Shown here: one piece after another, positions 1 to 64,000 of the stretch
Layout of the letters: every line of letters begins with the position of its first letter
Numbering within the stretch: the first letter of the stretch is position 1
NCBI RefSeq assembly: GCF_003718735.1
Contig: NZ_CP033460.1
Coordinates: forward strand, 2,294,001-2,358,000
Direction: 5' to 3'
Source of the DNA: Staphylococcus debuckii
Lineage (GTDB): Bacteria; Bacillota; Bacilli; Staphylococcales; Staphylococcaceae
DNA: 64,000 nucleotides
Notes under the pieces: model-generated
The model's database searches: none
Seen by the model: only the letters and a program-made list of their open reading frames with translations
What the model was told of the DNA's origin: nothing
Translations under genes and position numbers: made by a program

Positions 1-1068
1 GTAGAAAATGTAACTTAACCAATCAATAATCGGTGTGAAGTTTGCCAGTAACAAGCCGACAAAACCGATGGATAGAATAGATGGTAAAATCGCCATCGTC
101 ATCTCAAGTCCATCTTTGACATTCAGCCAAATATTTTTCAGCAATGGAAGTGAATCATGTGATTGGCGTTTCGCTTCGTCGTAAGCTGCTTTAAAACGAC
201 TGCCGTTCACTTCCACTTCTTTATCGCCTTCTTGACCTTCATAGTATTCTTCTGACTCATTACGAATCGGCGGTAAGTGTGCCGAAATAGCAGTAACCGC
301 GAAGGTAATCACTAAAGTACTCCAGAAGAATAAATTCCAGTGCGCCATTAAATCTAAAGTATTCGCCACGATCACCATGAAAGTAGCGGAGACTGTTGAG
401 AAGCCGGTTGCGATAATCACTGCTTCTTTCTTGTTATACATCCCATCTTTGTATACACGGTTCGTAATCAACAATCCTAATGAATAACTCCCTACGAAAG
501 AAGCCACTGCATCGACCGCTGATTTACCCGGCGTTTTGAATAATGGACGCATGACCGGCTGCATCAGAACACCGATGTATTCTAGTAAACCGTAGCCTAC
601 TAATAATGAAAGTGCGATTGCACCGATTGGAATCAAAATACTTAACGGCAACATCAGTTTGTCGAATAAAAATGGACCATAATCTTGTTTGAACAATAAT
701 GCCGGACCAAATTTAAATACATACATGATACCAATGACTGCTCCAAGCACTTTAAAAAGTACAATAATAAAGTCAGTGACTGACTTCTTGAAATCTTGTC
801 TGACGATCGGCAAGCCTGCCCCGGCTAAAATTAATAGCAATGCCACATAGGGCATGGCCGGACCGAGCAGTTGTCGCACCCATAAGTGCACATGGTCTAC
901 GAGAATCGTGTTCGTGCCGCCGATAGTTACCGGAACGAAGAAACAGAGAATTCCAATAAAGCTGAATACGTAAAACCGCCACATTTTTACCCCTTTTTCA
1001 CTTTGAGCGGGTTGCGTATCAGATTGGAGTTCCATCTCCTCAGATAGTAAGTTTGCTTCAGTTTTCAT
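1..1068 (-). CDS. YjiH-type nucleoside-recognition (Gate) domain membrane protein, C-terminus cut off
   Basis: The gene runs off the left edge; 356 codons are present. The start is the ATG at 1068, preceded on the minus strand by AAGGGGTG. The product begins with about 28 hydrophilic residues, then about eight hydrophobic helices and a loop rich in Glu, Lys and Asp (encoded near 200-280). The sequence resembles the YjiH/nucleoside-recognition Gate family of permease-like membrane proteins, whose substrate is generally unknown. It is divergent from a LysR regulator at 1696 across 627 bases, and hutG lies just beyond. A role in histidine or amino-acid utilisation is therefore possible, but this is only an inference from position. 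Family assignment rests on overall hydrophobic pattern and remembered similarity, not on a catalytic motif. Confidence 0.75.
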   Translation of the reverse strand, partial: MKTEANLLSEEMELQSDTQPAQSEKGVKMWRFYVFSFIGILCFFVPVTIGGTNTILVDHVHLWVRQLLGPAMPYVALLLILAGAGLPIVRQDFKKSVTDFIIVLFKVLGAVIGIMYVFKFGPALLFKQDYGPFLFDKLMLPLSILIPIGAIALSLLVGYGLLEYIGVLMQPVMRPLFKTPGKSAVDAVASFVGSYSLGLLITNRVYKDGMYNKKEAVIIATGFSTVSATFMVIVANTLDLMAHWNLFFWSTLVITFAVTAISAHLPPIRNESEEYYEGQEGDKEVEVNGSRFKAAYDEAKRQSHDSLPLLKNIWLNVKDGLEMTMAILPSILSIGFVGLLLANFTPIIDWLSYIFY

Positions 1069-1285
1069 ACTTGACACCCCTTTGTTTTACAAGCATGTGA
1101 AAGCTGTCTGATTATGATTGAACCTAGATGACTTAAGCTCCATATCATACTATTCACTGAATCTTATATATAGTTGTCGATGTGCTGCAAGCAGTGAAAG
1201 CATCCTTTCCCCTTCGATGCTTCACTTGCTTGAAAAATCCTATTAATCATTTCTCCCTGCAAAAGATGGCAAGCGGATATCACTT

Positions 1286-1413
1286 GAGGAAAATTGATAG
1301 AAATGAAGTTTGCTTCAATATCATCTCAAATTGCCATTTCAATTTGATAGAGGAAAATTGATAGAAATGAAGTTTGCTTCAATATCATCTCAAATTGCCA
1401 TTTCAATTTGATA
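1286..1413. repeat. Perfect 64-bp tandem duplication
   Basis: Bases 1286-1349 and 1350-1413 are identical, with period 64. Each unit starts GAGGAAAATTG, contains the palindrome GAAGTTTGCTTC and ends CAATTTGATA. It lies between the divergent YjiH-type gene and the LysR gene. The rest of 1069-1695 is AT-rich spacer that should hold both promoters; I see no other feature there. Confidence 0.95.
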
Positions 1414-1695
1414 ATAGAAATAAAATTCATTTCTTGAATTTTCCAAATATTCAATCTGTAATAAGATGTAATATCCCTTGCATCACAATTTAAGTATAAT
1501 ATGCTACGATATAAGCATCAAATATAAATAAACTAATTATTTATAGTTTCAAGCTATAAATCTAGTTTATTCCTGAAATTAAAGCACTTCTATGTTAGTT
1601 ACAGTGTAAAAATTTATTACATATTTTTTCAGTTTTCTTTATAATTTTAATTACCAATACACATTTATTTTTAAACGAAAGGGTGGGATGTTCAG

Positions 1696-2574
1696 ATGAA
1701 AATTATGCAATTAGAGTATTTTTTAGCGGTCGTCCGCTACAACAGTTTCACGCGTGCTGCTCAATTCTTGCATATCAGTCAGCCCTCTTTGACTACTGCA
1801 ATTAAAAAGATGGAAGCTGATTTGGGTTATCCGCTATTTATAAGAACGACCAAAGAGCTGAAAATTACTGAAAAAGGCATTCAGTTTTATAAATATGCTC
1901 AATCTTTGGTGAATCATTATCACAAAACATTAGAGCGTATGTATGATTTAAATATTTCTGATGAGCCACGACTCAAGCTTTCTATTTTAGAATCTACAAG
2001 TCCATGGATGGCATTGGTGATTCAACAACATCACAATGCTTACCAAAAACAACGTTACCAAATCATAGAGCAGCATAACATGGAAAGCATTATTTCCAGT
2101 TTATTGAATTTCGATGTTCATTTCGCGCTCTCAAATGAAAAAATAGATCGTGACACAATTGTCTCCGTACCGCTTTATAATGAACCTTATGTATTAATCG
2201 CACCCAAAGACACTATTCAAAGTACCACTCAAAAAGCAACCGACTTACAGCATCTTCCATTGATTTTAACTAACCGACAATATCAAGTTAGAAAGCATTT
2301 GGATGAGTATTTCAAACAAATGAATATCCATCCCAATATTGTATTAGAAGTAGACCGATTTGAAGCGGCTACTACTATGGTACACAGAGGCTTAGGCTAT
2401 GCTATTATTCCACGTTTTTACTATCAATCTTTTTCAGCTAATCAACTGAGTGCTATTAAAATTACACCGATTATCGAACGCACGATTTATATTAATTACC
2501 TGGAACAACGCAAACTGTCGGAAATTGCGAAGACTTTGATTGATGAATGTATTAATTATTGGAAAATACAGTAG
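1696..2574 (+). CDS. LysR family transcriptional regulator
   Basis: A 292-residue protein, normal length for LysR regulators. Residues 1-60 form the winged helix-turn-helix (around SFTRAAQFLHISQPSLTTAI, with the usual LFIRT after it). Residues about 88-290 look like the periplasmic-binding-protein-like effector domain. The ATG at 1696 follows GAAAGGGTGGGATG. The gene is divergent from the YjiH-type membrane gene, the usual arrangement for a LysR protein and its target, and is convergent with hutG. It probably controls the divergent gene and possibly histidine degradation, but the effector cannot be read from the sequence. Confidence 0.9.
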   Translation: MKIMQLEYFLAVVRYNSFTRAAQFLHISQPSLTTAIKKMEADLGYPLFIRTTKELKITEKGIQFYKYAQSLVNHYHKTLERMYDLNISDEPRLKLSILESTSPWMALVIQQHHNAYQKQRYQIIEQHNMESIISSLLNFDVHFALSNEKIDRDTIVSVPLYNEPYVLIAPKDTIQSTTQKATDLQHLPLILTNRQYQVRKHLDEYFKQMNIHPNIVLEVDRFEAATTMVHRGLGYAIIPRFYYQSFSANQLSAIKITPIIERTIYINYLEQRKLSEIAKTLIDECINYWKIQ

Positions 2575-2628
2575 GATGTGATGTGGGAGGGGTTTACCGA
2601 TGCGTGGTGCGGAGGGGGGACGCGAGAA

Positions 2629-2815
2629 TCTGGACACTTCTCTGAAACTTGTGTCCAGATTATGCCCTTTTCTAGACACTTCTCGAAATTTAGTGTCCAG
2701 ATTACATGCTTTTCTAGACACTTCTCTAAATCTTGTGTCTAGATCCACCCACTTTCTAGATTGGCAGTAGCTATCTGAACAGAAAATGCGCTTGTTCAAA
2801 AATCTAGCGTCTAGA
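2629..2815. repeat. Repeat array A: 31-bp inverted-repeat units at 42-bp period
   Basis: Units at 2629-2659, 2671-2701 and 2713-2743 start exactly 42 bases apart and are separated by 11-base spacers. Each has TCTAGACAC-like and GTGTCTAGA-like arms around 13 bases beginning TTCTC. Unit 1 carries a paired change in both arms (TCTGGACAC with GTGTCCAGA). A fourth unit starts in phase at 2755 but is stretched to 61 bases and ends at 2815. The same family recurs at 20262 and 50286. Confidence 0.93.
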
Positions 2816-2894
2816 TTCGCAACTTACATCGCCCCCCCTCTCCACGGATCTACCTTTTCCCACACCAACTCCCGCCAAATCTCCTCCCGCATAA

Positions 2895-2929
2895 AATAAC
2901 GGACCACCACGAGGCAGTCCGCTGTTATG
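2895..2929 (-). terminator. Terminator of hutG
   Basis: Read on the minus strand, a GC stem (CGGAC with GTCCG, extended by AAC with GTT around a two-base bulge) is followed by TTATTTT. It lies just downstream of the hutG stop. The stretch 2575-2943 otherwise holds repeat array A and G-rich or C-rich flanks. Confidence 0.7.
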
Positions 2930-2943
2930 TTCTATATCAAAAA

Positions 2944-3873
2944 TTAATGAATAAAGTTATGCAAGAAGAGTGCAACTAATTTCGCAGTCCGATTGTCCAT
3001 ATCATATAACGGATTTGTTTCAGCCACACTGATTGAAACAAGTTTTGGATGTCCGACAATACGTCGAGATAATTCTAAAATAATATGCGGTGTCAATCCA
3101 TTAACTGCCGGTGCACTCACACCCGGAGCAAACGCACTATCCACAACATCCATACAAATTGTAAACATGATAACATCATGGCGATTAATAAAATGGTCGA
3201 TTTTATCTTTGATGGTAGGTGAAATTTCATGCAAAATTTCGTCCGCAGTCACATATTCAATACCACGTTCTTCAGCATAATCAAATAAATGTTTCGTATT
3301 GCTTGCAGATTGAATACCCATAACGAAATAGTCAGCATTATCGTCGCCTTCAAGAATTTGTCTGAAACTTGTGCCTGAAGTTGAAGATTCAGCTTCACGT
3401 GTGTCAAAGTGAGCATCAATGTTTATCACACCAATTGAAGCATCAGGATAAGCTTTACGCATCGCTAAATATTGCGCATAAGCAATGTCGTGTCCCCCAC
3501 CGACTAAGAAAGAATAATTGTGATTTTTAAACATTTTTGCAGCTAATTCTGCATATTCCTCTTGCGTATCAATTAAATGGTCATGATCATGGTACACATT
3601 ACCATAGTCGTATACCGGACATGGTGTTAAAACAGATAAGTTGCCGAATGCTTTTCTGATAGCGTCGGGGCCTTCTTGCGCTCCGACACGTCCGTTATTC
3701 AGCTCTACTCCTTTATCTACTGCATATCCTAAGATGCCCGTTCCTGCTTTTTCGTCTACTTTCGTCTCATTGATATCTTTCAATTCAATTGTTTGGAAGT
3801 GGCGAAATTGCGATTTATCTGTCTCACTATCCACTCTGCCTTGCCATAAATCTGGATTGGCCTGTTTATACAT
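2944..3873 (-). CDS. hutG: Formimidoylglutamase HutG
   Basis: HutG hydrolyses N-formimidoyl-L-glutamate to glutamate and formamide, the last step of histidine degradation. The ureohydrolase (arginase) metal motifs are all present: GGGHD near residue 127, DAHFD near 155 and MDVVD near 243, which together bind the two Mn ions. An upstream in-frame ATG at 3903 exists, but the AGGAGG before the ATG at 3873 has proper spacing, giving 309 residues, the expected family size. The gene stands alone here; other hut genes may lie beyond the left edge. A strong cre-like site lies 119 bases upstream, so CcpA repression is likely. Confidence 0.93.
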   Translation of the reverse strand: MYKQANPDLWQGRVDSETDKSQFRHFQTIELKDINETKVDEKAGTGILGYAVDKGVELNNGRVGAQEGPDAIRKAFGNLSVLTPCPVYDYGNVYHDHDHLIDTQEEYAELAAKMFKNHNYSFLVGGGHDIAYAQYLAMRKAYPDASIGVINIDAHFDTREAESSTSGTSFRQILEGDDNADYFVMGIQSASNTKHLFDYAEERGIEYVTADEILHEISPTIKDKIDHFINRHDVIMFTICMDVVDSAFAPGVSAPAVNGLTPHIILELSRRIVGHPKLVSISVAETNPLYDMDNRTAKLVALFLHNFIH

Positions 3874-3991
3874 TTTCCATATCCTCCTTAAAATCATCAT
3901 CAATTTAAGTATAAGTGCTTATTTGCCTCGTTTCAATCACAGAAACACAATTCAACTGTACTAAGTAACTTCTACCCTTCTGTATCAACTA

Positions 3992-4005
3992 TCAAAACGC
4001 TTTCA
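3992..4005 (-). promoter_or_regulatory. cre (CcpA) site upstream of hutG
   Basis: On the minus strand the sequence is TGAAAGCGTTTTGA, matching the cre consensus TGNAANCGNTNNCA at all but one fixed position. It lies in the hutG upstream region (3874-4266), which otherwise shows only AT-rich spacer shared with the divergent CPBP-like gene. Confidence 0.7.
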
Positions 4006-4266
4006 TAGCAATAAGCTTGATACAACCTTTACAATGGTATTTCATTTCAAAGTCATTTGTTAACAAGTAATTTATTTCTGATTTATTCAGATGTATAATG
4101 CTAGTAGGTGTTTATTCGTTTCCATACAGTAAATTGTAATAATAAAGCCGTGGCGAAGCGGTTGATTATTATTTCAACACCCGATTGAACACATTACTCA
4201 ACAGTACAAAGCAACCATGAACTATTGTGTGGAATCACCGCGTACTTAATTGGAGGTTTCAAAAAA

Positions 4267-5334
4267 ATGAATATGAAACGTATATCAGGTTTCCAATGGG
4301 CGATGACAATTTTTGTCTTCTTTGTACTTGCCTTTGCATTCCCATTGATTCTGAAAGATTTTCAAGCAGAAGTACCATTCAAACGTTTTGTCTTTGATAT
4401 GAGTACTCTGGCACCTTTCATTGCAGCTATTATCTGCATATTAGTATTTAAAAACAAACGTGCTCAAATCGCGAGTTTAAAACTCTCACTCAGTTTCAAA
4501 GTTATTGAAAGATTATTAATGGCAATGATTTTGCCGCTTATTATTTTTATAATCTGCATGTTCATCTTTAACACATATGCAGACAGCTTTATCATTTTAC
4601 AATCAAAAAATTTATCCGTTTCCATATGGACTATTTTAATCGGCCATTTATGCATGGCGTTTTTTGTAGAATTCGGTTTCCGTTCTTATTTACAAAACAT
4701 CGTTGAAACGAAAATGAATACCTTCTTTGCTTCTATTATAGTAGGTGTTTTATACGCGATCTGGAATGTTAATACTACATATTCAACAGAATATACACTC
4801 TATAATCTGCTCTATAGTTTTGCATTCTCTATGATTATTGGTGAACTTATCCGTGCAACTAAAGGACGTACCATTTACATCGCAGTAGTTTTCCATACAC
4901 TCATGTCCTTTGCACTCGTCTTTTTCTTCAGTGAAGAAGTCGGCGATTTATTCTCAATGAAAGTAATCGCCCTAAGTACAGCAGCCGTAGCAGCCACCTT
5001 TATTATCCTAAGTTTAATTATCCGTGCTGCGCTTTACTACTTTACTAAAGACTCATTAGAAGAAGTCGATCCGGATAACTATCTCGACTATCCGAAAGAT
5101 CCTGAAGACGACGATATCAAGACTTCACCCGCAGCCGAACAACAAGCGAAAGAAGATACAGACCCAGAAACCACTTCTGCGGAAAAAGAAAACCCTGAAG
5201 AGGCTCCAAAAGAAGAGAGTCACCCTACTTCTACTGCTGTCGAAGATGCAGAAGAAGAAATCAAACAAACAGAAGAAAATACGGATCTTGACAACAAACG
5301 CTCTACATTTTCAAAGAACAATCAACGACGTTAA
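4267..5334 (+). CDS. CPBP-family-like membrane protein with degenerate active site and acidic tail
   Basis: The ATG at 4267 follows GGAGG with 10-base spacing, so I prefer it to the in-frame ATG at 4225; the product is 355 residues. Residues 1-265 are about eight membrane helices with the layout of CPBP (Abi) intramembrane glutamic endopeptidases. Motif 1 reads VEFGFR rather than EExxxR, so the first Glu is Val; the later FHTLMSF segment could be the remnant of the His-containing motif. About the last 90 residues are a hydrophilic, Glu/Asp-rich cytoplasmic tail. The protein may be a non-peptidase relative. It is convergent with rpiA and shares a terminator with it. Confidence 0.72.
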
Positions 5335-5338
5335 ATTA

Positions 5339-5370
5339 AAAAGCTGATGCAGATTCTGCATCAGCTTTTC
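5339..5370. terminator. Bidirectional terminator between the CPBP-like gene and rpiA
   Basis: Inverted repeat AAAAGCTGATGCAGA with TCTGCATCAGCTTTT, flanked by A and T runs on both sides, between two convergent stop codons. Confidence 0.92.
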
Positions 5371-5377
5371 TTATATC

Positions 5378-6061
5378 TTAAGCTCTATCTAAAATTTTAA
5401 CTCCATCTTGTGTGCCGATAATAACGCGATCAGCCACGTCAAGGAAATATCCCGTCTCTAAGACACCTGTTAAATGAATCAAGTATTCATGCATTGCATA
5501 TGCATCTGTATTCGGAAGCAGTTCAACGTCTAAGATATAATTGCCATTATCAGTAACAAACGGAATATCTTCCACATTCCGGCGTGAGACTTTCGCTTCT
5601 GTATCACGTGTGATTTTTTTCGCCACCAGCATCCAATTGAACTTATCAACTTCAACTGGCAGTTTGAAAGTTTGACCGAGATAATCGACAAATTTCGTCT
5701 CATCAGCAATGACCACAAAGCGTTCTGCCATATCATCAATGACTTTTTCACGAAAGAGTGCTCCACCGCCGCCCTTAATTAAGTTCAAGTCAGCATCAAA
5801 CTCATCCGCACCATCGATGGCTACATCAATATAGTCGACGTCATTCACATCCACTATCTTAATTCCAAGCTCTTTTGCGAGCAGCGCAGTTTTATTCGAA
5901 GTGCATACACCTGTAATTTGTGTTCCCGTATTTAATAATTCTGCAATACGAGGCAATAATAATTCAATGGTGCTCCCAGTACCGATGCCCACTATCATGC
6001 CATCTTTAATCTCTGTGACTGCATCCTCAACAGTTTTTAATTTCAATGCTCTTATATCCAT
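5378..6061 (-). CDS. rpiA: Ribose-5-phosphate isomerase A
   Basis: RpiA interconverts ribose-5-phosphate and ribulose-5-phosphate in the non-oxidative pentose phosphate pathway. The 227-residue protein has the family's phosphate-binding GTGST at residues 27-31, the active-site DGADEFD segment near 84-90, and KGGGGAL near 97-103. Length equals that of other bacterial RpiA proteins. The ATG at 6061 follows AAGGAG. The gene lies 26 bases downstream of galM on the same strand, so the two are probably co-transcribed. Confidence 0.96.
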   Translation of the reverse strand: MDIRALKLKTVEDAVTEIKDGMIVGIGTGSTIELLLPRIAELLNTGTQITGVCTSNKTALLAKELGIKIVDVNDVDYIDVAIDGADEFDADLNLIKGGGGALFREKVIDDMAERFVVIADETKFVDYLGQTFKLPVEVDKFNWMLVAKKITRDTEAKVSRRNVEDIPFVTDNGNYILDVELLPNTDAYAMHEYLIHLTGVLETGYFLDVADRVIIGTQDGVKILDRA

Positions 6062-6087
6062 GCTGAATGCTCCTTGTCTTCAATTTA

Positions 6088-7104
6088 CTACAGTTTTTCA
6101 ATAATTTGGTAGGTTGTTCGAGAATAAAATGCACGATCTTTCGGTAAAATGGAGGGTGCATCTTTGCCTAGAATATTAATATCGTTCGGTAAACTTTGAG
6201 CCTCTAATGTAAACCCAGAATGTGGTTTGTAAATATTCATATCACTGTCCCACTCACTCGTGTCATTAAAAGTAAACACCACTACATTCGGCATATCCGT
6301 CTGCATTTTTAAAAGAAACTGGCTGTTTTCGACCACTAATTCTTCGCCGATAGAGAACGGATGACCCAATCCATTATATTTATCTATCTGTGCTTTAAAT
6401 TGAGGTACTTCACTCTCAAATATTTCAGTCAGACGTATTTTATGTTTATCAAATAAATCCACTAAATCTAAAGGTGTACGTGCATCAGGCAGATTTTGCT
6501 CATTCAGTAAATGCATGCCTAGTTTCTCGCTCGTAAAATAATGATTATCTACTTCTTTATTATCCCTATTCAAGTTGAAATAGACATGATTTGTCGGATT
6601 GAATAAAGTTGTTTGATCAGACTCTGCGTAATATTCAATCGTCCATCGGTTATCAATGTCATACGTATGTACAATTTTCAATTTAATATCGCCCGGGTAA
6701 TGATCATCTGCTTCTTTAATCACTGTCGTGAAAATGATTTGAATGTAGCCGCCGTTTTCATCTTTAATCTCATAATCAAAGTAACGGTGGTCGATACCGT
6801 TTGAACCACCGTGCAGATGATTCGGCGGATCGTTTTGTTCTAATTGATATGTTTGACCATCAAGTGTAAATTTACCATCTGCAATACGTCCGCCATAACG
6901 ACCGACACTTGCGCCGAAGTAATAGGGGTTGTCTTGATAGAATTCATCCGCTTCCACTACATTGCCTAAGACAATAATATTATCTTCATATTTCCACGTC
7001 ACAATTCTTGCGCCGTAATTCGTAAATACAATTTTTGTTTCGTCGTTATCAATCTTGATTAAATCGAGGCCGTTTCTTTGGTGCTCCACTTTCGTAAACA
7101 TCAT
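6088..7104 (-). CDS. galM: Aldose 1-epimerase (mutarotase)
   Basis: A 338-residue cytoplasmic enzyme of the galactose mutarotase family, which interconverts the alpha and beta anomers of hexoses. Recognisable segments are HLHGGSNGID around residue 96, with a substrate-binding His, and NPTNHVYFNL near residue 166, with the catalytic-site Asn-His. A C-terminal Glu near LEAQSLPND fits the catalytic base. The ATG at 7104 follows AAAGGGTG; the next codon is also ATG and could be used instead. It is followed directly by rpiA. Alternative specificity, for example another aldohexose, cannot be excluded. Confidence 0.92.
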   Translation of the reverse strand: MMFTKVEHQRNGLDLIKIDNDETKIVFTNYGARIVTWKYEDNIIVLGNVVEADEFYQDNPYYFGASVGRYGGRIADGKFTLDGQTYQLEQNDPPNHLHGGSNGIDHRYFDYEIKDENGGYIQIIFTTVIKEADDHYPGDIKLKIVHTYDIDNRWTIEYYAESDQTTLFNPTNHVYFNLNRDNKEVDNHYFTSEKLGMHLLNEQNLPDARTPLDLVDLFDKHKIRLTEIFESEVPQFKAQIDKYNGLGHPFSIGEELVVENSQFLLKMQTDMPNVVVFTFNDTSEWDSDMNIYKPHSGFTLEAQSLPNDINILGKDAPSILPKDRAFYSRTTYQIIEKL

Positions 7105-7138
7105 TTCAATACACCCTTTCCTAACTCACCGCTTCAAA

Positions 7139-7465
7139 TCAGCTTCTGTCAGGCAGCAACATGATTAAGACACCGATAATACAAACAATAGCGCCCAAAA
7201 CATCATACTTATCCGGTGTCTGTTTATCAAATACGTATCCCCACAAGATACTCATCACAATAAATACTCCCCCGTAAGCGGCATAAACTCGGCTGAACGT
7301 CGGAAATACTTGAAAAGTTGCGACAATGCCATATGAAATTAAAAGGATACCTCCAAGTAATCCTAAGAGCGGTGATTGTGCTGTTTTCAACCATAACCAA
7401 ATGAGATAACCGCCGCCGATTTCACACAGCCCTGCTAAAATAAATATTAAAATTGGATAAACCAT
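7139..7465 (-). CDS. YnfA/UPF0060 family small membrane protein
   Basis: A 108-residue protein with four hydrophobic helices filling almost its whole length, matching the UPF0060 (YnfA) family, which is distantly related to small multidrug transporters. No function is established. I choose the ATG at 7465 because AGGTGG precedes it with good spacing; the longer reading begins with a GTG at 7477 that overlaps this ribosome site. This start also gives the exact usual family length. The gene lies 34 bases upstream of galM on the same strand and may head the galM-rpiA transcript. Confidence 0.88.
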
Positions 7466-7515
7466 TCTATTTGCCACCTGTTTATTACTTTCCTCACTCT
7501 ATATTTTAACAATAA

Positions 7516-7555
7516 GGCACACCGATGACTAGATACAATCTAGCAAAGGTGTGCC
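7516..7555 (-). terminator. Hairpin downstream of the ABC permease gene
   Basis: GGCACACC at 7516 pairs with GGTGTGCC at 7548, with an inner CTAGAT/ATCTAG pair. The minus strand then reads TTATTGTT, only a weak T tract, but the position just after the ABC permease stop fits a terminator. Confidence 0.55.
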
Positions 7556-7586
7556 ATTAGGTAACATTTGAACATATTTTATACAA

Positions 7587-8819
7587 TTATGACTTCTTAA
7601 ATGCGCGTTTTAATCCTTTAAAGAAACCTTTTTCAAAAGTAAGAACTGAATCTCGATAACTGCGAACCGCAATCCAGAGTAAGAGTACCATTACAATCAG
7701 AGAAAGAATAACACTGACAATAATTTCCCATAATTGTAATTCGGGCGTAGAAGCTCTTAAGAACAATACAAACGGTGAAATCAACGGAATAAAGCTTGTG
7801 ATCTTAGTTAGTGTCGTTTCTGGTGTATTCAAACTGAAAATGGCGATATAGAAAGCAATAAAACTTACTATCGTCATTGGCATTAACGCTTGGTTCATAT
7901 CTTCAATCCGAGTAGCTAGTGAGCCTAAAATTGTTCCTAAAATCGTATAAGAAATAATTCCGATTACTAGACAAATCACGCCGACAATTAATAATTGCAT
8001 TGTAACATCGGTAATTTTCATATTGAATTTTTTAACGACATCTTTTAAATCGGATAGATAAATACTGATAACGCCGACAATGGCAAAGATAAATATCTGT
8101 GAAAAGGCCACAGCAATGATGGCTAAGATTTTAGCTATTATATGTTTGACAGGTGAAATACTGGTAATCACCATTTCGATTACACGAGATGTCTTTTCAG
8201 TCGCCACTTCCATAGCCACTTGGTTAGCATAGTTAATGATAATAAAGAACATCAACATAATACCAGCATATAAAATAATGATATTGGCTACTTTATCTTG
8301 TTCAGAAAGTTGTTGGGCATTCTTACCGATTGCTTGAGACGTTACTTTGGATTTTTGTTGTAAAGCTTGTAAATCTTTCGGACTCAAATCGACACTTTTA
8401 GCAATTGCTTGCGTTTGAATCGGCGTTAAGATGCTCTCTAATTTTTGCTTAGCTTCGTTTGAAACTGAATCTTTGCTGACAATTTTACCTTCTATCTGCT
8501 GGCCTTTAAATGAAATGATATAAGCTTTATCTAGTTTTTCTTTTTTCACATTTTTAAGTGCTTGTTGCTCAGAGAGATGCTCAAACTTTGTACCTTTATC
8601 TTCTAACTTCTCACTTTGCGATTTAACCATTTGATAGACTTGCTGGTTATCTGTAACAATCCCAATCTTATCTGGTCCGCCACTGAACATATCAATAATT
8701 TTATTCGCATTCGCACCGCCGATAATAAGCAAGGCGATGATGACTGTCATAATAATAAAGGCACGAGACTTGATCTTATTCATATAAGTTAAGGAGAAGG
8801 TTGCCCAGAATTTACTCAT
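7587..8819 (-). CDS. ABC-2 type exporter permease (YhaP/NatB-like)
   Basis: A 410-residue permease starting at the ATG at 8819, which overlaps the stop of the ATPase gene by eight bases (AAGGTAGGTG just upstream). It has one membrane helix near residues 18-38, an extracytoplasmic region of about 150 residues rich in Lys, Gln and Ser, then five or six helices in the C-terminal half. This is the layout of ABC-2 permeases such as B. subtilis YhaP and NatB. Translational coupling shows it works with the ATPase. The family exports sodium or peptides and often gives stress resistance; the substrate here is unknown. Confidence 0.88.
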   Translation of the reverse strand: MSKFWATFSLTYMNKIKSRAFIIMTVIIALLIIGGANANKIIDMFSGGPDKIGIVTDNQQVYQMVKSQSEKLEDKGTKFEHLSEQQALKNVKKEKLDKAYIISFKGQQIEGKIVSKDSVSNEAKQKLESILTPIQTQAIAKSVDLSPKDLQALQQKSKVTSQAIGKNAQQLSEQDKVANIIILYAGIMLMFFIIINYANQVAMEVATEKTSRVIEMVITSISPVKHIIAKILAIIAVAFSQIFIFAIVGVISIYLSDLKDVVKKFNMKITDVTMQLLIVGVICLVIGIISYTILGTILGSLATRIEDMNQALMPMTIVSFIAFYIAIFSLNTPETTLTKITSFIPLISPFVLFLRASTPELQLWEIIVSVILSLIVMVLLLWIAVRSYRDSVLTFEKGFFKGLKRAFKKS

Positions 8820-9711
8820 GAATATCACCTACCTTGTCGATAAAGATATCTTGAATAGAAGGTTCTAATACTTGGAAACGTTTAACAAATCCGCTTCTTG
8901 TCACTGCTTCATATACGCGTTCAGCTGCTGCTTGATTTTCTACTGTTATAGTGATTTCTCGTTTAGAACGATTTACTTGAGAGACCCCTTCTATTTCATC
9001 CAATTCTGCAAGAGGTTTATCTGTTTCAATCACTACTTTTTTCAATTCAAATTGATCTTTAATAGATTGGATATCACCTTGCAGCACCAGGTTGCCGTTA
9101 TTTAAAATACACACATCATCACAGAGCTCTTCAACATGCTCCATTCGATGGGAACTGAAGATAATAGTAGTCCCTTCTTCATTTAAATCTTTTACAGCTG
9201 ATTTCAACAGTTCCACATTTACTGGATCCAAACCGCTGAAAGGTTCGTCTAAAATCAACAGCTCAGGACGATGCATGAGACTTGCGAGCAATTGAATTTT
9301 TTGTTGATTCCCTTTAGATAAAGCCTCTATTTTTTTCTCTTTATTTTCCATAATTTTAAAGCGATTCAACCAATAATCTAAAGCTTGATCAAAATCTTTT
9401 CGCGGCATCCCTTTCAAAGTAGCCAGATAACGTAATTCATCTTTAACCTTCATCTTAGGATGCAAACCGCGTTCTTCAGGCAGATAGCCCACTTTATTAA
9501 ACATGTGCTCACCCATCTTGTTGCCGTTATATGTAATAGAACCTTCAGTCAACGGTGTCAAACCAAGTATCATACGGAAGGTTGTGGTCTTGCCGGCACC
9601 ATTCCGCCCTAAAAATCCTAACATCTTACCGTTCTCTAACGATAAAGAAATATCATTCACTACTGTCTTATTACCGTATTTTTTAGTGACATCTTTTAAT
9701 TCTAATGACAT
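8812..9711 (-). CDS. ABC transporter ATP-binding protein (YhaQ/NatA-like)
   Basis: A 299-residue ATPase. The start is the ATG at 9711, where AAGGAG lies nine bases upstream; the ATG at 9720 abuts the ribosome site. Visible motifs are Walker A GRNGAGKTT near residue 38, the signature LSKGNQQK (a common variant of LSGGQ), Walker B LLILDEPFSGLD, and a C-terminal domain of about 80 residues typical of drug and NatA-type exporter ATPases. It is the first gene of a two-gene operon with the permease and powers export through it. Confidence 0.92.
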   Translation of the reverse strand: MSLELKDVTKKYGNKTVVNDISLSLENGKMLGFLGRNGAGKTTTFRMILGLTPLTEGSITYNGNKMGEHMFNKVGYLPEERGLHPKMKVKDELRYLATLKGMPRKDFDQALDYWLNRFKIMENKEKKIEALSKGNQQKIQLLASLMHRPELLILDEPFSGLDPVNVELLKSAVKDLNEEGTTIIFSSHRMEHVEELCDDVCILNNGNLVLQGDIQSIKDQFELKKVVIETDKPLAELDEIEGVSQVNRSKREITITVENQAAAERVYEAVTRSGFVKRFQVLEPSIQDIFIDKVGDIHE

Positions 9712-9833
9712 GCGCTTCATCTCCTTTACGTAAATTATTAAGTTTTAAATAATATAGAATACTTATCTTAATATTATCATATTTTTAAAGCTTTAATGTA
9801 TACAAACTAGATATTTACCTAGACTTTACATTC

Positions 9834-10556
9834 TTATTGTTCATAATATTTACCGATTTTAGAATAGTAGAAAACAATATTGAAAACGTAGAGTGCTAAT
9901 AATACTAACATTGCAATGATTTGATCAGTATGTGTTGCTACTGAATAGAAAGCTAATAAAATAATCATCATCATAATCGCTGCGGTATTATAATGATAGA
10001 GTTTAAACAACGCAGAGTAAGAAATATATTTTTCTCCCTCATCCATTGCTGAAATCGTTTTGCCAATGTAATCAGAATCGTTGTATTTGGGTAATCTTGA
10101 ATCTATCTTCGGTAGAATAACATTGTAACTTATTGCAAAAGCGGCACTTATGAGTAATGGGATTGTTGTTAATCCCCATTGATTATTATTACTCTCTTTA
10201 AAAATGGCAACGAATATCATATTGAATAATGTAATAATGATAGTTCCTTGAAAGAACCAACTTGCTTGCAGAAATTTCCGATTATATATTTGATTATATT
10301 CATCTGCATCATCCTCTAAAGTTTCAGATCTTTGTTTATAAAGATATGCCTTCTTCAAACTCTTCAACATGAAAATACCGCAAATTATGACTAATAAAAT
10401 AGTAATGCCCGTGCTAACTTGTATCTCAAATGTACCTAGAAAAGCGGATAATTTAATTTCCGAGCGAAATGAAAATAGAAAACCAATTAATCCGCCCACT
10501 AATACGCCTAATAAAATTTTGCTAAGGTATAACGTGTTTTTCTTTATGTTACTCAT
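9834..10556 (-). CDS. DUF3169 family membrane protein
   Basis: A 240-residue protein with six predicted membrane helices in three pairs, separated by a charged cytoplasmic stretch in the first third. The ATG at 10556 is preceded by GGAGG, which lies inside the end of the XRE gene, so the two genes overlap by eight bases. The DUF3169 family is typically found next to a small XRE regulator, as here. Function is unknown. I see no enzymatic motif. The two proteins most likely form one regulatory module under the palindrome at 10793. Confidence 0.8.
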   Translation of the reverse strand: MSNIKKNTLYLSKILLGVLVGGLIGFLFSFRSEIKLSAFLGTFEIQVSTGITILLVIICGIFMLKSLKKAYLYKQRSETLEDDADEYNQIYNRKFLQASWFFQGTIIITLFNMIFVAIFKESNNNQWGLTTIPLLISAAFAISYNVILPKIDSRLPKYNDSDYIGKTISAMDEGEKYISYSALFKLYHYNTAAIMMMIILLAFYSVATHTDQIIAMLVLLALYVFNIVFYYSKIGKYYEQ

Positions 10557-10755
10557 AATCATCCTCCTCAAAAATAAAAATATCTTCAATCCGTTCTCCA
10601 AAAATACGTGCTATTTTAGCTGCAGTAAGTACGGAAGGCATGAATTCGTTTCTTTCGATCAAAGAGACTGTTTGACGTGAAATCCCTGCTTTTTTAGCGA
10701 GTTGTGTTTGGTTGTAACCGTCACGTGCTCGCAATTCTTTAATGCGTGTTCTCAT
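10549..10755 (-). CDS. Small XRE family helix-turn-helix regulator
   Basis: A 68-residue protein made almost entirely of one Cro/C1 helix-turn-helix: YNQTQLAKKAGISRQTVSLIERN supplies helices 2 and 3, split here as YNQTQLAKKAG and ISRQTVSLIERN. The end is acidic (EEDDYE). The ATG follows ACGGAGG. The stop overlaps the start of the DUF3169 gene, so translation is coupled. A perfect inverted repeat just upstream is a natural autoregulatory operator. Single-domain XRE proteins of this type often pair with a membrane partner. Confidence 0.92.
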   Translation of the reverse strand: MRTRIKELRARDGYNQTQLAKKAGISRQTVSLIERNEFMPSVLTAAKIARIFGERIEDIFIFEEDDYE

Positions 10756-10792
10756 ATTTCTAACCTCCGTTAACCACTATACTATATTATCT

Positions 10793-10828
10793 TTGTCATT
10801 TTGACAATTATATTAGTCAAAATGACAA
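10793..10828 (-). promoter_or_regulatory. Long palindrome at the XRE promoter, likely operator
   Basis: TTGTCATTTTGAC at 10793-10805 and GTCAAAATGACAA at 10816-10828 are perfect inverted copies with a 10-base spacer. On the minus strand a TTGTCA element inside it and TATAGT downstream could form the promoter, so a bound repressor would block transcription. Confidence 0.82.
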
Positions 10829-10851
10829 GGGTAATATTCAAAACACTTATT

Positions 10852-10889
10852 AAAAAGACGATTCCTTTATTGAAAAAGAAATCGTCTTT
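10852..10889 (-). terminator. Terminator after the DUF805 pair
   Basis: AAAGACGATT pairs with AATCGTCTTT, and on the minus strand the stem is followed by TTTTTAAT. It lies just after the stop at 10898. Confidence 0.82.
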
Positions 10890-10897
10890 CAAATCTA

Positions 10898-11512
10898 TTA
10901 TTCATAATGTGTGTGGTGACTGCCAGCTGCTGACTCAGAATAGGACTTATGAGATGTAGGTGCATGCCCTTGCTCGAATTTTTTCCCAGCAGGGCCACGT
11001 CCATATTTGTTATCTTCTGGTTGACTAGGTAATAGTGTAATTACAAAAATATAAACCGCCAAGGCAACGTAGATTAATAAAAATAAAACAACAAATATCC
11101 ATAAAACACCATGGTGCTGTGCATCTGTTCTTACCATAGGGTTTATGAAGTTATATGAGATCGTAGCAACGATAAAACAAATGGGTACTGTCATTTTTCT
11201 TCCTGTATCATGAAATCGCCGAATTAATAACGCGATATTCGGTATCAGTGTTGCTAGAATTAAGAAAAGGTATAGTCCTGCACTAATCAGAAAGATGATA
11301 GCTGAGTTGAGTGCTGCTGTCTTATGGCCATCAAACGAATTAGCGAACCAGTAAAAAAAAGATATAGTACTGCTTAATCCGAGCAACGAAAAAATAAGAA
11401 AATTCCATAGTGTCCACCACCAGAATTCAGCACGTCTGGCCCGCCCTTTAAAATTGAAATAATTCTTCCAAAAAAGCAAGAAGGCGCGACCGAAACCTAC
11501 TCTTTTCTCCAA
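10898..11512 (-). CDS. DUF805 family membrane protein, second of a tandem pair
   Basis: A 204-residue protein with four hydrophobic helices, beginning MEKRVGFG like its upstream neighbour, with FWKNY and FKGRARRAEFWWW as further shared DUF805 signatures. The start is a TTG at 11512, preceded by AGGTG, and overlaps the end of the upstream DUF805 gene by 16 bases. The C-terminal 35 residues are a hydrophilic His/Ser/Gly-rich tail absent from the partner. The family has no established function. It clearly arose by duplication of the adjacent gene. Confidence 0.85.
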   Translation of the reverse strand: MEKRVGFGRAFLLFWKNYFNFKGRARRAEFWWWTLWNFLIFSLLGLSSTISFFYWFANSFDGHKTAALNSAIIFLISAGLYLFLILATLIPNIALLIRRFHDTGRKMTVPICFIVATISYNFINPMVRTDAQHHGVLWIFVVLFLLIYVALAVYIFVITLLPSQPEDNKYGRGPAGKKFEQGHAPTSHKSYSESAAGSHHTHYE

Positions 11513-12066
11513 TTTGCATCACCTGCCTGCATACGAGCACTCCCTCTTACAGGACCATATTTATTATCTCTTGGATCACTCGGTAAAACAGTAATGACAA
11601 ACATATAAATCGCAAAAGCCATGTAGCCCAACCAAACTAGGACACCTAAAATGATGGACCATGCCGCTGCATCAGAAGCATTGATTGCGACAATCACCAA
11701 AATGTAACCAATGATGGCATAGCCTAAGAAGAAGAAATAAATTTTGCCTGATCTTCCGGTATCATGAAAACGACGGAACAATAAAGCAATAGAAGGCAAC
11801 AGCATTGCCAAGCCGATTAAAGTCACTATAATTATCAGACCGAAGTATATAAATGCACCGATACCTATCAGACCATCTGAACCATTTGCACTACCCGCTA
11901 TCATCATACTCATGCCAATAACTGCGATAAATGTAATAGGCAGAAAGATAATAAAACTCCATAAAGTCATAAACCAATATTCTGGACGTGTTGCACGCCC
12001 TTGAAAATTGACATAGTTCTTCCAAAAGAGTACAAAAGACTCCCCGAAGCCTACTCGTTTTTCCAT
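11497..12066 (-). CDS. DUF805 family membrane protein, first of a tandem pair
   Basis: A 189-residue integral membrane protein with four helices and the DUF805 signatures FWKNY, GRATRPEYW and RRFHDTG. The ATG at 12066 follows GAGGAGG. Its last bases overlap the TTG start of the second copy, so the two proteins are made in coupled fashion. Both copies keep the RRFHDTGR loop and an N-terminal MEKRVGFG. Function is unknown. The upstream region to 12369 (about 300 bases) is AT-rich spacer carrying divergent promoters only. Confidence 0.87.
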   Translation of the reverse strand: MEKRVGFGESFVLFWKNYVNFQGRATRPEYWFMTLWSFIIFLPITFIAVIGMSMMIAGSANGSDGLIGIGAFIYFGLIIIVTLIGLAMLLPSIALLFRRFHDTGRSGKIYFFFLGYAIIGYILVIVAINASDAAAWSIILGVLVWLGYMAFAIYMFVITVLPSDPRDNKYGPVRGSARMQAGDANWRKE

Positions 12067-12369
12067 AAGAACGCCTCCTCGTATTTTAATTATCTCTTGT
12101 TACTTCAATTCAATATAATGTTAATATCGAAAAAAGTAAATTTGTTTAAGGATTAAGCAAAATTATATTTTGACTTAAGTATTTATTATTATATTAACAC
12201 AACACTTTGATATATCTGATTCTCTCAACGATTTTTTCATAATATTTACAATCGACATCAGTGGTATATCTCAACCTTTTTTATAATCACATTATTGTTA
12301 TTATGATTAAAAATTGCTTAAAATAAATAACAAGTATAAATATAAATTTATGATACAAGGAGGTCAGTC

Positions 12370-12990
12370 ATGGACTTTATCAATCGTACTACGCCAGAAA
12401 TTGCAAAAGATTTATTAGGCGTGAAATTAACCTTTGATGATGGAGAGAACCAATTTTCTGGTTATATTGTGGAAACTGAAGCTTATCTTGGAGCGATTGA
12501 TGAGGCAGCGCATACTTATAATGGCCGCCAAACGCCTCGCGTACAATCCATGTATAAAGATGGAGGAACTGTCTACGCTCATGTGATGCATACGCATTTA
12601 TTAATCAACTTAGTTACTCAGCCTGCAGGTACCGCTGAAGGAATCCTTATCAGAGCGTTAGAACCTGAATTTATTACAGATCAAATGATAGAAAATAGAA
12701 ATGGCAAAGAAGGCATCGACTTAACGAATGGTCCTGGCAAGTGGACACGCGCTTTTAATATGACGATGGAATTGGATGGCACACGCTTAAATGAAGGACC
12801 GCTGTCCATTGATGTCGAGGCACGTAAAATACCTGTTTCAATCGTCGAAAGCCCACGTATCGGTGTGCCGAACAAAGGAGAATGGACACATAAACCACTT
12901 CGCTTCACTGTTAAAGGCAATCCTTATGTCTCTCGCATGCGTAAATCTGAAATGACTGCTCCAGACAAGACTTGGAAAGGTCAAAATTAA
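12370..12990 (+). CDS. 3-methyladenine DNA glycosylase (AAG/MPG family)
   Basis: A 206-residue base-excision repair enzyme that removes alkylated purines from DNA. It has the family landmarks ETEAYLG near residue 36, with the catalytic Glu of the AAG fold, [10 protein letters not shown] next to it, and [10 protein letters not shown] near residue 120. Length fits bacterial AAG proteins. The ATG follows AAGGAGG. The gene is monocistronic and convergent with nrdG, with which it shares a terminator hairpin. Confidence 0.94.
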
Positions 12991-13036
12991 AACCGGCTGC
13001 AATTGGATTTATTTCCAATTCAACCGGTATTTTTTA
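12990..13036. terminator. Terminator between the glycosylase gene and nrdG
   Basis: AACCGGCTGCAATTGGA pairs imperfectly with TCCAATTCAACCGGT, followed by ATTTTTT on the plus strand. It overlaps the nrdG stop. Confidence 0.8.
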
Positions 13037-13558
13037 ATAATCTACAACGTTACAAGCTTTCAAAGAAGTTTGCACATCAATAATACGTTGATTCAACGAG
13101 CCCTTGTAAGCTAAACCAGGTTGATACAACTTTTCCATAAATGGTCCATCTACAAGTACATCAATCTCTTTCAGCAATTCCCCTCTTCTGCCTTTATTTT
13201 TCTGCAAAGCTTCAAAAATAAATCCTGACCAAATCCAAATAGATTTTTCCTTACCGAATTTTTTTCGAAAGGCCTGAACTATAGGTTCTACCGTATCTAG
13301 ATTACAAAACGGCTCTCCACCTAAAATGCTTAAACCTGCAATATACGGAGGGGAACAAGCTTCTATAATAGTCATCAGTACCTCATCATCGAATGGTTCG
13401 CCATAAGTGAAGCGCTGGGATGCTTGGTTATAACAGCCTTTGCAATTGAATGGACAACCAGATACATAGACGCTGCACCGCACACCTTCTCCATCTGTAA
13501 AGCTTTCTCTTTCAATTTTAGCAATATAACCTTGTCCGGTTTCTAATTGTTCAAACAC
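13034..13558 (-). CDS. nrdG: Anaerobic ribonucleotide reductase activating protein NrdG
   Basis: A radical-SAM enzyme that installs the glycyl radical on NrdD. The iron-sulfur cluster motif CxxxCxxC is Cys35, Cys39 and Cys42 (in GCPFNCKGC). A GGEPF segment near residue 100 is the SAM-binding GGE motif. The 174-residue length is slightly longer than the roughly 155 of enteric NrdG. The start is a GTG at 13558 with AAGGGATG upstream, the ribosome site lying over the end of nrdD; the two genes are six bases apart and form one operon. Confidence 0.94.
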   Translation of the reverse strand: MFEQLETGQGYIAKIERESFTDGEGVRCSVYVSGCPFNCKGCYNQASQRFTYGEPFDDEVLMTIIEACSPPYIAGLSILGGEPFCNLDTVEPIVQAFRKKFGKEKSIWIWSGFIFEALQKNKGRRGELLKEIDVLVDGPFMEKLYQPGLAYKGSLNQRIIDVQTSLKACNVVDY

Positions 13559-13564
13559 CTTGCA

Positions 13565-15412
13565 TCATCCCTTATCTTTCAGATGTTTGACGCGTGCAGT
13601 AATTTCTTTTTGGCGTCCTTCGATTGTCGGTCTTTGCACCGGGTTGCCTAAGTAGCCGCAAGTACGTTTCACCACATCTACCGTTTCAGGATTATGATTA
13701 CCGCAAGTTGGACACGTATAACTTTTAGCTGTCGTATTAAATTCACCTTCAAAGCCGCATTCATAACATTTATCAATAGGCGTATTAGTCCCAAGATAAC
13801 TGACTTTATCATACGCATAGTCCCAAACCGCTTCCAACGCCTTCGTATTATGCGTCAATTTTGGATACTCGCAATAATGAATATAGCCGCCGCTTGCCAA
13901 AAACGGGTAATCCTTTTCAAAATCCAGCTTTTCAAAAGGAGAAACAGCTTTACGTACATCATAATGAAATGAATTCTGATAATACCCTTTATCTGTGATA
14001 TTCGGAATCAAGCCAAAACGTTCACAATCCAAACGACAGAAACGATCAGTCAACGATTCACTCGGTGTACTATAAAGACTGAAGAAAATGTCATATTGTG
14101 CTGTCCACTGTTTTTGAAAATCCTTCATGCGACGCAATATATCTAAAGTAAAAGTTTTCGCTTCAGGATTTGTTTCCCAATTAGGACCGTAAAATACAGT
14201 GGCCGCTTCATACAAGCCGATATAACCAATGGAAATCGTTGCCCGTTGATGTTTAAACAACGCCATCACATCATCCGTTTCAGTTAAACGCTGATGAAAC
14301 GCACCGCTCTTATACAATATAGGCGCATTGTTCGGCACCGCATCTTTCAATCGCTCAATACGATAAGCCAACGCATCATGAATCAATTCCATGCGCTCAT
14401 CTAACAAACGCCAGAACGCTGCTAAATCTCCGCTCGTTTCAATCGCAATCCGTGGCACATTCAACGTTACCACACCTAAATTCATACGCCCGCTATTCTC
14501 AAGCTCCCCTTGCGCATTCTTCCATGCCGGCAAGAAAGAACGACAACCCATCGGCGCCTTGAAATCACCTAAAATTTCCACCGTCTTATCATAATTCAAA
14601 ATATCCGGATACATCCGCTTCGTTGAACAATCCAACGCCAACCGCTTCACATCATAATTCGGGTCTCCCGGTGCGAAATTAACTCCTTTTTTGATGGAAA
14701 AGACAAGCTTTGGAAAGATGGCTGTCACATGATGGTGCCCCAAACCTTGAATACGCGTGCGCAAGATAGCCTTCTGAATCATTCGGCTATATTTATCAGT
14801 ACCTAGACCAAAGCCTAAGGTTACAAAAGGTGTTTGACCATTAGAAGTATACAGCGTATTAATTTCATATTCTAAACTTTGCATCGCATCTTGAATATCC
14901 TTCTCAGTTTGTTGGTTCACATATGTATCCAATTGATCAGGGTAGACAAACTGTTCAGCCATTTTACGATGTTTCTCGGCGTTTAATTCCGCATATTGAC
15001 TTAAAATCTCATCAATTCGGTCCACTGTACATCCGCCGTACTGACTGCTGGACACATTTGCAATAATTTGGACAATCTGTGCAGTCGCAGTTTGAATAGA
15101 TTTCGGAGAATCGACTTGTGCATTTCCGATTTCAAAGCCGTGTTCTAACATTCCTTTAATATCTATCAAACAACAATTCGTTAAAGGTTGAAATGGATGA
15201 TAATCTAAATCATGAAAGTGAATATCGCCAGATTGATGTGCAGCCGCTACATGTTTCGGCAATAATTTTTCTAATGCGTAAGATTTTGAAACGACCCCCG
15301 CCGTTAAATCACGCATCGTTGTAAAGGTTTCACTGTCTTTATTAGCATTTTCATTAATAACAGTCGGATCTTTATTGATTAAGTTGCTTAGGCTTTCTTC
15401 AATTTTAAACAT
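13565..15412 (-). CDS. nrdD: Anaerobic ribonucleoside-triphosphate reductase NrdD
   Basis: NrdD reduces ribonucleoside triphosphates to deoxyribonucleotides without oxygen, using a glycyl radical. The 615-residue protein ends with a zinc-binding set CYECG and CPTCG and the glycyl-radical loop RTCGYLG. It lacks an obvious ATP-cone at the N-terminus: the first 60 residues enter the catalytic barrel early, and family members in Gram-positives are commonly longer. The ATG follows GAAGGGG. Two NrdR-type boxes in the upstream region indicate NrdR repression. This enzyme fits the nitrate-respiring lifestyle shown by the nar genes. Confidence 0.95.
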   Translation of the reverse strand: MFKIEESLSNLINKDPTVINENANKDSETFTTMRDLTAGVVSKSYALEKLLPKHVAAAHQSGDIHFHDLDYHPFQPLTNCCLIDIKGMLEHGFEIGNAQVDSPKSIQTATAQIVQIIANVSSSQYGGCTVDRIDEILSQYAELNAEKHRKMAEQFVYPDQLDTYVNQQTEKDIQDAMQSLEYEINTLYTSNGQTPFVTLGFGLGTDKYSRMIQKAILRTRIQGLGHHHVTAIFPKLVFSIKKGVNFAPGDPNYDVKRLALDCSTKRMYPDILNYDKTVEILGDFKAPMGCRSFLPAWKNAQGELENSGRMNLGVVTLNVPRIAIETSGDLAAFWRLLDERMELIHDALAYRIERLKDAVPNNAPILYKSGAFHQRLTETDDVMALFKHQRATISIGYIGLYEAATVFYGPNWETNPEAKTFTLDILRRMKDFQKQWTAQYDIFFSLYSTPSESLTDRFCRLDCERFGLIPNITDKGYYQNSFHYDVRKAVSPFEKLDFEKDYPFLASGGYIHYCEYPKLTHNTKALEAVWDYAYDKVSYLGTNTPIDKCYECGFEGEFNTTAKSYTCPTCGNHNPETVDVVKRTCGYLGNPVQRPTIEGRQKEITARVKHLKDKG

Positions 15413-15427
15413 AAAATACCCCTTCCA

Positions 15428-15475
15428 TTTCTATATATAGTGTTCTAATTACAAAATTACCACAATATATAGTAA
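15428..15475 (-). promoter_or_regulatory. Pair of NrdR boxes upstream of nrdD
   Basis: Box 1 at 15428-15443 contains CTATATATAGTGT and box 2 at 15460-15475 contains CACAATATATAGT; both fit the NrdR consensus ACACWATATATWGTGT. Their starts are 32 bases apart, three helical turns, the spacing usual for NrdR pairs at nrd promoters. Confidence 0.87.
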
Positions 15476-15580
15476 ATGAAAGAGGTTCTTGGAGTGTTAA
15501 CAGAGATGTCATAGCTTTATGTCTTTCTTTTGAATTTCATGTTATCTGCAATAAAATTTATTTTAAAGTTAGATGAAGTA

Positions 15581-16069
15581 TTAAATTGAGTAATTAAGCG
15601 GACGTTCTTGGATTACAGAAGTATCATTTAAACGGTGATTTTTAAATTCAATCAACTTGCAATCTGGTAGTTGTGCGTTAGTTTCATCATGTAATAATCC
15701 TAAATAGAGATAATTTTCTCTGTCTTGCAGATAAGGTGTAATATCATAGATTTGGGACTCTTCCGCTTGGCTGATTTCCATTCTGATTTGATGATTCAAT
15801 TCTATTAAAACTGTCTTGTGTTTCATTGGATTAATCTCCAAATGATACGTATAGTCTGGATTGAAATGATGAAGATCAAAATATTGTTCTGCAATTTCCA
15901 CTTTCGTATTTACATTAATTACTGATGGCCTTTCCCATTGTGCTAATTTAATAATATTTTCTAGTCGGTGAATCGATGAAATTTTTTCCATTTTGGTTTT
16001 ATAAAGCTGCTCAATTTTGTGCATACATTGTTGTATTGGATTGATAGTTTCAACATAATAATAAGTCAA
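15581..16069 (-). CDS. Hypothetical protein, unrecognised
   Basis: I do not recognise this 162-residue protein. It starts with a TTG at 16069, preceded by GGAGGG at nine bases. It has no membrane helix or signal peptide. The first 60 residues look helical and basic; the rest alternates hydrophobic and charged residues in short beta-like runs and could be one small mixed domain. The composition is rich in His, Tyr, Ile and Glu. It stands alone between nrdD (with its NrdR boxes) and fni, all on the minus strand. The region 16070-16344 upstream is AT-rich and appears empty. Confidence 0.75.
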   Translation of the reverse strand: MTYYYVETINPIQQCMHKIEQLYKTKMEKISSIHRLENIIKLAQWERPSVINVNTKVEIAEQYFDLHHFNPDYTYHLEINPMKHKTVLIELNHQIRMEISQAEESQIYDITPYLQDRENYLYLGLLHDETNAQLPDCKLIEFKNHRLNDTSVIQERPLNYSI

Positions 16070-16344
16070 TATTCAGTCCCTCCAATGGTTTTCTTTTTTC
16101 TAGTAAAAATTTAGCATGATTTTTAAAAGAGTCACATAGCATTATGTTTCCAATTACAGACGATTTGTTGCCAATTTATATTTTATAATTATATGCTGTC
16201 ACTATTTATACAAATATTAGTTAATTTACTCAAATATGTATTTGAAATCAACAACTATTTGGATTATACTATATGTAAGCGTTACCAAGATTGTGATCTC
16301 CTTCGCAGTCTTTCTAATGCAATTACCAAAACCAAAATTGCTAC

Positions 16345-16391
16345 AAAAATAAGCAGTTCAACCTTCTACCAGTTGAACTGCTTATTTTTTA
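16345..16391. terminator. Terminator downstream of fni
   Basis: AAAAATAAGCAGTTCAAC pairs with GTTGAACTGCTTATTTTT around a nine-base loop, giving U runs on either strand. It overlaps the end of fni and terminates it. Confidence 0.9.
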
Positions 16392-17429
16392 TTGATCTAA
16401 GCCGCGTTGCTCGATCCATGATCTTAATGTTGTATCTAAGACTACATCAGTATGATGCAATGCTTCAATATCAGATGCATTGACCATAACTGCAATTTTC
16501 TTCATTTGTTCAATGAATTCTTCTACAAACTCTACAGTTTGTGCAATACCATTGGATTCGACTTGTTCTAAGAACGGGCGAGACATACCGACTGCTTCTG
16601 CTCCCAAAGCCAGACACTTAATCGCATCAAGTGGATTTCTCACTCCACCGCTAGCAAATACAGTAACTTGGTTTTGCAGATTTTTACTTTCTAATAAAGA
16701 TTCTACTGTCGATTGACCCCAATTCTTCAGATAAGACATGTCTTTCAGTTGGCGTCTTTCATTTTCAATATTTACAAAGTTTGTACCGCCTCTGCCACTT
16801 ACATCCACATAACGGATACCGATTTCTCTTAAATCTTGAATCAGTTCGCGGCTCATTCCGAAACCGACTTCTTTTACGATAACTGGAACATCAACTGTTT
16901 GCACTATCTCACTTAAATTGTCCATCCAATTTGAGAACGTTCGATTTCCTTCAGGCATTACGAGTTCTTGCGGAGAATTGACGTGCACTTGCAATGCGTT
17001 CGCCTCTAACATTTCCACTGACTGCTTGGCTAAATCAGCTGGCACATCAGCTCCTACATTACTAAAAATAATACCCTTTGGATTCGTTTTGCGAACGATA
17101 TCGAAAGAGCTTGCCATTTTACTGTTACGTAACGCAGCATGGGTTGAACCTACAGCGATAGCCAGCCCAGTTTCACGTGCTACTACGGCTAACTTCTCAT
17201 TAATTTGTTTCGTCCATTCACTGCCTCCAGTCATCGCATTGATATATAGCGGTGCAGACATTGAAAAGTCCGACAAATTTACTGATAAATCGACTTGATC
17301 AACATCTATACTCGGAATAGAATGGTGCACGAATCTGACTTTATCGAAATCCGTCAGTTGCGGATCATTTTGCGCCATCGCTATTTTTACGTGGTCGTCC
17401 TTTCGTTGTTCCCTTTTTGAATCGCTCAT
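16389..17429 (-). CDS. fni: Type 2 isopentenyl-diphosphate delta-isomerase
   Basis: This FMN- and NADPH-dependent enzyme converts isopentenyl diphosphate to dimethylallyl diphosphate at the end of the mevalonate pathway. The 346-residue protein has the N-terminal RKDDH motif, a TGGS phosphate site near residue 68, and the C-terminal ASGGVR...[11 protein letters not shown] flavin-phosphate region typical of FMN barrels. I prefer the ATG at 17429, which has AGTAGGA upstream, over the in-frame ATG at 17462 with none. The upstream mevalonate enzymes are encoded at 54.8-58.6 kb. Confidence 0.95.
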
Positions 17430-17527
17430 CGCATTTCCTACTTTCTGTTCTCTTAAACTCATATTATTGTAAGTGTATCAATCTCTGAGTGCTTCTGCTA
17501 CCTATTTGCAAAAATCACACCGAAAAG

Positions 17528-18475
17528 TTAAAACATATTTTTACGTTTGAAATACCAAATACATCCTAATGAAATCACTAACATCAGGAGCAATACGATG
17601 TAATAACCATAATGCCACTTAAGCTCAGGCATATTTTGGAAGTTCATACCATAAATACCCGCAATCAAAGTCAAAGGCATGAAAATAACCGAAACAATCG
17701 TCAATATCTGCATGACTTTATTCATTCTAAAGGTTGTATAGGATTCGAAGTTATCTCTGATTTCTCGCGTAATATCTTGTGCCGTCTGTAACATGCTTTC
17801 TTCTTTCGCAATATGGTCAATAATATGCTGGATATACATTTTATGACGTTTATCCTGTACTAATCGACTTTCATTCTGCAAAGTATCGATAACCTCTTTC
17901 ATAGGCATAATTACTCTGTTTAATTTAATGATATCCGACCGTAAATCAAAGATATGGTCCATCATGTATTTATTCGTGCGATCTCGGCCATGTTCATCCT
18001 CAAACATAAAGACCTTATCTGAAATATCTTCCACGTAATAAAAATAATTATCCACGATATGATCTAAAATAAATAAGACAATATCTTCACAATCAAGGTT
18101 CTTGTCAAAATGATTTTTCACTTGCTTATTCACAGTGTTGACTTCTCTTATATTTCTATGATGATAAGTAATTAGCACATTATCTTTAATAAAAATATTC
18201 AATACCTCAATCTCATATTCTCGCGGAGAAATTGTATGAAACACGATATTTTGATAATTTTCATAGGCTTTATATTTAGCTCTCGGATTTGCATGAATGG
18301 TATCATCCATTTCTAATGGATTAAATTCAAAGTGTCTGAGTAAATAATCACTCTCTTCTTCTGTCGGTTCATTCAAATCATACCAAATAATCGTTGCGTC
18401 GCTCGGAATATCTTCGGCATGCTTGATTGAAGTTAAGGATTGTTCTTTTGTTTGATAATATATGGAAACGCTCAT
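17528..18475 (-). CDS. CorA-family divalent cation transporter
   Basis: A 315-residue CorA-type channel for magnesium or related cations. The N-terminal 245 residues form the cytoplasmic funnel (long charged helices), followed by two membrane helices; the selectivity signature YGMN lies between them, with NMPEL after it. The C-terminus is short and basic (FKRKNMF), as in CorA. The ATG follows GGAGGG at a long spacing of about 12 bases. A second, divergent CorA paralogue is at 48142. Which of the two imports magnesium and which may export another metal cannot be read here. Confidence 0.9.
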   Translation of the reverse strand: MSVSIYYQTKEQSLTSIKHAEDIPSDATIIWYDLNEPTEEESDYLLRHFEFNPLEMDDTIHANPRAKYKAYENYQNIVFHTISPREYEIEVLNIFIKDNVLITYHHRNIREVNTVNKQVKNHFDKNLDCEDIVLFILDHIVDNYFYYVEDISDKVFMFEDEHGRDRTNKYMMDHIFDLRSDIIKLNRVIMPMKEVIDTLQNESRLVQDKRHKMYIQHIIDHIAKEESMLQTAQDITREIRDNFESYTTFRMNKVMQILTIVSVIFMPLTLIAGIYGMNFQNMPELKWHYGYYIVLLLMLVISLGCIWYFKRKNMF

Positions 18476-18591
18476 TGCTTATTACTTCCCTCCTTTTTCA
18501 ATTCAAGATAAATTCTTTTGTGTGTAGCATACCGTTATTTTTAGTAAAATAGAAGTAATTCTGAAAGACAAGAAAAAAGGAGAAATTCGTA

Positions 18592-19071
18592 ATGACAGAA
18601 TGTTTTACTATTAACGGTACTGTGGATACTTCAATGATTGACCACAATCAACATATGCATGATGCGGATTTCAATAAAGTATTCAGTGAAGCTTCTAATG
18701 CATTCAATTATCAGCATGGTTTATCATTAGAAGATAGAACTCGTTTAAATTATACTATCTTCACCTTAGAAGAACACACAACTTTCCTTTCTCAACTTAA
18801 ATTAAATGATTATTATTCCATTCGTATTTACCTTTATAACTATGATTATAAACGCGTACATTTCTTTTTAATGATGTATGGCAGTGAAGATCAATTGGTT
18901 GCAACGAATGAATTGATGATGATGGGTATTGATCGCGATACTGAAAAATCTGCACCTTTTCCAAAACAGTATTTGGAACAAATAGAAACGTATTATCAAC
19001 AACAGCCGAATATCGACTGGCCGAAGCAATTAGGTCATCGTATTGTGATTCCAAATAAGGAGGATAAATAA
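18592..19071 (+). CDS. Hotdog-fold acyl-CoA thioesterase
   Basis: A 159-residue single-domain protein of the 4-hydroxybenzoyl-CoA thioesterase type. The segment MIDHNQHMHDADF near residue 16 matches the conserved D-x-N-x-H-x-x-N/D turn at the start of the family active site, and the rest alternates strands as in a hotdog fold. The ATG at 18592 follows AAAAAGGAG. Its stop overlaps the start of the next gene (TAATG), so they are translationally coupled. Substrate unknown; related proteins act on betaine or carnitine-type acyl-CoA esters. Confidence 0.8.
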   Translation: MTECFTINGTVDTSMIDHNQHMHDADFNKVFSEASNAFNYQHGLSLEDRTRLNYTIFTLEEHTTFLSQLKLNDYYSIRIYLYNYDYKRVHFFLMMYGSEDQLVATNELMMMGIDRDTEKSAPFPKQYLEQIETYYQQQPNIDWPKQLGHRIVIPNKEDK

Positions 19072-19511
19072 TGACTGAAACGATTCAAAATCAAATTAAA
19101 ATGACACTCTATGATTTATCTGATGAAGTTAAGATGCAATTAAGCGAGTTAAATCAGTCTACTGAGAACATTACGCGCGGGCCCGACCATAAACTCTTTG
19201 AACGCGGAATATTATTAGGTTACTTGCAAGGACAGCGCCAAATGATTCATGGTGTCGAAGAATTGCTAGAACAAAGTGTGAGTGATGAGGTCTTCAAAAA
19301 TGAATTAACGGATGTTCAATCACAACTTGAAAAGGACTTCGCTTCTGAAAATCAAACGCAAAATGACTTGAAAGCTCAAACAATTTTCACCCCAGAGAAA
19401 ATCTACCAATCAGCACTGGCACTCTCTCATGCTTATGAAATACAAGGCAAACTCTATATTGTTCAAAGTATAGGTGCTAAAATAAAAGAGATCTCTTTAA
19501 ATGAAGATTAG
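19071..19511 (+). CDS. Hypothetical helical protein coupled to the thioesterase
   Basis: I do not recognise this 146-residue cytoplasmic protein. It is predicted almost wholly helical, acidic and rich in Gln, Glu and Leu; residues about 10-30 and 75-125 have heptad-like spacing that could form coiled coils. It has no Cys and no membrane helix. The ATG shares a base with the thioesterase stop and follows AAGGAGG, so the two proteins are probably made in step. The membrane-protein gene follows 45 bases later. Confidence 0.82.
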   Translation: MTETIQNQIKMTLYDLSDEVKMQLSELNQSTENITRGPDHKLFERGILLGYLQGQRQMIHGVEELLEQSVSDEVFKNELTDVQSQLEKDFASENQTQNDLKAQTIFTPEKIYQSALALSHAYEIQGKLYIVQSIGAKIKEISLNED

Positions 19512-19556
19512 TTATCAAATTGTGAAAGCAGAAGAAAGGAGTTGTTGATCTTATTT

Positions 19557-20195
19557 ATGAACGCTCAACAATCATACTCTCAATTTCAAGAGAGAATTAA
19601 TCAACAACCGTTGCATCGCGGTCATCAGTTTTCTAACAAAAGAAAACATTCATGGTTCAGTTTGATTATTCATCTGATTGTACTCATCTTGCTTGCTATC
19701 ACGATGTATAGTATGTGGAAAGAACCGATTTTTAATATTGTGCTCGTTAACCAACCTATTAACTTCTCACAAATATTGAATTTCCAAGAAACCTTGCAAA
19801 ATATCTCTACACAAAATATTGATCTCACTCAGATTAATCAGCTTCAAGATAATATTGCTAAATTGAAAGCGGCGTTTTATATTTTCTTCTTTGCCGGTGC
19901 GATAAGTATTCTATTAACTGTTTTGACGCTTATTTTTAATCGTACTGCAATTAAAATCATTAATATGGTAATCATTGTGATTATGTTTGTAGTGCCTTTC
20001 AGTTTATCATCTATTATTAAAGAAACTGCAAAACGTGTAGCAGATAATCTCAGTCAATATTTCTTGAGTTTCAAACCTGACCAAATTTTAACGACAGCAG
20101 ATGCTTTAAATAACGCTGTTACATTGTTGGCATGCTGTTTTGGTCTGTTATTTATCAGTCTATTCTTTAGAAATCGCCGTGTTAGAATTAAATAA
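19557..20195 (+). CDS. Hypothetical membrane protein, last gene of the thioesterase operon
   Basis: A protein of about 212 residues with an N-terminal basic, Gln-rich cytoplasmic head (residues 1-35), then four membrane helices and a short basic C-terminus (RNRRVRIK). A hydrophilic loop of about 40 residues follows the first helix. The start is uncertain: GAAAGGAG ends at 19541, so TTG codons at 19542 or 19545 are possible, but their spacing is very short; the ATG at 19557 is 15 bases away. Function unknown. A terminator follows immediately, closing this three-gene unit. Confidence 0.75.
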   Translation: MNAQQSYSQFQERINQQPLHRGHQFSNKRKHSWFSLIIHLIVLILLAITMYSMWKEPIFNIVLVNQPINFSQILNFQETLQNISTQNIDLTQINQLQDNIAKLKAAFYIFFFAGAISILLTVLTLIFNRTAIKIINMVIIVIMFVVPFSLSSIIKETAKRVADNLSQYFLSFKPDQILTTADALNNAVTLLACCFGLLFISLFFRNRRVRIK

Positions 20196-20203
20196 TTGAA
20201 TGT

Positions 20204-20236
20204 AAAACTGGGGCATACGTGATGTCCCAGTTTTTC
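20204..20236 (+). terminator. Terminator of the thioesterase operon
   Basis: AAACTGGG-CAT pairs with ATG-TCCCAGTTT, followed by TTTCT. It belongs to a set of terminators in this window that share a GCTGGGAC/GTCCCAGC-like core. Confidence 0.85.
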
Positions 20237-20261
20237 TATTGTGGATTACTGTCTTGCATAA

Positions 20262-20376
20262 TCTAGACACTTCTCAGAATCTTGTGTCTAGATTACACCC
20301 TTTTCTAGACACTTCTCGGAATCTTGTGTCTAGATTCACCCCTTTTCTAGACACTTCTCAGAATCTTATGTCTAGA
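20262..20376. repeat. Repeat array B: three 31-bp inverted-repeat units at 42-bp period
   Basis: Units at 20262-20292, 20304-20334 and 20346-20376 have TCTAGACAC and GTGTCTAGA arms around TTCTCNGAATCTT, with 11-base spacers TTACACCCTTT and TTCACCCCTTT. Unit 3 has ATGTCTAGA as right arm. The array has the same orientation as the one at 2629 and lies between the terminators of two convergent genes. Confidence 0.95.
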
Positions 20377-20461
20377 TTTTTCCGCTCCCAGCTTCCGCAT
20401 AAAGCACGGCTCCCCCTATATCAACTTTATCTCCGCCTCATTAATATCCTTCTTTTTCCAG

Positions 20462-20494
20462 AAAAAAACGACAGTGCCGCTACAACACTGTCGT
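20462..20494 (-). terminator. Terminator of the MFS efflux operon
   Basis: On the minus strand ACGACAGTG pairs with CACTGTCGT and is followed by seven T. It lies 24 bases after the MFS stop codon. Confidence 0.92.
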
Positions 20495-20517
20495 TTACCC
20501 CATAATATTTAATTAGC

Positions 20518-22437
20518 TTATTTGTTATGCTCTTTAGCGTATTTAGCAGCTTTCTTTCTACTTTGAATGAAGAAGCTCATAACTAACGCGATAAGACTGA
20601 AGAGTGTCGCTATCCAGAATGCGTCATTAACGCCTTCAACTGTAGCAAGTTTCTTGAGGAATCCCATCAATACTTGCATAGCGCCATCTTCACCGCCAAA
20701 TTTCATGGCAAGTTGTTTCATTTGATCTTGAATAGCTGGATTTGTTTTATCTAAATCTTGTGCAAAAGTGTTCATGTGTTGCGTTGTTTGGTTAGTCATA
20801 ACTGTAACCAAAATAGCTGTACCGATAGAGCCAGCTAATTGACGCAAAGTATTTACAAGTGCATTACCATGTGAGATTAAACGTGCTGGTAAAGCATTCA
20901 TACCTGCAGTCATAATCGGCATCATAATGAATGCCATACCGAATGAACGCAATACATAAATACCCATGATTGATAGATAAGGTGTATCCATGGTTAATTT
21001 AGTTAACTCCCAAGTTGCGTATGTCATAATCGCAATACCGAAGATAGCCAACGGTTTAATTCCGATCATGTCATAAAGTTTACCTGCAACTGGTCCTAAC
21101 AGCCCCATTACTAAGGCACCTGGTAGGAGAAGCAATCCTGAATCGATTGCTGTAAATCCACGTAAATCTTGTAAATAAATTGGAAGTAATAACATACCGC
21201 CATATAAACTCATCATCACAACAACGTTGATGAGTGTAGTTAAAGTGAATGTCGGGAATTTCAATACTTCGAAATTCAACATAGGCATTTTCATTCTTGT
21301 TTCTCTGATTACAAAGAGCACAATAAAGATAGCACCTATAATGAATGAAATTACGACTGTATTAGAACCCCAACCATCATTACCTGCTTCACTGAATCCA
21401 TAAAGCAATGAACCGAATCCAATGGTACTGAAGATGATACCTGGGATATCTGCTTTTGGATTTTCAGTACGTTGATATAATCTGAACCAAATAAATCCTA
21501 CTACAACGGCTACGATTCCGATAAAGAACATGCCGTAGAACATAACGTTCCAGTGATAGTTCTGTACGATGTAACCTGATAAAGTTGGTCCGATTGCAGG
21601 TGCTAAAATCATCGCGACACCCATGGTACCCATGGCTGAACCACGTTTTTCCGGTGGGAAAATTGTCATAATAACATTAGAACCTAATGGCATTAAGATA
21701 CCTGCGCCGGCAGCTTGTAATACACGACCTGTCATCATAATTGTAAAGTTCGGTGCCAACGCACAGACTAAAGAACCTATAGTAAATATGACAAGTGAGA
21801 ATAAATACAATCTTCTATAAGAATACTTTTCAAATAGAAACGCACTGACAGGTATGAAGATACCGTTAACTAACATGAATCCTGTCATCAACCATTGCCC
21901 AGTTGAAGCAGAAATATTAAAGTCAGTGTTGATTTTCGGTAATGCCACGTTCAAGAGTGTTTGGTTCAAGATAGCAATGAACATACCGAATAACATCGCC
22001 GCTAAAATTACATTTCGTGATACGCCATTACCGAAGCGGAACATAGATTCTTGTTGGTTATTATAATTTTCTCTGGTTTGACGTAATTTTTCTTGATTAC
22101 GTTGTTTTCTTTCTTCTTCTGTTTCTGTTTCTTCTTTGTCTTCTTGATCTGCTTTATCATTGACTGATTCATCATCTGATGGTGATGTTGAATCTTCGGC
22201 TGGTACAGTATGATGTTCCTCATCATGTGGTTGCTCAGTCATTCTTTCATTTTGAGAACGCGAAGGTTGTCGATCTAAGTCGCTCGCTTTAAATTTAGAT
22301 GTTTGATTTCTGTTACGTGCTTGACGTTGTTCCAGTTTTCGCGAAACTTGTTTCTTATTACGTTTACGAACAAACACATTCACTAACGCAATAAGAACCA
22401 ATGCGATAACAATATATATAATTAAGGCAAGTGTCAT
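20518..22437 (-). CDS. DHA2/EmrB-type MFS multidrug exporter with N-terminal extension
   Basis: A 639-residue transporter. Residues about 143-625 hold 14 membrane helices of the DHA2 (EmrB/QacA) drug:proton antiporter family, including NQTLLNVALP in helix 1 and GRVLQAAGAG in helix 4. Unlike most members it is preceded by a separate N-terminal membrane helix (residues 3-23) and a linker of about 110 residues, first basic, then very acidic (runs of E, D and T around 85-112). The ATG follows TAAGGAGG. It is 12 bases downstream of a fusion-protein gene, with which it probably forms an efflux pair, and is divergent from a TetR gene. Confidence 0.9.
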   Translation of the reverse strand: MTLALIIYIVIALVLIALVNVFVRKRNKKQVSRKLEQRQARNRNQTSKFKASDLDRQPSRSQNERMTEQPHDEEHHTVPAEDSTSPSDDESVNDKADQEDKEETETEEERKQRNQEKLRQTRENYNNQQESMFRFGNGVSRNVILAAMLFGMFIAILNQTLLNVALPKINTDFNISASTGQWLMTGFMLVNGIFIPVSAFLFEKYSYRRLYLFSLVIFTIGSLVCALAPNFTIMMTGRVLQAAGAGILMPLGSNVIMTIFPPEKRGSAMGTMGVAMILAPAIGPTLSGYIVQNYHWNVMFYGMFFIGIVAVVVGFIWFRLYQRTENPKADIPGIIFSTIGFGSLLYGFSEAGNDGWGSNTVVISFIIGAIFIVLFVIRETRMKMPMLNFEVLKFPTFTLTTLINVVVMMSLYGGMLLLPIYLQDLRGFTAIDSGLLLLPGALVMGLLGPVAGKLYDMIGIKPLAIFGIAIMTYATWELTKLTMDTPYLSIMGIYVLRSFGMAFIMMPIMTAGMNALPARLISHGNALVNTLRQLAGSIGTAILVTVMTNQTTQHMNTFAQDLDKTNPAIQDQMKQLAMKFGGEDGAMQVLMGFLKKLATVEGVNDAFWIATLFSLIALVMSFFIQSRKKAAKYAKEHNK

Positions 22438-22449
22438 TTAATGACCTCC

Positions 22450-23097
22450 TTAATTCTTATGAATACTTACTTCAGCATTCATGCCTGGAACAACAGAATT
22501 AGATGGTGCAGAGTCTAAAGAAATTTTGACAGGGACAACTTGTGATACTTTAGTATAGTTGCCGTCACTGTTAGAAGAAGGCATTAGTGAGAAGCTGGAT
22601 GCAGTTGCTTTACCTACTTCGTCTACTTTACCTTTGACTTTAGAATTTTGTCCATCAATTTTAATATCTACATCATTGCCTTTTTCGACATCAGAAACAT
22701 CTTTTTCATCAACGTTTGCAGTGATGTACAAGTCATCTAAATTATAAGCGTATGCAATCGGAGAACCTGCTTGAACCATGTCGCCTTCGATACCGTCAGT
22801 TTTTACAATAGTACCATTTTGAGGCATTTTGATGTCCATTTTTTGAGGTGAACCATCTTCACCTTTACCAGTTACTTCGGCAAGTTTATCGCCTTTGCTG
22901 TAATCTTTATTTTCTTTAGCGTCAAATGAGTCTAATTTACCAGAGAGAGGACTGGCTATTTTCATTTGCTCCCCGTCTACTTTCGCATTATCTGTTTTAA
23001 TATATCCTGTTGCTTGGTTATAGTAATAGAATCCGCCGATTCCGATAAGTACCAAAACAATGATTGTAATGATATTAACCATTATGATCTTCTTCAT
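22450..23097 (-). CDS. HlyD/EmrA-like membrane fusion protein
   Basis: A 215-residue protein with one N-terminal membrane helix (residues 5-25) and an extracytoplasmic part with the biotinyl-lipoyl-like halves of HlyD/EmrA adaptors: the VDGEQMKIASPLSGKL and MPQNGTIVKTDGIEGD segments. It is shorter than E. coli EmrA and lacks a long coiled-coil hairpin, as expected for a Gram-positive without an outer membrane. The ATG follows AGGAGG. It is the first gene of the pair with the MFS exporter and is divergent from the TetR gene at 23226. Confidence 0.87.
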   Translation of the reverse strand: MKKIIMVNIITIIVLVLIGIGGFYYYNQATGYIKTDNAKVDGEQMKIASPLSGKLDSFDAKENKDYSKGDKLAEVTGKGEDGSPQKMDIKMPQNGTIVKTDGIEGDMVQAGSPIAYAYNLDDLYITANVDEKDVSDVEKGNDVDIKIDGQNSKVKGKVDEVGKATASSFSLMPSSNSDGNYTKVSQVVPVKISLDSAPSNSVVPGMNAEVSIHKN

Positions 23098-23168
23098 TTT
23101 CTTTCCTCCTATTTGCTATTTAAAGTCACTTTATCTATTATAAAGACGTGTAACTAAAAAAAATACCA

Positions 23169-23185
23169 ACATTTTGTAAAAATGT
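23169..23185. promoter_or_regulatory. Candidate TetR operator
   Basis: ACATTTT-GTA-AAAATGT is a perfect inverted repeat with a three-base centre, in the 128-base gap between the divergent fusion-protein and TetR genes. Its place and symmetry fit a TetR-family operator; the assignment is an inference. Confidence 0.55.
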
Positions 23186-23225
23186 GTCGGACTGATTTCT
23201 CGCGATTAACAGAGGTGCCTTTATA

Positions 23226-23798
23226 ATGAAGAAAAACGCAAAACGTAAAATTTTTGTAAATACCATCGATTTGATGGAAGAATATTCAATTGACGAAATT
23301 ACTATAAAAATGATTTGTGCATATAGCGGCATTAACCGGTCAACATTTTATGCCCACTTTACCGATAAATATGATTTATTTGAACAAATTCAAGCCTATC
23401 ACATATCAAGGTACATACAGATAACCAACACGCTCTATCAAAACTTTGGTCGAGTCAGATATAATAAAGAAAAGCTTTTACAATTTTTCCGTATTCAATT
23501 CAGATATATTCATCGCTATCGCCGTTTTTTTCATGCGGTATTCATCAGCCACCCTCAAAAAGACTTTGTCATAGAAATGGTGCATCTTACTTATGAGTCT
23601 TATGAGAAAGTAATGGCTAAATATACTGATATGGATCATCACATGTATTATGTCCAATATTTAATCGGCGGACAACTCGGCGTCGTATTTTCATGGTTGC
23701 GACGTAATTGCGAGGAATCTCCCGAAGAAATGGCACGTATTATGTTGAGAAATACTATAAAAATGCGTGAATTAGAAGAAACTGACCTGCCTAGTTAA
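23226..23798 (+). CDS. TetR family transcriptional regulator
   Basis: A 190-residue regulator. Residues 1-60 hold the TetR helix-turn-helix: DEITIKMICAYSGINRSTFY followed by AHFTDKYDL, the usual recognition helix and YxHFxxK turn. The rest is helical and lacks any known ligand motif. The start at 23226 has AGAGGTG upstream. It is divergent from the fusion-protein/MFS pair and lies 129 bases upstream of an MMPL pump gene, so it may control either or both. The end of the gene overlaps its own terminator hairpin. Confidence 0.92.
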   Translation: MKKNAKRKIFVNTIDLMEEYSIDEITIKMICAYSGINRSTFYAHFTDKYDLFEQIQAYHISRYIQITNTLYQNFGRVRYNKEKLLQFFRIQFRYIHRYRRFFHAVFISHPQKDFVIEMVHLTYESYEKVMAKYTDMDHHMYYVQYLIGGQLGVVFSWLRRNCEESPEEMARIMLRNTIKMRELEETDLPS

Positions 23799-23820
23799 AT
23801 CCGCTACACGCAGGTCTTTT
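23784..23820 (+). terminator. Terminator of the TetR gene
   Basis: GACCTGC at 23784 pairs with GCAGGTC at 23810, followed by TTTTCTTT. The first arm lies inside the coding end of the TetR gene. It suggests that the MMPL gene has its own promoter. Confidence 0.7.
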
Positions 23821-23927
23821 CTTTACAATAATCAACTTCTTTACTATGATTGTAGAGTAAAGAAACTATTAGTTGATTAAAGTCAACTAATTTACATTCA
23901 ACTTTTAACATTATTGGGAGGTTATTT

Positions 23928-26429
23928 ATGAAAACCATATTGAAGTTCAGATGGATAATTTCAATTATTGTGGTGATTGCAATTGCATGTTCCATTATTT
24001 TTGCTCCGAATTTAGCGCAACTTGCTAATGACAAAGGGAAAATCGCTCCACCTAAAGATACAACATCTCAACAATATGATCAGAAATTGAAAGATGTCGG
24101 TGCAAATTATAAGAGCATCAGTGCTGTAGTGCAGCTGAATCATAAATTAGATGCATCCAGCAAAAAAGATTTAAAGGATTACATCAAAAAGGTCAAAGAT
24201 GTTAAGCATGTTAAAACTGTCATTGATCCTTTCGAAAACAAAGATGTTGAAGATAAGTTAGTATCTAAAGATAAAAAATCTGTGATGATTCCAATTGAAA
24301 CAACGGATGACAAAAATAAAACGTTAGATGCTGTAAAAGATATTAATAAAATCAAACATCAGGATTTTAAAGGGGCTTACGTCACTGGTAACGAAGTTAT
24401 TAATGATGATATCAATAAAAGTGTCAACGAAGGACTAAAAACAACTGAAATTATTACGGTGATTTTAATTTTAGTTATTTTATTCTTAGTATTCCGTTCA
24501 GTCGTAACTCCTTTCGTGCCGCTTCTACTTGTAGGTTTAGCTTATGCCTTTTCGCAAGGTGTATTAGCATTCTTAGTAAAATATATTGATTTCCCTATTT
24601 CTATTTACATCCAACCCTTCTTAATTGCATTGCTCTTCGGTATCGGAACCGATTATTGCATTCTGTTATTAAATAGGTATAAAGAGGAATTAGGTAAAGA
24701 TCAAAGTAATTTCGATGCTGTGTTAAATACTTTCAAACATGGCGGTCGCACAATCTTGATTTGTGCGATTACAGTACTTGTCGGTTTCGCTGCATTATTC
24801 TTTGTAGAATTCAGCTTATTCCGTTCTGCTATGGGTATCGCAGTCGGTGTCTTGTGCTTAATGATTATTCTCTTCACATTATTACCGACACTATTGCTCC
24901 TACTAGGTGGCAAAGTATTCTGGCCAAGCAAGAAAGCAGCTGATCATAGAGATAATAAATTATGGGGTGCATTAGGTAAATTTACGAATAAGCGTTCTTT
25001 CTTAGCATTAGTCATCGTCTTAATTATTATGGTGCCGATTATTGTTTTCGCGCCTAACACGATTACGTATGACAATACAAATGAAATCGGCGATGAATAT
25101 GATTCTATTAAAGCTATCAATATCATTAAAGACGATTTCAATATGAGCCAAGCATTCCCTGTAAACATTGCTATTAAAGACGATAAGAAATTAAACAATG
25201 CTAAAGGTGTTAATGATTTAGAAGCACTTTCCCAATCTATTGAGAAAGTAAAAGGCGTTAAAAGTGTCAGCACTATCACACGCCCTACTGGCAAACCTAT
25301 TAAGCAATTATCAGCTACTGATCAATTAAATCAAATTCAAAGTAAATTGACAGACGCTAATAATGGTCTCGGTCAGGTCAATGAGGGACTTGGTCAAATG
25401 GACTCACAAGTTAAACCTTATACTGACCCAAGTCGTGTTCAACAAGCGATGCAACAAGGCAGTCAATCACCGCAGCAAGCTGGACAACAAGTCACACAAC
25501 AAGCTGGTGAAATGTCTAAAGCGCTTGAACAATCTCAACAAGGTATTTCTAAAGTACAAAATGGACAATCACAAATTCAAGAACGTCTTAAAGACATGTC
25601 TGAAGATAAAGGCATGAGTAAGTCAGGCATGTATGTGACAGATGATATGTTGAAAGATAAGAAATTAAAACAATCTGTCGATCAATATAGTAAAGGTGAC
25701 GGCAAAGTACTGTTATTGAATGTTGAATTAAAAGATGATCCGTTCTCTAAAGCTTCAATGAATACAGTTGAACGTATTCATAACACTGTAGATAACCAAG
25801 TCAAAGGAACTGCGTTTAAAAATAGTGATATTGAATATGGCGGTACATCTTCTTCTAATAACGACTTGCAAAAAATCATTGATAGCGACATGGCTAAAGC
25901 CATCGCGCTTATAACAGTATTCTTGTTCGTTGTACTCTTGATCTTTGAACGTTCAATTATTATGCCGTTGTATATGATTGCTTCTATTTTAATCACTTAC
26001 TATGCTTCTATCGGTGTCGCTAATTTAATCTTTAACGACATGCTCGGCATGGGAGGTTTATTATTAGTCGTTCCATTCTTCAGTTTCGTTGTACTGATGG
26101 CGCTCGGTATTGATTATGCCATCTTCTTAGTCAACCGCTTCAATGAAGAAGTCGACGCAGGCAAATCGATTACTGAAGCGTTGCTGACTTCAATGAGTAA
26201 AATGGGTACGGTTATCATGACTGCTTGTATCATCTTAATCGGTACGGTTGCAGCGCTTTATACTTCTGGTGCAATGACATTAATGGAAATTGCAACTGTT
26301 ATTATTTTAGGTTTAATTATTTATAACCTATTCATGTTGCCACTCTTCATTCCAGCATTGATTAAATCATTCGGACCTGGAAACTGGTGGCCATTTAAAA
26401 CACATGTTAAGAACCACAAAGACGCGTAA
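23928..26429 (+). CDS. MMPL/RND-family lipid or drug exporter
   Basis: An 833-residue pump with the duplicated MMPL layout: helix 1 near residues 8-27, an extracytoplasmic domain, a cluster of five helices near 170-330, a seventh helix at 355-375, a second large extracytoplasmic domain, then a cluster near 655-825. Each cluster carries the GxGxDYxxxLxxR-type signature (FGIGTDYCILLLNRY and LGIDYAIFLVNRF). The second outer domain has a Gln/Ser-rich, coiled-coil-like stretch around 485-560. The ATG follows GGGAGG. Staphylococcal relatives include the fatty-acid exporter FarE, but I cannot fix the substrate. Confidence 0.9.
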   Translation: MKTILKFRWIISIIVVIAIACSIIFAPNLAQLANDKGKIAPPKDTTSQQYDQKLKDVGANYKSISAVVQLNHKLDASSKKDLKDYIKKVKDVKHVKTVIDPFENKDVEDKLVSKDKKSVMIPIETTDDKNKTLDAVKDINKIKHQDFKGAYVTGNEVINDDINKSVNEGLKTTEIITVILILVILFLVFRSVVTPFVPLLLVGLAYAFSQGVLAFLVKYIDFPISIYIQPFLIALLFGIGTDYCILLLNRYKEELGKDQSNFDAVLNTFKHGGRTILICAITVLVGFAALFFVEFSLFRSAMGIAVGVLCLMIILFTLLPTLLLLLGGKVFWPSKKAADHRDNKLWGALGKFTNKRSFLALVIVLIIMVPIIVFAPNTITYDNTNEIGDEYDSIKAINIIKDDFNMSQAFPVNIAIKDDKKLNNAKGVNDLEALSQSIEKVKGVKSVSTITRPTGKPIKQLSATDQLNQIQSKLTDANNGLGQVNEGLGQMDSQVKPYTDPSRVQQAMQQGSQSPQQAGQQVTQQAGEMSKALEQSQQGISKVQNGQSQIQERLKDMSEDKGMSKSGMYVTDDMLKDKKLKQSVDQYSKGDGKVLLLNVELKDDPFSKASMNTVERIHNTVDNQVKGTAFKNSDIEYGGTSSSNNDLQKIIDSDMAKAIALITVFLFVVLLIFERSIIMPLYMIASILITYYASIGVANLIFNDMLGMGGLLLVVPFFSFVVLMALGIDYAIFLVNRFNEEVDAGKSITEALLTSMSKMGTVIMTACIILIGTVAALYTSGAMTLMEIATVIILGLIIYNLFMLPLFIPALIKSFGPGNWWPFKTHVKNHKDA

Positions 26430-26439
26430 GATAAAAATG

Positions 26440-26480
26440 GAGCGGGAGAACGACCTGTAAAGGTGGTTCTCCCGCTCTTT
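26440..26480. terminator. Bidirectional terminator between the MMPL gene and tcaB
   Basis: GAGCGGGAGAAC pairs perfectly with GTTCTCCCGCTC, followed by TTTTGCTTTTT on the plus strand. It lies between convergent stops. Confidence 0.92.
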
Positions 26481-26496
26481 TGCTTTTTCTGCCCTG

Positions 26497-27717
26497 CTAC
26501 TCTCCAGGGGTTTCTTTTCCCGAAAAGGTTTTAGCGATTAAGAGGTGCAGTATGATTAAGATGACTGAGGTGATGCTGATTATGATCAGATACGGTATAT
26601 AGCTGTGCTCGCCCATCAGGCCTACGAGTGGAGTACTGATGCCACCTATCAGGGTTTGGACTAATCCCAGCAGACTTGAAGCGCTGCCGCTGCCGCCTGT
26701 TCTTTCGTCCATCGCTACTGAAAAGGAGATGGTCGCGATTCCTGTAACGGGTCCTACTAGCAGCAGGAAGGCGATGAATAAGAAGATAATCGGCAAATGA
26801 AGGGTCAAGACGATGGTAATGGTGATGACGCCTATGATTTGCACGAGTGTATAGCCGCGCATAATGGCAAGTGGTTCGAAGTAATCTACGAGTTTACCTG
26901 CAAGTTGTGACGAGATAATCAACCCAATTCCGATGATTGCAAACATCCAGCTGAAGGCTTGGGGTGAAAGCGTGTAGATGCGTTGGGTGATGAAGGGTGA
27001 AGCGGATATGTAACTGAATAAGATGACAAAGGTCATGCCTTGTAAGAGCATCGGCAAGACAAATTTCGGTCTTTGCAAGAGTGCTTTGAATTGCTTGATA
27101 ATGGATAGAATATCGGCAGGTTCGCGTGCTTGTTTGCTCAATGATTCTGGAATGCGCAAACTGGTTGAGAGCACCATGAAGATGCCGAAAATTGTTAAGA
27201 TGATGAATACCATGTGCCAGTTCGAGAAGATTAAGATAATTCCTCCCAATGTGGGTGCTAATACGGGTGCGACACCGTTGACGAGCATAAGGACTGCTAG
27301 GAATTTAGTTAGTTCTTTCCCGCTATACATATCGCTGGCAATTGCACGTGAAATCACGGCTGCAGCGCCTGCACATAATCCTTGTACTAATCGTAAGCTA
27401 ATCATCATCGTGATATTGATTGAAAAGATGATGCCGAGGCTTGCAAGTGTATAAACAATCATCACAATAACGAGTGGTTGTTTTCTTCCGACAGCATCCG
27501 AAATAGGTCCCATCAATAAGTTACCGAATGCCAGCCCGACCATAAATAAAGTCAGCGTCAGTTGTGCTGCGGACGTTGTTGTATGGAAATCAGTTCTGAT
27601 TTGGGGCAATCCTGGTAAGAACATATCAATTGATAGTGCGCCGATTGCGGTTAAGGCACCTAATATGATGACTAGAAAGATGGTTGGTTTCTCTCTTTCT
27701 ATATGGGTGTGGCTCAC
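26497..27717 (-). CDS. tcaB: Bcr/CflA-type MFS transporter TcaB
   Basis: A 406-residue 12-helix MFS exporter of the Bcr/CflA drug-resistance group, with GLAFGNLLMGPISDAVGRK as the motif A loop after helix 2 and a conserved SIDMFLPGLP in helix 1. It follows tcaA on the same strand and tcaR lies upstream, the arrangement of the staphylococcal teicoplanin-resistance-associated locus, so I call it tcaB. The start is a GTG at 27717 with GAGGGAG upstream. A hairpin in the 146-base gap after tcaA may reduce read-through into it. Confidence 0.87.
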   Translation of the reverse strand: MSHTHIEREKPTIFLVIILGALTAIGALSIDMFLPGLPQIRTDFHTTTSAAQLTLTLFMVGLAFGNLLMGPISDAVGRKQPLVIVMIVYTLASLGIIFSINITMMISLRLVQGLCAGAAAVISRAIASDMYSGKELTKFLAVLMLVNGVAPVLAPTLGGIILIFSNWHMVFIILTIFGIFMVLSTSLRIPESLSKQAREPADILSIIKQFKALLQRPKFVLPMLLQGMTFVILFSYISASPFITQRIYTLSPQAFSWMFAIIGIGLIISSQLAGKLVDYFEPLAIMRGYTLVQIIGVITITIVLTLHLPIIFLFIAFLLLVGPVTGIATISFSVAMDERTGGSGSASSLLGLVQTLIGGISTPLVGLMGEHSYIPYLIIISITSVILIILHLLIAKTFSGKETPGE

Positions 27718-27811
27718 AAAATCTCCCTCTTTCTCTATAGATAAACATTAGTTTAATCGTATACTTTAATACGACTGAAATAAAGTATTATTTTAAGATT
27801 GTTGAAAAGAA

Positions 27812-27858
27812 AAAGAGCAAAATAGAAATCTATGGATGGATTTCATTATTTCGCTCTT
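27812..27858 (-). terminator. Terminator of tcaA
   Basis: AGAGC-AAAATAGAAATC pairs with GATTTCATTATTTC-GCTCT; on the minus strand it is followed by TTTTTCTTTTC. It lies just downstream of the tcaA stop. Confidence 0.78.
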
Positions 27859-27863
27859 CAGTA

Positions 27864-29231
27864 TTATTCTTTATTACTGATAATTTTCAAATCTGACTCA
27901 TCATCGCTTTTAGCTGGGTGCTTTGCTGAATCTTCTAATTTATATTTAGAAGTGACCCATACACCTTGGCTATTGATATTTTGTACTTCCGCATAGACAT
28001 TAGAACCTTCTTGTGAGACATCCACAACTTGCGGACTTTGTATCAAAGACTGAATGCCCTGTCCTGTCTGAAAGTTTTGTTTCATCGTTTTATAATCTGC
28101 AGTATCCGGCTTGAAAAAATTTGAAATGCTCGCAAAGTTATTTGTGCCTGCTGCGTTATTCATAGCTAAGGAATACTTATTGAAGAATTTAGTGACTTTA
28201 TTTTTCAAACTATTTTCTTCTTTTTCTTTCTCTTTCACGTATTTATCAATTTTATCTTTTTCAAATTCTAAACGTACTGGGGTATTTGATTTCAGCTCAT
28301 TCGGATATAGTTTAATAGTACTTGATTTGAAAGTTTTACCTTTAGCTTTCCCTTCAGCAGTAACTTCTATTTCTTCAGTTACGGGATAAGGTCCATATAA
28401 TTTAGCGTGATCATAGCTGTATTGCTTGCCGTTAATTTTAACTTTTGTATCCTTTTTATCTAGTTTGTCTGCACCTTCTAAATTGATATTCAAGTTAGCT
28501 TCTGGGAAGTTTTCATGAACATCGACGGTTTCACTGTTGCTGTTTTTAAATGAGAAGGTTAAGTAACCGATGAACTTTCCGTTATCATTCTCTTTAGTAG
28601 CTGGAATTTTATAGATACCTGGGATAAAGTTGCCTAACATCGTCGGCTTATTCGGTTCTGCAATTACCTTTCTCTTCTTGTCATCTGCACGGAAAACATA
28701 AGTCGTTTTTGATTTTTTCTTGATAATCGCTTTTTTAGTTTCTGTAGCAAAACCGATATTATCAAAGAAGATATAACGACGTCCGTTCATAGTGACTCTT
28801 AATATTTTGTTTCCGTCAGGCGTTTTAATGTATCCAGCATCTTTTTGATGTTGGTCAATATCATGGACAGTAGCGTTCAACTCTTTATCAAATTTTTTCA
28901 AACCGATTTCATTCTTAATATATTTGATAAAGGTCTCCGCTTCATCGCTGCCCACTTTATTATCCCGTGTACTTAAAATATTCGAAATCCGTTGCGTGTC
29001 ATTACTTTTCACGGCGTTTACAAATATTTTAGCTTGGGCTTCGGGAGAGTTATAATTCTTCAACAAGGAAAAGAGGATAATCAATAATATCACTATAAAT
29101 ATCCCAATGCCCCACGGTACCATTTTACGGATAGTTTGATTGATATTCTCTTTAGAATTTGTTTCCGTCTTTCTTTTCTGCACATTTCTATTTTCCGAAT
29201 TATCTTGTTTTCCATCCTGAGATTGTACCAT
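27864..29231 (-). CDS. tcaA: Teicoplanin resistance-associated membrane protein TcaA
   Basis: A 455-residue protein with a single membrane helix at residues 37-57 and a long extracytoplasmic part, collinear with S. aureus TcaA (shared RKMVPW, NSPEAQ and NSETVDV blocks and the KEKEENSLKNK stretch). TcaA influences glycopeptide susceptibility and cell-wall structure. The S. aureus protein begins with a CPKCG...CTQCG zinc ribbon as I recall it; here the cytoplasmic N-terminus has no Cys at all and is Gln/Asn/Lys-rich instead. I prefer the ATG at 29231 because GAGG lies nine bases upstream; the ATG at 29237 abuts it. Confidence 0.9.
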   Translation of the reverse strand: MVQSQDGKQDNSENRNVQKRKTETNSKENINQTIRKMVPWGIGIFIVILLIILFSLLKNYNSPEAQAKIFVNAVKSNDTQRISNILSTRDNKVGSDEAETFIKYIKNEIGLKKFDKELNATVHDIDQHQKDAGYIKTPDGNKILRVTMNGRRYIFFDNIGFATETKKAIIKKKSKTTYVFRADDKKRKVIAEPNKPTMLGNFIPGIYKIPATKENDNGKFIGYLTFSFKNSNSETVDVHENFPEANLNINLEGADKLDKKDTKVKINGKQYSYDHAKLYGPYPVTEEIEVTAEGKAKGKTFKSSTIKLYPNELKSNTPVRLEFEKDKIDKYVKEKEKEENSLKNKVTKFFNKYSLAMNNAAGTNNFASISNFFKPDTADYKTMKQNFQTGQGIQSLIQSPQVVDVSQEGSNVYAEVQNINSQGVWVTSKYKLEDSAKHPAKSDDESDLKIISNKE

Positions 29232-29262
29232 TGTCATTCACCTCAATTAATCCGATTCTTAC

Positions 29263-29290
29263 GAAGAAATATTTCCTGGGAAATTTCTTC
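29263..29290 (-). promoter_or_regulatory. Inverted repeat in the tcaA leader
   Basis: GAAGAAATATTTCC at 29263 faces GGAAATTTCTTC ending at 29290, a near-perfect palindrome about 30-60 bases before the tcaA start. It could be an operator or an mRNA leader hairpin. The rest of 29291-29659 is AT-rich with no gene that I can support. Confidence 0.6.
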
Positions 29291-29659
29291 TAGGTTGTGC
29301 TTATCGTTTCTATCTCGTCTATTGATATTGCATATGTATTTAATTCATCAGTTTAAATTAATTTTTTTTACATTTAACCCGAACAAATTTTACAGGGAAT
29401 TTACTTGAAAGTAAAATTATTTCTCTATTCGCCTTCAGTTTTCGTATCATTACTATTATAAAGTACCCCTCGCTAAAATAATATACTTATTTAGACTTAG
29501 CTTCGAAATTATAACTAATGAGGAAGCGAGACCGAGATAACTGTAATTTGTAATGTTTTTGTCGTCTCTTTTTCATGTCATTTTTGGTTAACTGGACTCT
29601 ATTAAAAAGTTTGAAGTGAACTAATGCCCTATTTGCTTTGCTGCTCGCTGTTGATAAAA

Positions 29660-29692
29660 CAGGCTGAGACTTAAATTTTTGTCCCAGCCTGC
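29660..29692 (-). terminator. Terminator of tcaR
   Basis: CAGGCTGAGAC at 29660 pairs with GTCCCAGCCTG at 29681. On the minus strand the stem is followed by TTTTATC. It lies 14 bases after the tcaR stop. Confidence 0.85.
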
Positions 29693-29705
29693 TTCTTATA
29701 TATAC

Positions 29706-30167
29706 TTATAATTGATTCTCTTTCACATATTCTTTTATACGTTGATCTATGATACTTAAATTTTCAGCAGTTTCTTCAATTTGCTTTTCACTTAAATCCT
29801 GTACTAAATAAACAGCGACTTCACTGACTATCTTTTTAGAACGCTCGATATATTCGCGCCCTTTCGGGGTCAACTTCACATATTTTAAACGTTGGTCTAC
29901 ACTCGCATTTTGTTTCTCCCATTGGATGAGATCTAGTTTAATCAACTTTTTCACACGACGGCTGATTGCTGCTTTATTGACGCCTTGTTTCTCAGTGATT
30001 TCTGATAAGGTGAGTGATTTATTGTTGTCTAATAACAGCACTGCTTGAGATTGTTCCATAGATACATTGTATTCATGTCGCAAATCTTCTAGCAGTTTGG
30101 CAACCATGGAATTGATATCTTCCAAGAAATGATCCATAAAGTCGATATGTTGTTCAATATTTTGCAT
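29706..30167 (-). CDS. tcaR: MarR/SarA-type regulator TcaR
   Basis: A 153-residue winged-helix regulator matching S. aureus TcaR in length and in the recognition region, including the segments LTLSEITEKQGVNKAAISRR and the wing DQRLKYVKLT. In staphylococci TcaR represses biofilm (ica) genes and affects sarS. The ATG follows AAGGAG. It has its own terminator, so tcaA is transcribed separately from within the 475-base gap. Confidence 0.93.
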   Translation of the reverse strand: MQNIEQHIDFMDHFLEDINSMVAKLLEDLRHEYNVSMEQSQAVLLLDNNKSLTLSEITEKQGVNKAAISRRVKKLIKLDLIQWEKQNASVDQRLKYVKLTPKGREYIERSKKIVSEVAVYLVQDLSEKQIEETAENLSIIDQRIKEYVKENQL

Positions 30168-30323
30168 GAGTTTTCTCCTTCATTTAGTTAAATATTTTTC
30201 CGAAGTATCGTTTAGCTTAAACTACACTATTCTTCTTCTGTCTTTTTAAGGATACCATATTGAAAGAAACTTAAGAAAAAATAGGGTAAAATTAAGTACA
30301 TGAATTCTTGAGGACTGAGGTCA

Positions 30324-31325
30324 ATGACATTGTTTATTTCTATAATACTTAGTATTTTACTGTTATGCAGTTATATATATTTATTTTTCAACCAACGACA
30401 TGGTTTAAATATTATCTCGTTTTTTCTTAGTTTAATCACTGGTTTCTGTATAATTATTATACATTTATTAACAGATACATTTCCATATGATTTGACCATT
30501 ATAACTTTAATCGGCGGACTCTTATTACTGTATAAGCACCGTGCGATTTTCGAATGGAAAAGCGCTCGTATGTTTTTATTACGTTTGTTTGGCTTAGCAA
30601 TAGCTATTGGATTACTTGCTTGTGCCTTTTACCTGCTCAGCTGGCTGCCTGTTCCTATTTTAAATGGTATTTTATTATGGTTATGTTGGATTACTGCCAG
30701 TGCATTATTTGCGCTCGTTCATTATTTAAGTTGGTCTTCTGCTTATAGTATGATTGATTACCCTAAGCCGACCGATTTAATTATTGTCTTAGGGGCAGGA
30801 CTATACCGTGAAAAAGTAACCCAGATGCTGGCTTGGCGTTTAGATCGTACAGTCGCGCTCTATCTAGCACAAGACCACCCTACTTATATTGTAGTGAGCG
30901 GGGGCAAAGGCGAAGGTAACCAAGTATCAGAAGCTGAAGCGATGAAAACTTATTTAATAGAACAGCATGTACCCGCTTCACATATTATTATGGAAGCTGC
31001 TTCTCATAGTACTTATGAAAATTTATATAATACCAAGCAGATTTTAGCAGATCAATTATCCCTCCGCCCACGAAATGTTACTATCGTTTCAAGTCAATTT
31101 CACGTTTTGCGCGCCTTACGTTTGTCACAAGTATTAAAGTTGAAAGCAAGCGGTCTTGGAAGCCGTACACCTTATGCCTTTTTCGATACAGCCTTAATTC
31201 GTGATTACTTAGCATTAATGTATTGTTATAAATTATTACTTACCATCTATTTCGGCTTACTATTCATCTTCAGTATTCTAGAGACCAACCCTTTCTTATT
31301 GAAACTATTAGGGATAGCAAATTAA
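30324..31325 (+). CDS. YdcF (DUF218) family membrane protein
   Basis: A 333-residue protein with four to five membrane helices in residues 1-140, followed by a DUF218/YdcF domain (about 150-300) containing VLGAGL, VVSGGKG and the SSQFHVLRA block with its conserved His, and a final membrane helix near the C-terminus. The domain resembles a Rossmann-like fold seen in SanA/ElyC proteins that affect envelope integrity; no activity is proven. The ATG at 30324 follows TTGAGG nine bases upstream. It is divergent from tcaR and convergent with hrtA. Confidence 0.9.
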   Translation: MTLFISIILSILLLCSYIYLFFNQRHGLNIISFFLSLITGFCIIIIHLLTDTFPYDLTIITLIGGLLLLYKHRAIFEWKSARMFLLRLFGLAIAIGLLACAFYLLSWLPVPILNGILLWLCWITASALFALVHYLSWSSAYSMIDYPKPTDLIIVLGAGLYREKVTQMLAWRLDRTVALYLAQDHPTYIVVSGGKGEGNQVSEAEAMKTYLIEQHVPASHIIMEAASHSTYENLYNTKQILADQLSLRPRNVTIVSSQFHVLRALRLSQVLKLKASGLGSRTPYAFFDTALIRDYLALMYCYKLLLTIYFGLLFIFSILETNPFLLKLLGIAN

Positions 31326-31367
31326 AAAGTCGACGAAAATTTTGAAAGTTTTCGTCGACTTTTATTT
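31324..31367. terminator. Bidirectional terminator between the YdcF gene and hrtA
   Basis: AAAAAGTCGACGAAAA pairs with TTTTCGTCGACTTTT, with A and T runs on both sides. Confidence 0.93.
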
Positions 31368-31386
31368 GTGTTCAAATGTTTATTGT

Positions 31387-32076
31387 TTATACTATTTCAC
31401 TTGCATCTTCTTTATTTAATATTTTTCCATCAAACAAATCGATCACGCGGTCTGCATATTTAAATAATCTGCGGTCATGCGTAATGAGAATGCCTACCAT
31501 GTTTTCTTTAGTAATACGCTCACGAATCATTTGCGTCACTTCTGTAGCGCGGTGAGCATCTAAACTGGCTGTAGGTTCGTCTGCCAAGATAATTTTCGGA
31601 TTATTCATAAAGGCACGCATAATCGCCACGCGTTGTTTTTCTCCTCCAGATAACATATGCGGATATGCTTTCAAACGGTGTGTCAACCCGATTTGGTCGA
31701 GCAAACGGCGTGCACGCTGATCTGCATCTGCTTTGCTCATTCCCGCTTCTTGCCCTACAATTGTCAATTGTTCTAGCACTGATAAGTAAGGGACTAAATG
31801 CGAAGCTTGGAAGATGAATCCAATTTCAGTCAACCGCATTTCTGCTTTGGATTTTGCTTTATTGAACAAGGGTTGCTGATTATATAATATCTCGCCAGAA
31901 TCTTGATCTTGCAAGCCACCTAATATTGTTAATAATGTTGATTTACCAGAACCAGAGGCGCCACTTAAAATAACGAATTCGCCAGGCTGTACTTCGAAAT
32001 CCACACCTTTGAGAACATCTGTCTTCGCTTCTCCAGTACCGAATGATTTTGTAATATTTTTAACTTCTAAAGTCAT
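31387..32076 (-). CDS. hrtA: Haem exporter ATP-binding subunit HrtA
   Basis: A 229-residue ATPase with Walker [10 protein letters not shown] near residue 38, signature LSGGEKQR and Walker [13 protein letters not shown]. With HrtB it forms the MacB-type transporter that removes toxic haem from the membrane. The start codon shares a base with the hrtB stop (TAATG), so translation is coupled. The order hrtB-hrtA with divergent hssRS and the HssR boxes at 33182 make the assignment firm. Confidence 0.95.
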
Positions 32077-33134
32077 TAAGCTTCCCCTCCTATTGCTTGT
32101 ATTGGATTCACTTTGACTAATTTAATGAATGACAGTGACGCGCCGATAATCGCTACAAGTATAAATACTCCGATAACCAGCAGCATATTGGTAATAGTGA
32201 TATGGAACGGCATCGTAACAGGCATAAACATCGATAAGACGCTAATAATAAGAACTGAAATAACTACACTTATCATCGTTACTAATAAAATTTGGAACAC
32301 AAGCGACCATAAGAGATGTCTTGTACGAATACCAATCGCTTTCAAAATACCAATTTCTGATATTTTTTGAATTGTCATGACATAGAAGAATGCACTTAAT
32401 ACAATAGCAGTGATGAAGAATAAGCTGATGATCATCATATTTAACGGCGCTTGTTCCGCATTATAACTTGGTATATTATCTGTTAACGTTTTTTCGCTTA
32501 CCACTTTCACACCAGAGATGTCATCTAATTTATGCTGTTCTGCTTTTGTCATGTTTTTTACAGGATAAAAAGATGCAGCTTTCGGCATGAGTTGATCAAA
32601 TTCATGATTGGTCGTCATCACGGCTGAACTATGTGAATACATCGTATCGTTCATAATCCCTACAATCTTATAAGCTTCGCCATGCCCTTTCATTTTAACT
32701 TTGTCGCCAATTTTCAATCCTTCTCCAGTCAGTTTTTTATTGACCGCAATTTCATTGTTTGATTGAGGATAATGCCCTTTCGTTAAGGCTGGTTTGAAAT
32801 CTTTGACAGGGTTAATCAATAAAATGTCCAAATCATTCGTTTGATCTGAAACCATTGTTTGTTGTCCTAATTTAAAAGGTTTCTCATTAATAATATTTTC
32901 GATATCGTTTTGCTTGTCAGGTTTAATTATCGATTTCTCAATCACAGGTTGCTTGATATCTTGCACTACAAATTTATCTGCTTGCATATTATTTAGCATG
33001 GAAATATTTTCGCGTCCAAGCCCTTGAGCAAGTCCGCTGATGAACAGTACCATGCTTGAAAGTAGCAAGATAATCAACATGATTAAGATGAATTTGAATT
33101 TATAGAATGTCATTTCTTTCCATGCTAATTTCAT
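32076..33134 (-). CDS. hrtB: Haem exporter permease HrtB
   Basis: A 352-residue permease with the FtsX/MacB layout: one N-terminal helix (about 14-36), an extracytoplasmic domain of about 190 residues, and three C-terminal helices (around 230, 280 and 320). It moves haem out of the membrane, powered by HrtA. The ATG follows AAGGAG nine bases upstream. It is the first gene of the operon and is controlled by HssR at the direct repeat 50 bases upstream. Confidence 0.95.
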
Positions 33135-33181
33135 TGTTCATTTCTCCTTCTTTTTTTATGATACTTTTATTCTAGAAGGAC

Positions 33182-33201
33182 TATATGAACTGAATATGAA
33201 C
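33182..33201 (-). promoter_or_regulatory. HssR direct-repeat binding site of hrtBA
   Basis: On the minus strand GTTCATATT-CA-GTTCATATA is a direct repeat with an 11-base period, the known staphylococcal HssR site. A likely -10 element TAGAAT (plus-strand 33169-33174) lies just downstream. Confidence 0.92.
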
Positions 33202-33238
33202 TTTAAGGAAAAAAGAAAATCCGTATGAGAGATAGCGG

Positions 33239-33268
33239 TTGAGGGTGTATGAATGAAATAGGTATAAT
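33239..33268 (+). promoter_or_regulatory. Promoter of hssRS
   Basis: TTGAGG at 33239-33244 and TATAAT at 33263-33268, separated by 18 bases, 31 bases before the hssR start codon. Confidence 0.7.
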
Positions 33269-33299
33269 AACTTTAAATCATATTGTAGGAGAGGATAGA

Positions 33300-33974
33300 A
33301 TGACAACGTGCTTAATTGTAGATGATGATTACCAAATTCTGCATTATGTTTCTTCCTATTTAGAAAAAGAAGGATTTAAAACAGCGACACAACCAAGTGC
33401 TGAAGGTGCTCTGACTTATTTAGAACAACATCATATAGATATTGCGATTGTGGATATTATGATGAATGGTATGGATGGCTTTGAACTATGTCAGAAGCTA
33501 AAGGAAAACTATGAATTACCTGTCATTATGCTGACCGCACGTGATGCGTTAAGTGATAAAGAAGAAGCTTACTTAACAGGCACAGATGACTATGTAACGA
33601 AACCGTTCGAAGTGCAAGAGCTTATTTTTCGCATCAAAGCTGTATTGCGTCGTTATCAAATTAATGCAGAAAATGAACTGGAAATCGGCAATTTAACATT
33701 AAATCAATCTTATTTAGAAATCGCTACAGAAAATAAAACGATGACCTTACCTAATAAAGAGTTTCACCTGTTATTTTTATTAGCCAGCAATCCTAAACAA
33801 GTATTTAGTCGTGAAGAATGTATTGAACGCGTATGGGGATTTGATTATGACGGCGATGACCGAACTGTGGATGTACATATCAGACGTTTGCGTAATCGTC
33901 TGGCTAAAATCGGAAGTAATGTCAGCATTGAAACGGTACGCGGTTTAGGTTATAAGGTGGAAGCTCATGTTTAA
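33300..33974 (+). CDS. hssR: Haem response regulator HssR
   Basis: A 224-residue OmpR-type regulator: receiver domain with phospho-acceptor Asp52 (in VDIMMNGMDG) and a winged helix at about 128-222 ending RTVDVHIRRLR and GLGYKVE. It activates hrtBA when HssS senses haem stress. The start at 33300 has AGGAGAGG upstream and gives the exact S. aureus length; the longer reading from 33249 has no ribosome site. The end overlaps hssS by eight bases. Confidence 0.95.
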   Translation: MTTCLIVDDDYQILHYVSSYLEKEGFKTATQPSAEGALTYLEQHHIDIAIVDIMMNGMDGFELCQKLKENYELPVIMLTARDALSDKEEAYLTGTDDYVTKPFEVQELIFRIKAVLRRYQINAENELEIGNLTLNQSYLEIATENKTMTLPNKEFHLLFLLASNPKQVFSREECIERVWGFDYDGDDRTVDVHIRRLRNRLAKIGSNVSIETVRGLGYKVEAHV

Positions 33975-35346
33975 AACACTCTATTCCAGAATTGCGATTT
34001 ATACTGTCGTCATTATGTTGTTTAGTGCGGTCGCAAGTTTTATTCTGTCCAACATTTATTACCATGTGCAACTGAAACCTTCTAATGACCATAAAATTAT
34101 GACCACACTGAAAGAAGCCAAGCATTATCAAGAAGAAACGCATACTAAGGATATGCCGGCTTATTTCCAACACATCAGTGAGCTGAATTTTCAAGTTTTG
34201 ACCATCAATCAAGCAGGTCAAAGACAGTTTTACGGTGACCATTTTCGTCGCGATAATCTCTCTGAAAAAGCAATTCATCAAGTAATGCATGAAAAAGATT
34301 ATCACGGTATACGTAATCATCCTTATCAACTATTTGTTACCGGCTTTTTCGATAACGAAACGGCCAATACAGTCGGTACCGCTTTTCATACGCCTGAAGG
34401 CAAAGTAGCTGTCTTTATTCGCCCAGATATTGGAAAATCATTCAGTGAATTCCGCGTCTTTTTAGCAATTCTATTAGTGTTATTGTTGCTCATTTCAATG
34501 CTCTTAATCATCAGTTCGACTTATGCTCTGATTAAGCCGATTTCGCAATTAAAACGTGCAACGAACCGATTAATGGAGGGCGATTTCAACACGCCGATTG
34601 TGACTACTCGAAAAGATGAACTCGGAACCTTGCAATATCGCTTTGATCAAATGCGTTTATCCTTAAAACAATTAGATGATATGCGTCAGCACTTTGTGCA
34701 AAATGTTTCGCATGAAATTAAAACGCCTCTGACACATATTCATCAATTATTAGATCGATTGAGTATGACTGACAGCGAGCAGGAACGTGAATATTATATT
34801 GCAGAAATCTATGCAGCAACGAATCGTTTGAGCAATCTCACACGCGCTTTATTATTGTTGGCAGAATTAGATAATCATGAGCACCTTGAATTTAAAGACA
34901 AGATTGAACTTGCTGAACTTATCCGTTTAATTATCCGCCATGAACAATATTCCATTGATGCTAAAGATCTGATTGTCTTGACTGATATTGAAGATATGGC
35001 TATCCAAGGTAATTATCGGTTAATTTACCAAGCCTTCCAAAATGTAATTTCTAATGCGATTAAATATTCAGAACAAGATGGCAGTATTGATATTGAAATT
35101 GCACCTTCGGAAAAAGATAGAAATCAAATCGTCTGTCGTGTGACTGATGATGGGCCAGGTATGACTGAAGAAACCCAAGCACACTTATTCGAACGTTTCT
35201 ATAAAGGAACGCACTCGGCTACCAGCAATGGACTTGGTTTGGCTATTGCTCAAATGATAGTTCAACTCCATGGAGGGACTATTGAAGTTGAGAGTACACC
35301 TGGAGAAGGCAGCACCTTTATCATTACACTGACTAAAAATATTTAA
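33967..35346 (+). CDS. hssS: Haem sensor histidine kinase HssS
   Basis: A 459-residue membrane kinase. Helix 1 at about 9-30 and helix 2 at about 163-186 frame an extracellular sensor of about 130 residues, followed by HAMP, the H-box NVSHEIKTPLTH with phospho-His249 (the position known in S. aureus HssS), and the ATPase boxes NVISNAIKYS, DDGPGM and GLGLAIA. The ATG lies within the last codons of hssR. It phosphorylates HssR in response to haem. Confidence 0.95.
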   Translation: MFKTLYSRIAIYTVVIMLFSAVASFILSNIYYHVQLKPSNDHKIMTTLKEAKHYQEETHTKDMPAYFQHISELNFQVLTINQAGQRQFYGDHFRRDNLSEKAIHQVMHEKDYHGIRNHPYQLFVTGFFDNETANTVGTAFHTPEGKVAVFIRPDIGKSFSEFRVFLAILLVLLLLISMLLIISSTYALIKPISQLKRATNRLMEGDFNTPIVTTRKDELGTLQYRFDQMRLSLKQLDDMRQHFVQNVSHEIKTPLTHIHQLLDRLSMTDSEQEREYYIAEIYAATNRLSNLTRALLLLAELDNHEHLEFKDKIELAELIRLIIRHEQYSIDAKDLIVLTDIEDMAIQGNYRLIYQAFQNVISNAIKYSEQDGSIDIEIAPSEKDRNQIVCRVTDDGPGMTEETQAHLFERFYKGTHSATSNGLGLAIAQMIVQLHGGTIEVESTPGEGSTFIITLTKNI

Positions 35347-35351
35347 AAATA

Positions 35352-35383
35352 AGTGGCTGGAACATTGATTTGTCCCAGCCACT
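35352..35383. terminator. Bidirectional terminator between hssS and mqo
   Basis: AGTGGCTGG pairs with CCAGCCACT. It lies between convergent stops and belongs to the window's CCCAGC terminator set. Confidence 0.85.
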
Positions 35384-35405
35384 TCTGCTTTTATACTTTA
35401 TGAAA

Positions 35406-36884
35406 TTATTGTAAGTTTAAATATTTATCTTCTTCGGCTTTTACTTCTTTATATAGTTCAGCATTTTTAGCTAAAGATTGTCCGAAAGATGGAATCATTT
35501 CTTTGATTTTATTTTCCCATTGAGGAAATTCATCTTTAAAGCAACGTTGTAAGATGTCCAGCATTACGTCGACTGCAGTAGAGGCACCTGGAGAAGCACC
35601 TAATAACGCAGATAACGTGCCGTCTTCATTCACGATAACTTCAGTACCGAATTGCAACGTACCTTTACCTTTGTCTGTATCTTTGATGACTTGCACACGT
35701 TGTCCAGCCACTACAGGACTCCAGTCTTCTTTCTTCGCAGTTGGAATAAATTCTCTTAATTCTTCAATGCGTTCTTCATCAGACAACATTAATTGTGAAA
35801 TCAAGTATTGTGTTAAAGGCATTTCTTTCACACCTGCTGAAAGCATTGTTAACAAGTTGTTTGGTTTTACAGATTTGATTAAATCCATGTTAGTACCTGT
35901 TTTCAAGAACTTCGGTGAGAAGCCAGCAAATGGCCCAAACAATAAAGATTTTTTACCGTCAATGTAACGTGTATCTAAGTGCGGCACAGACATTGGAGGT
36001 GCGCCTACTTTAGCTTTACCGTATACTTTCGCATCATGTTGTTCCACAATTTCAGGATCTTGGCATACTAAGAAGATACCGCTGACCGGGAAACCGCCGA
36101 TGTGTTTAGATTCTTTAATGTTTGTTTTTTGGAGAAGCGGTAAGCTTGCGCCGCCTGCCCCGATAAATACAAAGTCAGATTCATAAATTGTGACATCGTC
36201 AGTAAGTAAATCTTTGACTTTCACTTTCCAAGTGCCGTCTTTTTGCTGCTTGATATTCAACACTTGATGTTCATATTCAACTTGTACACCATTTTCTTCT
36301 AAGAAATTGAATAATTTACGTGTCAACGCTCCGAAGTTGACATCTGTACCTGATTCATCACGGCTTACAGCTACTGGCACAGGACTCGTACGATTTTCCA
36401 TCATCAATGGCAGCCACTCAGCAATTTTATCTTTATCTTCAGTCATTGTCATTTCTTTAAAAAGTGCATTCTCAGTCAGTGCTTTGACGCGACGTCTCAA
36501 GAAGTCGACATTACGTACGCCGATGACAAAACTCATATGCGGTACGCTGTGAATAAATTCTTCTGGCTGTGTTAAATTTCCGTGTTTCACTAAATAAGTC
36601 CAAAATTGTTTGGAAACTTGGAATTGTTCATTGATTTTTAATGCTTTTGAGATATCTAGAGAGCCATCAGGCATTTCTTTAGTATAGTTCATCTCACATA
36701 ATGCAGAATGCCCTGTCCCTGCATTATTCCAAGCATTTGAACTTTCTTCTGCTGGTTCTTTCAATTTTTCAAAAACTTTAATTTCTTTTTCCGGTGCAAC
36801 TTTCTTTAGTAAAGTACCTAATGTCGCACTCATGATTCCGCCACCGATTAAGATGACATCTGTTTTGCTATGTTGTGCACTCAT
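35406..36884 (-). CDS. mqo: Malate:quinone oxidoreductase
   Basis: A 492-residue FAD enzyme that oxidises malate to oxaloacetate and passes electrons to the quinone pool at the inner face of the membrane. The N-terminal [12 protein letters not shown] is the dinucleotide-binding motif, and the [11 protein letters not shown] block near residue 55 is characteristic of Mqo. The ATG follows GGGGGC. Staphylococci often carry two mqo genes; only this one is in the window. A cre-like palindrome at 36954 suggests carbon catabolite control. Confidence 0.95.
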
Positions 36885-36953
36885 AACAAATACAGCCCCC
36901 TTTTTAATAATAAAGATGACATCAGCTTAAGCATGCCTCTCAACCCTCTCTTG

Positions 36954-36967
36954 AGAAAGCGCTTTCT
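36954..36967. promoter_or_regulatory. cre (CcpA) site upstream of mqo
   Basis: AGAAAGCGCTTTCT is a perfect 14-base palindrome matching the cre core at 12 of 14 positions, 70 bases upstream of the mqo start. The gap 36885-37209 holds nothing else but promoters for mqo and the divergent glycosyltransferase. Confidence 0.78.
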
Positions 36968-37209
36968 GCTACAAAAATAAAACACACCTAAGAAACGTCT
37001 TTAGTTGTTAGGTTACAACCACTTTGATGTAGTGAAGATTATTTTGTTCTATTCCTTTATTATATACGGAAACCATGCAAGACAAAAGGGGTAAGGGTAC
37101 TTATTCAACAAATTAATCATTAATACCTTTTTAAGACATAGGTACTTTGCATTCAATCATGGGTAATATGCTATAATTAAGTGAATATTTCAGGAGGAGC
37201 TGACAAGAT

Positions 37210-38361
37210 ATGAAATCAATTACATTCTTAATGCACAACATATTTGCTATGGGCGGAACGGTCAAAGCTGTGACCCAATTAGCGAATGTATTGGCAGATA
37301 AAGGACATGATGTAGAAATTATTTCCGTATTCAAAGGCAGCAAGACTCCTTACTTTAAGCTTCATGGCAATATCAAAGTCACTGCTTTAGTTGACTATAA
37401 CTTAAGACCTGCCAACATCTTAAGTATTACCATGAATCGATTGCGTAAATGGACGCCTTTTTTCAAACCATCTACCATTTCTAGTTACGAACCTGGTTTG
37501 AACCAGTTTTCCAGCTATGTTGAAAAAAAGATCCTGCGTGCCATTTCTGAAGTGGATACAGATATCTTAGTAGGTACACGTGCAAGTTATAATATCTTAG
37601 TTGCAGAACACGCTTCAGATACAGTCACAACTGTAGGAATGGAGCATATGAATTTAAATGCCTATCCTCGTGCCTACCAAAAAGAAATCATTGAAGCTTA
37701 TAAAAATTTAGATGCTATTACAACATTGACGGATTCTGATAAAAAGGTATATGAAAAATTAACACATATTCCAGTCTATACGGTTCCTAATATGATTAAT
37801 GAATCACGCATTGAAATTCCTAAAAAACCTCAAATTATTGCGGCTGGACGCTTGGAATATGAAAAGGGTTTCGATTTGCTATTACGCAGTATTGAATTGA
37901 TCCAAGATAGCTTACGGGAAATGAATTACTCACTTAAAATTTATGGCGACGGTCAGCAGCGCCATGATTTAGAAGAATATATTCAACATCATCAATTAGG
38001 CGATATCGTTTCTATCCATCCTTCTACGATGCATTTGCCCTTACGGTTGGCAGAAAGTACCATCACTGTCGTCCCATCTAGAAATGAAGGTTTCGGTTTA
38101 ATTATTTTAGAAGCGATGAATCAAGGCAATATCGTTATCAGCTTTAAAGGAAATGCTGGCCCTGAAACTTTAATTCGTTCTGGTTATAACGGCTATTTGT
38201 CCGAATATCATAATATCGAAGATTTAGCGGATGATATTTCAAATGTGATTTCTGCCCCTCCTTCTGAACAAGGAAAAATCGTAGAGCGTGGCTTTGAAAC
38301 TGTAGCGCACTATTCTCCAGAGCGTGTCTATCAAGATTTCATGAAAGTAATTAACGACTAA
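37210..38361 (+). CDS. GT4-family glycosyltransferase
   Basis: A 383-residue two-domain GT-B glycosyltransferase. The N-terminal NIFAMGGTVKAV loop binds the acceptor side, and the C-terminal half has AAGRLEYEKGFDLLL and the E-x7-E motif EGFGLIILE of retaining GT4 enzymes, which use a nucleotide sugar. No membrane helix, so it acts on the cytoplasmic face. Staphylococcal relatives decorate wall polymers, and a TagF-like gene lies at 40464, but the acceptor cannot be read. The ATG has AGGAGG about 12 bases upstream. Confidence 0.88.
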   Translation: MKSITFLMHNIFAMGGTVKAVTQLANVLADKGHDVEIISVFKGSKTPYFKLHGNIKVTALVDYNLRPANILSITMNRLRKWTPFFKPSTISSYEPGLNQFSSYVEKKILRAISEVDTDILVGTRASYNILVAEHASDTVTTVGMEHMNLNAYPRAYQKEIIEAYKNLDAITTLTDSDKKVYEKLTHIPVYTVPNMINESRIEIPKKPQIIAAGRLEYEKGFDLLLRSIELIQDSLREMNYSLKIYGDGQQRHDLEEYIQHHQLGDIVSIHPSTMHLPLRLAESTITVVPSRNEGFGLIILEAMNQGNIVISFKGNAGPETLIRSGYNGYLSEYHNIEDLADDISNVISAPPSEQGKIVERGFETVAHYSPERVYQDFMKVIND

Positions 38362-38370
38362 TAGTCAGGG

Positions 38371-38411
38371 GGAGCAGAACAGCTGTCTATACACTTTCGA
38401 CAGCTCGCTCC
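38371..38411 (+). terminator. Hairpin after the glycosyltransferase gene
   Basis: GGAGC-(AGAA)-CAGCTGTC pairs with GACAGCT-CGCTCC. There is no good T tract after it, so the stronger hairpin at 38430 may do most of the terminating. Confidence 0.6.
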
Positions 38412-38429
38412 TCATTACCACGCAAAAAA

Positions 38430-38468
38430 GACGACTTTCACTTTCATTCGTGAAAATCGTCTCTTTTT
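38430..38468. terminator. Bidirectional terminator before lctP
   Basis: GACGACTTTCAC pairs with GTGAAAATCGTC, followed by TCTTTTTT on the plus strand; preceded by AAAAAA, giving U residues on the minus strand too. Confidence 0.9.
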
Positions 38469-38476
38469 TATACCAA

Positions 38477-40078
38477 TTAGAATATTAACGCTAAGATAAA
38501 TGTCCAGATACAGATGAATGCCAAGATACCCACACTGAATCTAAGTGACATTTTCAAGAGTTCAGATTCTTTACCTACTTCTTTAACTGCAGCAGTGGCA
38601 ATCGCAATGGATTGCGGAGAAATAATTTTTGCTGCTACGCCACCTACAGTATTCGCAGCTACAAGCAAGCCGCCGCTTACGCCGATTTGGCTAGATACTG
38701 AAGCTTGAATTGGTGCGAATAAAGAGTTGTTGTTCACAACGGAACCTGTCATGAATACACCAATCCAACCTAAGATTGGTGAAAGTAATGGGAAGATACC
38801 GCCTGTTTTAGAAATACCTTGTCCCATTGCAGCACTTAATCCGCCATAAGTTGTTAATTTAGATACAGCTAGGATGAAACAAATTGTGAAGATGGAAATC
38901 CATAACTCTTTAAATGTTTCTCCTAATAAGTGTCCTGCATCTCCCCAAGTTGTATTTTTAGAAAGCAGCAAAGTAATGATAATTGTAAGTAAAATTGCTG
39001 TTCCTGTTTGACCAATAATATTGAAATTCAATGTGATTGCTTTATGAGTCGCTTCGCTCATTGTACCTGGCAATGGAATTGCAGCTGTTAAGAAACTCAA
39101 TGCACCGCCTGGTAAGAATAATTTTTTAAAGAACGGCATACTCCAAATCATTACGAATATAGTTAAAATGTAGAAAGGACTCCAAGCATAAAGCACTTCT
39201 TTAACTGTTAATTTTTTGATAGCAGGAGGTTCTGCATCTTTCTGAATTCTGAAAATATGTTTCGGTTGGAATTTTCTGCTGAATAAAGCTAAAGCACCCA
39301 TTGTTGCAAGCGGCGGAATGATGTCTGCCAATTCAGGTCCTTGCACTAAAGTAAGGATACCTTGCAACACTGTATAAGTAATGGATACTACTAAGATTGC
39401 TGGTAAAGTTTCTTTGATTCCTTTGAAACCATCAATAATGAAAATCAATAAGAATGGAATAAAGAAGTTAATTAAAGCTAAAGTAAATGTTGAATAACGT
39501 GAAACTTCAATAGCAGTAATGCCGCCATGCAAATTCAATGTATCAATAACTGCAACTGGCAAACCGATTGCCCCAAATGCGCCAGCTGCTGCATTCGCTA
39601 CTAAACATAACATCGCTGCTTGTAATGGCTTAAATCCTAAATAAATCAATAACAAAGCACAGATTGCGATGGGTACACCGAAGCCGGCTGCACCTTCTAA
39701 GAATGCGTTGAAACAAAAACCGATTAATAATAATTGAATACGTTGGTCTTGTGAAATGCTTGCGATACTATCTTGAATCATTCCGAACTGACCAGTTTTA
39801 GTTGATAATTTGTACAACCATACTGCCATGACAACAATGTAACCGATAGGCAGCCAACCTTGATAGAATCCTTCGACTACTGCCCCAGCTGCCATTCCTC
39901 CTGGCAATTTAAACAGAATAACTGCTACGAGCAATGTCACTACTAAAGTGGTAATTGCTGCATAAATCCCTTTCATTTTGAAAATAGTCAAACATAACAA
40001 GAACAAAATAATTGGAATACTTGCTACTAGACTAGATATTACAAGATTGTTAAATGGATCAAATGATGAAACTAACAT
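38477..40078 (-). CDS. lctP: L-lactate permease
   Basis: A 533-residue integral membrane transporter of the LctP family with about 13-14 helices, exchanging lactate with protons across the membrane. The block FCFNAFLEGAAGFGVPIAI near residue 125 is the family hallmark, and INPN-like VVNNNSLFAPIQ near 450 is also conserved. The ATG follows GCGGGGTAAG. A Rex box lies 58 bases upstream, fitting control by the NADH/NAD ratio as in S. aureus. Confidence 0.95.
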   Translation of the reverse strand: MLVSSFDPFNNLVISSLVASIPIILFLLCLTIFKMKGIYAAITTLVVTLLVAVILFKLPGGMAAGAVVEGFYQGWLPIGYIVVMAVWLYKLSTKTGQFGMIQDSIASISQDQRIQLLLIGFCFNAFLEGAAGFGVPIAICALLLIYLGFKPLQAAMLCLVANAAAGAFGAIGLPVAVIDTLNLHGGITAIEVSRYSTFTLALINFFIPFLLIFIIDGFKGIKETLPAILVVSITYTVLQGILTLVQGPELADIIPPLATMGALALFSRKFQPKHIFRIQKDAEPPAIKKLTVKEVLYAWSPFYILTIFVMIWSMPFFKKLFLPGGALSFLTAAIPLPGTMSEATHKAITLNFNIIGQTGTAILLTIIITLLLSKNTTWGDAGHLLGETFKELWISIFTICFILAVSKLTTYGGLSAAMGQGISKTGGIFPLLSPILGWIGVFMTGSVVNNNSLFAPIQASVSSQIGVSGGLLVAANTVGGVAAKIISPQSIAIATAAVKEVGKESELLKMSLRFSVGILAFICIWTFILALIF

Positions 40079-40135
40079 ATCTTACCCCGCTTCTTTCTAT
40101 TTTTTTATTTGTTTTATGTTTTACTTTATTTATCA

Positions 40136-40153
40136 TTGTGAATTAATTCACAT
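40136..40153 (-). promoter_or_regulatory. Rex box upstream of lctP
   Basis: TTGTGAA-TTAA-TTCACAT matches the Rex consensus TTGTGAANNNNTTCACAA except for the last base. A TATTAT-type -10 lies beside it on the minus strand. The remaining gap to 40463 is AT-rich; it includes a small inverted repeat at 40309. Confidence 0.85.
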
Positions 40154-40308
40154 ATAATATACCACGTTTCCCATGCCTGTACAATCTTTTTTTCAACATT
40201 TTTTCGAGCTGTTTTGCATGTTGAAATCCTGTGTTTTCAATGTATACGCTTACATCCATGCTATTACTCGCATTACTGTTATAGTCATTTTTCAAAATTT
40301 AATAATAC

Positions 40309-40331
40309 AGTTTTTCGGTTTCGGAAAAACT
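40309..40331. other. Small inverted repeat in the lctP/TagF-like gap
   Basis: AGTTTTTC at 40309 and GAAAAACT at 40324 are perfect inverted copies around GGTTTCG. There is no clear T tract and no gene it obviously belongs to. Confidence 0.5.
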
Positions 40332-40463
40332 TTCTCCCATTACCCTTTACGTTCTCTTTCCTTCTTTTTAATGGAAGTGATAAAATAGAGTTTAATAGAT
40401 TATGACAATAATGCTTTAAAACATGTGGCATTTTATTCATATGAAAATCAAAGAGGTTTTATA

Positions 40464-42191
40464 ATGAAAATATTAAAATTAGATTATCAGCCAAAGGATG
40501 AAATGTTATTTGCTTTAAAAAAAGCACTGAAGAATGGTTATACGCATTTTATTCCTAGTGATTTAAATATAGATATCTATCCAGATCAACTGGATGCGCT
40601 CACGCCTATAGAAACGAAACAGTCTGTAATTGTCGATTATACGATTGACCACTATTATCAAAATGACTGTCGTTATTTTGGTAATCATTCACTCACTTTT
40701 GACGAATGGATGAACAATATCAATCATTATCCGAATATGATTTTTAATATTAAACAAAGTATTCAACGGTTAAAAGCTGAGGGTTTGGAAACAGCTTTCG
40801 ATCTTGCCGTGTCTATTTTGCTTTTTAATAAAGTAGAAGTGAATGGGCACGTCGTCTTTGACTTTAAAGAAAGTTGCCGTACATCTGCTTCTTTCTATAC
40901 ATTGCTTAAGGAAAAGGAATTCTCAGGCCTGACACAGTTTAATTTAAATAAATTAGCCTATCTGCATTATCATAAAAGACCTTTCAAACTTAATACGTGC
41001 GAATTACCAGATCATCCACGCTTTATAGACAAGATGTTATGGAATACACGCTTTACGGCTCCGCATTTCGTTACGAGTGCATTGCTTGATCGTTCATATA
41101 CTAAACATCAGAATGCTAGTAATATCTATGAACCAACGTCAACAGACTTAAATGGAGCCGTAGTCTTCCTCGGATTTGATTATAGTTTCAGAGGGAATTC
41201 GCGTTATCTATTTAACTATTTTGCGAAGCATCATTCGCAGTATCCGGTTTATTTCATTACTTCAGAAGCTACTGGTCCGCATTTTATACAACCGGATGAC
41301 CCTGAAGCTGAAGACTTAATCAACCAAGCCAGCGTCATCGTAGCTGAAAGCTATATTCCTGACCATCTGAAACCTAATGGTACAATTATTCAACTATGGC
41401 ACGGCACACCTATCAAGCAGTTATTTTTAGACAGTAAAGAACCATATCAAAACCAAGAAATCTATAATTATCGGGCACGCAAATACAATAAATGGACCCA
41501 TCAAAATTATTTGATTTGCGATAGTATACGAGCTGCAGAATTATTTAAGACAGCCTTTCCGATGCAATATAGTGAAATTGCAGCTTGTGGCTACCCGCGT
41601 GTACGCTATCTTATTGATAAGAAGAATGATAGACCTTATGTCCGCTTTATTAAAAATGAACTTCAATTGAATCCAGATAAGCCGACACTGCTCTATGCGC
41701 CAACTTGGCATCACGAGAGTCATCAAGAAGATTTACTGCCGATGACAGAGCAATTGCTTGCACATTATAATGTGATTTACAAAGGTCATATCGAAGAGGA
41801 ACACAATATGGCGGAATACTTGCCGAAAGAAGTCATTATTCCTACTGCACATTTGGAGACACAAGATTTAATCCTCGCATCCGACGTCGTATTGAGTGAT
41901 TATTCTTCTATCGTATTTGACGCCTTAACTATCAATATGCCGACTGCACTTTATACGCCAGATGTAGCAACTTATGAAAAGGAACGTGGCTTATATCCAG
42001 AAGTGTGGCAAACATTCGAGCGTGTGCGTTATGAAAATGCGGAACCTCTAATAGAAGATTTAATTCATCAACGTATTAAGCCTATCGGCAATCCTTATAT
42101 CAATCGTAATAACCATTCAGTTGAAACTATTTCAAGTTTAATCGTGCAAAATCTGCCCGCTTCAACGCGCAAACGTAAGTCTACTAAATAA
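40464..42191 (+). CDS. CDP-glycerol glycerophosphotransferase (TagF/TagB-like)
   Basis: A 575-residue protein. The C-terminal 380 residues are a CDP-glycerol:poly(glycerophosphate) glycerophosphotransferase domain with the hallmark LWHGTPIKQL (catalytic His), APTWH, and DYSSIVFD. Such enzymes extend teichoic acids with glycerol- or ribitol-phosphate at the inner membrane face. The N-terminal 190 residues are not recognised. The ATG at 40464 follows AGAGG; the longer reading from a GTG at 40425 has no ribosome site. The acceptor and polymer type are unknown. Confidence 0.88.
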   Translation: MKILKLDYQPKDEMLFALKKALKNGYTHFIPSDLNIDIYPDQLDALTPIETKQSVIVDYTIDHYYQNDCRYFGNHSLTFDEWMNNINHYPNMIFNIKQSIQRLKAEGLETAFDLAVSILLFNKVEVNGHVVFDFKESCRTSASFYTLLKEKEFSGLTQFNLNKLAYLHYHKRPFKLNTCELPDHPRFIDKMLWNTRFTAPHFVTSALLDRSYTKHQNASNIYEPTSTDLNGAVVFLGFDYSFRGNSRYLFNYFAKHHSQYPVYFITSEATGPHFIQPDDPEAEDLINQASVIVAESYIPDHLKPNGTIIQLWHGTPIKQLFLDSKEPYQNQEIYNYRARKYNKWTHQNYLICDSIRAAELFKTAFPMQYSEIAACGYPRVRYLIDKKNDRPYVRFIKNELQLNPDKPTLLYAPTWHHESHQEDLLPMTEQLLAHYNVIYKGHIEEEHNMAEYLPKEVIIPTAHLETQDLILASDVVLSDYSSIVFDALTINMPTALYTPDVATYEKERGLYPEVWQTFERVRYENAEPLIEDLIHQRIKPIGNPYINRNNHSVETISSLIVQNLPASTRKRKSTK

Positions 42192-42201
42192 AATAAATAG
42201 C

Positions 42202-42246
42202 AAAAGCTCGAGTACAGAAATTAAGAGTCTGCACTCGAGCTTTTTT
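42202..42246. terminator. Bidirectional terminator after the TagF-like gene
   Basis: AAAAGCTCGAGT pairs with ACTCGAGCTTTTTT, between convergent stop codons. Confidence 0.92.
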
Positions 42247-42256
42247 AACTTCCTAA

Positions 42257-43024
42257 TTATTGTTGACCATTATATGCTGGATCGATTACACTTGCTTCGC
42301 CTTTTTGGTTGATACTAACAATGGTATAGGTTCCAGGTTGCGCTTGATTAGCAAAACTGAAGACATAAGAATAATTTCCATTACCTAAATTGTCGATGCC
42401 ATAATCATTGTAAACATTTTGTTGACCATTTAAGGCATTCGCTTCATTTTGAGCTGTTGTTAATGATTGCGGGAAATTCGGTAAATGTTTCAAAGCATCT
42501 TGGTTATTAGCGGGTGCTTGTACAATAGTGCTGGCTGCAGGTACTGCATTTTGACCTTGATACGGTGCAATATAACCCGTTTGCGTAGTATTAGCATTTT
42601 GACGTGCATCTGCACTAGCATTAGTGGTATTCGCAGCCCCTTGATTTTGACTTGCATTATCCGTTTGAGCGGCCTGCTGATTGTTTTGACTATTACCATC
42701 ACTGTTACCAGTATTATCTGCCGAGTTGCCTTCTGTCCCAGCAGATGCATTGCTAGAGTTGCTGTTTGAAGTAGCTTTATCAGAACTGTTGCTGTCACTA
42801 GAAGATGAATCAGCAGAAATTGATGCATTCTTATCATCTGACTTTGAATCTTTCGCAGCCTTATCATCTTTCTTACTCTTACTGTCGTCTTTTTTACTGT
42901 TGTTACTTTCTTGTGTCGTCTTATCTTTGTCCTTGTGCTCATCTGCTTTCTTACTGTCATCGCTATTGCCACACGCAGCAAGCACCAGAGATAAAGTTAA
43001 GATGCCGGCAAATAATTTCTTCAT
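42257..43024 (-). CDS. Lipoprotein with long Ser/Asp/Asn/Lys-rich linker
   Basis: A 255-residue lipoprotein. The signal peptide ends in the lipobox LAAC, with lipidation Cys18. Residues about 20-160 are low complexity: a Lys/Asp/Ser part, then Ser/Asn/Ala, then Asn/Gln/Thr, a probable flexible spacer reaching through the wall. The last 85 residues form a small folded domain (PNFPQSLTTAQNEAN to the end) that I do not recognise. The ATG follows GAGGAAA. The upstream gap to 43241 shows no feature beyond AT-rich promoter DNA. Confidence 0.85.
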   Translation of the reverse strand: MKKLFAGILTLSLVLAACGNSDDSKKADEHKDKDKTTQESNNSKKDDSKSKKDDKAAKDSKSDDKNASISADSSSSDSNSSDKATSNSNSSNASAGTEGNSADNTGNSDGNSQNNQQAAQTDNASQNQGAANTTNASADARQNANTTQTGYIAPYQGQNAVPAASTIVQAPANNQDALKHLPNFPQSLTTAQNEANALNGQQNVYNDYGIDNLGNGNYSYVFSFANQAQPGTYTIVSINQKGEASVIDPAYNGQQ

Positions 43025-43241
43025 TGAATTTCCTCCTCATACTATAAATCTTTTTTAAACACTTACTAAACTATACACCACTATTATATTTTACAAACCT
43101 TAAAATTGTTAAAATTCTTTTAATCTTTAATTCTTATACACTTTGAAGCCTCACAAATCAGCAACCACTCTTCCAGTTGTTGTCCCCTTTCTTTCATGTT
43201 AAACTTTTTTTAATTTAAATTATCGAAAGGGAGCAATAGAT

Positions 43242-44234
43242 ATGACAGAGACATTCCAAGCTTATTTTGCGGAAAAGAAAGATGGGAAAGTGACTTCCTC
43301 CTTTAAGAATTTACCTTTCAGTGAATTAGACAATGGCGATGTGCTAGTACGCGTCGATTATACAAGCATTAATTTCAAAGATGCCTTAGCAGCAGTCAAA
43401 GGTGCAGGTGTGGTAAAAGAATATCCGATTATTCCAGGAATCGATTTAGCAGGAACGGTAGTAGAAGCTGATTCTTCTGCCTATAAATCTGGAGATAAAG
43501 TCATTGTAACAAGTTATGATTTGGGGGTTACACACCACGGCGGTTTCAGTGAATATGCACGCGTAAAAGAAGATTGGATTGTACCGCTTCCTAAAGGATT
43601 AACTTTAGAAGAAGCTATGATTTATGGCACAGCCGGCTATACAGCTGCGCTAGCGATTCAGAAATTAGAAGATAATGGGCTAACTGTTGAAGGTGCGCCT
43701 GTTTTAGTTCGAGGCGCGAGTGGCGGTGTCGGCAGTTTAGCGGTAATGATGTTGAGCAATATCGGTTATAAAGTAGTAGCAAGTACAGGCAACGAAAGCG
43801 CTGCAACGTACTTAAAATCTTTGGGAGCGAAGGAAATCGTTCCACGCTTAGAAGAGACTTCCGATAAACCGCTCGGTAAACGTGAATGGCAAGCGGTGAT
43901 TGATCCAGTCGGCGGCAGTCATGTCGGGGATATCTTAAAGCACTTGCATATTAGAGGCAGTGTAGCTTTAATCGGCAATACTGGCGGCGTTGCATTCGAT
44001 ACCACTGTGCTGCCGTTTATTTTACGCGGTAATAACTTATTAGGCGTAGACTCAGTTGAAACGCCAATGTTATTGCGTAAACAAATTTGGCGCCGCTTAG
44101 CAACAGACTTGAAACCCAATCAACTGCACACGATTAAAAATATTGTGGGCTTCCAAGATTTGCCTGAAGCTATTGATAATGTATTATCCCATCAAGTAAC
44201 TGGACGCTATGTCGTTAAAGTAAGCGAAGAATAA
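43242..44234 (+). CDS. YhdH/YhfP family quinone oxidoreductase-like enzyme
   Basis: A 330-residue zinc-free medium-chain dehydrogenase/reductase. The NADP-binding motif GASGGVGS is at about residue 156, and the early VDYTSINFKDALA and PGIDLAGTV segments mark the YhdH/YhfP (acrylyl-CoA reductase-like) branch. The true substrate is unknown. The ATG follows AAAGGGAG. The gene is transcribed alone and ends in a strong terminator. Confidence 0.9.
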   Translation: MTETFQAYFAEKKDGKVTSSFKNLPFSELDNGDVLVRVDYTSINFKDALAAVKGAGVVKEYPIIPGIDLAGTVVEADSSAYKSGDKVIVTSYDLGVTHHGGFSEYARVKEDWIVPLPKGLTLEEAMIYGTAGYTAALAIQKLEDNGLTVEGAPVLVRGASGGVGSLAVMMLSNIGYKVVASTGNESAATYLKSLGAKEIVPRLEETSDKPLGKREWQAVIDPVGGSHVGDILKHLHIRGSVALIGNTGGVAFDTTVLPFILRGNNLLGVDSVETPMLLRKQIWRRLATDLKPNQLHTIKNIVGFQDLPEAIDNVLSHQVTGRYVVKVSEE

Positions 44235-44237
44235 CGA

Positions 44238-44278
44238 ACAGGAGCGAGACTGAATAAGGTCTCAGCTCCTGTTTTTTA
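44238..44278 (+). terminator. Terminator after the YhdH-like gene
   Basis: AACAGGAGC-GAGAC pairs with GTCTC-A-GCTCCTGTT, followed by TTTT. Confidence 0.92.
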
Positions 44279-44361
44279 TCGAAAACGCCAGTGATTTTTC
44301 TTTAAATTCCAAATAATTTAATTATTAAAACGCTATTATAATCATATTTACTTTAATTTTA

Positions 44362-44375
44362 TGAAAGCGTATACT
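44362..44375 (+). promoter_or_regulatory. cre-like site upstream of the sugar porter
   Basis: TGAAAGCGTATACT matches the cre consensus TGNAANCGNTNNCA at most fixed positions. A weaker match, TTAAAACGCTATTA, lies at 44325-44338 near a TATAAT. CcpA control of a sugar transporter is plausible. Confidence 0.6.
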
Positions 44376-44407
44376 TAATTTAAATTCAATAAACTGGAGG
44401 TTTACTT

Positions 44408-45772
44408 ATGGGGAAAAATTTTAATAAAAGCCTCATCTTTTTCCTAGGCGCATTAGGCGGTTTATTATACGGCTATGATATGGGAATCATTTCAGGCGCG
44501 CTGTTATTTATCGGAAAAGACATCCACTTAACAAGTAGTACTGAAGGACTTGTCGTATCATCTATGTTAATTGGTGCGATTGCTGGTTCTGCTTTGAGTG
44601 GTCCTGCTTCTGATAAACTCGGTCGTCGTCGTGTCGTATTTATTATCGCAATTGTCTATATTGTTGGTGCTTTAGTTTTAGCATTTGCACCTTCTATGCC
44701 GGTCTTAGTCATCGGACGTATTGTAATCGGACTTGCAGTCGGCGGGTCTACAGCCATTGTACCTGTTTACTTATCCGAAATGGCACCAACAGATTCACGT
44801 GGTTCGCTAAGTTCCTTGAACCAATTAATGATTACTATCGGTATTTTGTCTTCATATTTGATCAACTATGCATTTTCAGGTATCGAAGGATGGAGATGGA
44901 TGCTTGGGCTAGCCGTAATACCATCTTTAATTTTATTAATCGGTGTAGCCTTTATGCCGGAAAGTCCAAGATGGCTGCTTGAACACCGTGGTGAAAAAGC
45001 AGCACGTAAAGTCATGGCAATGACTTTCCCAGCCAATGAAATCGACAAAGAGATTGCAGAAATGAAAGAAATCAATGCGATTTCTGAAAGTACATGGAAT
45101 GTATTGAAATCACCTTGGTTACGTCCAACGTTAATTATCGGTAGTGTTTTTGCCTTGTTCCAACAAATTATTGGTATTAATGCTATTATTTACTACGCAC
45201 CGAAAATCTTTACTAAAGCAGGATTAGGAGATTCCGCTTCAATCCTTGGCTCAGTAGGTATCGGTACAGTAAACGTATTAGTTACCATCGTGGCGATTAT
45301 GATTATTGATAAAATTGATCGAAAAAAATTATTGGTAATCGGTAATATCGGTATGGTTGCTTCATTAGTAATTATGGCGATTTTAATCTGGTCTATGGGA
45401 GTACAATCCTCTGCATGGGTCAGCATTATCTGCCTAACTATCTTTATCATTTTCTTCGGTATTTCATGGGGACCTGTATTATGGGTAATGTTGCCAGAAT
45501 TATTCCCGATGCGTGCACGTGGTGCTGCAACAGGAATTGCAGCTTTAGTCCTTTCAATCGGAAGCTTATTAGTTGCACAATTCTTCCCAATGTTAACAGC
45601 AGTAATGCCGACACAAGGTGTATTCTTAATCTTTGCTGTAATTGGTATCGGAGCCCTCTTCTTCGTTATCAAATACTTACCAGAAACACGCGGTCGCAGT
45701 TTAGAAGAAATCGAAGCAGAATTACGCGCACGTACTTCTGCAACTTCAGCTGATTTAAACCGTCATAAATAA
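44408..45772 (+). CDS. Sugar porter family MFS transporter
   Basis: A 454-residue 12-helix proton-linked sugar importer of the sugar porter (XylE/GalP/CsbC) family. Diagnostic segments are GYDMGIISGAL in helix 1, DKLGRRR in the helix 2-3 loop, VPVYLSEMAP, PESPRWL after helix 6, QQIIGINAIIYY in helix 7 and PETRGRSLEEIE after helix 12. These fix the family but not the sugar; glucose or a pentose are both possible. The ATG follows CTGGAGG. Confidence 0.92.
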   Translation: MGKNFNKSLIFFLGALGGLLYGYDMGIISGALLFIGKDIHLTSSTEGLVVSSMLIGAIAGSALSGPASDKLGRRRVVFIIAIVYIVGALVLAFAPSMPVLVIGRIVIGLAVGGSTAIVPVYLSEMAPTDSRGSLSSLNQLMITIGILSSYLINYAFSGIEGWRWMLGLAVIPSLILLIGVAFMPESPRWLLEHRGEKAARKVMAMTFPANEIDKEIAEMKEINAISESTWNVLKSPWLRPTLIIGSVFALFQQIIGINAIIYYAPKIFTKAGLGDSASILGSVGIGTVNVLVTIVAIMIIDKIDRKKLLVIGNIGMVASLVIMAILIWSMGVQSSAWVSIICLTIFIIFFGISWGPVLWVMLPELFPMRARGAATGIAALVLSIGSLLVAQFFPMLTAVMPTQGVFLIFAVIGIGALFFVIKYLPETRGRSLEEIEAELRARTSATSADLNRHK

Positions 45773-45791
45773 AAATAAATTTTAAAATAGG

Positions 45792-45826
45792 AAAACCCGC
45801 AGAATTCGTCAGTTCTGCGGGTTTTT
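45792..45826. terminator. Bidirectional terminator after the sugar porter
   Basis: AAAACCCGCAGAA pairs with TTCTGCGGGTTTTT between convergent stops. Confidence 0.93.
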
Positions 45827-45832
45827 AATACG

Positions 45833-46885
<1,053 letters not shown>

Positions 46886-46910
46886 TTATCTCTCTCGAAA
46901 CAATTTTAAT

Positions 46911-46925
46911 TGAAAATTATTCTCA
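46911..46925 (-). promoter_or_regulatory. Fur-like box upstream of the flavoenzyme gene
   Basis: TGAAAATTATTCTCA matches the 7-1-7 Fur core TGATAATNATTATCA at 12 of the 14 fixed positions (the centre base is free), 41 bases upstream of the start. Confidence 0.68.
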
Positions 46926-47022
46926 ACTACATTTTACAACACTTTATCTTATTTGGCATCCTTTCCCTTTTGAAAAATAAAAAAGAGACCAGGACAATAT
47001 AATGTACTAATCTCCTTGAAAA

Positions 47023-47454
47023 TTATTTTTGTGATGGTTTACCATCAATCGGATCTGTTAAAATAGCTTTCTTCAATAAGAAGAATAAAATAATGAAGCC
47101 AGCAGATAATGTCATGTGACCAAGTCCTGCGATGCCTGCAAGTCCTGGCGAAACATGAGCGCCTACTACTTGCATTGTACCTTTAGTCGCCATCATTCCT
47201 ACTGTCACAACTACACCGATGTTATAAACATAATAGAACCAATTGAATAAATAATATTTACTTAGTTGGAAAAGTTTTTCAAAGACAATTAATATCAAGA
47301 ACATAAACATACCTAACATTAAAGTATGCGTATGTACCACGACAAGTTGTGTGTCACCCGTAAAATTATAAGCTTTTGTTAGCTCTCGATAATAGACGCC
47401 GCTTAGTAAACCGATAATGGTATAAGTCAAAAATGTATATAGTATTCTGCGCAT
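47023..47454 (-). CDS. DUF2871 family membrane protein
   Basis: A 143-residue protein with four membrane helices, of the DUF2871 family as I recall it; function unknown. Two His residues in helices 2-3 (VVVHTHTLMLG) and others (VVGAHVSPG, GLGHMTLS) sit at positions that could bind haem or a metal, which is a speculation. The ATG at 47454 follows GAGGAGG; a longer in-frame reading from 47544 lacks a ribosome site. It lies 93 bases downstream of a MarR gene on the same strand. Confidence 0.82.
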   Translation of the reverse strand: MRRILYTFLTYTIIGLLSGVYYRELTKAYNFTGDTQLVVVHTHTLMLGMFMFLILIVFEKLFQLSKYYLFNWFYYVYNIGVVVTVGMMATKGTMQVVGAHVSPGLAGIAGLGHMTLSAGFIILFFLLKKAILTDPIDGKPSQK

Positions 47455-47547
47455 CAAACTTCCTCCTCTATATCCATTCATATTATATATGATATTGGCT
47501 ATTTCAGAAAGTGCCTTACCTATAGTCAGACGATTGACACACAATGT

Positions 47548-47982
47548 TTACATTTCATCTAACTCTTGCAAATTATCGTGCATAGTCAATAGGATAGCTT
47601 TCAATGCAGCGCGGTCTGCTTCAGGAATCCCTTCAAATATCGCGCTCTCTACCTTATTCAATATTTCAATAATATCCCTTACTTCTTTATATGCTGTTCG
47701 GCTGAGTCCGACTAACTTCTTTCTGGTGTCCTCTTCATCTACATAGTGCTCTATCAATTTTTTCTTTTTCAAACTCGTCAAAGTGCTGCTGACAGTCGCA
47801 CCTTTCAGTTGGAAGGTTTCTAAGAAATCGTTCTGCGTGATTGCTTTATCTTCATGCTCAAAAATAAAGCGCAAGATTTGAGCTTGTTCTTGTGTAATCC
47901 CATAAGGTTCTAAAAGACGATCGGCTTTCATTTTCATTTCATTTGAAATCATTCTGATTAAGTATTGTATTGTAGTGGCCAT
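47548..47982 (-). CDS. MarR family regulator
   Basis: A 144-residue winged-helix protein: the recognition region ITQNDFLETFQLKGATVSSTL and the wing DEEDTRKKLVGLS are typical MarR. The ATG at 47982 has AAAAGGAG eight bases upstream; the GTG at 47991 is part of the same site. It probably controls the DUF2871 gene downstream and itself; the ligand is unknown. Confidence 0.9.
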   Translation of the reverse strand: MATTIQYLIRMISNEMKMKADRLLEPYGITQEQAQILRFIFEHEDKAITQNDFLETFQLKGATVSSTLTSLKKKKLIEHYVDEEDTRKKLVGLSRTAYKEVRDIIEILNKVESAIFEGIPEADRAALKAILLTMHDNLQELDEM

Positions 47983-48141
47983 TCGTGTCACTCCTTTTCA
48001 AGTTAGACTACACAAATAATTAAATTATGGTACTATAATTAAGCGTATATTTATTAAATTAAGCAAAGCATTACTCTATATTGTAAACTAAATAACTTTA
48101 ATTAAAAATCAATTCAAATTTCAGAAAGGAAGTTTTTTGCA

Positions 48142-49077
48142 ATGATTACTGCATATAAACATAATATTCATCAAGATATTCACACAACTTCCTTAAAAGA
48201 AGGCTTATGGATCAATATGATTGAGCCTAGCCGAGAAGAAGTAGAAAGTATGATTGAGGACTTTAATATTCCTGAAGATTTTCTGAAGGACCCCTTAGAT
48301 GCGGATGAAAGTGCCCGTGTTGAATTCGATGATGAAACCGGCTATTCTTTGATTATTATCGATATTCCTATTGTAAATAAGAATAATCATAAAATCTTGT
48401 CGTTTATGACTATTCCATTAGGGATTGTGATTGGCCATGGGCGTCTTATAACAGTATGCGATCACGATATTGAATTCCTAGAATCCTTTACAAAACCTGG
48501 CAATAACCTGCATTATCGCAGTCAACTTGCTTTGAATATTCTGGTCACAGTTTCCAATCATTATAATAGAAATTTACGCTTGTTGAATAAATCACGTTTG
48601 CGTATTGAACGTGACTTGAAGAAATCGGTGACCAATAAACAACTTTATAATTTGATGGAAGTTGAAAAGAGTCTGGTTTACTTCTTAGCCGCACTCAAAG
48701 GTAACGAAGATGTCTTTAAGAGACTCTTTAAATTACCTCCAATCAAGCGCTTTGATGAAGATGAAGATTTAATCGAAGACTTGTTTGTCGAAACGAACCA
48801 AGCGATTGAAACGACAGAATTGCATACGCGTATCTTAGAAAGTATCACGACATCGTATGAATCACTCTTGTCGAATGATATGAATACGATTATGAAAACT
48901 TTAACGCTCTTTACTGTTTTCCTTACTTTACCGACATTAGTATTCAGTTTCTTCGGTATGAACGTGCCACTGCCGATTAATGACCATAGTCCGGTCTCTT
49001 GGATAGTCACATTATGTATTTCGTTAATTCTAGTAACTGTTGTCTTTATTCTCTTATGGAGACGAGGCAAGCTTTGA
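48142..49077 (+). CDS. CorA-family cation transporter, second copy
   Basis: A 311-residue CorA-type protein with a 245-residue cytoplasmic domain and two C-terminal helices; the signature between them is FGMN followed by VPLP. It is only distantly similar to the CorA protein encoded at 17528 and lacks that protein's NMPEL loop. The ATG follows GAAAGGAAG. It is convergent with the LOG-type gene. In S. aureus this position holds a CorA protein too. Ion specificity unknown. Confidence 0.9.
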   Translation: MITAYKHNIHQDIHTTSLKEGLWINMIEPSREEVESMIEDFNIPEDFLKDPLDADESARVEFDDETGYSLIIIDIPIVNKNNHKILSFMTIPLGIVIGHGRLITVCDHDIEFLESFTKPGNNLHYRSQLALNILVTVSNHYNRNLRLLNKSRLRIERDLKKSVTNKQLYNLMEVEKSLVYFLAALKGNEDVFKRLFKLPPIKRFDEDEDLIEDLFVETNQAIETTELHTRILESITTSYESLLSNDMNTIMKTLTLFTVFLTLPTLVFSFFGMNVPLPINDHSPVSWIVTLCISLILVTVVFILLWRRGKL

Positions 49078-49081
49078 ACTG

Positions 49082-49131
49082 AAATATCGCATCATATTCC
49101 CATTATTTGTGGATATGATGCGATATTTTTT
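49082..49131. terminator. Bidirectional terminator between the CorA and LOG-type genes
   Basis: AAATATCGCATCATAT pairs perfectly with ATATGATGCGATATTT, followed by TTT; it overlaps the stop of the LOG-type gene. Confidence 0.93.
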
Positions 49132-49690
49132 AGTATTGGCGAATATTGGGAGCGCGATATTTTTCAACGAATTGGTTTAATTCATCATAGCTATCAGTGA
49201 AACAAATTAAATCACGATCGGTTTGCGTTAAGAATCCTTCTTCTACCATTTGATTGTAAAATGCTTCTATCTTGTTGTAGTAACCATTTACATTCCAAAA
49301 GACACACGGATTAGGGTTTTGTCCGATGCGTGCCCAAGACACCATTTCCGTAATTTCTTCTAATGTACCTGGCCCGCCTGGTAAAGCTAAGCACACGTCT
49401 CCCTTTTCTAACATAGCAGCTTTACGTTCTGCCATGCTGTCGACAATAATAAGTTCATCTAAACCTTGATGTGCGATTTCACGATCAGCTAAAAACTGCG
49501 GCATAACACCGATAGCGTGGCCGTCTTGTGCTATGACAGTATCAGCTAATTTACCCATCAGCCCTACTTTTCCTCCGCCAAAAACGAGACCATAACGCTG
49601 TGCTGCCATCCATTCCCCAAGAGATTCCGCAGCTTTGGAATATAGAGGATTGTTTCCCTCGCTGGCGCCGCAATATACAATGATGTTCAT
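49130..49690 (-). CDS. LOG family nucleotide phosphoribohydrolase (TIGR00730)
   Basis: A 186-residue cytoplasmic protein of the LOG/lysine-decarboxylase-like family, whose members release a base from nucleoside 5-prime monophosphates. The two diagnostic motifs are present: GGGKVGLMG near residue 40 and LPGGPGTLEE near 103 (PGGxGTxxE). The bacterial role is uncertain; nucleotide turnover is likely. The ATG at 49690 follows GGCAGGG; a TTG one codon upstream is also possible. Confidence 0.9.
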   Translation of the reverse strand: MNIIVYCGASEGNNPLYSKAAESLGEWMAAQRYGLVFGGGKVGLMGKLADTVIAQDGHAIGVMPQFLADREIAHQGLDELIIVDSMAERKAAMLEKGDVCLALPGGPGTLEEITEMVSWARIGQNPNPCVFWNVNGYYNKIEAFYNQMVEEGFLTQTDRDLICFTDSYDELNQFVEKYRAPNIRQY

Positions 49691-49819
49691 CAATCAATCC
49701 CTGCCTTTCTGAGAGTTTTCTTTTTCATTGTATCAAAAATCTACTTTAAGTAATCATTACTCTTTGCATTCTGGTGATAAATTATGTATAACTGACTATA
49801 AAGAAAGGAGTATTTCGAA

Positions 49820-50170
49820 ATGAAAAATAAAAAAGCTTTAGGCTTTACTTTAATTGGCATAATGGTAGTCATTTGTGTTGTTTTAGTCATTATGATGATG
49901 TCTTCAGGTAAAAAAGATACATACTACGGTATCATGAAAGACAATCATACTGTAGAAAAAATGGTACGCGAAAAAGACCAAAAAGTTGAAAAAGATGTAC
50001 ACATCAAAACTGATGATAATTTCAAACCTGAAAAAGGTCAATTCGTAATGTTAGTTAAAAAAGAAGGCTCTGATGATTTCAGTAAGAAAAAAGTTGTCAA
50101 ACATGATGATATTCCTCATGGCTTAATGATGAAAATTCATGACATGAAGCATATGGATATGAGCCATTAA
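49820..50170 (+). CDS. DUF4889-type small membrane-anchored protein
   Basis: A 116-residue protein with one N-terminal helix (residues 7-28) and an extracytoplasmic part of about 85 residues, rich in Lys and Asp and ending in a Met/His-rich tail (MKIHDMKHMDMSH). I associate it with staphylococcal DUF4889 proteins; function unknown. The Met/His tail could bind copper or another metal, a speculation. The ATG follows GAAAGGAG. Confidence 0.8.
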   Translation: MKNKKALGFTLIGIMVVICVVLVIMMMSSGKKDTYYGIMKDNHTVEKMVREKDQKVEKDVHIKTDDNFKPEKGQFVMLVKKEGSDDFSKKKVVKHDDIPHGLMMKIHDMKHMDMSH

Positions 50171-50194
50171 TTTAAATAAATATTTGATTGAGCG

Positions 50195-50227
50195 AGCTGG
50201 GACATTATTACGTGTCTCAGCTTTTTT
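50195..50227 (+). terminator. Terminator of the DUF4889 gene
   Basis: AGCTGGGAC pairs with GTCTCAGCT (one G-U) followed by TTTTT. Confidence 0.88.
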
Positions 50228-50285
50228 GTTGTAATAAGTGTGGGGGGAGGTCGTGCGGATGGGGAGGTGCGGGCGACAAGCGGAT

Positions 50286-50442
50286 TCTAGACACTAGTTT
50301 CTGAGAAGTGTCTAGAAAGCACCATAATCTAGACACTAGTTCACGAGTAGTGTCTAGAAAACATAATAATCTAGACACTAGTTTCCGAGAAGTGTCTAGA
50401 AAACACTATAATCTAGACATTAGTTTCTGAGAAGTGTCTAGA
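50286..50442. repeat. Repeat array C: four 31-bp inverted-repeat units at 42-bp period
   Basis: Units start at 50286, 50328, 50370 and 50412, exactly 42 bases apart, with 11-base spacers. They are the reverse orientation of arrays at 2629 and 20262. Arms are TCTAGACAC and GTGTCTAGA; unit 4 has TCTAGACAT. GGGGAGGTGCGGG at 50261 and CCCGCACCGCCCC at 50445 flank the array as complements (12 of 13). Confidence 0.95.
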
Positions 50443-50461
50443 TTCCCGCACCGCCCCACGC

Positions 50462-50495
50462 AAAAAAGGCACCAGCCAAAACATGACCAGTGCCT
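50462..50495 (-). terminator. Terminator of gltT
   Basis: On the minus strand AGGCAC and GTGCCT form the stem, followed by TTTTTG. It lies 76 bases after the gltT stop. Confidence 0.7.
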
Positions 50496-50570
50496 CATAG
50501 AATATAAATTATGTCAGAAAGTTTAATATACGTAAGACCGCAGTCTCCGTCAAAATTTTTAAAAAATCGA

Positions 50571-51848
50571 CTAAATGGAATTTAAATAATCTTTGTTTTG
50601 TTCTTTATCAAATACGCCTTCCCATTTAGCAATTACAACAGTAGATAAAGCGTTACCTACTACGTTAACACAAGTACGTACCATATCTAGTATACGGTCA
50701 ACACCGATTATCAATGCAAGTCCGGCTGCCGGCAAGCCCATGGAACCTAATGTTGTTAATAATACAACAATTGATGTACCTGGTACGGCTGCCATACCTT
50801 TTGAAGTAATCATTAAAGTAAAGATTAAGACTAATTGGTGAGGTAAACTTAAATGAATACCGTACATTTGTGCTACGAATAATGCTGCAATTGATTGGTA
50901 CAATGCTGAGCCGTCTAAGTTGAAGGTATAACCAATCGGGATTACAAAAGATGTAATATCTTTTGGTGAACCAAATCTTTCCATTTTCTGCATCATTACT
51001 GGTAATACTGCTTCAGAACTTGATGTTGAAAATGCCAGTAAGATTTCACTTTTCAGTACTTTTATAATATCAAATACACTTGAGCCTACCATTTTCGCAA
51101 CAATTCCTAGTACCACGACTACAAAGAATACCATTGCGCCGACAACTACAAGGACCAGTTTCAATAATGGAATTAATGCTGAGGCACCAAATGTCATTAT
51201 TGTTACACAAATAAATGCAAACACGCCGAGTGGAGCGAGTTTTAAGATTTTATTGATCATCCAGAATGTCGCTTCCAACACACCGCCTAAGAAATCTTTA
51301 ACGGGGTTTCCTTTTTCACCGATAGCCGCAATACCTAAACCAAAGAATACTGCAAAGAAGATAATCGGAAGCAATTCGCCTTTGGATAATGCTTCGAAAA
51401 AGTTGGTTGGAATAATATTTACAATCGTATCAATAAAATGATTACCGTATGTAGAATGTTCAGCTGCATGTGCTGATGATTCGTACTTCGAAATATCACC
51501 TTTAGGTAGTTTGTCAGGATCTAAGCCCGTCCCCGGTTTAAATAAATTTGCAAACAAAACACCTAAAGCAATTGCGATAGTCGTTATAATCTCAAAATAC
51601 ACAATTGTTTTCAAACCATAGCGCCCTACTGTTTTAGATTCACCTACACCTGAAATGGATAATGCGAGTGAACAAAACACGACCGGAATGACAATCATTT
51701 TAATTAAGTTTAAAAATATGTCACCAAGCGGTTGGATATAGTTCGCAACATCTTTATGTCCATATAATAATAGTCCTACAACAACGCCAAGAACCAGTGC
51801 AATCATAACCTGCATTGGTAAACTAATTTTTCGCTTAAATAAAGCCAT
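50571..51848 (-). CDS. gltT: Dicarboxylate/amino-acid:cation symporter (GltT/GltP family)
   Basis: A 425-residue importer of glutamate, aspartate or C4-dicarboxylates, with eight helices and two re-entrant loops. The serine-rich STSSSEAVLP loop and the FNLDGSALYQ segment are family hallmarks, and MVRTCVNVVGNA near the end binds substrate. The start ATG follows AAGGGGAG. The transported amino acid cannot be fixed from sequence; in staphylococci this locus is annotated gltT. Confidence 0.92.
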   Translation of the reverse strand: MALFKRKISLPMQVMIALVLGVVVGLLLYGHKDVANYIQPLGDIFLNLIKMIVIPVVFCSLALSISGVGESKTVGRYGLKTIVYFEIITTIAIALGVLFANLFKPGTGLDPDKLPKGDISKYESSAHAAEHSTYGNHFIDTIVNIIPTNFFEALSKGELLPIIFFAVFFGLGIAAIGEKGNPVKDFLGGVLEATFWMINKILKLAPLGVFAFICVTIMTFGASALIPLLKLVLVVVGAMVFFVVVVLGIVAKMVGSSVFDIIKVLKSEILLAFSTSSSEAVLPVMMQKMERFGSPKDITSFVIPIGYTFNLDGSALYQSIAALFVAQMYGIHLSLPHQLVLIFTLMITSKGMAAVPGTSIVVLLTTLGSMGLPAAGLALIIGVDRILDMVRTCVNVVGNALSTVVIAKWEGVFDKEQNKDYLNSI

Positions 51849-52027
51849 TGATGCATCTCCCCTTTTTCTGACATTGTTTAATTATATCAGAAAACAAATA
51901 ATTAGGATAGAAAAAATTAAAAGTTCAACCTAATTTTACACTAAATGATTAAAAAGAAAATATAGATTAGTGTAGTTAGTGTTTAAAAATAACTTATAAC
52001 TTTCTATCCTAATTATGAAATGAGAGG

Positions 52028-52930
52028 CTAATCTTTGACGACTGCCAAGAATATGACCATCAAGACGATACAAAATACGCCTGCAACTTGCCAGATACCG
52101 AATGAAACACCTAACCAAACTACTGATAACAAAATCGCTGTTAACGGTTCGATTGTCCCTAACACACTGGCTTCTTGAGGGTAAAGGTAATTCAAACTAG
52201 AAATGAACAACCAAAAGGCAAACATTGTTCCTAAAATAACTGATATGAAAATATAAATTAATACTTTAATATCCCAATTAGAAGTGTCTACTTGCCAAAT
52301 CGGGTGCAAGAAATTCAAGAAAATACCTGCGATGAACATAGCCCAACCTACTACATTAACAGTTCCCCATTTTGCTAGAAGCTGCACAGGGTAAATTGTG
52401 TAAAAGGCCATAGCAAACGCTGATAGCAGCCCCCAAACAATCGCTGGCATAGGGACTGATAAAGTTGCTAAAGAACCATTTGTTAATAATAAGAAAGTAC
52501 CACTTAATGCTAAGGTAACCGCGATACCTTCTTTCCATTTAAAGTTGATCACTTTAGTAGCCACAAGATATAAGATAATGATGACTGGCCCTAGATATTG
52601 CAACAATGTCGCTACAGCTGCATTCCCATAATGAATCGTTGCCATGAAACAATATTGCACACCTAGCATACCTAAAAGTGAATAGACCAATAATTTTAGA
52701 ATAGCTTTTTTATCGGCCCAGATTGTAATTGTCTTCTTCCCTTCTAAAAAGAAGGAAGTAAGAATCAATAGCAGACCAGATACTAATAATCTCACGCCCA
52801 CGAACCAAGTCACCGGCAAATGTTTGTTTTCAAATAACCATTGAGAAACCGTTCCCCCGACTCCCCAAAATATTGCTCCTACGATTACTAAAACAAATCC
52901 CGGCCAACGTTTTTGATTTCTGTGTGCCAT
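52028..52930 (-). CDS. EamA/DMT family transporter
   Basis: A 300-residue protein with ten membrane helices in two EamA repeats (about 12-140 and 155-295). The second repeat contains the conserved YPQEASVLGTIEPLTAILLS segment. Such proteins move metabolites or drugs across the membrane; the substrate is unknown. The ATG at 52930 follows AGGAGGG; the 25 extra residues of the longer reading are hydrophilic and have no ribosome site. Confidence 0.92.
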   Translation of the reverse strand: MAHRNQKRWPGFVLVIVGAIFWGVGGTVSQWLFENKHLPVTWFVGVRLLVSGLLLILTSFFLEGKKTITIWADKKAILKLLVYSLLGMLGVQYCFMATIHYGNAAVATLLQYLGPVIIILYLVATKVINFKWKEGIAVTLALSGTFLLLTNGSLATLSVPMPAIVWGLLSAFAMAFYTIYPVQLLAKWGTVNVVGWAMFIAGIFLNFLHPIWQVDTSNWDIKVLIYIFISVILGTMFAFWLFISSLNYLYPQEASVLGTIEPLTAILLSVVWLGVSFGIWQVAGVFCIVLMVIFLAVVKD

Positions 52931-53085
52931 ACCGTCCCTCCTATCATGTTTTTTCTCTGTGCTGATACTAAAGGTGTTATAACCATTTTGAGTGATGTTA
53001 ATCACATTATGGTAAAGTTGATGAAAATGTCATTTAATACGCTTCCCCAACTTTGATGTTAAAAATTTTATCTTTAACGCAAAGA

Positions 53086-53121
53086 AGACACTAAACACTA
53101 TTTATCGTGCTTAATGTCTTA
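53086..53121 (-). terminator. Weak hairpin after the DUF3139 gene
   Basis: AAGACACTAAACAC pairs imperfectly with GTGCTTAATGTCTT. It lies 30 bases after the stop of the DUF3139 gene on the minus strand, with only a short T tract. Confidence 0.45.
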
Positions 53122-53150
53122 ATCACATTTATTCTAACATACTTAGTCAG

Positions 53151-53510
53151 TTATTTGAGCTTATAATTGTCATCAAAGAAATTATGTTTTGCTTTTTTCA
53201 GATGTTTCTTAGTTTGTGTATCGAAAGCTTGAGCAAATAACCCTCGAGAAGTACCCATTGGTTGGATTACATACGTTTTATCAGGCTCATCTTTGAACAC
53301 TACTTCTTTATAATAAACGCCATCTTTTGCATTGAATTTCTTTTTCTCTGAAGTAATCTTAGATTCTAAATGATGTTCGGTAATATATTGATCAATCAAC
53401 TTCAAATTTTGATGTCCTTGATATATCTTTAATCCAAAAAAGAATAGGGTCGCTAATATAAGTGAGCCGATTAAAATTAATATAAGCGGTAAAATTCTTT
53501 TCTTCTTCAT
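53151..53510 (-). CDS. DUF3139 family small exported protein
   Basis: A 119-residue protein with an N-terminal membrane helix after a basic start (residues 8-28) and an extracytoplasmic part of about 85 residues rich in Lys, Asp and His. It fits the DUF3139 family of staphylococcal small proteins, function unknown. The ATG follows AAAGGAG. Its upstream region of 285 bases, shared with sarZ, is AT-rich; a TTGACA at 53743 may belong to the sarZ promoter. Confidence 0.82.
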   Translation of the reverse strand: MKKKRILPLILILIGSLILATLFFFGLKIYQGHQNLKLIDQYITEHHLESKITSEKKKFNAKDGVYYKEVVFKDEPDKTYVIQPMGTSRGLFAQAFDTQTKKHLKKAKHNFFDDNYKLK

Positions 53511-53795
53511 AAATTGACTCCTTTGAGCGATATGCTATCGCTATGCACTTGTTAACTCTATCTTTTCAATTATGAACGATTTCCACAAATTTAGTAACTC
53601 TTTTGATTGTATTGTAACAAAATTGTCGTAAGTTATTCTAACGCTTTTAGTTCTTTATTTCTTCAAAACCTCACCATTTATATACTTACTTTTAAAAATC
53701 ATTAATTATAAAACACAAATTTTATATTTTTCAACTTTGTTCTTGACAAGTGCAAGCGTTCATAATATCGTGGTTTTAAATAAGGAGTGATTTAA

Positions 53796-54233
53796 TTGCA
53801 TGAGAATAACAGTTTTCTAGAGAAACAATTATGTTTTTTATTCTATGTGTCATCTAAAGAGATTATCAAACGCTATAGTCCTTACCTCAAGAAATTTGAT
53901 TTAACTTATACTGGCTATATTGTACTTCTAGCGTTAGAACCCCACGAAACTTTGAATATTAAAACTTTAGGTCAACGTATTTATTTAGATTCAGGTACTT
54001 TAACTCCCCTTTTAAAAAAGCTTGAAAAAAATGGGCTCGTTACGAGAACGAGAGAAGCAGATGATGAACGTAACTTGAAAGTTGCGCTGACTCAACAAGG
54101 TGTGGAAATACGCCAGGAAATTTCACAGATTTCAAAAGAAGTCTTCGATGGTTTAGATGTATCGCTAGAGGATGCTAAAACAATTAAATCTATCCTTTCT
54201 AAATTTATTGCCGATAACTTTTCTAAAGAATAG
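53796..54233 (+). CDS. sarZ: SarZ, redox-sensing MarR/SarA family regulator
   Basis: A 145-residue winged-helix regulator nearly collinear with S. aureus SarZ: the EKQLCFLFYVSSKEI segment carries the single redox-active Cys13, and the recognition helix LDSGTLTPLLKKLEK and wing TREADDERNLK are typical. SarZ links oxidative and metabolic state to virulence and metabolism genes. The start is a TTG at 53796 with AAGGAG seven bases upstream. Confidence 0.95.
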   Translation: MHENNSFLEKQLCFLFYVSSKEIIKRYSPYLKKFDLTYTGYIVLLALEPHETLNIKTLGQRIYLDSGTLTPLLKKLEKNGLVTRTREADDERNLKVALTQQGVEIRQEISQISKEVFDGLDVSLEDAKTIKSILSKFIADNFSKE

Positions 54234-54306
54234 TAGTGAAAGCCTGAAAATATCTATCCGAGCTCTGCCATGATATAATCATTGTAAGAACCTCACGTAT
54301 CTCAAT

Positions 54307-54327
54307 GCTAAGATTATCAGTCTTAGC
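54307..54327. promoter_or_regulatory. Inverted repeat upstream of hsp20
   Basis: GCTAAGA-TTATCAG-TCTTAGC is a perfect 7-base inverted repeat about 60 bases before the hsp20 start. It does not match the HrcA CIRCE or CtsR sites, so its role is unclear. Confidence 0.5.
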
Positions 54328-54383
54328 TGCAGGGTAATATATCATTAATAGAGGTTTTAATAAATAATGATTAAAGGAGAGAT

Positions 54384-54791
54384 ATGATGCCTTTCGAAAG
54401 TAAACCAACAGATTTATTCAAAGAATTCGGACGTCAATTTATAGATCAAATCCCTACAATCAATCCAGTTAAAACAGATATCAGCGAAAAAAATAATCAA
54501 TATATCTTGAAAGCAGACTTACCTGGCTTTGAAAAGAAAGATATTAACCTTTCTTATAATGAAGGAACTTTGACTATTAGTGCCAAACGTTCAATTGAAA
54601 GCCGTACGGAAGATGAAGAAGGCCGTGTCATTCAAAGAGAACGCAGTGATAGTAGCGTTAAGCGTGAATTTTCATTCAGCAATATTAAAAGCGATGAAAT
54701 CAGCGCGCACTACAGAGACGGCGTGTTGACAGTAACATTGCCTAAACGCACTGAAGATAATTCAGCTAGTTCTAACATTTCAATTGATTAA
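54384..54791 (+). CDS. Small heat-shock protein Hsp20 (alpha-crystallin family)
   Basis: A 135-residue ATP-independent holdase chaperone. The alpha-crystallin domain spans about residues 32-125 with the ADLPGF turn and the RDGVLTVTLPK strand near the end; an IxI-like tail (NISID) follows. The N-terminal 30 residues are hydrophilic and short. The ATG at 54384 has AAGGAG only four bases upstream, so the adjacent ATG at 54387 may be used. It ends in a strong terminator shared with mvaA. Confidence 0.92.
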   Translation: MMPFESKPTDLFKEFGRQFIDQIPTINPVKTDISEKNNQYILKADLPGFEKKDINLSYNEGTLTISAKRSIESRTEDEEGRVIQRERSDSSVKREFSFSNIKSDEISAHYRDGVLTVTLPKRTEDNSASSNISID

Positions 54792-54804
54792 TTTTAATAT
54801 GAAG

Positions 54805-54846
54805 AAAGCCCCATTTGTTCAACTTATACTGAACAATGGGGCTTTT
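54805..54846. terminator. Bidirectional terminator between hsp20 and mvaA
   Basis: AAAGCCCCATTTGTTC pairs with GAACAATGGGGCTTTT (one mismatch), between convergent stop codons. Confidence 0.93.
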
Positions 54847-54860
54847 ACTTTTACTTTTGC

Positions 54861-56141
54861 TTATTCTTCTTTTCTCAACTCTGCAAGAATTTCTTCGGCT
54901 TTAGCCATATTTGCTGTATCTGCTGTTTTTAAAGCATTCGCAACTTTCTCGATTTCCTCGCCTTTAGCACCTGCTACTATAGCTAGTGATTTATATTGCA
55001 GGCTCATGTGTCCTTCTTGAATACCTTCTGAGACTAATGCTCGGCAGGCTGAGAAATTTTGTGCTAAACCGACTGCTGCAGCTACCTCTCCTAATTCTTG
55101 AGCAGAATCAACGTGTAGCAGTTCTTGCGCTAAACGTGCAATCGGTACTACCTTTGTACCTCCGCCTACTGTCGCCAAGGTCATTGGAATTTCAATTGTT
55201 CCACGCAGGCGTTCTTTCTCAGGCAAGTATTCCCATTTTGTCATACTGCGGTATTGTCCTTCCTTGCAAGCATAAGCATGCGCACTTGCTTCGGCGCTGC
55301 GTGTATCATTGCCGGTTGCTAGTACTACCGCATGTATACCATTCATAACGCCTTTATTATGCGTAACAGCACGATAAGGATCGACATAAGCTAAAACCGA
55401 TGCTGCTTCTAAACGGCGTGCAACTTCAGCGCCCTCCATCTCTCCTCGCGCTAAATCTGCAATGTCGATTTCTCCTGACACGCGTACTACTGAAGCTGTT
55501 GCATGATTAGATAAGATACTCATCAGAACATTAATATCAGGCCATTCGCCTTTTAAGAAGCTTGAGATGCCTTCTAAGATAGTGTTCATCATGTTTGCGC
55601 CCATAGCATCTTTTGTATCAATATAAACTTTCAAAGATACGAGCTGTTCTTCTGAAAAGGTATCAACATCGATTTTACGGTAACCCCCGCCTCTTTTTAA
55701 AATAGAAGGATATGCAGTATCCGCAATTTGATGGATCTGAGTTTCTTTCGCTAATAATTGTTCAGCCAATTCTGCAGGTTGTGCAACATCCATAAATACA
55801 ATTTGGCCGATCATTAAGCGTTCACTAGAATCAACGTGAAAACCTCCTGTTTTATTGACAAGTTTAGCACCGTAACTTGCAGCGGCTACTACAGAAGGTT
55901 CTTCTACCATCATAGGTACAACATAATGTTTGCCGTCTACTTCAATATCAGGAAGTAGTCCTACTGGCAAAGCCCCTTGCGTAATAACGTTCTCGATAAG
56001 ACTGTCCGCGACTTCTTCAGAAAGCAGCGGATACTCAAGAAGTTCTTGCTGACTTTCTTTCGATATCCAGCCGTTTTCTTCAAGTCTTTGCAATTTATCT
56101 TTTCTCGATAAGTGTCTGAAATCTTTCCCCAATGCTTTCAT
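54861..56141 (-). CDS. mvaA: HMG-CoA reductase, class II
   Basis: A 426-residue enzyme that reduces HMG-CoA to mevalonate in isoprenoid synthesis. Conserved blocks are ENVIT near residue 52, TKDAMGANMMN near 174 with the catalytic region, GVMNGIH near 265, VGGGT near 325 and EGHMSLQ near 380 with the catalytic His. The length matches class II (bacterial) reductases. The ATG follows AAGGAG; it is six bases downstream of the thiolase gene, so they form an operon. Confidence 0.96.
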   Translation of the reverse strand: MKALGKDFRHLSRKDKLQRLEENGWISKESQQELLEYPLLSEEVADSLIENVITQGALPVGLLPDIEVDGKHYVVPMMVEEPSVVAAASYGAKLVNKTGGFHVDSSERLMIGQIVFMDVAQPAELAEQLLAKETQIHQIADTAYPSILKRGGGYRKIDVDTFSEEQLVSLKVYIDTKDAMGANMMNTILEGISSFLKGEWPDINVLMSILSNHATASVVRVSGEIDIADLARGEMEGAEVARRLEAASVLAYVDPYRAVTHNKGVMNGIHAVVLATGNDTRSAEASAHAYACKEGQYRSMTKWEYLPEKERLRGTIEIPMTLATVGGGTKVVPIARLAQELLHVDSAQELGEVAAAVGLAQNFSACRALVSEGIQEGHMSLQYKSLAIVAGAKGEEIEKVANALKTADTANMAKAEEILAELRKEE

Positions 56142-56147
56142 GATTCA

Positions 56148-57299
56148 TTATTCTCCTTTTTCAACTGCTAAAGCGAGACCTAGTCCGCCGCCGATACAAG
56201 CTGTAGCAATACCAGTTTGTTTATTTTCTTGATGTAATTCGTTCACTAATGAAGTGACCAGACGCGCGCCGCTCGCACCAATTGGATGACCGATTGCTAC
56301 TGCACCGCCATAAATATTCAATTTCTCATCTGGAATATTCAAGTTGTCTTTAACGGCTATACTTTGTACCGCAAAAGCTTCTGTCATTTCAACTAAATCA
56401 ATATCATTCATTGTTTTGTCTGTTTTTTCGAGCAACTTACTTACGGCATAAAATGGCGCAATGCCCATAATTTCAGGGTCGCAGCCGACTTCTGCATAAT
56501 CGCCGAGGGTCGCAAGCACTTCAAAACCATTTTCTTTAGCATAATCTTCGTCCATTAAGATTAACGCTGATGCACCATCATTAATGCTGGATGCATTTCC
56601 TGCAGTCACAGAACCATCTTCTTTAAAGATAGTATCTAATGCGGATAATTTTTCAACTGAACTATTGCCGCGAATGCCTTCATCTGCAGTCATCATTTCG
56701 CCATCCGCATCTTTCAACGGAATCATTTCTTCATTGTATTTGCCTGCTTGAGTGGCTTCATAGGCTTTTTGATGAGATTTTACTGCGAACTCATCTTGTT
56801 GTTCACGTGTAACTTCATATTGATCTGCAATACGTTCTGCCGTGATGCCCATGGGTACATTTTCAAAGGCATCTGTTAAACCGTCATGCATAAAGCTCGG
56901 TACGGGTTTCTCTTTGCCTTCAATTAGCAATTTAGGCGCATTCGTCATACTTTCAACTCCACCTACTGCTACGACTTTAGCTTCTCCTAACTGAATGAGT
57001 TGTTTACCTAGAATCACCGCTTTCAATCCAGAACCACAGACTTCATTAATAGTCATCCCAGGAGTTGTAGTAGGTAAACCTGCATTGACTAAAATTTGAC
57101 GTGCTGGATTTTGGCCGTTTCCTGCTTGAAGCACATTACCGAAAATAACATTTTCGATGGTATCTTTGGGTAATTCAATAGCATCGATAGCCGCTTCTAA
57201 AGCGATCGTACCAAGCTGTACTGCAGAATAATCTCTTAACTTCCCTCTGAATTTTCCTACTGGTGTACGTTTAGCGCTGACAATTGCAATTTTACTCAT
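56148..57299 (-). CDS. Acetyl-CoA C-acetyltransferase (thiolase)
   Basis: A 383-residue biosynthetic thiolase that condenses two acetyl-CoA to acetoacetyl-CoA, the first mevalonate step. Catalytic residues are visible: Cys88 in NEVCGSGLKA, the His of GGAVAIGHPIGASGAR and the second Cys in ATACIGGGLG. The ATG at 57299 follows AAGGAG; the in-frame reading from 57323 overlaps this site. It precedes mvaA and is divergent from mvaS, so three consecutive enzymes are grouped here. A role in fatty-acid turnover cannot be excluded. Confidence 0.93.
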   Translation of the reverse strand: MSKIAIVSAKRTPVGKFRGKLRDYSAVQLGTIALEAAIDAIELPKDTIENVIFGNVLQAGNGQNPARQILVNAGLPTTTPGMTINEVCGSGLKAVILGKQLIQLGEAKVVAVGGVESMTNAPKLLIEGKEKPVPSFMHDGLTDAFENVPMGITAERIADQYEVTREQQDEFAVKSHQKAYEATQAGKYNEEMIPLKDADGEMMTADEGIRGNSSVEKLSALDTIFKEDGSVTAGNASSINDGASALILMDEDYAKENGFEVLATLGDYAEVGCDPEIMGIAPFYAVSKLLEKTDKTMNDIDLVEMTEAFAVQSIAVKDNLNIPDEKLNIYGGAVAIGHPIGASGARLVTSLVNELHQENKQTGIATACIGGGLGLALAVEKGE

Positions 57300-57340
57300 A
57301 ATCTTTATCTCCTTTTTTATCACTAGCTACTAATTTAAAA

Positions 57341-57392
57341 TTGTATTTCTGTGCTTTCTTTTGATATGATTTAAAGTGATTTAACATATCAA
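57341..57392 (+). promoter_or_regulatory. mvaS promoter with overlapping palindrome
   Basis: TTGTAT at 57341-57346 and TATGAT at 57365-57370 with an 18-base spacer form a promoter. TTGATATG at 57361-57368 and CATATCAA at 57385-57392 are perfect inverted copies around 16 bases, overlapping the -10 and the start of transcription. The position, between divergent mevalonate genes, fits an operator. Confidence 0.65.
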
Positions 57393-57411
57393 GAAAGGAT
57401 GTTGGTTATTT

Positions 57412-58581
57412 ATGACAATTGGTATCGACCAACTTAATTTTTATATTCCGAACTTCTACGTAGACATGGCTGAGCTTGCTGAAGCACGTGGCGTAGACCC
57501 GAACAAATTCTTAATCGGCATCGGCCAATCGCAAATGGCTGTAAGCCCTGTCTCTCAAGATATTGTATCTATGGGTGCTAACGCTGCTCAACCTATTCTA
57601 TCAGAACAAGACAAGAAAGATATTACCATGGTGATTGTTGCAACAGAATCAGCCATTGATTCTGCAAAAGCCTCTGCGGTGCAAATTCATCATCTCTTAG
57701 GAATCCAACCTTTTGCGCGTTGTTTTGAAATGAAAGAGGCTTGCTATGCAGCAACGCCAGCCATTCAATTAGCAAAAGATTATTTAGTACCACGTCCTAA
57801 TGAAAAAGTGTTAGTCATCGCCAGTGATACTGCACGTTATGGATTGAACAGCGGCGGCGAACCTACACAAGGTGCAGGAGCAGTCGCAATGATCATCAGC
57901 CATAACCCTAGTATTCTTGAATTACATGATGATTCAGTTGCTTATACAGAAGACGTTTATGATTTCTGGCGTCCGTCTGGAGAAATTTATCCGCTAGTGG
58001 CTGGTAAATTATCTAAAGATGCTTATATCAAGTCTTTCCAAGAAAGCTGGAACGAATACGCGAAACGTCATCATAAATCATTGTCTGACTTTGCTGCTTT
58101 ATGCTTCCACGTTCCATTTACAAAAATGGGTCAAAAAGCACTTGATTCTATTTTAACAGATAGTGCGTCAGAAGATACACAAGCAAGACTGAATGAAGGC
58201 TATAAATCTGCGACAGATTACAACCGTTACGTTGGAAACGTCTATACAGGCTCTTTATATCTCAGCTTGATTTCATTACTTGAAAACCATAAATTAAATG
58301 ATGGAGACACTATCGGCTTATTCAGTTATGGTTCTGGTTCAGTTGGAGAATTCTTCAGTGCAACGCTGATGAATAATTATCAAGATCATCTCGATATCAA
58401 AGCTCATAAAGCCATGTTGGATAATCGTAAAGCTTTATCAGTAGAAGAATATGAAAAATTCTTCAAGCGCTTCGATAACTTAGAATTCGATACTGATACT
58501 GAATTAGCAGTAGAACCGAAAGGCAACTTCTATCTTAAAGAAATCTCAGATAATATCCGTTATTATGATACTGTAAAATAA
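57412..58581 (+). CDS. mvaS: HMG-CoA synthase
   Basis: A 389-residue enzyme condensing acetoacetyl-CoA and acetyl-CoA to HMG-CoA. Catalytic Cys111 (in [10 protein letters not shown]), Glu79 (in VATES) and the His of [10 protein letters not shown] near residue 233 match the known staphylococcal active site. The ATG follows AAGAAAGGATG. It is divergent from the thiolase-mvaA operon and makes the substrate of MvaA. Confidence 0.96.
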
Positions 58582-58600
58582 TATAGAAACAATTTACTTC

Positions 58601-58652
58601 AATAATCCGCTGTTCTCATGCTTTGATGCATAGTACTGCGGGTTATTTTTTT
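58601..58652 (+). terminator. Terminator of mvaS
   Basis: AATAATCCGC pairs with GCGGGTTATT, with an inner ATGC pair, followed by seven T. Confidence 0.85.
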
Positions 58653-58666
58653 AGAAATTTGAATTT

Positions 58667-58706
58667 AAAAAAAGACGGCTGATGCCTCATCACACACCAG
58701 TCGTCT
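58667..58706 (-). terminator. Terminator of narT
   Basis: On the minus strand AGACGACTGGTG pairs with the CATCAGCCGTCT side (two mismatches) and is followed by seven T. Confidence 0.83.
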
Positions 58707-58778
58707 ATCCTGTCTTCAAACATTTACGTTTATAAAATTAAATTCATCATATCTTTTCCATTTTCAACAATAATCCGT

Positions 58779-59939
58779 TTAGGCTAACGCACGTTGTTTA
58801 CGACTCAAATGCCACATTGTAATGAGTGCAATCACACCGAAACATGCTAAGAAAATAAACGCTAAGTGGCTTGTGCCTGTCAAACTTGTTACATAAGTAA
58901 TAACTAATGGAGGGAAGAAACCTCCTAATCCACCCATCATTGATACAATACCGTTTGCAACTCCAGCTTCTTTTTGGAAGTATTGAGGTACAAGTTTGAA
59001 TACCAAACCATTACCGATACCTGCACAAACACTGACAGTTAAACAGCCCACTGTGAATAAAATTATATTACTGGCAACACCTAGAATGACAGCACCGATA
59101 ATCATGAAGATAAAATCTACTTTCAGTGCTTTAACAGCATCAATTTTGTCACCAATAATACCGCCAAGTGGTCTTAAGAATGTCGCAATTGCGATAAAGA
59201 TACCTGCACGGATACCTGCATCTACTGTCGTCAACTCATAATGATCTACTAAATATTTCGGTAAGAAGATACCGAAAGCTACGAATGAACCAAAGGTAAT
59301 AAAATACCAAAAGCTTAAATAGTAAGTTCTTAAATCTTTTAATAAATCTTTAGTTTGTGCAATTAAAGGAATTTTGACTTTAGTTTCCTTCGCATCTCCT
59401 AAGAAGAACATAATAATCGCAAATACTGCCATCACGATTAAATATAATCTTACTGTAGATTGCCAGCCGATTGCGCCAGCGATTGGAGGCGCCAAGAATG
59501 AAGAAACTGCGGTACCTAAGTTCCCCATTCCATAAATACCATTAGCTAAGCCCACTTTATCTTTAGGAAAATATTTAGGAATAGACGTTACACCTACTGA
59601 AAAGACAGCTCCACCGACTCCTAAGAAAAACCCTGCCAACATCAGCATATTTACTGATTGCGCTTGGCTCAGTAAGAAAATTGGGAATAAAAGTATAATA
59701 AAACTAGAAAAGAAAACCCATTTTGCACCAATAATGTTCGTCAAATAACCGAATGGAATACGTAAAACTGATCCTAAAATAACCGGTATTGCAAGTACAA
59801 TAGAAATTTGAGAACTTGTAATCTTAATGTCTTGTGAAATCATCGGCATCAAAGGCGCAATGATACTCCATACCATAAACCCGGCGACCAAACTTAAAGT
59901 TTGGACTGTTAATTGTAAACCACCTTTTGATTTGTTCAT
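58779..59939 (-). CDS. narT: Nitrate transporter NarT
   Basis: A 386-residue 12-helix MFS protein of the nitrate/nitrite porter family, importing nitrate for respiration and possibly exporting nitrite. The nitrate signatures [14 protein letters not shown] in helix 5 and [13 protein letters not shown] near helix 8-9 are present, as is the [10 protein letters not shown] segment in helix 11. I prefer the ATG at 59939 (AGGGTG upstream) to the in-frame GTG at 59948, which overlaps that site. It follows nreC but has its own promoter. Confidence 0.92.
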
Positions 59940-59974
59940 TTTTTTCACCCTAACGTTTTCATATCAACAAAAAT

Positions 59975-60038
59975 AGCAGTATCTTAGTGAAATTTTTACT
60001 TTGAGTCGAAGTTTTTATTAATATTCTAAGATACTGCT
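59975..60038 (-). promoter_or_regulatory. Large stem-loop in the narT leader
   Basis: AGCAGTATCTTAG at 59975-59987 and CTAAGATACTGCT at 60026-60038 are perfect 13-base inverted copies around 38 bases. On the minus strand the stem is followed by ATTTTTG, so it could act as an attenuator or stabiliser of the narT mRNA. Confidence 0.75.
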
Positions 60039-60049
60039 TATATTTATAT

Positions 60050-60090
60050 TTTATAGTGGGTGGATAAAGATGCATATCAGGGCATTCCCT
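60050..60090 (-). promoter_or_regulatory. narT promoter with NreC-type palindrome
   Basis: AGGG-CATT-CCCT at 60079-60090 is a GC-rich palindrome like those bound by NreC, centred about 32 bases upstream of a TATAAA -10 (60050-60055 complement), where an activator would touch RNA polymerase. Confidence 0.72.
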
Positions 60091-60184
60091 TAAATCATTC
60101 GGCTTTTCCCTAATACATATTTAACAGTCTCAAGCCTTGTCATATCAGTAATTATAGTCATATTTTCGACACAATTAAAACCCC

Positions 60185-60218
60185 AAAAAAAGAACCTGTC
60201 TTTGTCGACAGATTCTTT
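60185..60218 (-). terminator. Terminator of the nar-nre operon
   Basis: On the minus strand AAAGAATCTGTC pairs with GACAGGTTCTTT (one G-T), followed by four more T. It lies just after the nreC stop. Confidence 0.9.
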
Positions 60219-60226
60219 AAAATTCT

Positions 60227-60880
60227 TCAGAAATCTAACAGTTTTTTCTTCAAAGCATACTCTACCAGTTCTGGCTTTGATTTTAAATTTAATTTCTGCA
60301 TAATATGTGTTTTATGTGCTTCTACTGTTTTCACTGATACAAATAGTTTTTCGGCGATTTCTTTATTTCCATATCCTTTAGCAATTAAAGGCAGAATTTC
60401 TAATTCACGTTTTGACAAGATTCGAAATGGATCGTTCGTATTTTTAGCATCTTGCCCAGTACTGTTCACGAATTCATTGACTAATGAGGTTGTCATTTTA
60501 GGGTCAATATACGTATCGCCACGATAAACTGTACGCACAGCAGAAACTAGCTGCTCATCAGGCGCATTTTTCAAAATATAACCTTTAGCGCCATTACGCA
60601 AAACATGAAATAAATATTCTTCATCATCATACATCGTTAAAATTAAAATCTTTGTATCAGGAAAGCTTTCTACAATCTTACTTGTAGCAATCAGTCCTGA
60701 TTCTCCTGGAGGCATGCTTAAGTCCATAATTAAAACATCCGGATGGTGCTGCATTACTTTTTGGTAAGCTTCCACACCTTCAGCAGCAGTGTCGACTACT
60801 TCCATGTCCTCTTGAAAATTCAAAATCATAGAGAAGCCGGTTCTTACTACTGCATGATCATCTGCAATCACTATCTTCAA
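60227..60880 (-). CDS. nreC: Response regulator NreC
   Basis: A 217-residue NarL-type regulator: receiver domain with phospho-acceptor Asp53 (in [10 protein letters not shown]) and a LuxR helix-turn-helix at about 150-205 ([24 protein letters not shown]). Phosphorylated by NreB, it activates narGHJI, narT and nitrite reductase genes without oxygen. The start is a TTG at 60880 with TAGGAG eight bases upstream; a TTG two codons earlier is too close. The length equals S. carnosus NreC. Confidence 0.95.
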
Positions 60881-60891
60881 ATTCAAGTCTC

Positions 60892-61941
60892 CTATCGTTT
60901 ATCAGTTATTGGAACTTCCAACGTTACAATGGTGCCGCGACCGATTTGAGAATCTATATTAACTGTCCCATTCACTTGTTCAGCACGTTCATTCATGCCA
61001 AATAAACCTAACCCAGTGCCTTTCGGATTATCTCCTCGCTTAAATCCGACGCCACGGTCACTGACTTCTGCAATAATCGTTTCATCACCTAATTGTATTG
61101 AAACTTCAATTGTATCAACTTGCGCATATTTCAATGCATTGAATAATGCTTCTTGCACTACTCGGTATACCACTGTTTCAATTTCACTGTCAAACCGTTG
61201 CGCTGAAACGTTCGTATGATAATCGATGTGCACACCATAATTTCTTTCAAATTGTTTGAAATATGAACGAAAGGCGGCATCTAAACCTAAATCGTCTAAA
61301 GAAGAAGGACGTAATTCTACCGACAAATTACGAACATCATCGATTAAACGTGACATAATGCCTTCAATCCGCTTCGAATTATTTATTAATTCATCCTTAT
61401 CTTGCTGGTACTTTAATAAACGCAGCTCAACATCCACATTGATTAATTCTTGTACAATTCCATCGTGTAGCTCTCTTGAAATACGTTTACGCTCATTTTC
61501 TTGAGCAGAAATCGTTTTTTGCATCATTTTACGTTCATACATACGTTCTTGCCGCTGAATTTGCGGAGAAATATTGTGTAATGTAAATGCATAAATGCCT
61601 TTGTCGTGATCTATCAATTCATAGGATGCTGTATAAGGTTGGATTTTATTCTCTTTAGTACGCATGAACACTTGGAAGCTTCCTTTTCCGATTTCTAAAG
61701 CTTCTAAAAAACAATTCTCGCAAGACATGATATCGTATTCATTGGAATAACCTTCACATCTTCGGCAGATGGCATTGGTCATTTGCGAATAATCATTGTC
61801 CTCAGCAAACACGTCTTCTGCCGCTTCATTAAGTGCAATGACTTCACCCAGGCTGTTTAAGAAGACCATTTTCTCATTAGTATTCAAATAATATTGTGTC
61901 AATAACTCTTGTAATTTGCTGCGGTTATTTGTTGATTTCAT
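60892..61941 (-). CDS. nreB: Oxygen-sensing histidine kinase NreB
   Basis: A 349-residue soluble kinase without membrane helices. A PAS domain carries the four Cys at 59, 62, 74 and 77 that hold the oxygen-labile 4Fe-4S cluster. The HisKA_3 domain has phospho-His159 (in SRELHDGI) and the C-terminal ATPase domain GTGLGLFGM. The start overlaps the end of nreA by 17 bases, with GGGAG upstream. Oxygen destroys the cluster and switches the kinase off. Confidence 0.96.
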
Positions 61942-62392
61942 CTGTAAAACTCCCTAACCTGCTCTGAATACGAAATTTCTCACTGCCTGCGGGTAACGGT
62001 CGACCCTCTCGCTGTCCTAAAAGTAAAGCACCGTAAACGCGATTGTTCTTCCATAAGGGAATGGCAATCATAGCCGTCAACACTTCACTTAAGACAATCG
62101 GGTAACCTAATTTATCATTTTGACTCAATTCAGCCTCAATATCTGCGATAACCTTTCGAGCGCCTGTTCGAATCACCAATCCAGCCAATCCTTTGCCAGG
62201 TCTTAAAACAATCATACGATAACGGTTATTAATATTGCCGGATGCATATTTCCATTTAATGATTGCGCAATGGGAATCATCTTCAGGCAATGCAATCGCT
62301 GCAAAATCAAATCTCTCTGTTACTCTGATTTCATCCAAAGCGGCTTGATAGTCAAAGTAGTCTGAAGCAATTACACTATTCAATACCTCCAC
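61925..62392 (-). CDS. nreA: Nitrate receptor NreA (GAF domain)
   Basis: A GAF-domain protein of about 152-155 residues that binds nitrate and, when empty, inhibits NreB, so that nitrate is needed for nar expression. The whole protein is one GAF domain (residues about 10-150). The start is uncertain: the GTG at 62392 abuts the AAGGAG, while the TTG at 62383 (three codons later) has it eight bases away; I keep the longer reading. It is six bases downstream of narI and in the same operon. Confidence 0.92.
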   Translation of the reverse strand: MEVLNSVIASDYFDYQAALDEIRVTERFDFAAIALPEDDSHCAIIKWKYASGNINNRYRMIVLRPGKGLAGLVIRTGARKVIADIEAELSQNDKLGYPIVLSEVLTAMIAIPLWKNNRVYGALLLGQREGRPLPAGSEKFRIQSRLGSFTDEINK

Positions 62393-62398
62393 TCCTTA

Positions 62399-63082
62399 CT
62401 ATGATCTTGCTTTATTTTTACGATAAATTATATAACTTCTGTTTGCATAAGACAATGGCACACTCCAAACATGCACTAAGCGCGTGAACGGCCACAAAGC
62501 GAAAATTGAAAAACCTAAGAATATATGCAGTTTAAATGACCACGGTACATTTGTCATTAAACTTGCATTAGGATTAAAGGTAAATAAATGTCTGAACCAA
62601 ATTGAAATAGTTTGTCTATAGTCAAAATCTGGTGATATCGCGTTGGTTACAAGTGTAGAATATAAACCCATACAAATAATCACAAGTAAAAAGAAATTGA
62701 CTACCATATCTGATGCAGAACTTAAACGTCTAATATTCTTAATAGAGACACGACGATATGTCAGTAAAATCATACCGATTAAGACCATAAATCCGAAAAG
62801 ACTGCCGATATAAACGGCACCAATGTGATAAATGTGATTGTCAACACCGATACCTTCAAGCCAAGATGCCGGAATCACTAAACCAACAAAGTGACCAGCT
62901 GCCACTGGTATAATACCTAAATGAAACAGCAAGCTGCCCCATTTCAAACGTTTCTTTTCAATAAATTCACTAGATTTTGCTGTCCAGGAAAATTGATCAT
63001 ATTGATAACGGGCAATATGTCCGATAATAAAGATGGCTACACATAGATAAGGATAAATAATCCATAAAAATTGATTAAGCAT
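62399..63082 (-). CDS. narI: Nitrate reductase gamma subunit NarI
   Basis: A 227-residue cytochrome b subunit with five membrane helices that passes electrons from menaquinol to NarH. The His residues in HIARYQYDQF, HLGIIPVAAGHFVGL, and the C-terminal HIFLGFSIFALWPFTRLVH are placed to bind the two haems. The ATG follows GAGGTG inside the end of narJ, and the genes overlap by eight bases. Confidence 0.95.
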   Translation of the reverse strand: MLNQFLWIIYPYLCVAIFIIGHIARYQYDQFSWTAKSSEFIEKKRLKWGSLLFHLGIIPVAAGHFVGLVIPASWLEGIGVDNHIYHIGAVYIGSLFGFMVLIGMILLTYRRVSIKNIRRLSSASDMVVNFFLLVIICMGLYSTLVTNAISPDFDYRQTISIWFRHLFTFNPNASLMTNVPWSFKLHIFLGFSIFALWPFTRLVHVWSVPLSYANRSYIIYRKNKARS

Positions 63083-63650
63083 GCTGGCTCACCTCTTCGT
63101 TTGGTTGTAGACATCGCTTCAATGTTTCTCTCAAACCTTTAATTAAAGGTGCATAAGGACTATCTATTTCTATTAGTTGCTGCAGCATGGCATATGTTCC
63201 ATCTTCAATGACCATAATTACAAATTCAATATTGTCTTCTGCACGGTCATCATTTTGCCACTGTGCCACATATAAAAATTCCAACATCAACGGCAAATAA
63301 TCCGATAATTCATTATCAACCATTTCCAAACCGAACATCTCATATAAGACTTTTAACTTCGCCAACATTTGACCGCGTTCTTTTTGCGTGTCGAATTTAT
63401 TGTAAGTCATATACAGCGGTGCTTGCTTGTTGAAATCAAAGGTATCTGTATAGAGTTGTTTGATTTCAGTTAACGTATAACTTTGAATTTGTTCACGATA
63501 CGCTGCCACCTCAGCATAGGCTGGGTGGTTTGTATTAAAAATATCATTGAATGTTTTAGGATGGAAAGTTAATTTTTCAGGAAAATTCAATTGTTGCGCG
63601 AAGTAACCGATAGATTCTTGATATTGATAAAAGTTATCTAAGTTAATCAC
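63075..63650 (-). CDS. narJ: Nitrate reductase assembly chaperone NarJ
   Basis: A 191-residue all-helical cytoplasmic chaperone that inserts the molybdenum cofactor into NarG and escorts NarGH to NarI. Sequence matches the NarJ/TorD-like family, including YLPLMLEFLYVA near residue 100. The start is a GTG at 63650 with GGAGG eight bases upstream; the ATG at 63665 overlaps that site. It overlaps narI by eight bases, and its ribosome site lies in the end of narH. Confidence 0.93.
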   Translation of the reverse strand: MINLDNFYQYQESIGYFAQQLNFPEKLTFHPKTFNDIFNTNHPAYAEVAAYREQIQSYTLTEIKQLYTDTFDFNKQAPLYMTYNKFDTQKERGQMLAKLKVLYEMFGLEMVDNELSDYLPLMLEFLYVAQWQNDDRAEDNIEFVIMVIEDGTYAMLQQLIEIDSPYAPLIKGLRETLKRCLQPNEEVSQHA

Positions 63651-64000
63651 GGAAAATCCCTCCATAAAAGCTTTCGTTGTAAGCTTCTTGACCAGTTTGA
63701 CCCGGTTTCAATGCAACAGGGGCACCGCAACCTTCACAACCGCTGCTATAAGAATCAGTTGTTGTCGGGTCGCCGAATTGATAACCTTGACTGCCTTGTG
63801 CTGCATAAGTGTCCATGTACTGTTCTTTATGGGAAGTTGGAATAACGAAACGATCCTCATATTTGGCAATAGCCAATAGTCGATACATATCTTTAGTTTG
63901 ACGTTCAGTTAAACCTAGACGTGCTAAACGGTCTGTATCAAAGTCTTTGCCAGTCACTTGCGCACGCATATAACTTCTCATCATGGCCATACGCTGCAAG
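63643..64000 (-). CDS. narH: Nitrate reductase beta subunit NarH, C-terminal part only
   Basis: The gene runs off the right edge; 119 codons of its C-terminus are present. The piece contains RLGLTERQTKDMYRLLAIAKYEDRFVIP and a CEGCGAP stretch close to the end, as expected for NarH, which carries four iron-sulfur clusters in its missing N-terminal part. It passes electrons from NarI to NarG. The final eight bases overlap the narJ start. It opens the narHJI-nreABC transcript in this window. Confidence 0.93.
   Translation of the reverse strand, partial: LQRMAMMRSYMRAQVTGKDFDTDRLARLGLTERQTKDMYRLLAIAKYEDRFVIPTSHKEQYMDTYAAQGSQGYQFGDPTTTDSYSSGCEGCGAPVALKPGQTGQEAYNESFYGGIFRD

Follow-up and report, generated by a model that had tools for sequence, protein, structure and literature searches.

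In staphylococci, the STAR element is built on a 14 bp motif, T(G/A/T)TGTTG(G/T)GGCCC(C/A), whose copies alternate with recurring sequence of at least 40 bp. The account that gives this motif states that no function is known for staphylococcal intergenic repeats, STAR among them (PMC3532100). Stem-loop families, Sta-1 to Sta-4, are described for S. aureus (PMC2267715). In Streptococcus pneumoniae and S. suis, BOX elements consist of a boxA and a boxC end with tandem boxB copies, variable in number, between them (PMC3049150), and BIME-2 elements are cited as binding gyrase strongly (PMC2817692).

The window, by which we mean the whole 64,000-nucleotide stretch of the Staphylococcus debuckii chromosome analysed here, contains ten units of the form TCTAGACAC-N13-GTGTCTAGA in three arrays (A, B and C), each unit with no more than three arm mismatches. 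Every unit is a 31 bp dyad, with 11 bp spacers between units, and all seven within-array start distances are 42, which confirms the ten in-register 31-base units at a 42 bp period reported in an earlier note on this DNA; 100 shuffles of the window gave zero units (chance expectation 0.00). All three arrays lie between convergent genes as called by a dicodon gene caller, and scanning the window against Rfam gave no matches at gathering score. The features are as follows, G014 and G018 being other genomes of the genus.

2575..2628, no strand assigned: G-rich left flank of array A, 3' of the plus-strand gene 1696-2574 (GC 0.63, skew +0.65)
2629..2743, plus strand: array A, three intact 31 bp units (starts 2629, 2671 and 2713; period 42) with 2, 1 and 0 arm mismatches
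2755..2815, plus strand: fourth unit of array A, in register, split by a foreign repeat fragment (TCTAGA at 2755-2760; 3' part at 2798-2815)
2761..2797, plus strand: truncated module L, part of a genus-wide intergenic repeat, about 37 bases inside the fourth unit of array A (blastn 97.4% to module L positions 2-40)
2816..2943, no strand assigned: right flank of array A, C-rich beside the array, holding the terminator-like hairpin of the minus-strand gene
20205..20236, plus strand: terminator-like hairpin of the left (plus-strand) gene, ahead of array B
20262..20376, plus strand: array B, units starting at 20262, 20304 and 20346, with 0, 0 and 1 mismatches
20459..20496, minus strand: terminator-like hairpin of the right (minus-strand) gene, on the far side of array B
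50194..50227, plus strand: terminator-like hairpin of the left (plus-strand) gene, ahead of array C
50228..50285, no strand assigned: left flank of array C, G-rich, within the DNA that G014 and G018 lack at their orthologous site
50286..50442, minus strand: array C, units starting at 50286, 50328, 50370 and 50412, loops reverse-oriented (orientation R in 4/4)
50443..50461, no strand assigned: C-rich right flank of array C, belonging to the same insertion as the left flank 50228..50285
50462..50495, minus strand: terminator-like hairpin of the right (minus-strand) gene (50571-51848), after array C

The right side of array A has a skew of -0.41 (2744-2943, split unit included), and the hairpin in this flank is on the minus strand and is accompanied by a T run. 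Elsewhere in the window, Tandem Repeats Finder reports a perfect 64 bp tandem duplication at 1286-1413 (2.0 copies, 100% match).

The chromosome holding the window (G000, 2,691,850 bases) has 86 units in 33 arrays, and a reversed control pattern has none. Among 84 genus genomes, including G000, the family is present only in G000 and in G049, which has 217 units; the remaining genomes give 0-2 pattern matches each, the same as the control (0-2). When units with up to four mismatches are counted, 53 of 54 within-array spacings in G000 are 42 and one is 47, and a G049 region sample with 156 of the 217 units has 134 spacings, 133 of them at 42 and the other at 41. Spacing in these two genomes therefore clusters at 42, as the earlier note had expected of a motif search, and the arrays, counted and placed relative to genes as it had proposed, number 33 in G000 and lie mostly in gene-end gaps. 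An exact-pattern scan of the genome_contigs collection, which may leave out near relatives of the window, found two unrelated records with one site each, and the same scan of viral contigs found no matches. A plasmid or phage origin was considered and rejected, as array B (20262-20376) has no blastn match in the plasmid or phage collections. It is well supported that two sister genomes carry a dense, well-bounded, lineage-specific intergenic repeat family.

Gap types were assigned with the purpose-written dicodon gene caller over 535 kb of G000, and single assignments may be wrong. Of the 65 convergent gaps, 18 contain an array, compared with 14 of 165 gaps between codirectional genes and a single one of 74 divergent gaps (Fisher tests: convergent versus all others, P = 8e-6; divergent, P = 0.001). 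These fractions are inflated because the analysed regions are centred on arrays. G-rich left and C-rich right flanks accompany 29 of the 33 G000 arrays, whatever the direction of the genes. The same skew is found in 30 of 222 control gaps (convergent 11/27, codirectional 15/128, divergent 4/67), in a comparison of gap halves for the controls with whole flanks for the arrays. The flanks do not behave as inverted-repeat ends: left flanks gave 18.9 against their own reverse-complemented right flanks and 23.0 against those of other loci, and the own value was the higher in only 6 of 32.

At orthologous gaps that could be paired, no unit is present at 16 in G014 or at six in G018, and the G014 gap is shorter than its G000 counterpart in 12 of the 16; five further relatives (L087-L091) have no unit at the array C site. 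In G049, of which 370 kb was examined in regions partly picked around known arrays and syntenic stretches, 21 of 22 arrays are at G000 array sites, 17 mapped by both flanks and four by one adjacent flank, with two sharing one G000 array. Since these sites are shared and the G014 and G018 gaps are empty, the family most likely spread before the G000 and G049 lineages split. G014 and G018 presumably belong near S. carnosus. Strain TM300 of that species is described as having no STAR elements (PMC5694512).

Copy number has changed between the sister genomes, and the G049 array has more units than its G000 counterpart in 17 of 21 pairs, the same number in one, and fewer in three (one G000 array is counted twice). 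When nearest units are compared between orthologous arrays, 4.6% of arm sites and 13.7% of loop sites differ. Regional spreading was rejected, genomic distance showing no clear relation to loop divergence either in G000 (rho -0.03, P 0.65) or in the G049 sample (rho 0.11, P 0.13). At one G049 locus (G049:C1:340994-344794, L143; orthologous to G000:512471), about 3 kb carrying two ORFs lies between two arrays. Both ORFs are distant paralogues (27% and 38% identity) of an ORF adjoining the single G000 array, and the layout looks as if the arrays mark the ends of a duplication or deletion.

The arrays are part of a mosaic. A second palindrome family (type 2, the 42 bp family being type 1) has the form TATTGGCCA-N15-TGTCCAATA, with 99 forward matches in G000, 35 in G049 and 0-2 in other genus genomes, including two isolated matches in G014 and none in G018; none is found in the window. 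All 47 of its spacings in the G000 regions, and all 8 in the G049 regions, are 41, and 15 of 18 type-2 arrays share a gap with a type-1 array in G000 regions that are themselves centred on type 1. To the right of the array at G000:1178887 (L072) is a hybrid unit with a type-1 5' arm and a type-2-like 3' arm (TCTAGACATTTCATGTCCAATGG), which suggests that the two palindromes recombine or are interchangeable. The third component consists of modules L and R, which are joined head to tail and belong to a wider repeat: module L has matches in 42 of the 84 genus genomes, with no match in G014, G018 or G062-G065, and by blastn it is present in 6 of the 33 G000 array gaps, with six more hits outside array gaps. 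L-R is nested within a type-1 unit, between TCTAGA and TTCTC, at G000 225001, G000 771407 and G049 801694. The last of these is the counterpart of array A and has the fuller module at the point where the fourth unit of array A is split, array A itself having a truncated L-R form.

Our best explanation, held tentatively, is that these are lineage-specific intergenic repeat arrays which also constitute phased sites for a dyad-symmetric, probably dimeric, candidate protein. Its two parts differ in strength. The identity of the family as a lineage-specific intergenic repeat, one part of a STAR/BOX-like mosaic element, is well supported, and the binding of a protein, its dimeric state and the effect of binding are what we infer from the symmetry of the arms, the near absence of compensation and the kept spacing. 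On the well-supported side, the repeat most likely entered mostly gene-end gaps in an ancestor of the two sister genomes; its arrays have since stayed for the most part where they were, while whole 42 bp units are gained or lost by duplication and deletion. As for mechanism, the putative protein would recognise, in each unit, two half-sites (approximately 5'-TYTRGACAY) inverted relative to each other in double-stranded DNA. As the units are about four helical turns apart, all sites of one array would be on one face of the helix, and the array could act as a phased platform, most likely a nucleoid-protein site or a boundary site between transcription units. Counting against phased sites is the period of the second family, which is 41 and not 42.

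Over 187 units, distinct within their arrays and obtained by a search that itself admits only arms with up to three mismatches, mean entropy is 0.19 bits in the arms and 0.92 bits in the loop. Variability is mirror-symmetric between the arms (rho 0.92, P 0.0004), with positions 2, 4 and 9 tolerant in both. In 8 of 9 arm pairs, compensated changes either do not occur or are no commoner than in shuffles; pair 7 has one where 0.01 is expected, and the outermost pair is invariant (187/187). Summed over the arms, 115 mismatches are one-sided and 8 are compensated. With the units in one fixed orientation, 40 cells are of G-U type and 62 of A-C type, and wobble pairs are therefore not favoured on that strand. 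This pattern fits recognition of half-sites in duplex DNA better than a requirement for pairing, although the conservation of the arms may come partly from recent amplification.

The main rival is a young neutral repeat, and we regard it as a serious possibility. It supposes a neutral or selfish non-autonomous repeat in insertion-tolerant gaps, with copy number drifting by slippage and unequal exchange, and with arms and period that look conserved because the copies are young and homogenised. The gene-end location and the scarcity of arrays in divergent gaps would be expected from such tolerance, an argument also made for repeats of pneumococcus (PMC3049150), and the differences in copy number, the hybrid and nested units, and the loops of G000, which are more alike within arrays than between them (0.79 versus 0.64), all agree with it. 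Against it, loops and spacers have changed freely while the arms and length of the same units hardly have. Type-1 arrays carry at least 334 loop and spacer substitutions (148 in G000 and 186 in the G049 sample), a count that leaves out units of minority orientation and in which not all substitutions are independent, since an array and its orthologue in the other genome each contribute to the count; type-1 spacing has changed twice, once in G000 and once in the G049 sample. In type-2 arrays the loops carry at least 168 substitutions, and the spacing has not changed (41 in 55/55). Nor have single-unit sites decayed, there being 7 mismatches over 10 singles in G000.

Two comparisons bear on this constancy of length. 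The flanks of 14 orthologous arrays have 273-348 mismatches and 114, 76, 31 or 16 gaps as the gap cost rises, so that the length contrast between flank and array is roughly 8-fold at the strictest gap cost and larger otherwise, although this is a weak control. STAR arrays elsewhere drift in length: with distances of 100 or more dropped, spacings among the matches listed are 56-59 in G004 (19 spacings, 10 at 56; 47 of 49 matches, with one overlapping opposite-strand match left out of the set) and 55-59 in G006 (21 spacings, 8 at 56; 47 of 75 matches), and the few close pairs in G008 are at 58-59. A fixed period is thus not automatic for staphylococcal tandem repeats, and the helical spacing of the present family is kept against length change, with STAR as the contrast and the flanks as the weaker control. 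The earlier note held that exact phasing argues against slippage. Phasing by itself does not, because duplication of a 42 bp unit gives a 42 bp period, and both the copy-number differences between orthologous arrays and the greater likeness of loops within arrays are compatible with slippage; what supports the claim is that length is kept, with two events against at least 334 substitutions.

A wider role is conceivable, although we think it unlikely: a chromosome-organising system in which one dimeric protein would bind both palindrome families at no fewer than 33 boundaries in two staphylococci. Such a protein would read a shared core (approximately TRGACAC), both families being phased at about four helical turns, and the arrays would serve as nucleoid or supercoil boundary markers that arose in a clade without STAR.

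The earlier note had offered either a phased protein-binding site or a repeated RNA hairpin. The kept length, the similar behaviour of type 2 and the drift of STAR support the note over slippage, and the RNA option is weakened. That option would have hairpins in read-through transcripts block polymerase, protect 3' ends or recruit RNase, with a two-way insulator between convergent genes, and we consider it quite improbable. A palindrome can fold in both transcripts, and arrays are enriched between convergent genes, where 14 of 18 gaps have no terminator-like hairpin before the array on at least one side; as such hairpins are present on both sides in only 4 of the 18, some arrays may be transcribed. 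However, terminator-like hairpins already intervene between gene and array in 29 of 50 intervals (left side of convergent gaps 7/18, right side 12/18, ahead of codirectional arrays 10/14), against 32 of 400 random segments. Units show no clear orientation relative to codirectional genes (8 versus 6 arrays), and the excess of one-sided over compensated arm mismatches and the unfavoured wobble pairs are not what a hairpin would predict. Least probable, and already largely refuted, is mobilisation of REP/BIME-like palindromes by a RAYT (Y1) transposase: the palindromes resemble BIMEs in being extragenic and regularly clustered (PMC2817692), but the transposase family PF01797 has no match in G000 and one partial match (model positions 56-104) in G049, the units keep a single orientation in 20 of 23 multi-unit arrays of G000 and 17 of 21 of the G049 sample where REP/BIME units alternate, and the complementary mutations suggested by the preserved palindromes in PMC2817692 are almost absent here.

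Together, a dense and well-bounded family, orthologous sites that are vacant in near relatives, a rigid period and a well-defined half-site make the function of the repeat testable. Among known systems, CRISPR arrays have spacers of about 30 bp, each unique, separating repeats that are almost identical; they were rejected as an identity, since the spacers here measure only 11 bp and the same ones turn up in different units and at different loci. In Neisseria, intergenic mosaic elements with dRS3 repeats are arrays that contain short inverted repeats, and by that description are similar to the arrays seen here.

A search of the literature by titles and abstract openings found no description of this repeat, and among the matches listed, papers containing the repeat or module sequence strings include none on staphylococcal repeats. 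The STAR motif TNTGTTGNGGCCC has no match in G000 and one in G049, and with Rfam also giving none in the window, no exact match to a described family was found. The view in the earlier note that this is no named element accordingly stands for the sequence itself, as far as searched, but not for its kind, composite intergenic tandem repeats being known.

The likeness to STAR lies in dispersed intergenic tandem repeats in staphylococci, with species-specific sites and copy-number change (PMC3532100), and in load, S. aureus having 62-90 motifs spread over 32-39 loci by the same account and G000 having 86 units at 33 loci. STAR units also stand beside or between modules L and R at all three STAR loci inspected, an association outside the published definition of STAR, and L and R occur in G000 as well. 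In a further genus genome, G041, the STAR motif matches 142 times forward and 129 times reverse, well above the 62-90 of S. aureus (PMC3532100), and there are 315 first-look module L candidates. The two families differ in that STAR has at least 40 bp between repeats and spacings of 55-59 in G004 and G006, whereas the present family has 11 bp spacers and a period fixed at 42; identity with STAR was rejected because its defining motif is absent from G000. The likeness to BOX is by architecture only, in outer modules with a variable tandem inner unit and several modules per element, and both are over-represented between convergent genes (PMC3049150). Unlike BOX, the outer parts here are skewed flanks or modules L and R, and there are two different inner palindromes. 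In kind, then, the family belongs with the composite intergenic repeats and is nearest to STAR and BOX, yet is not STAR itself.
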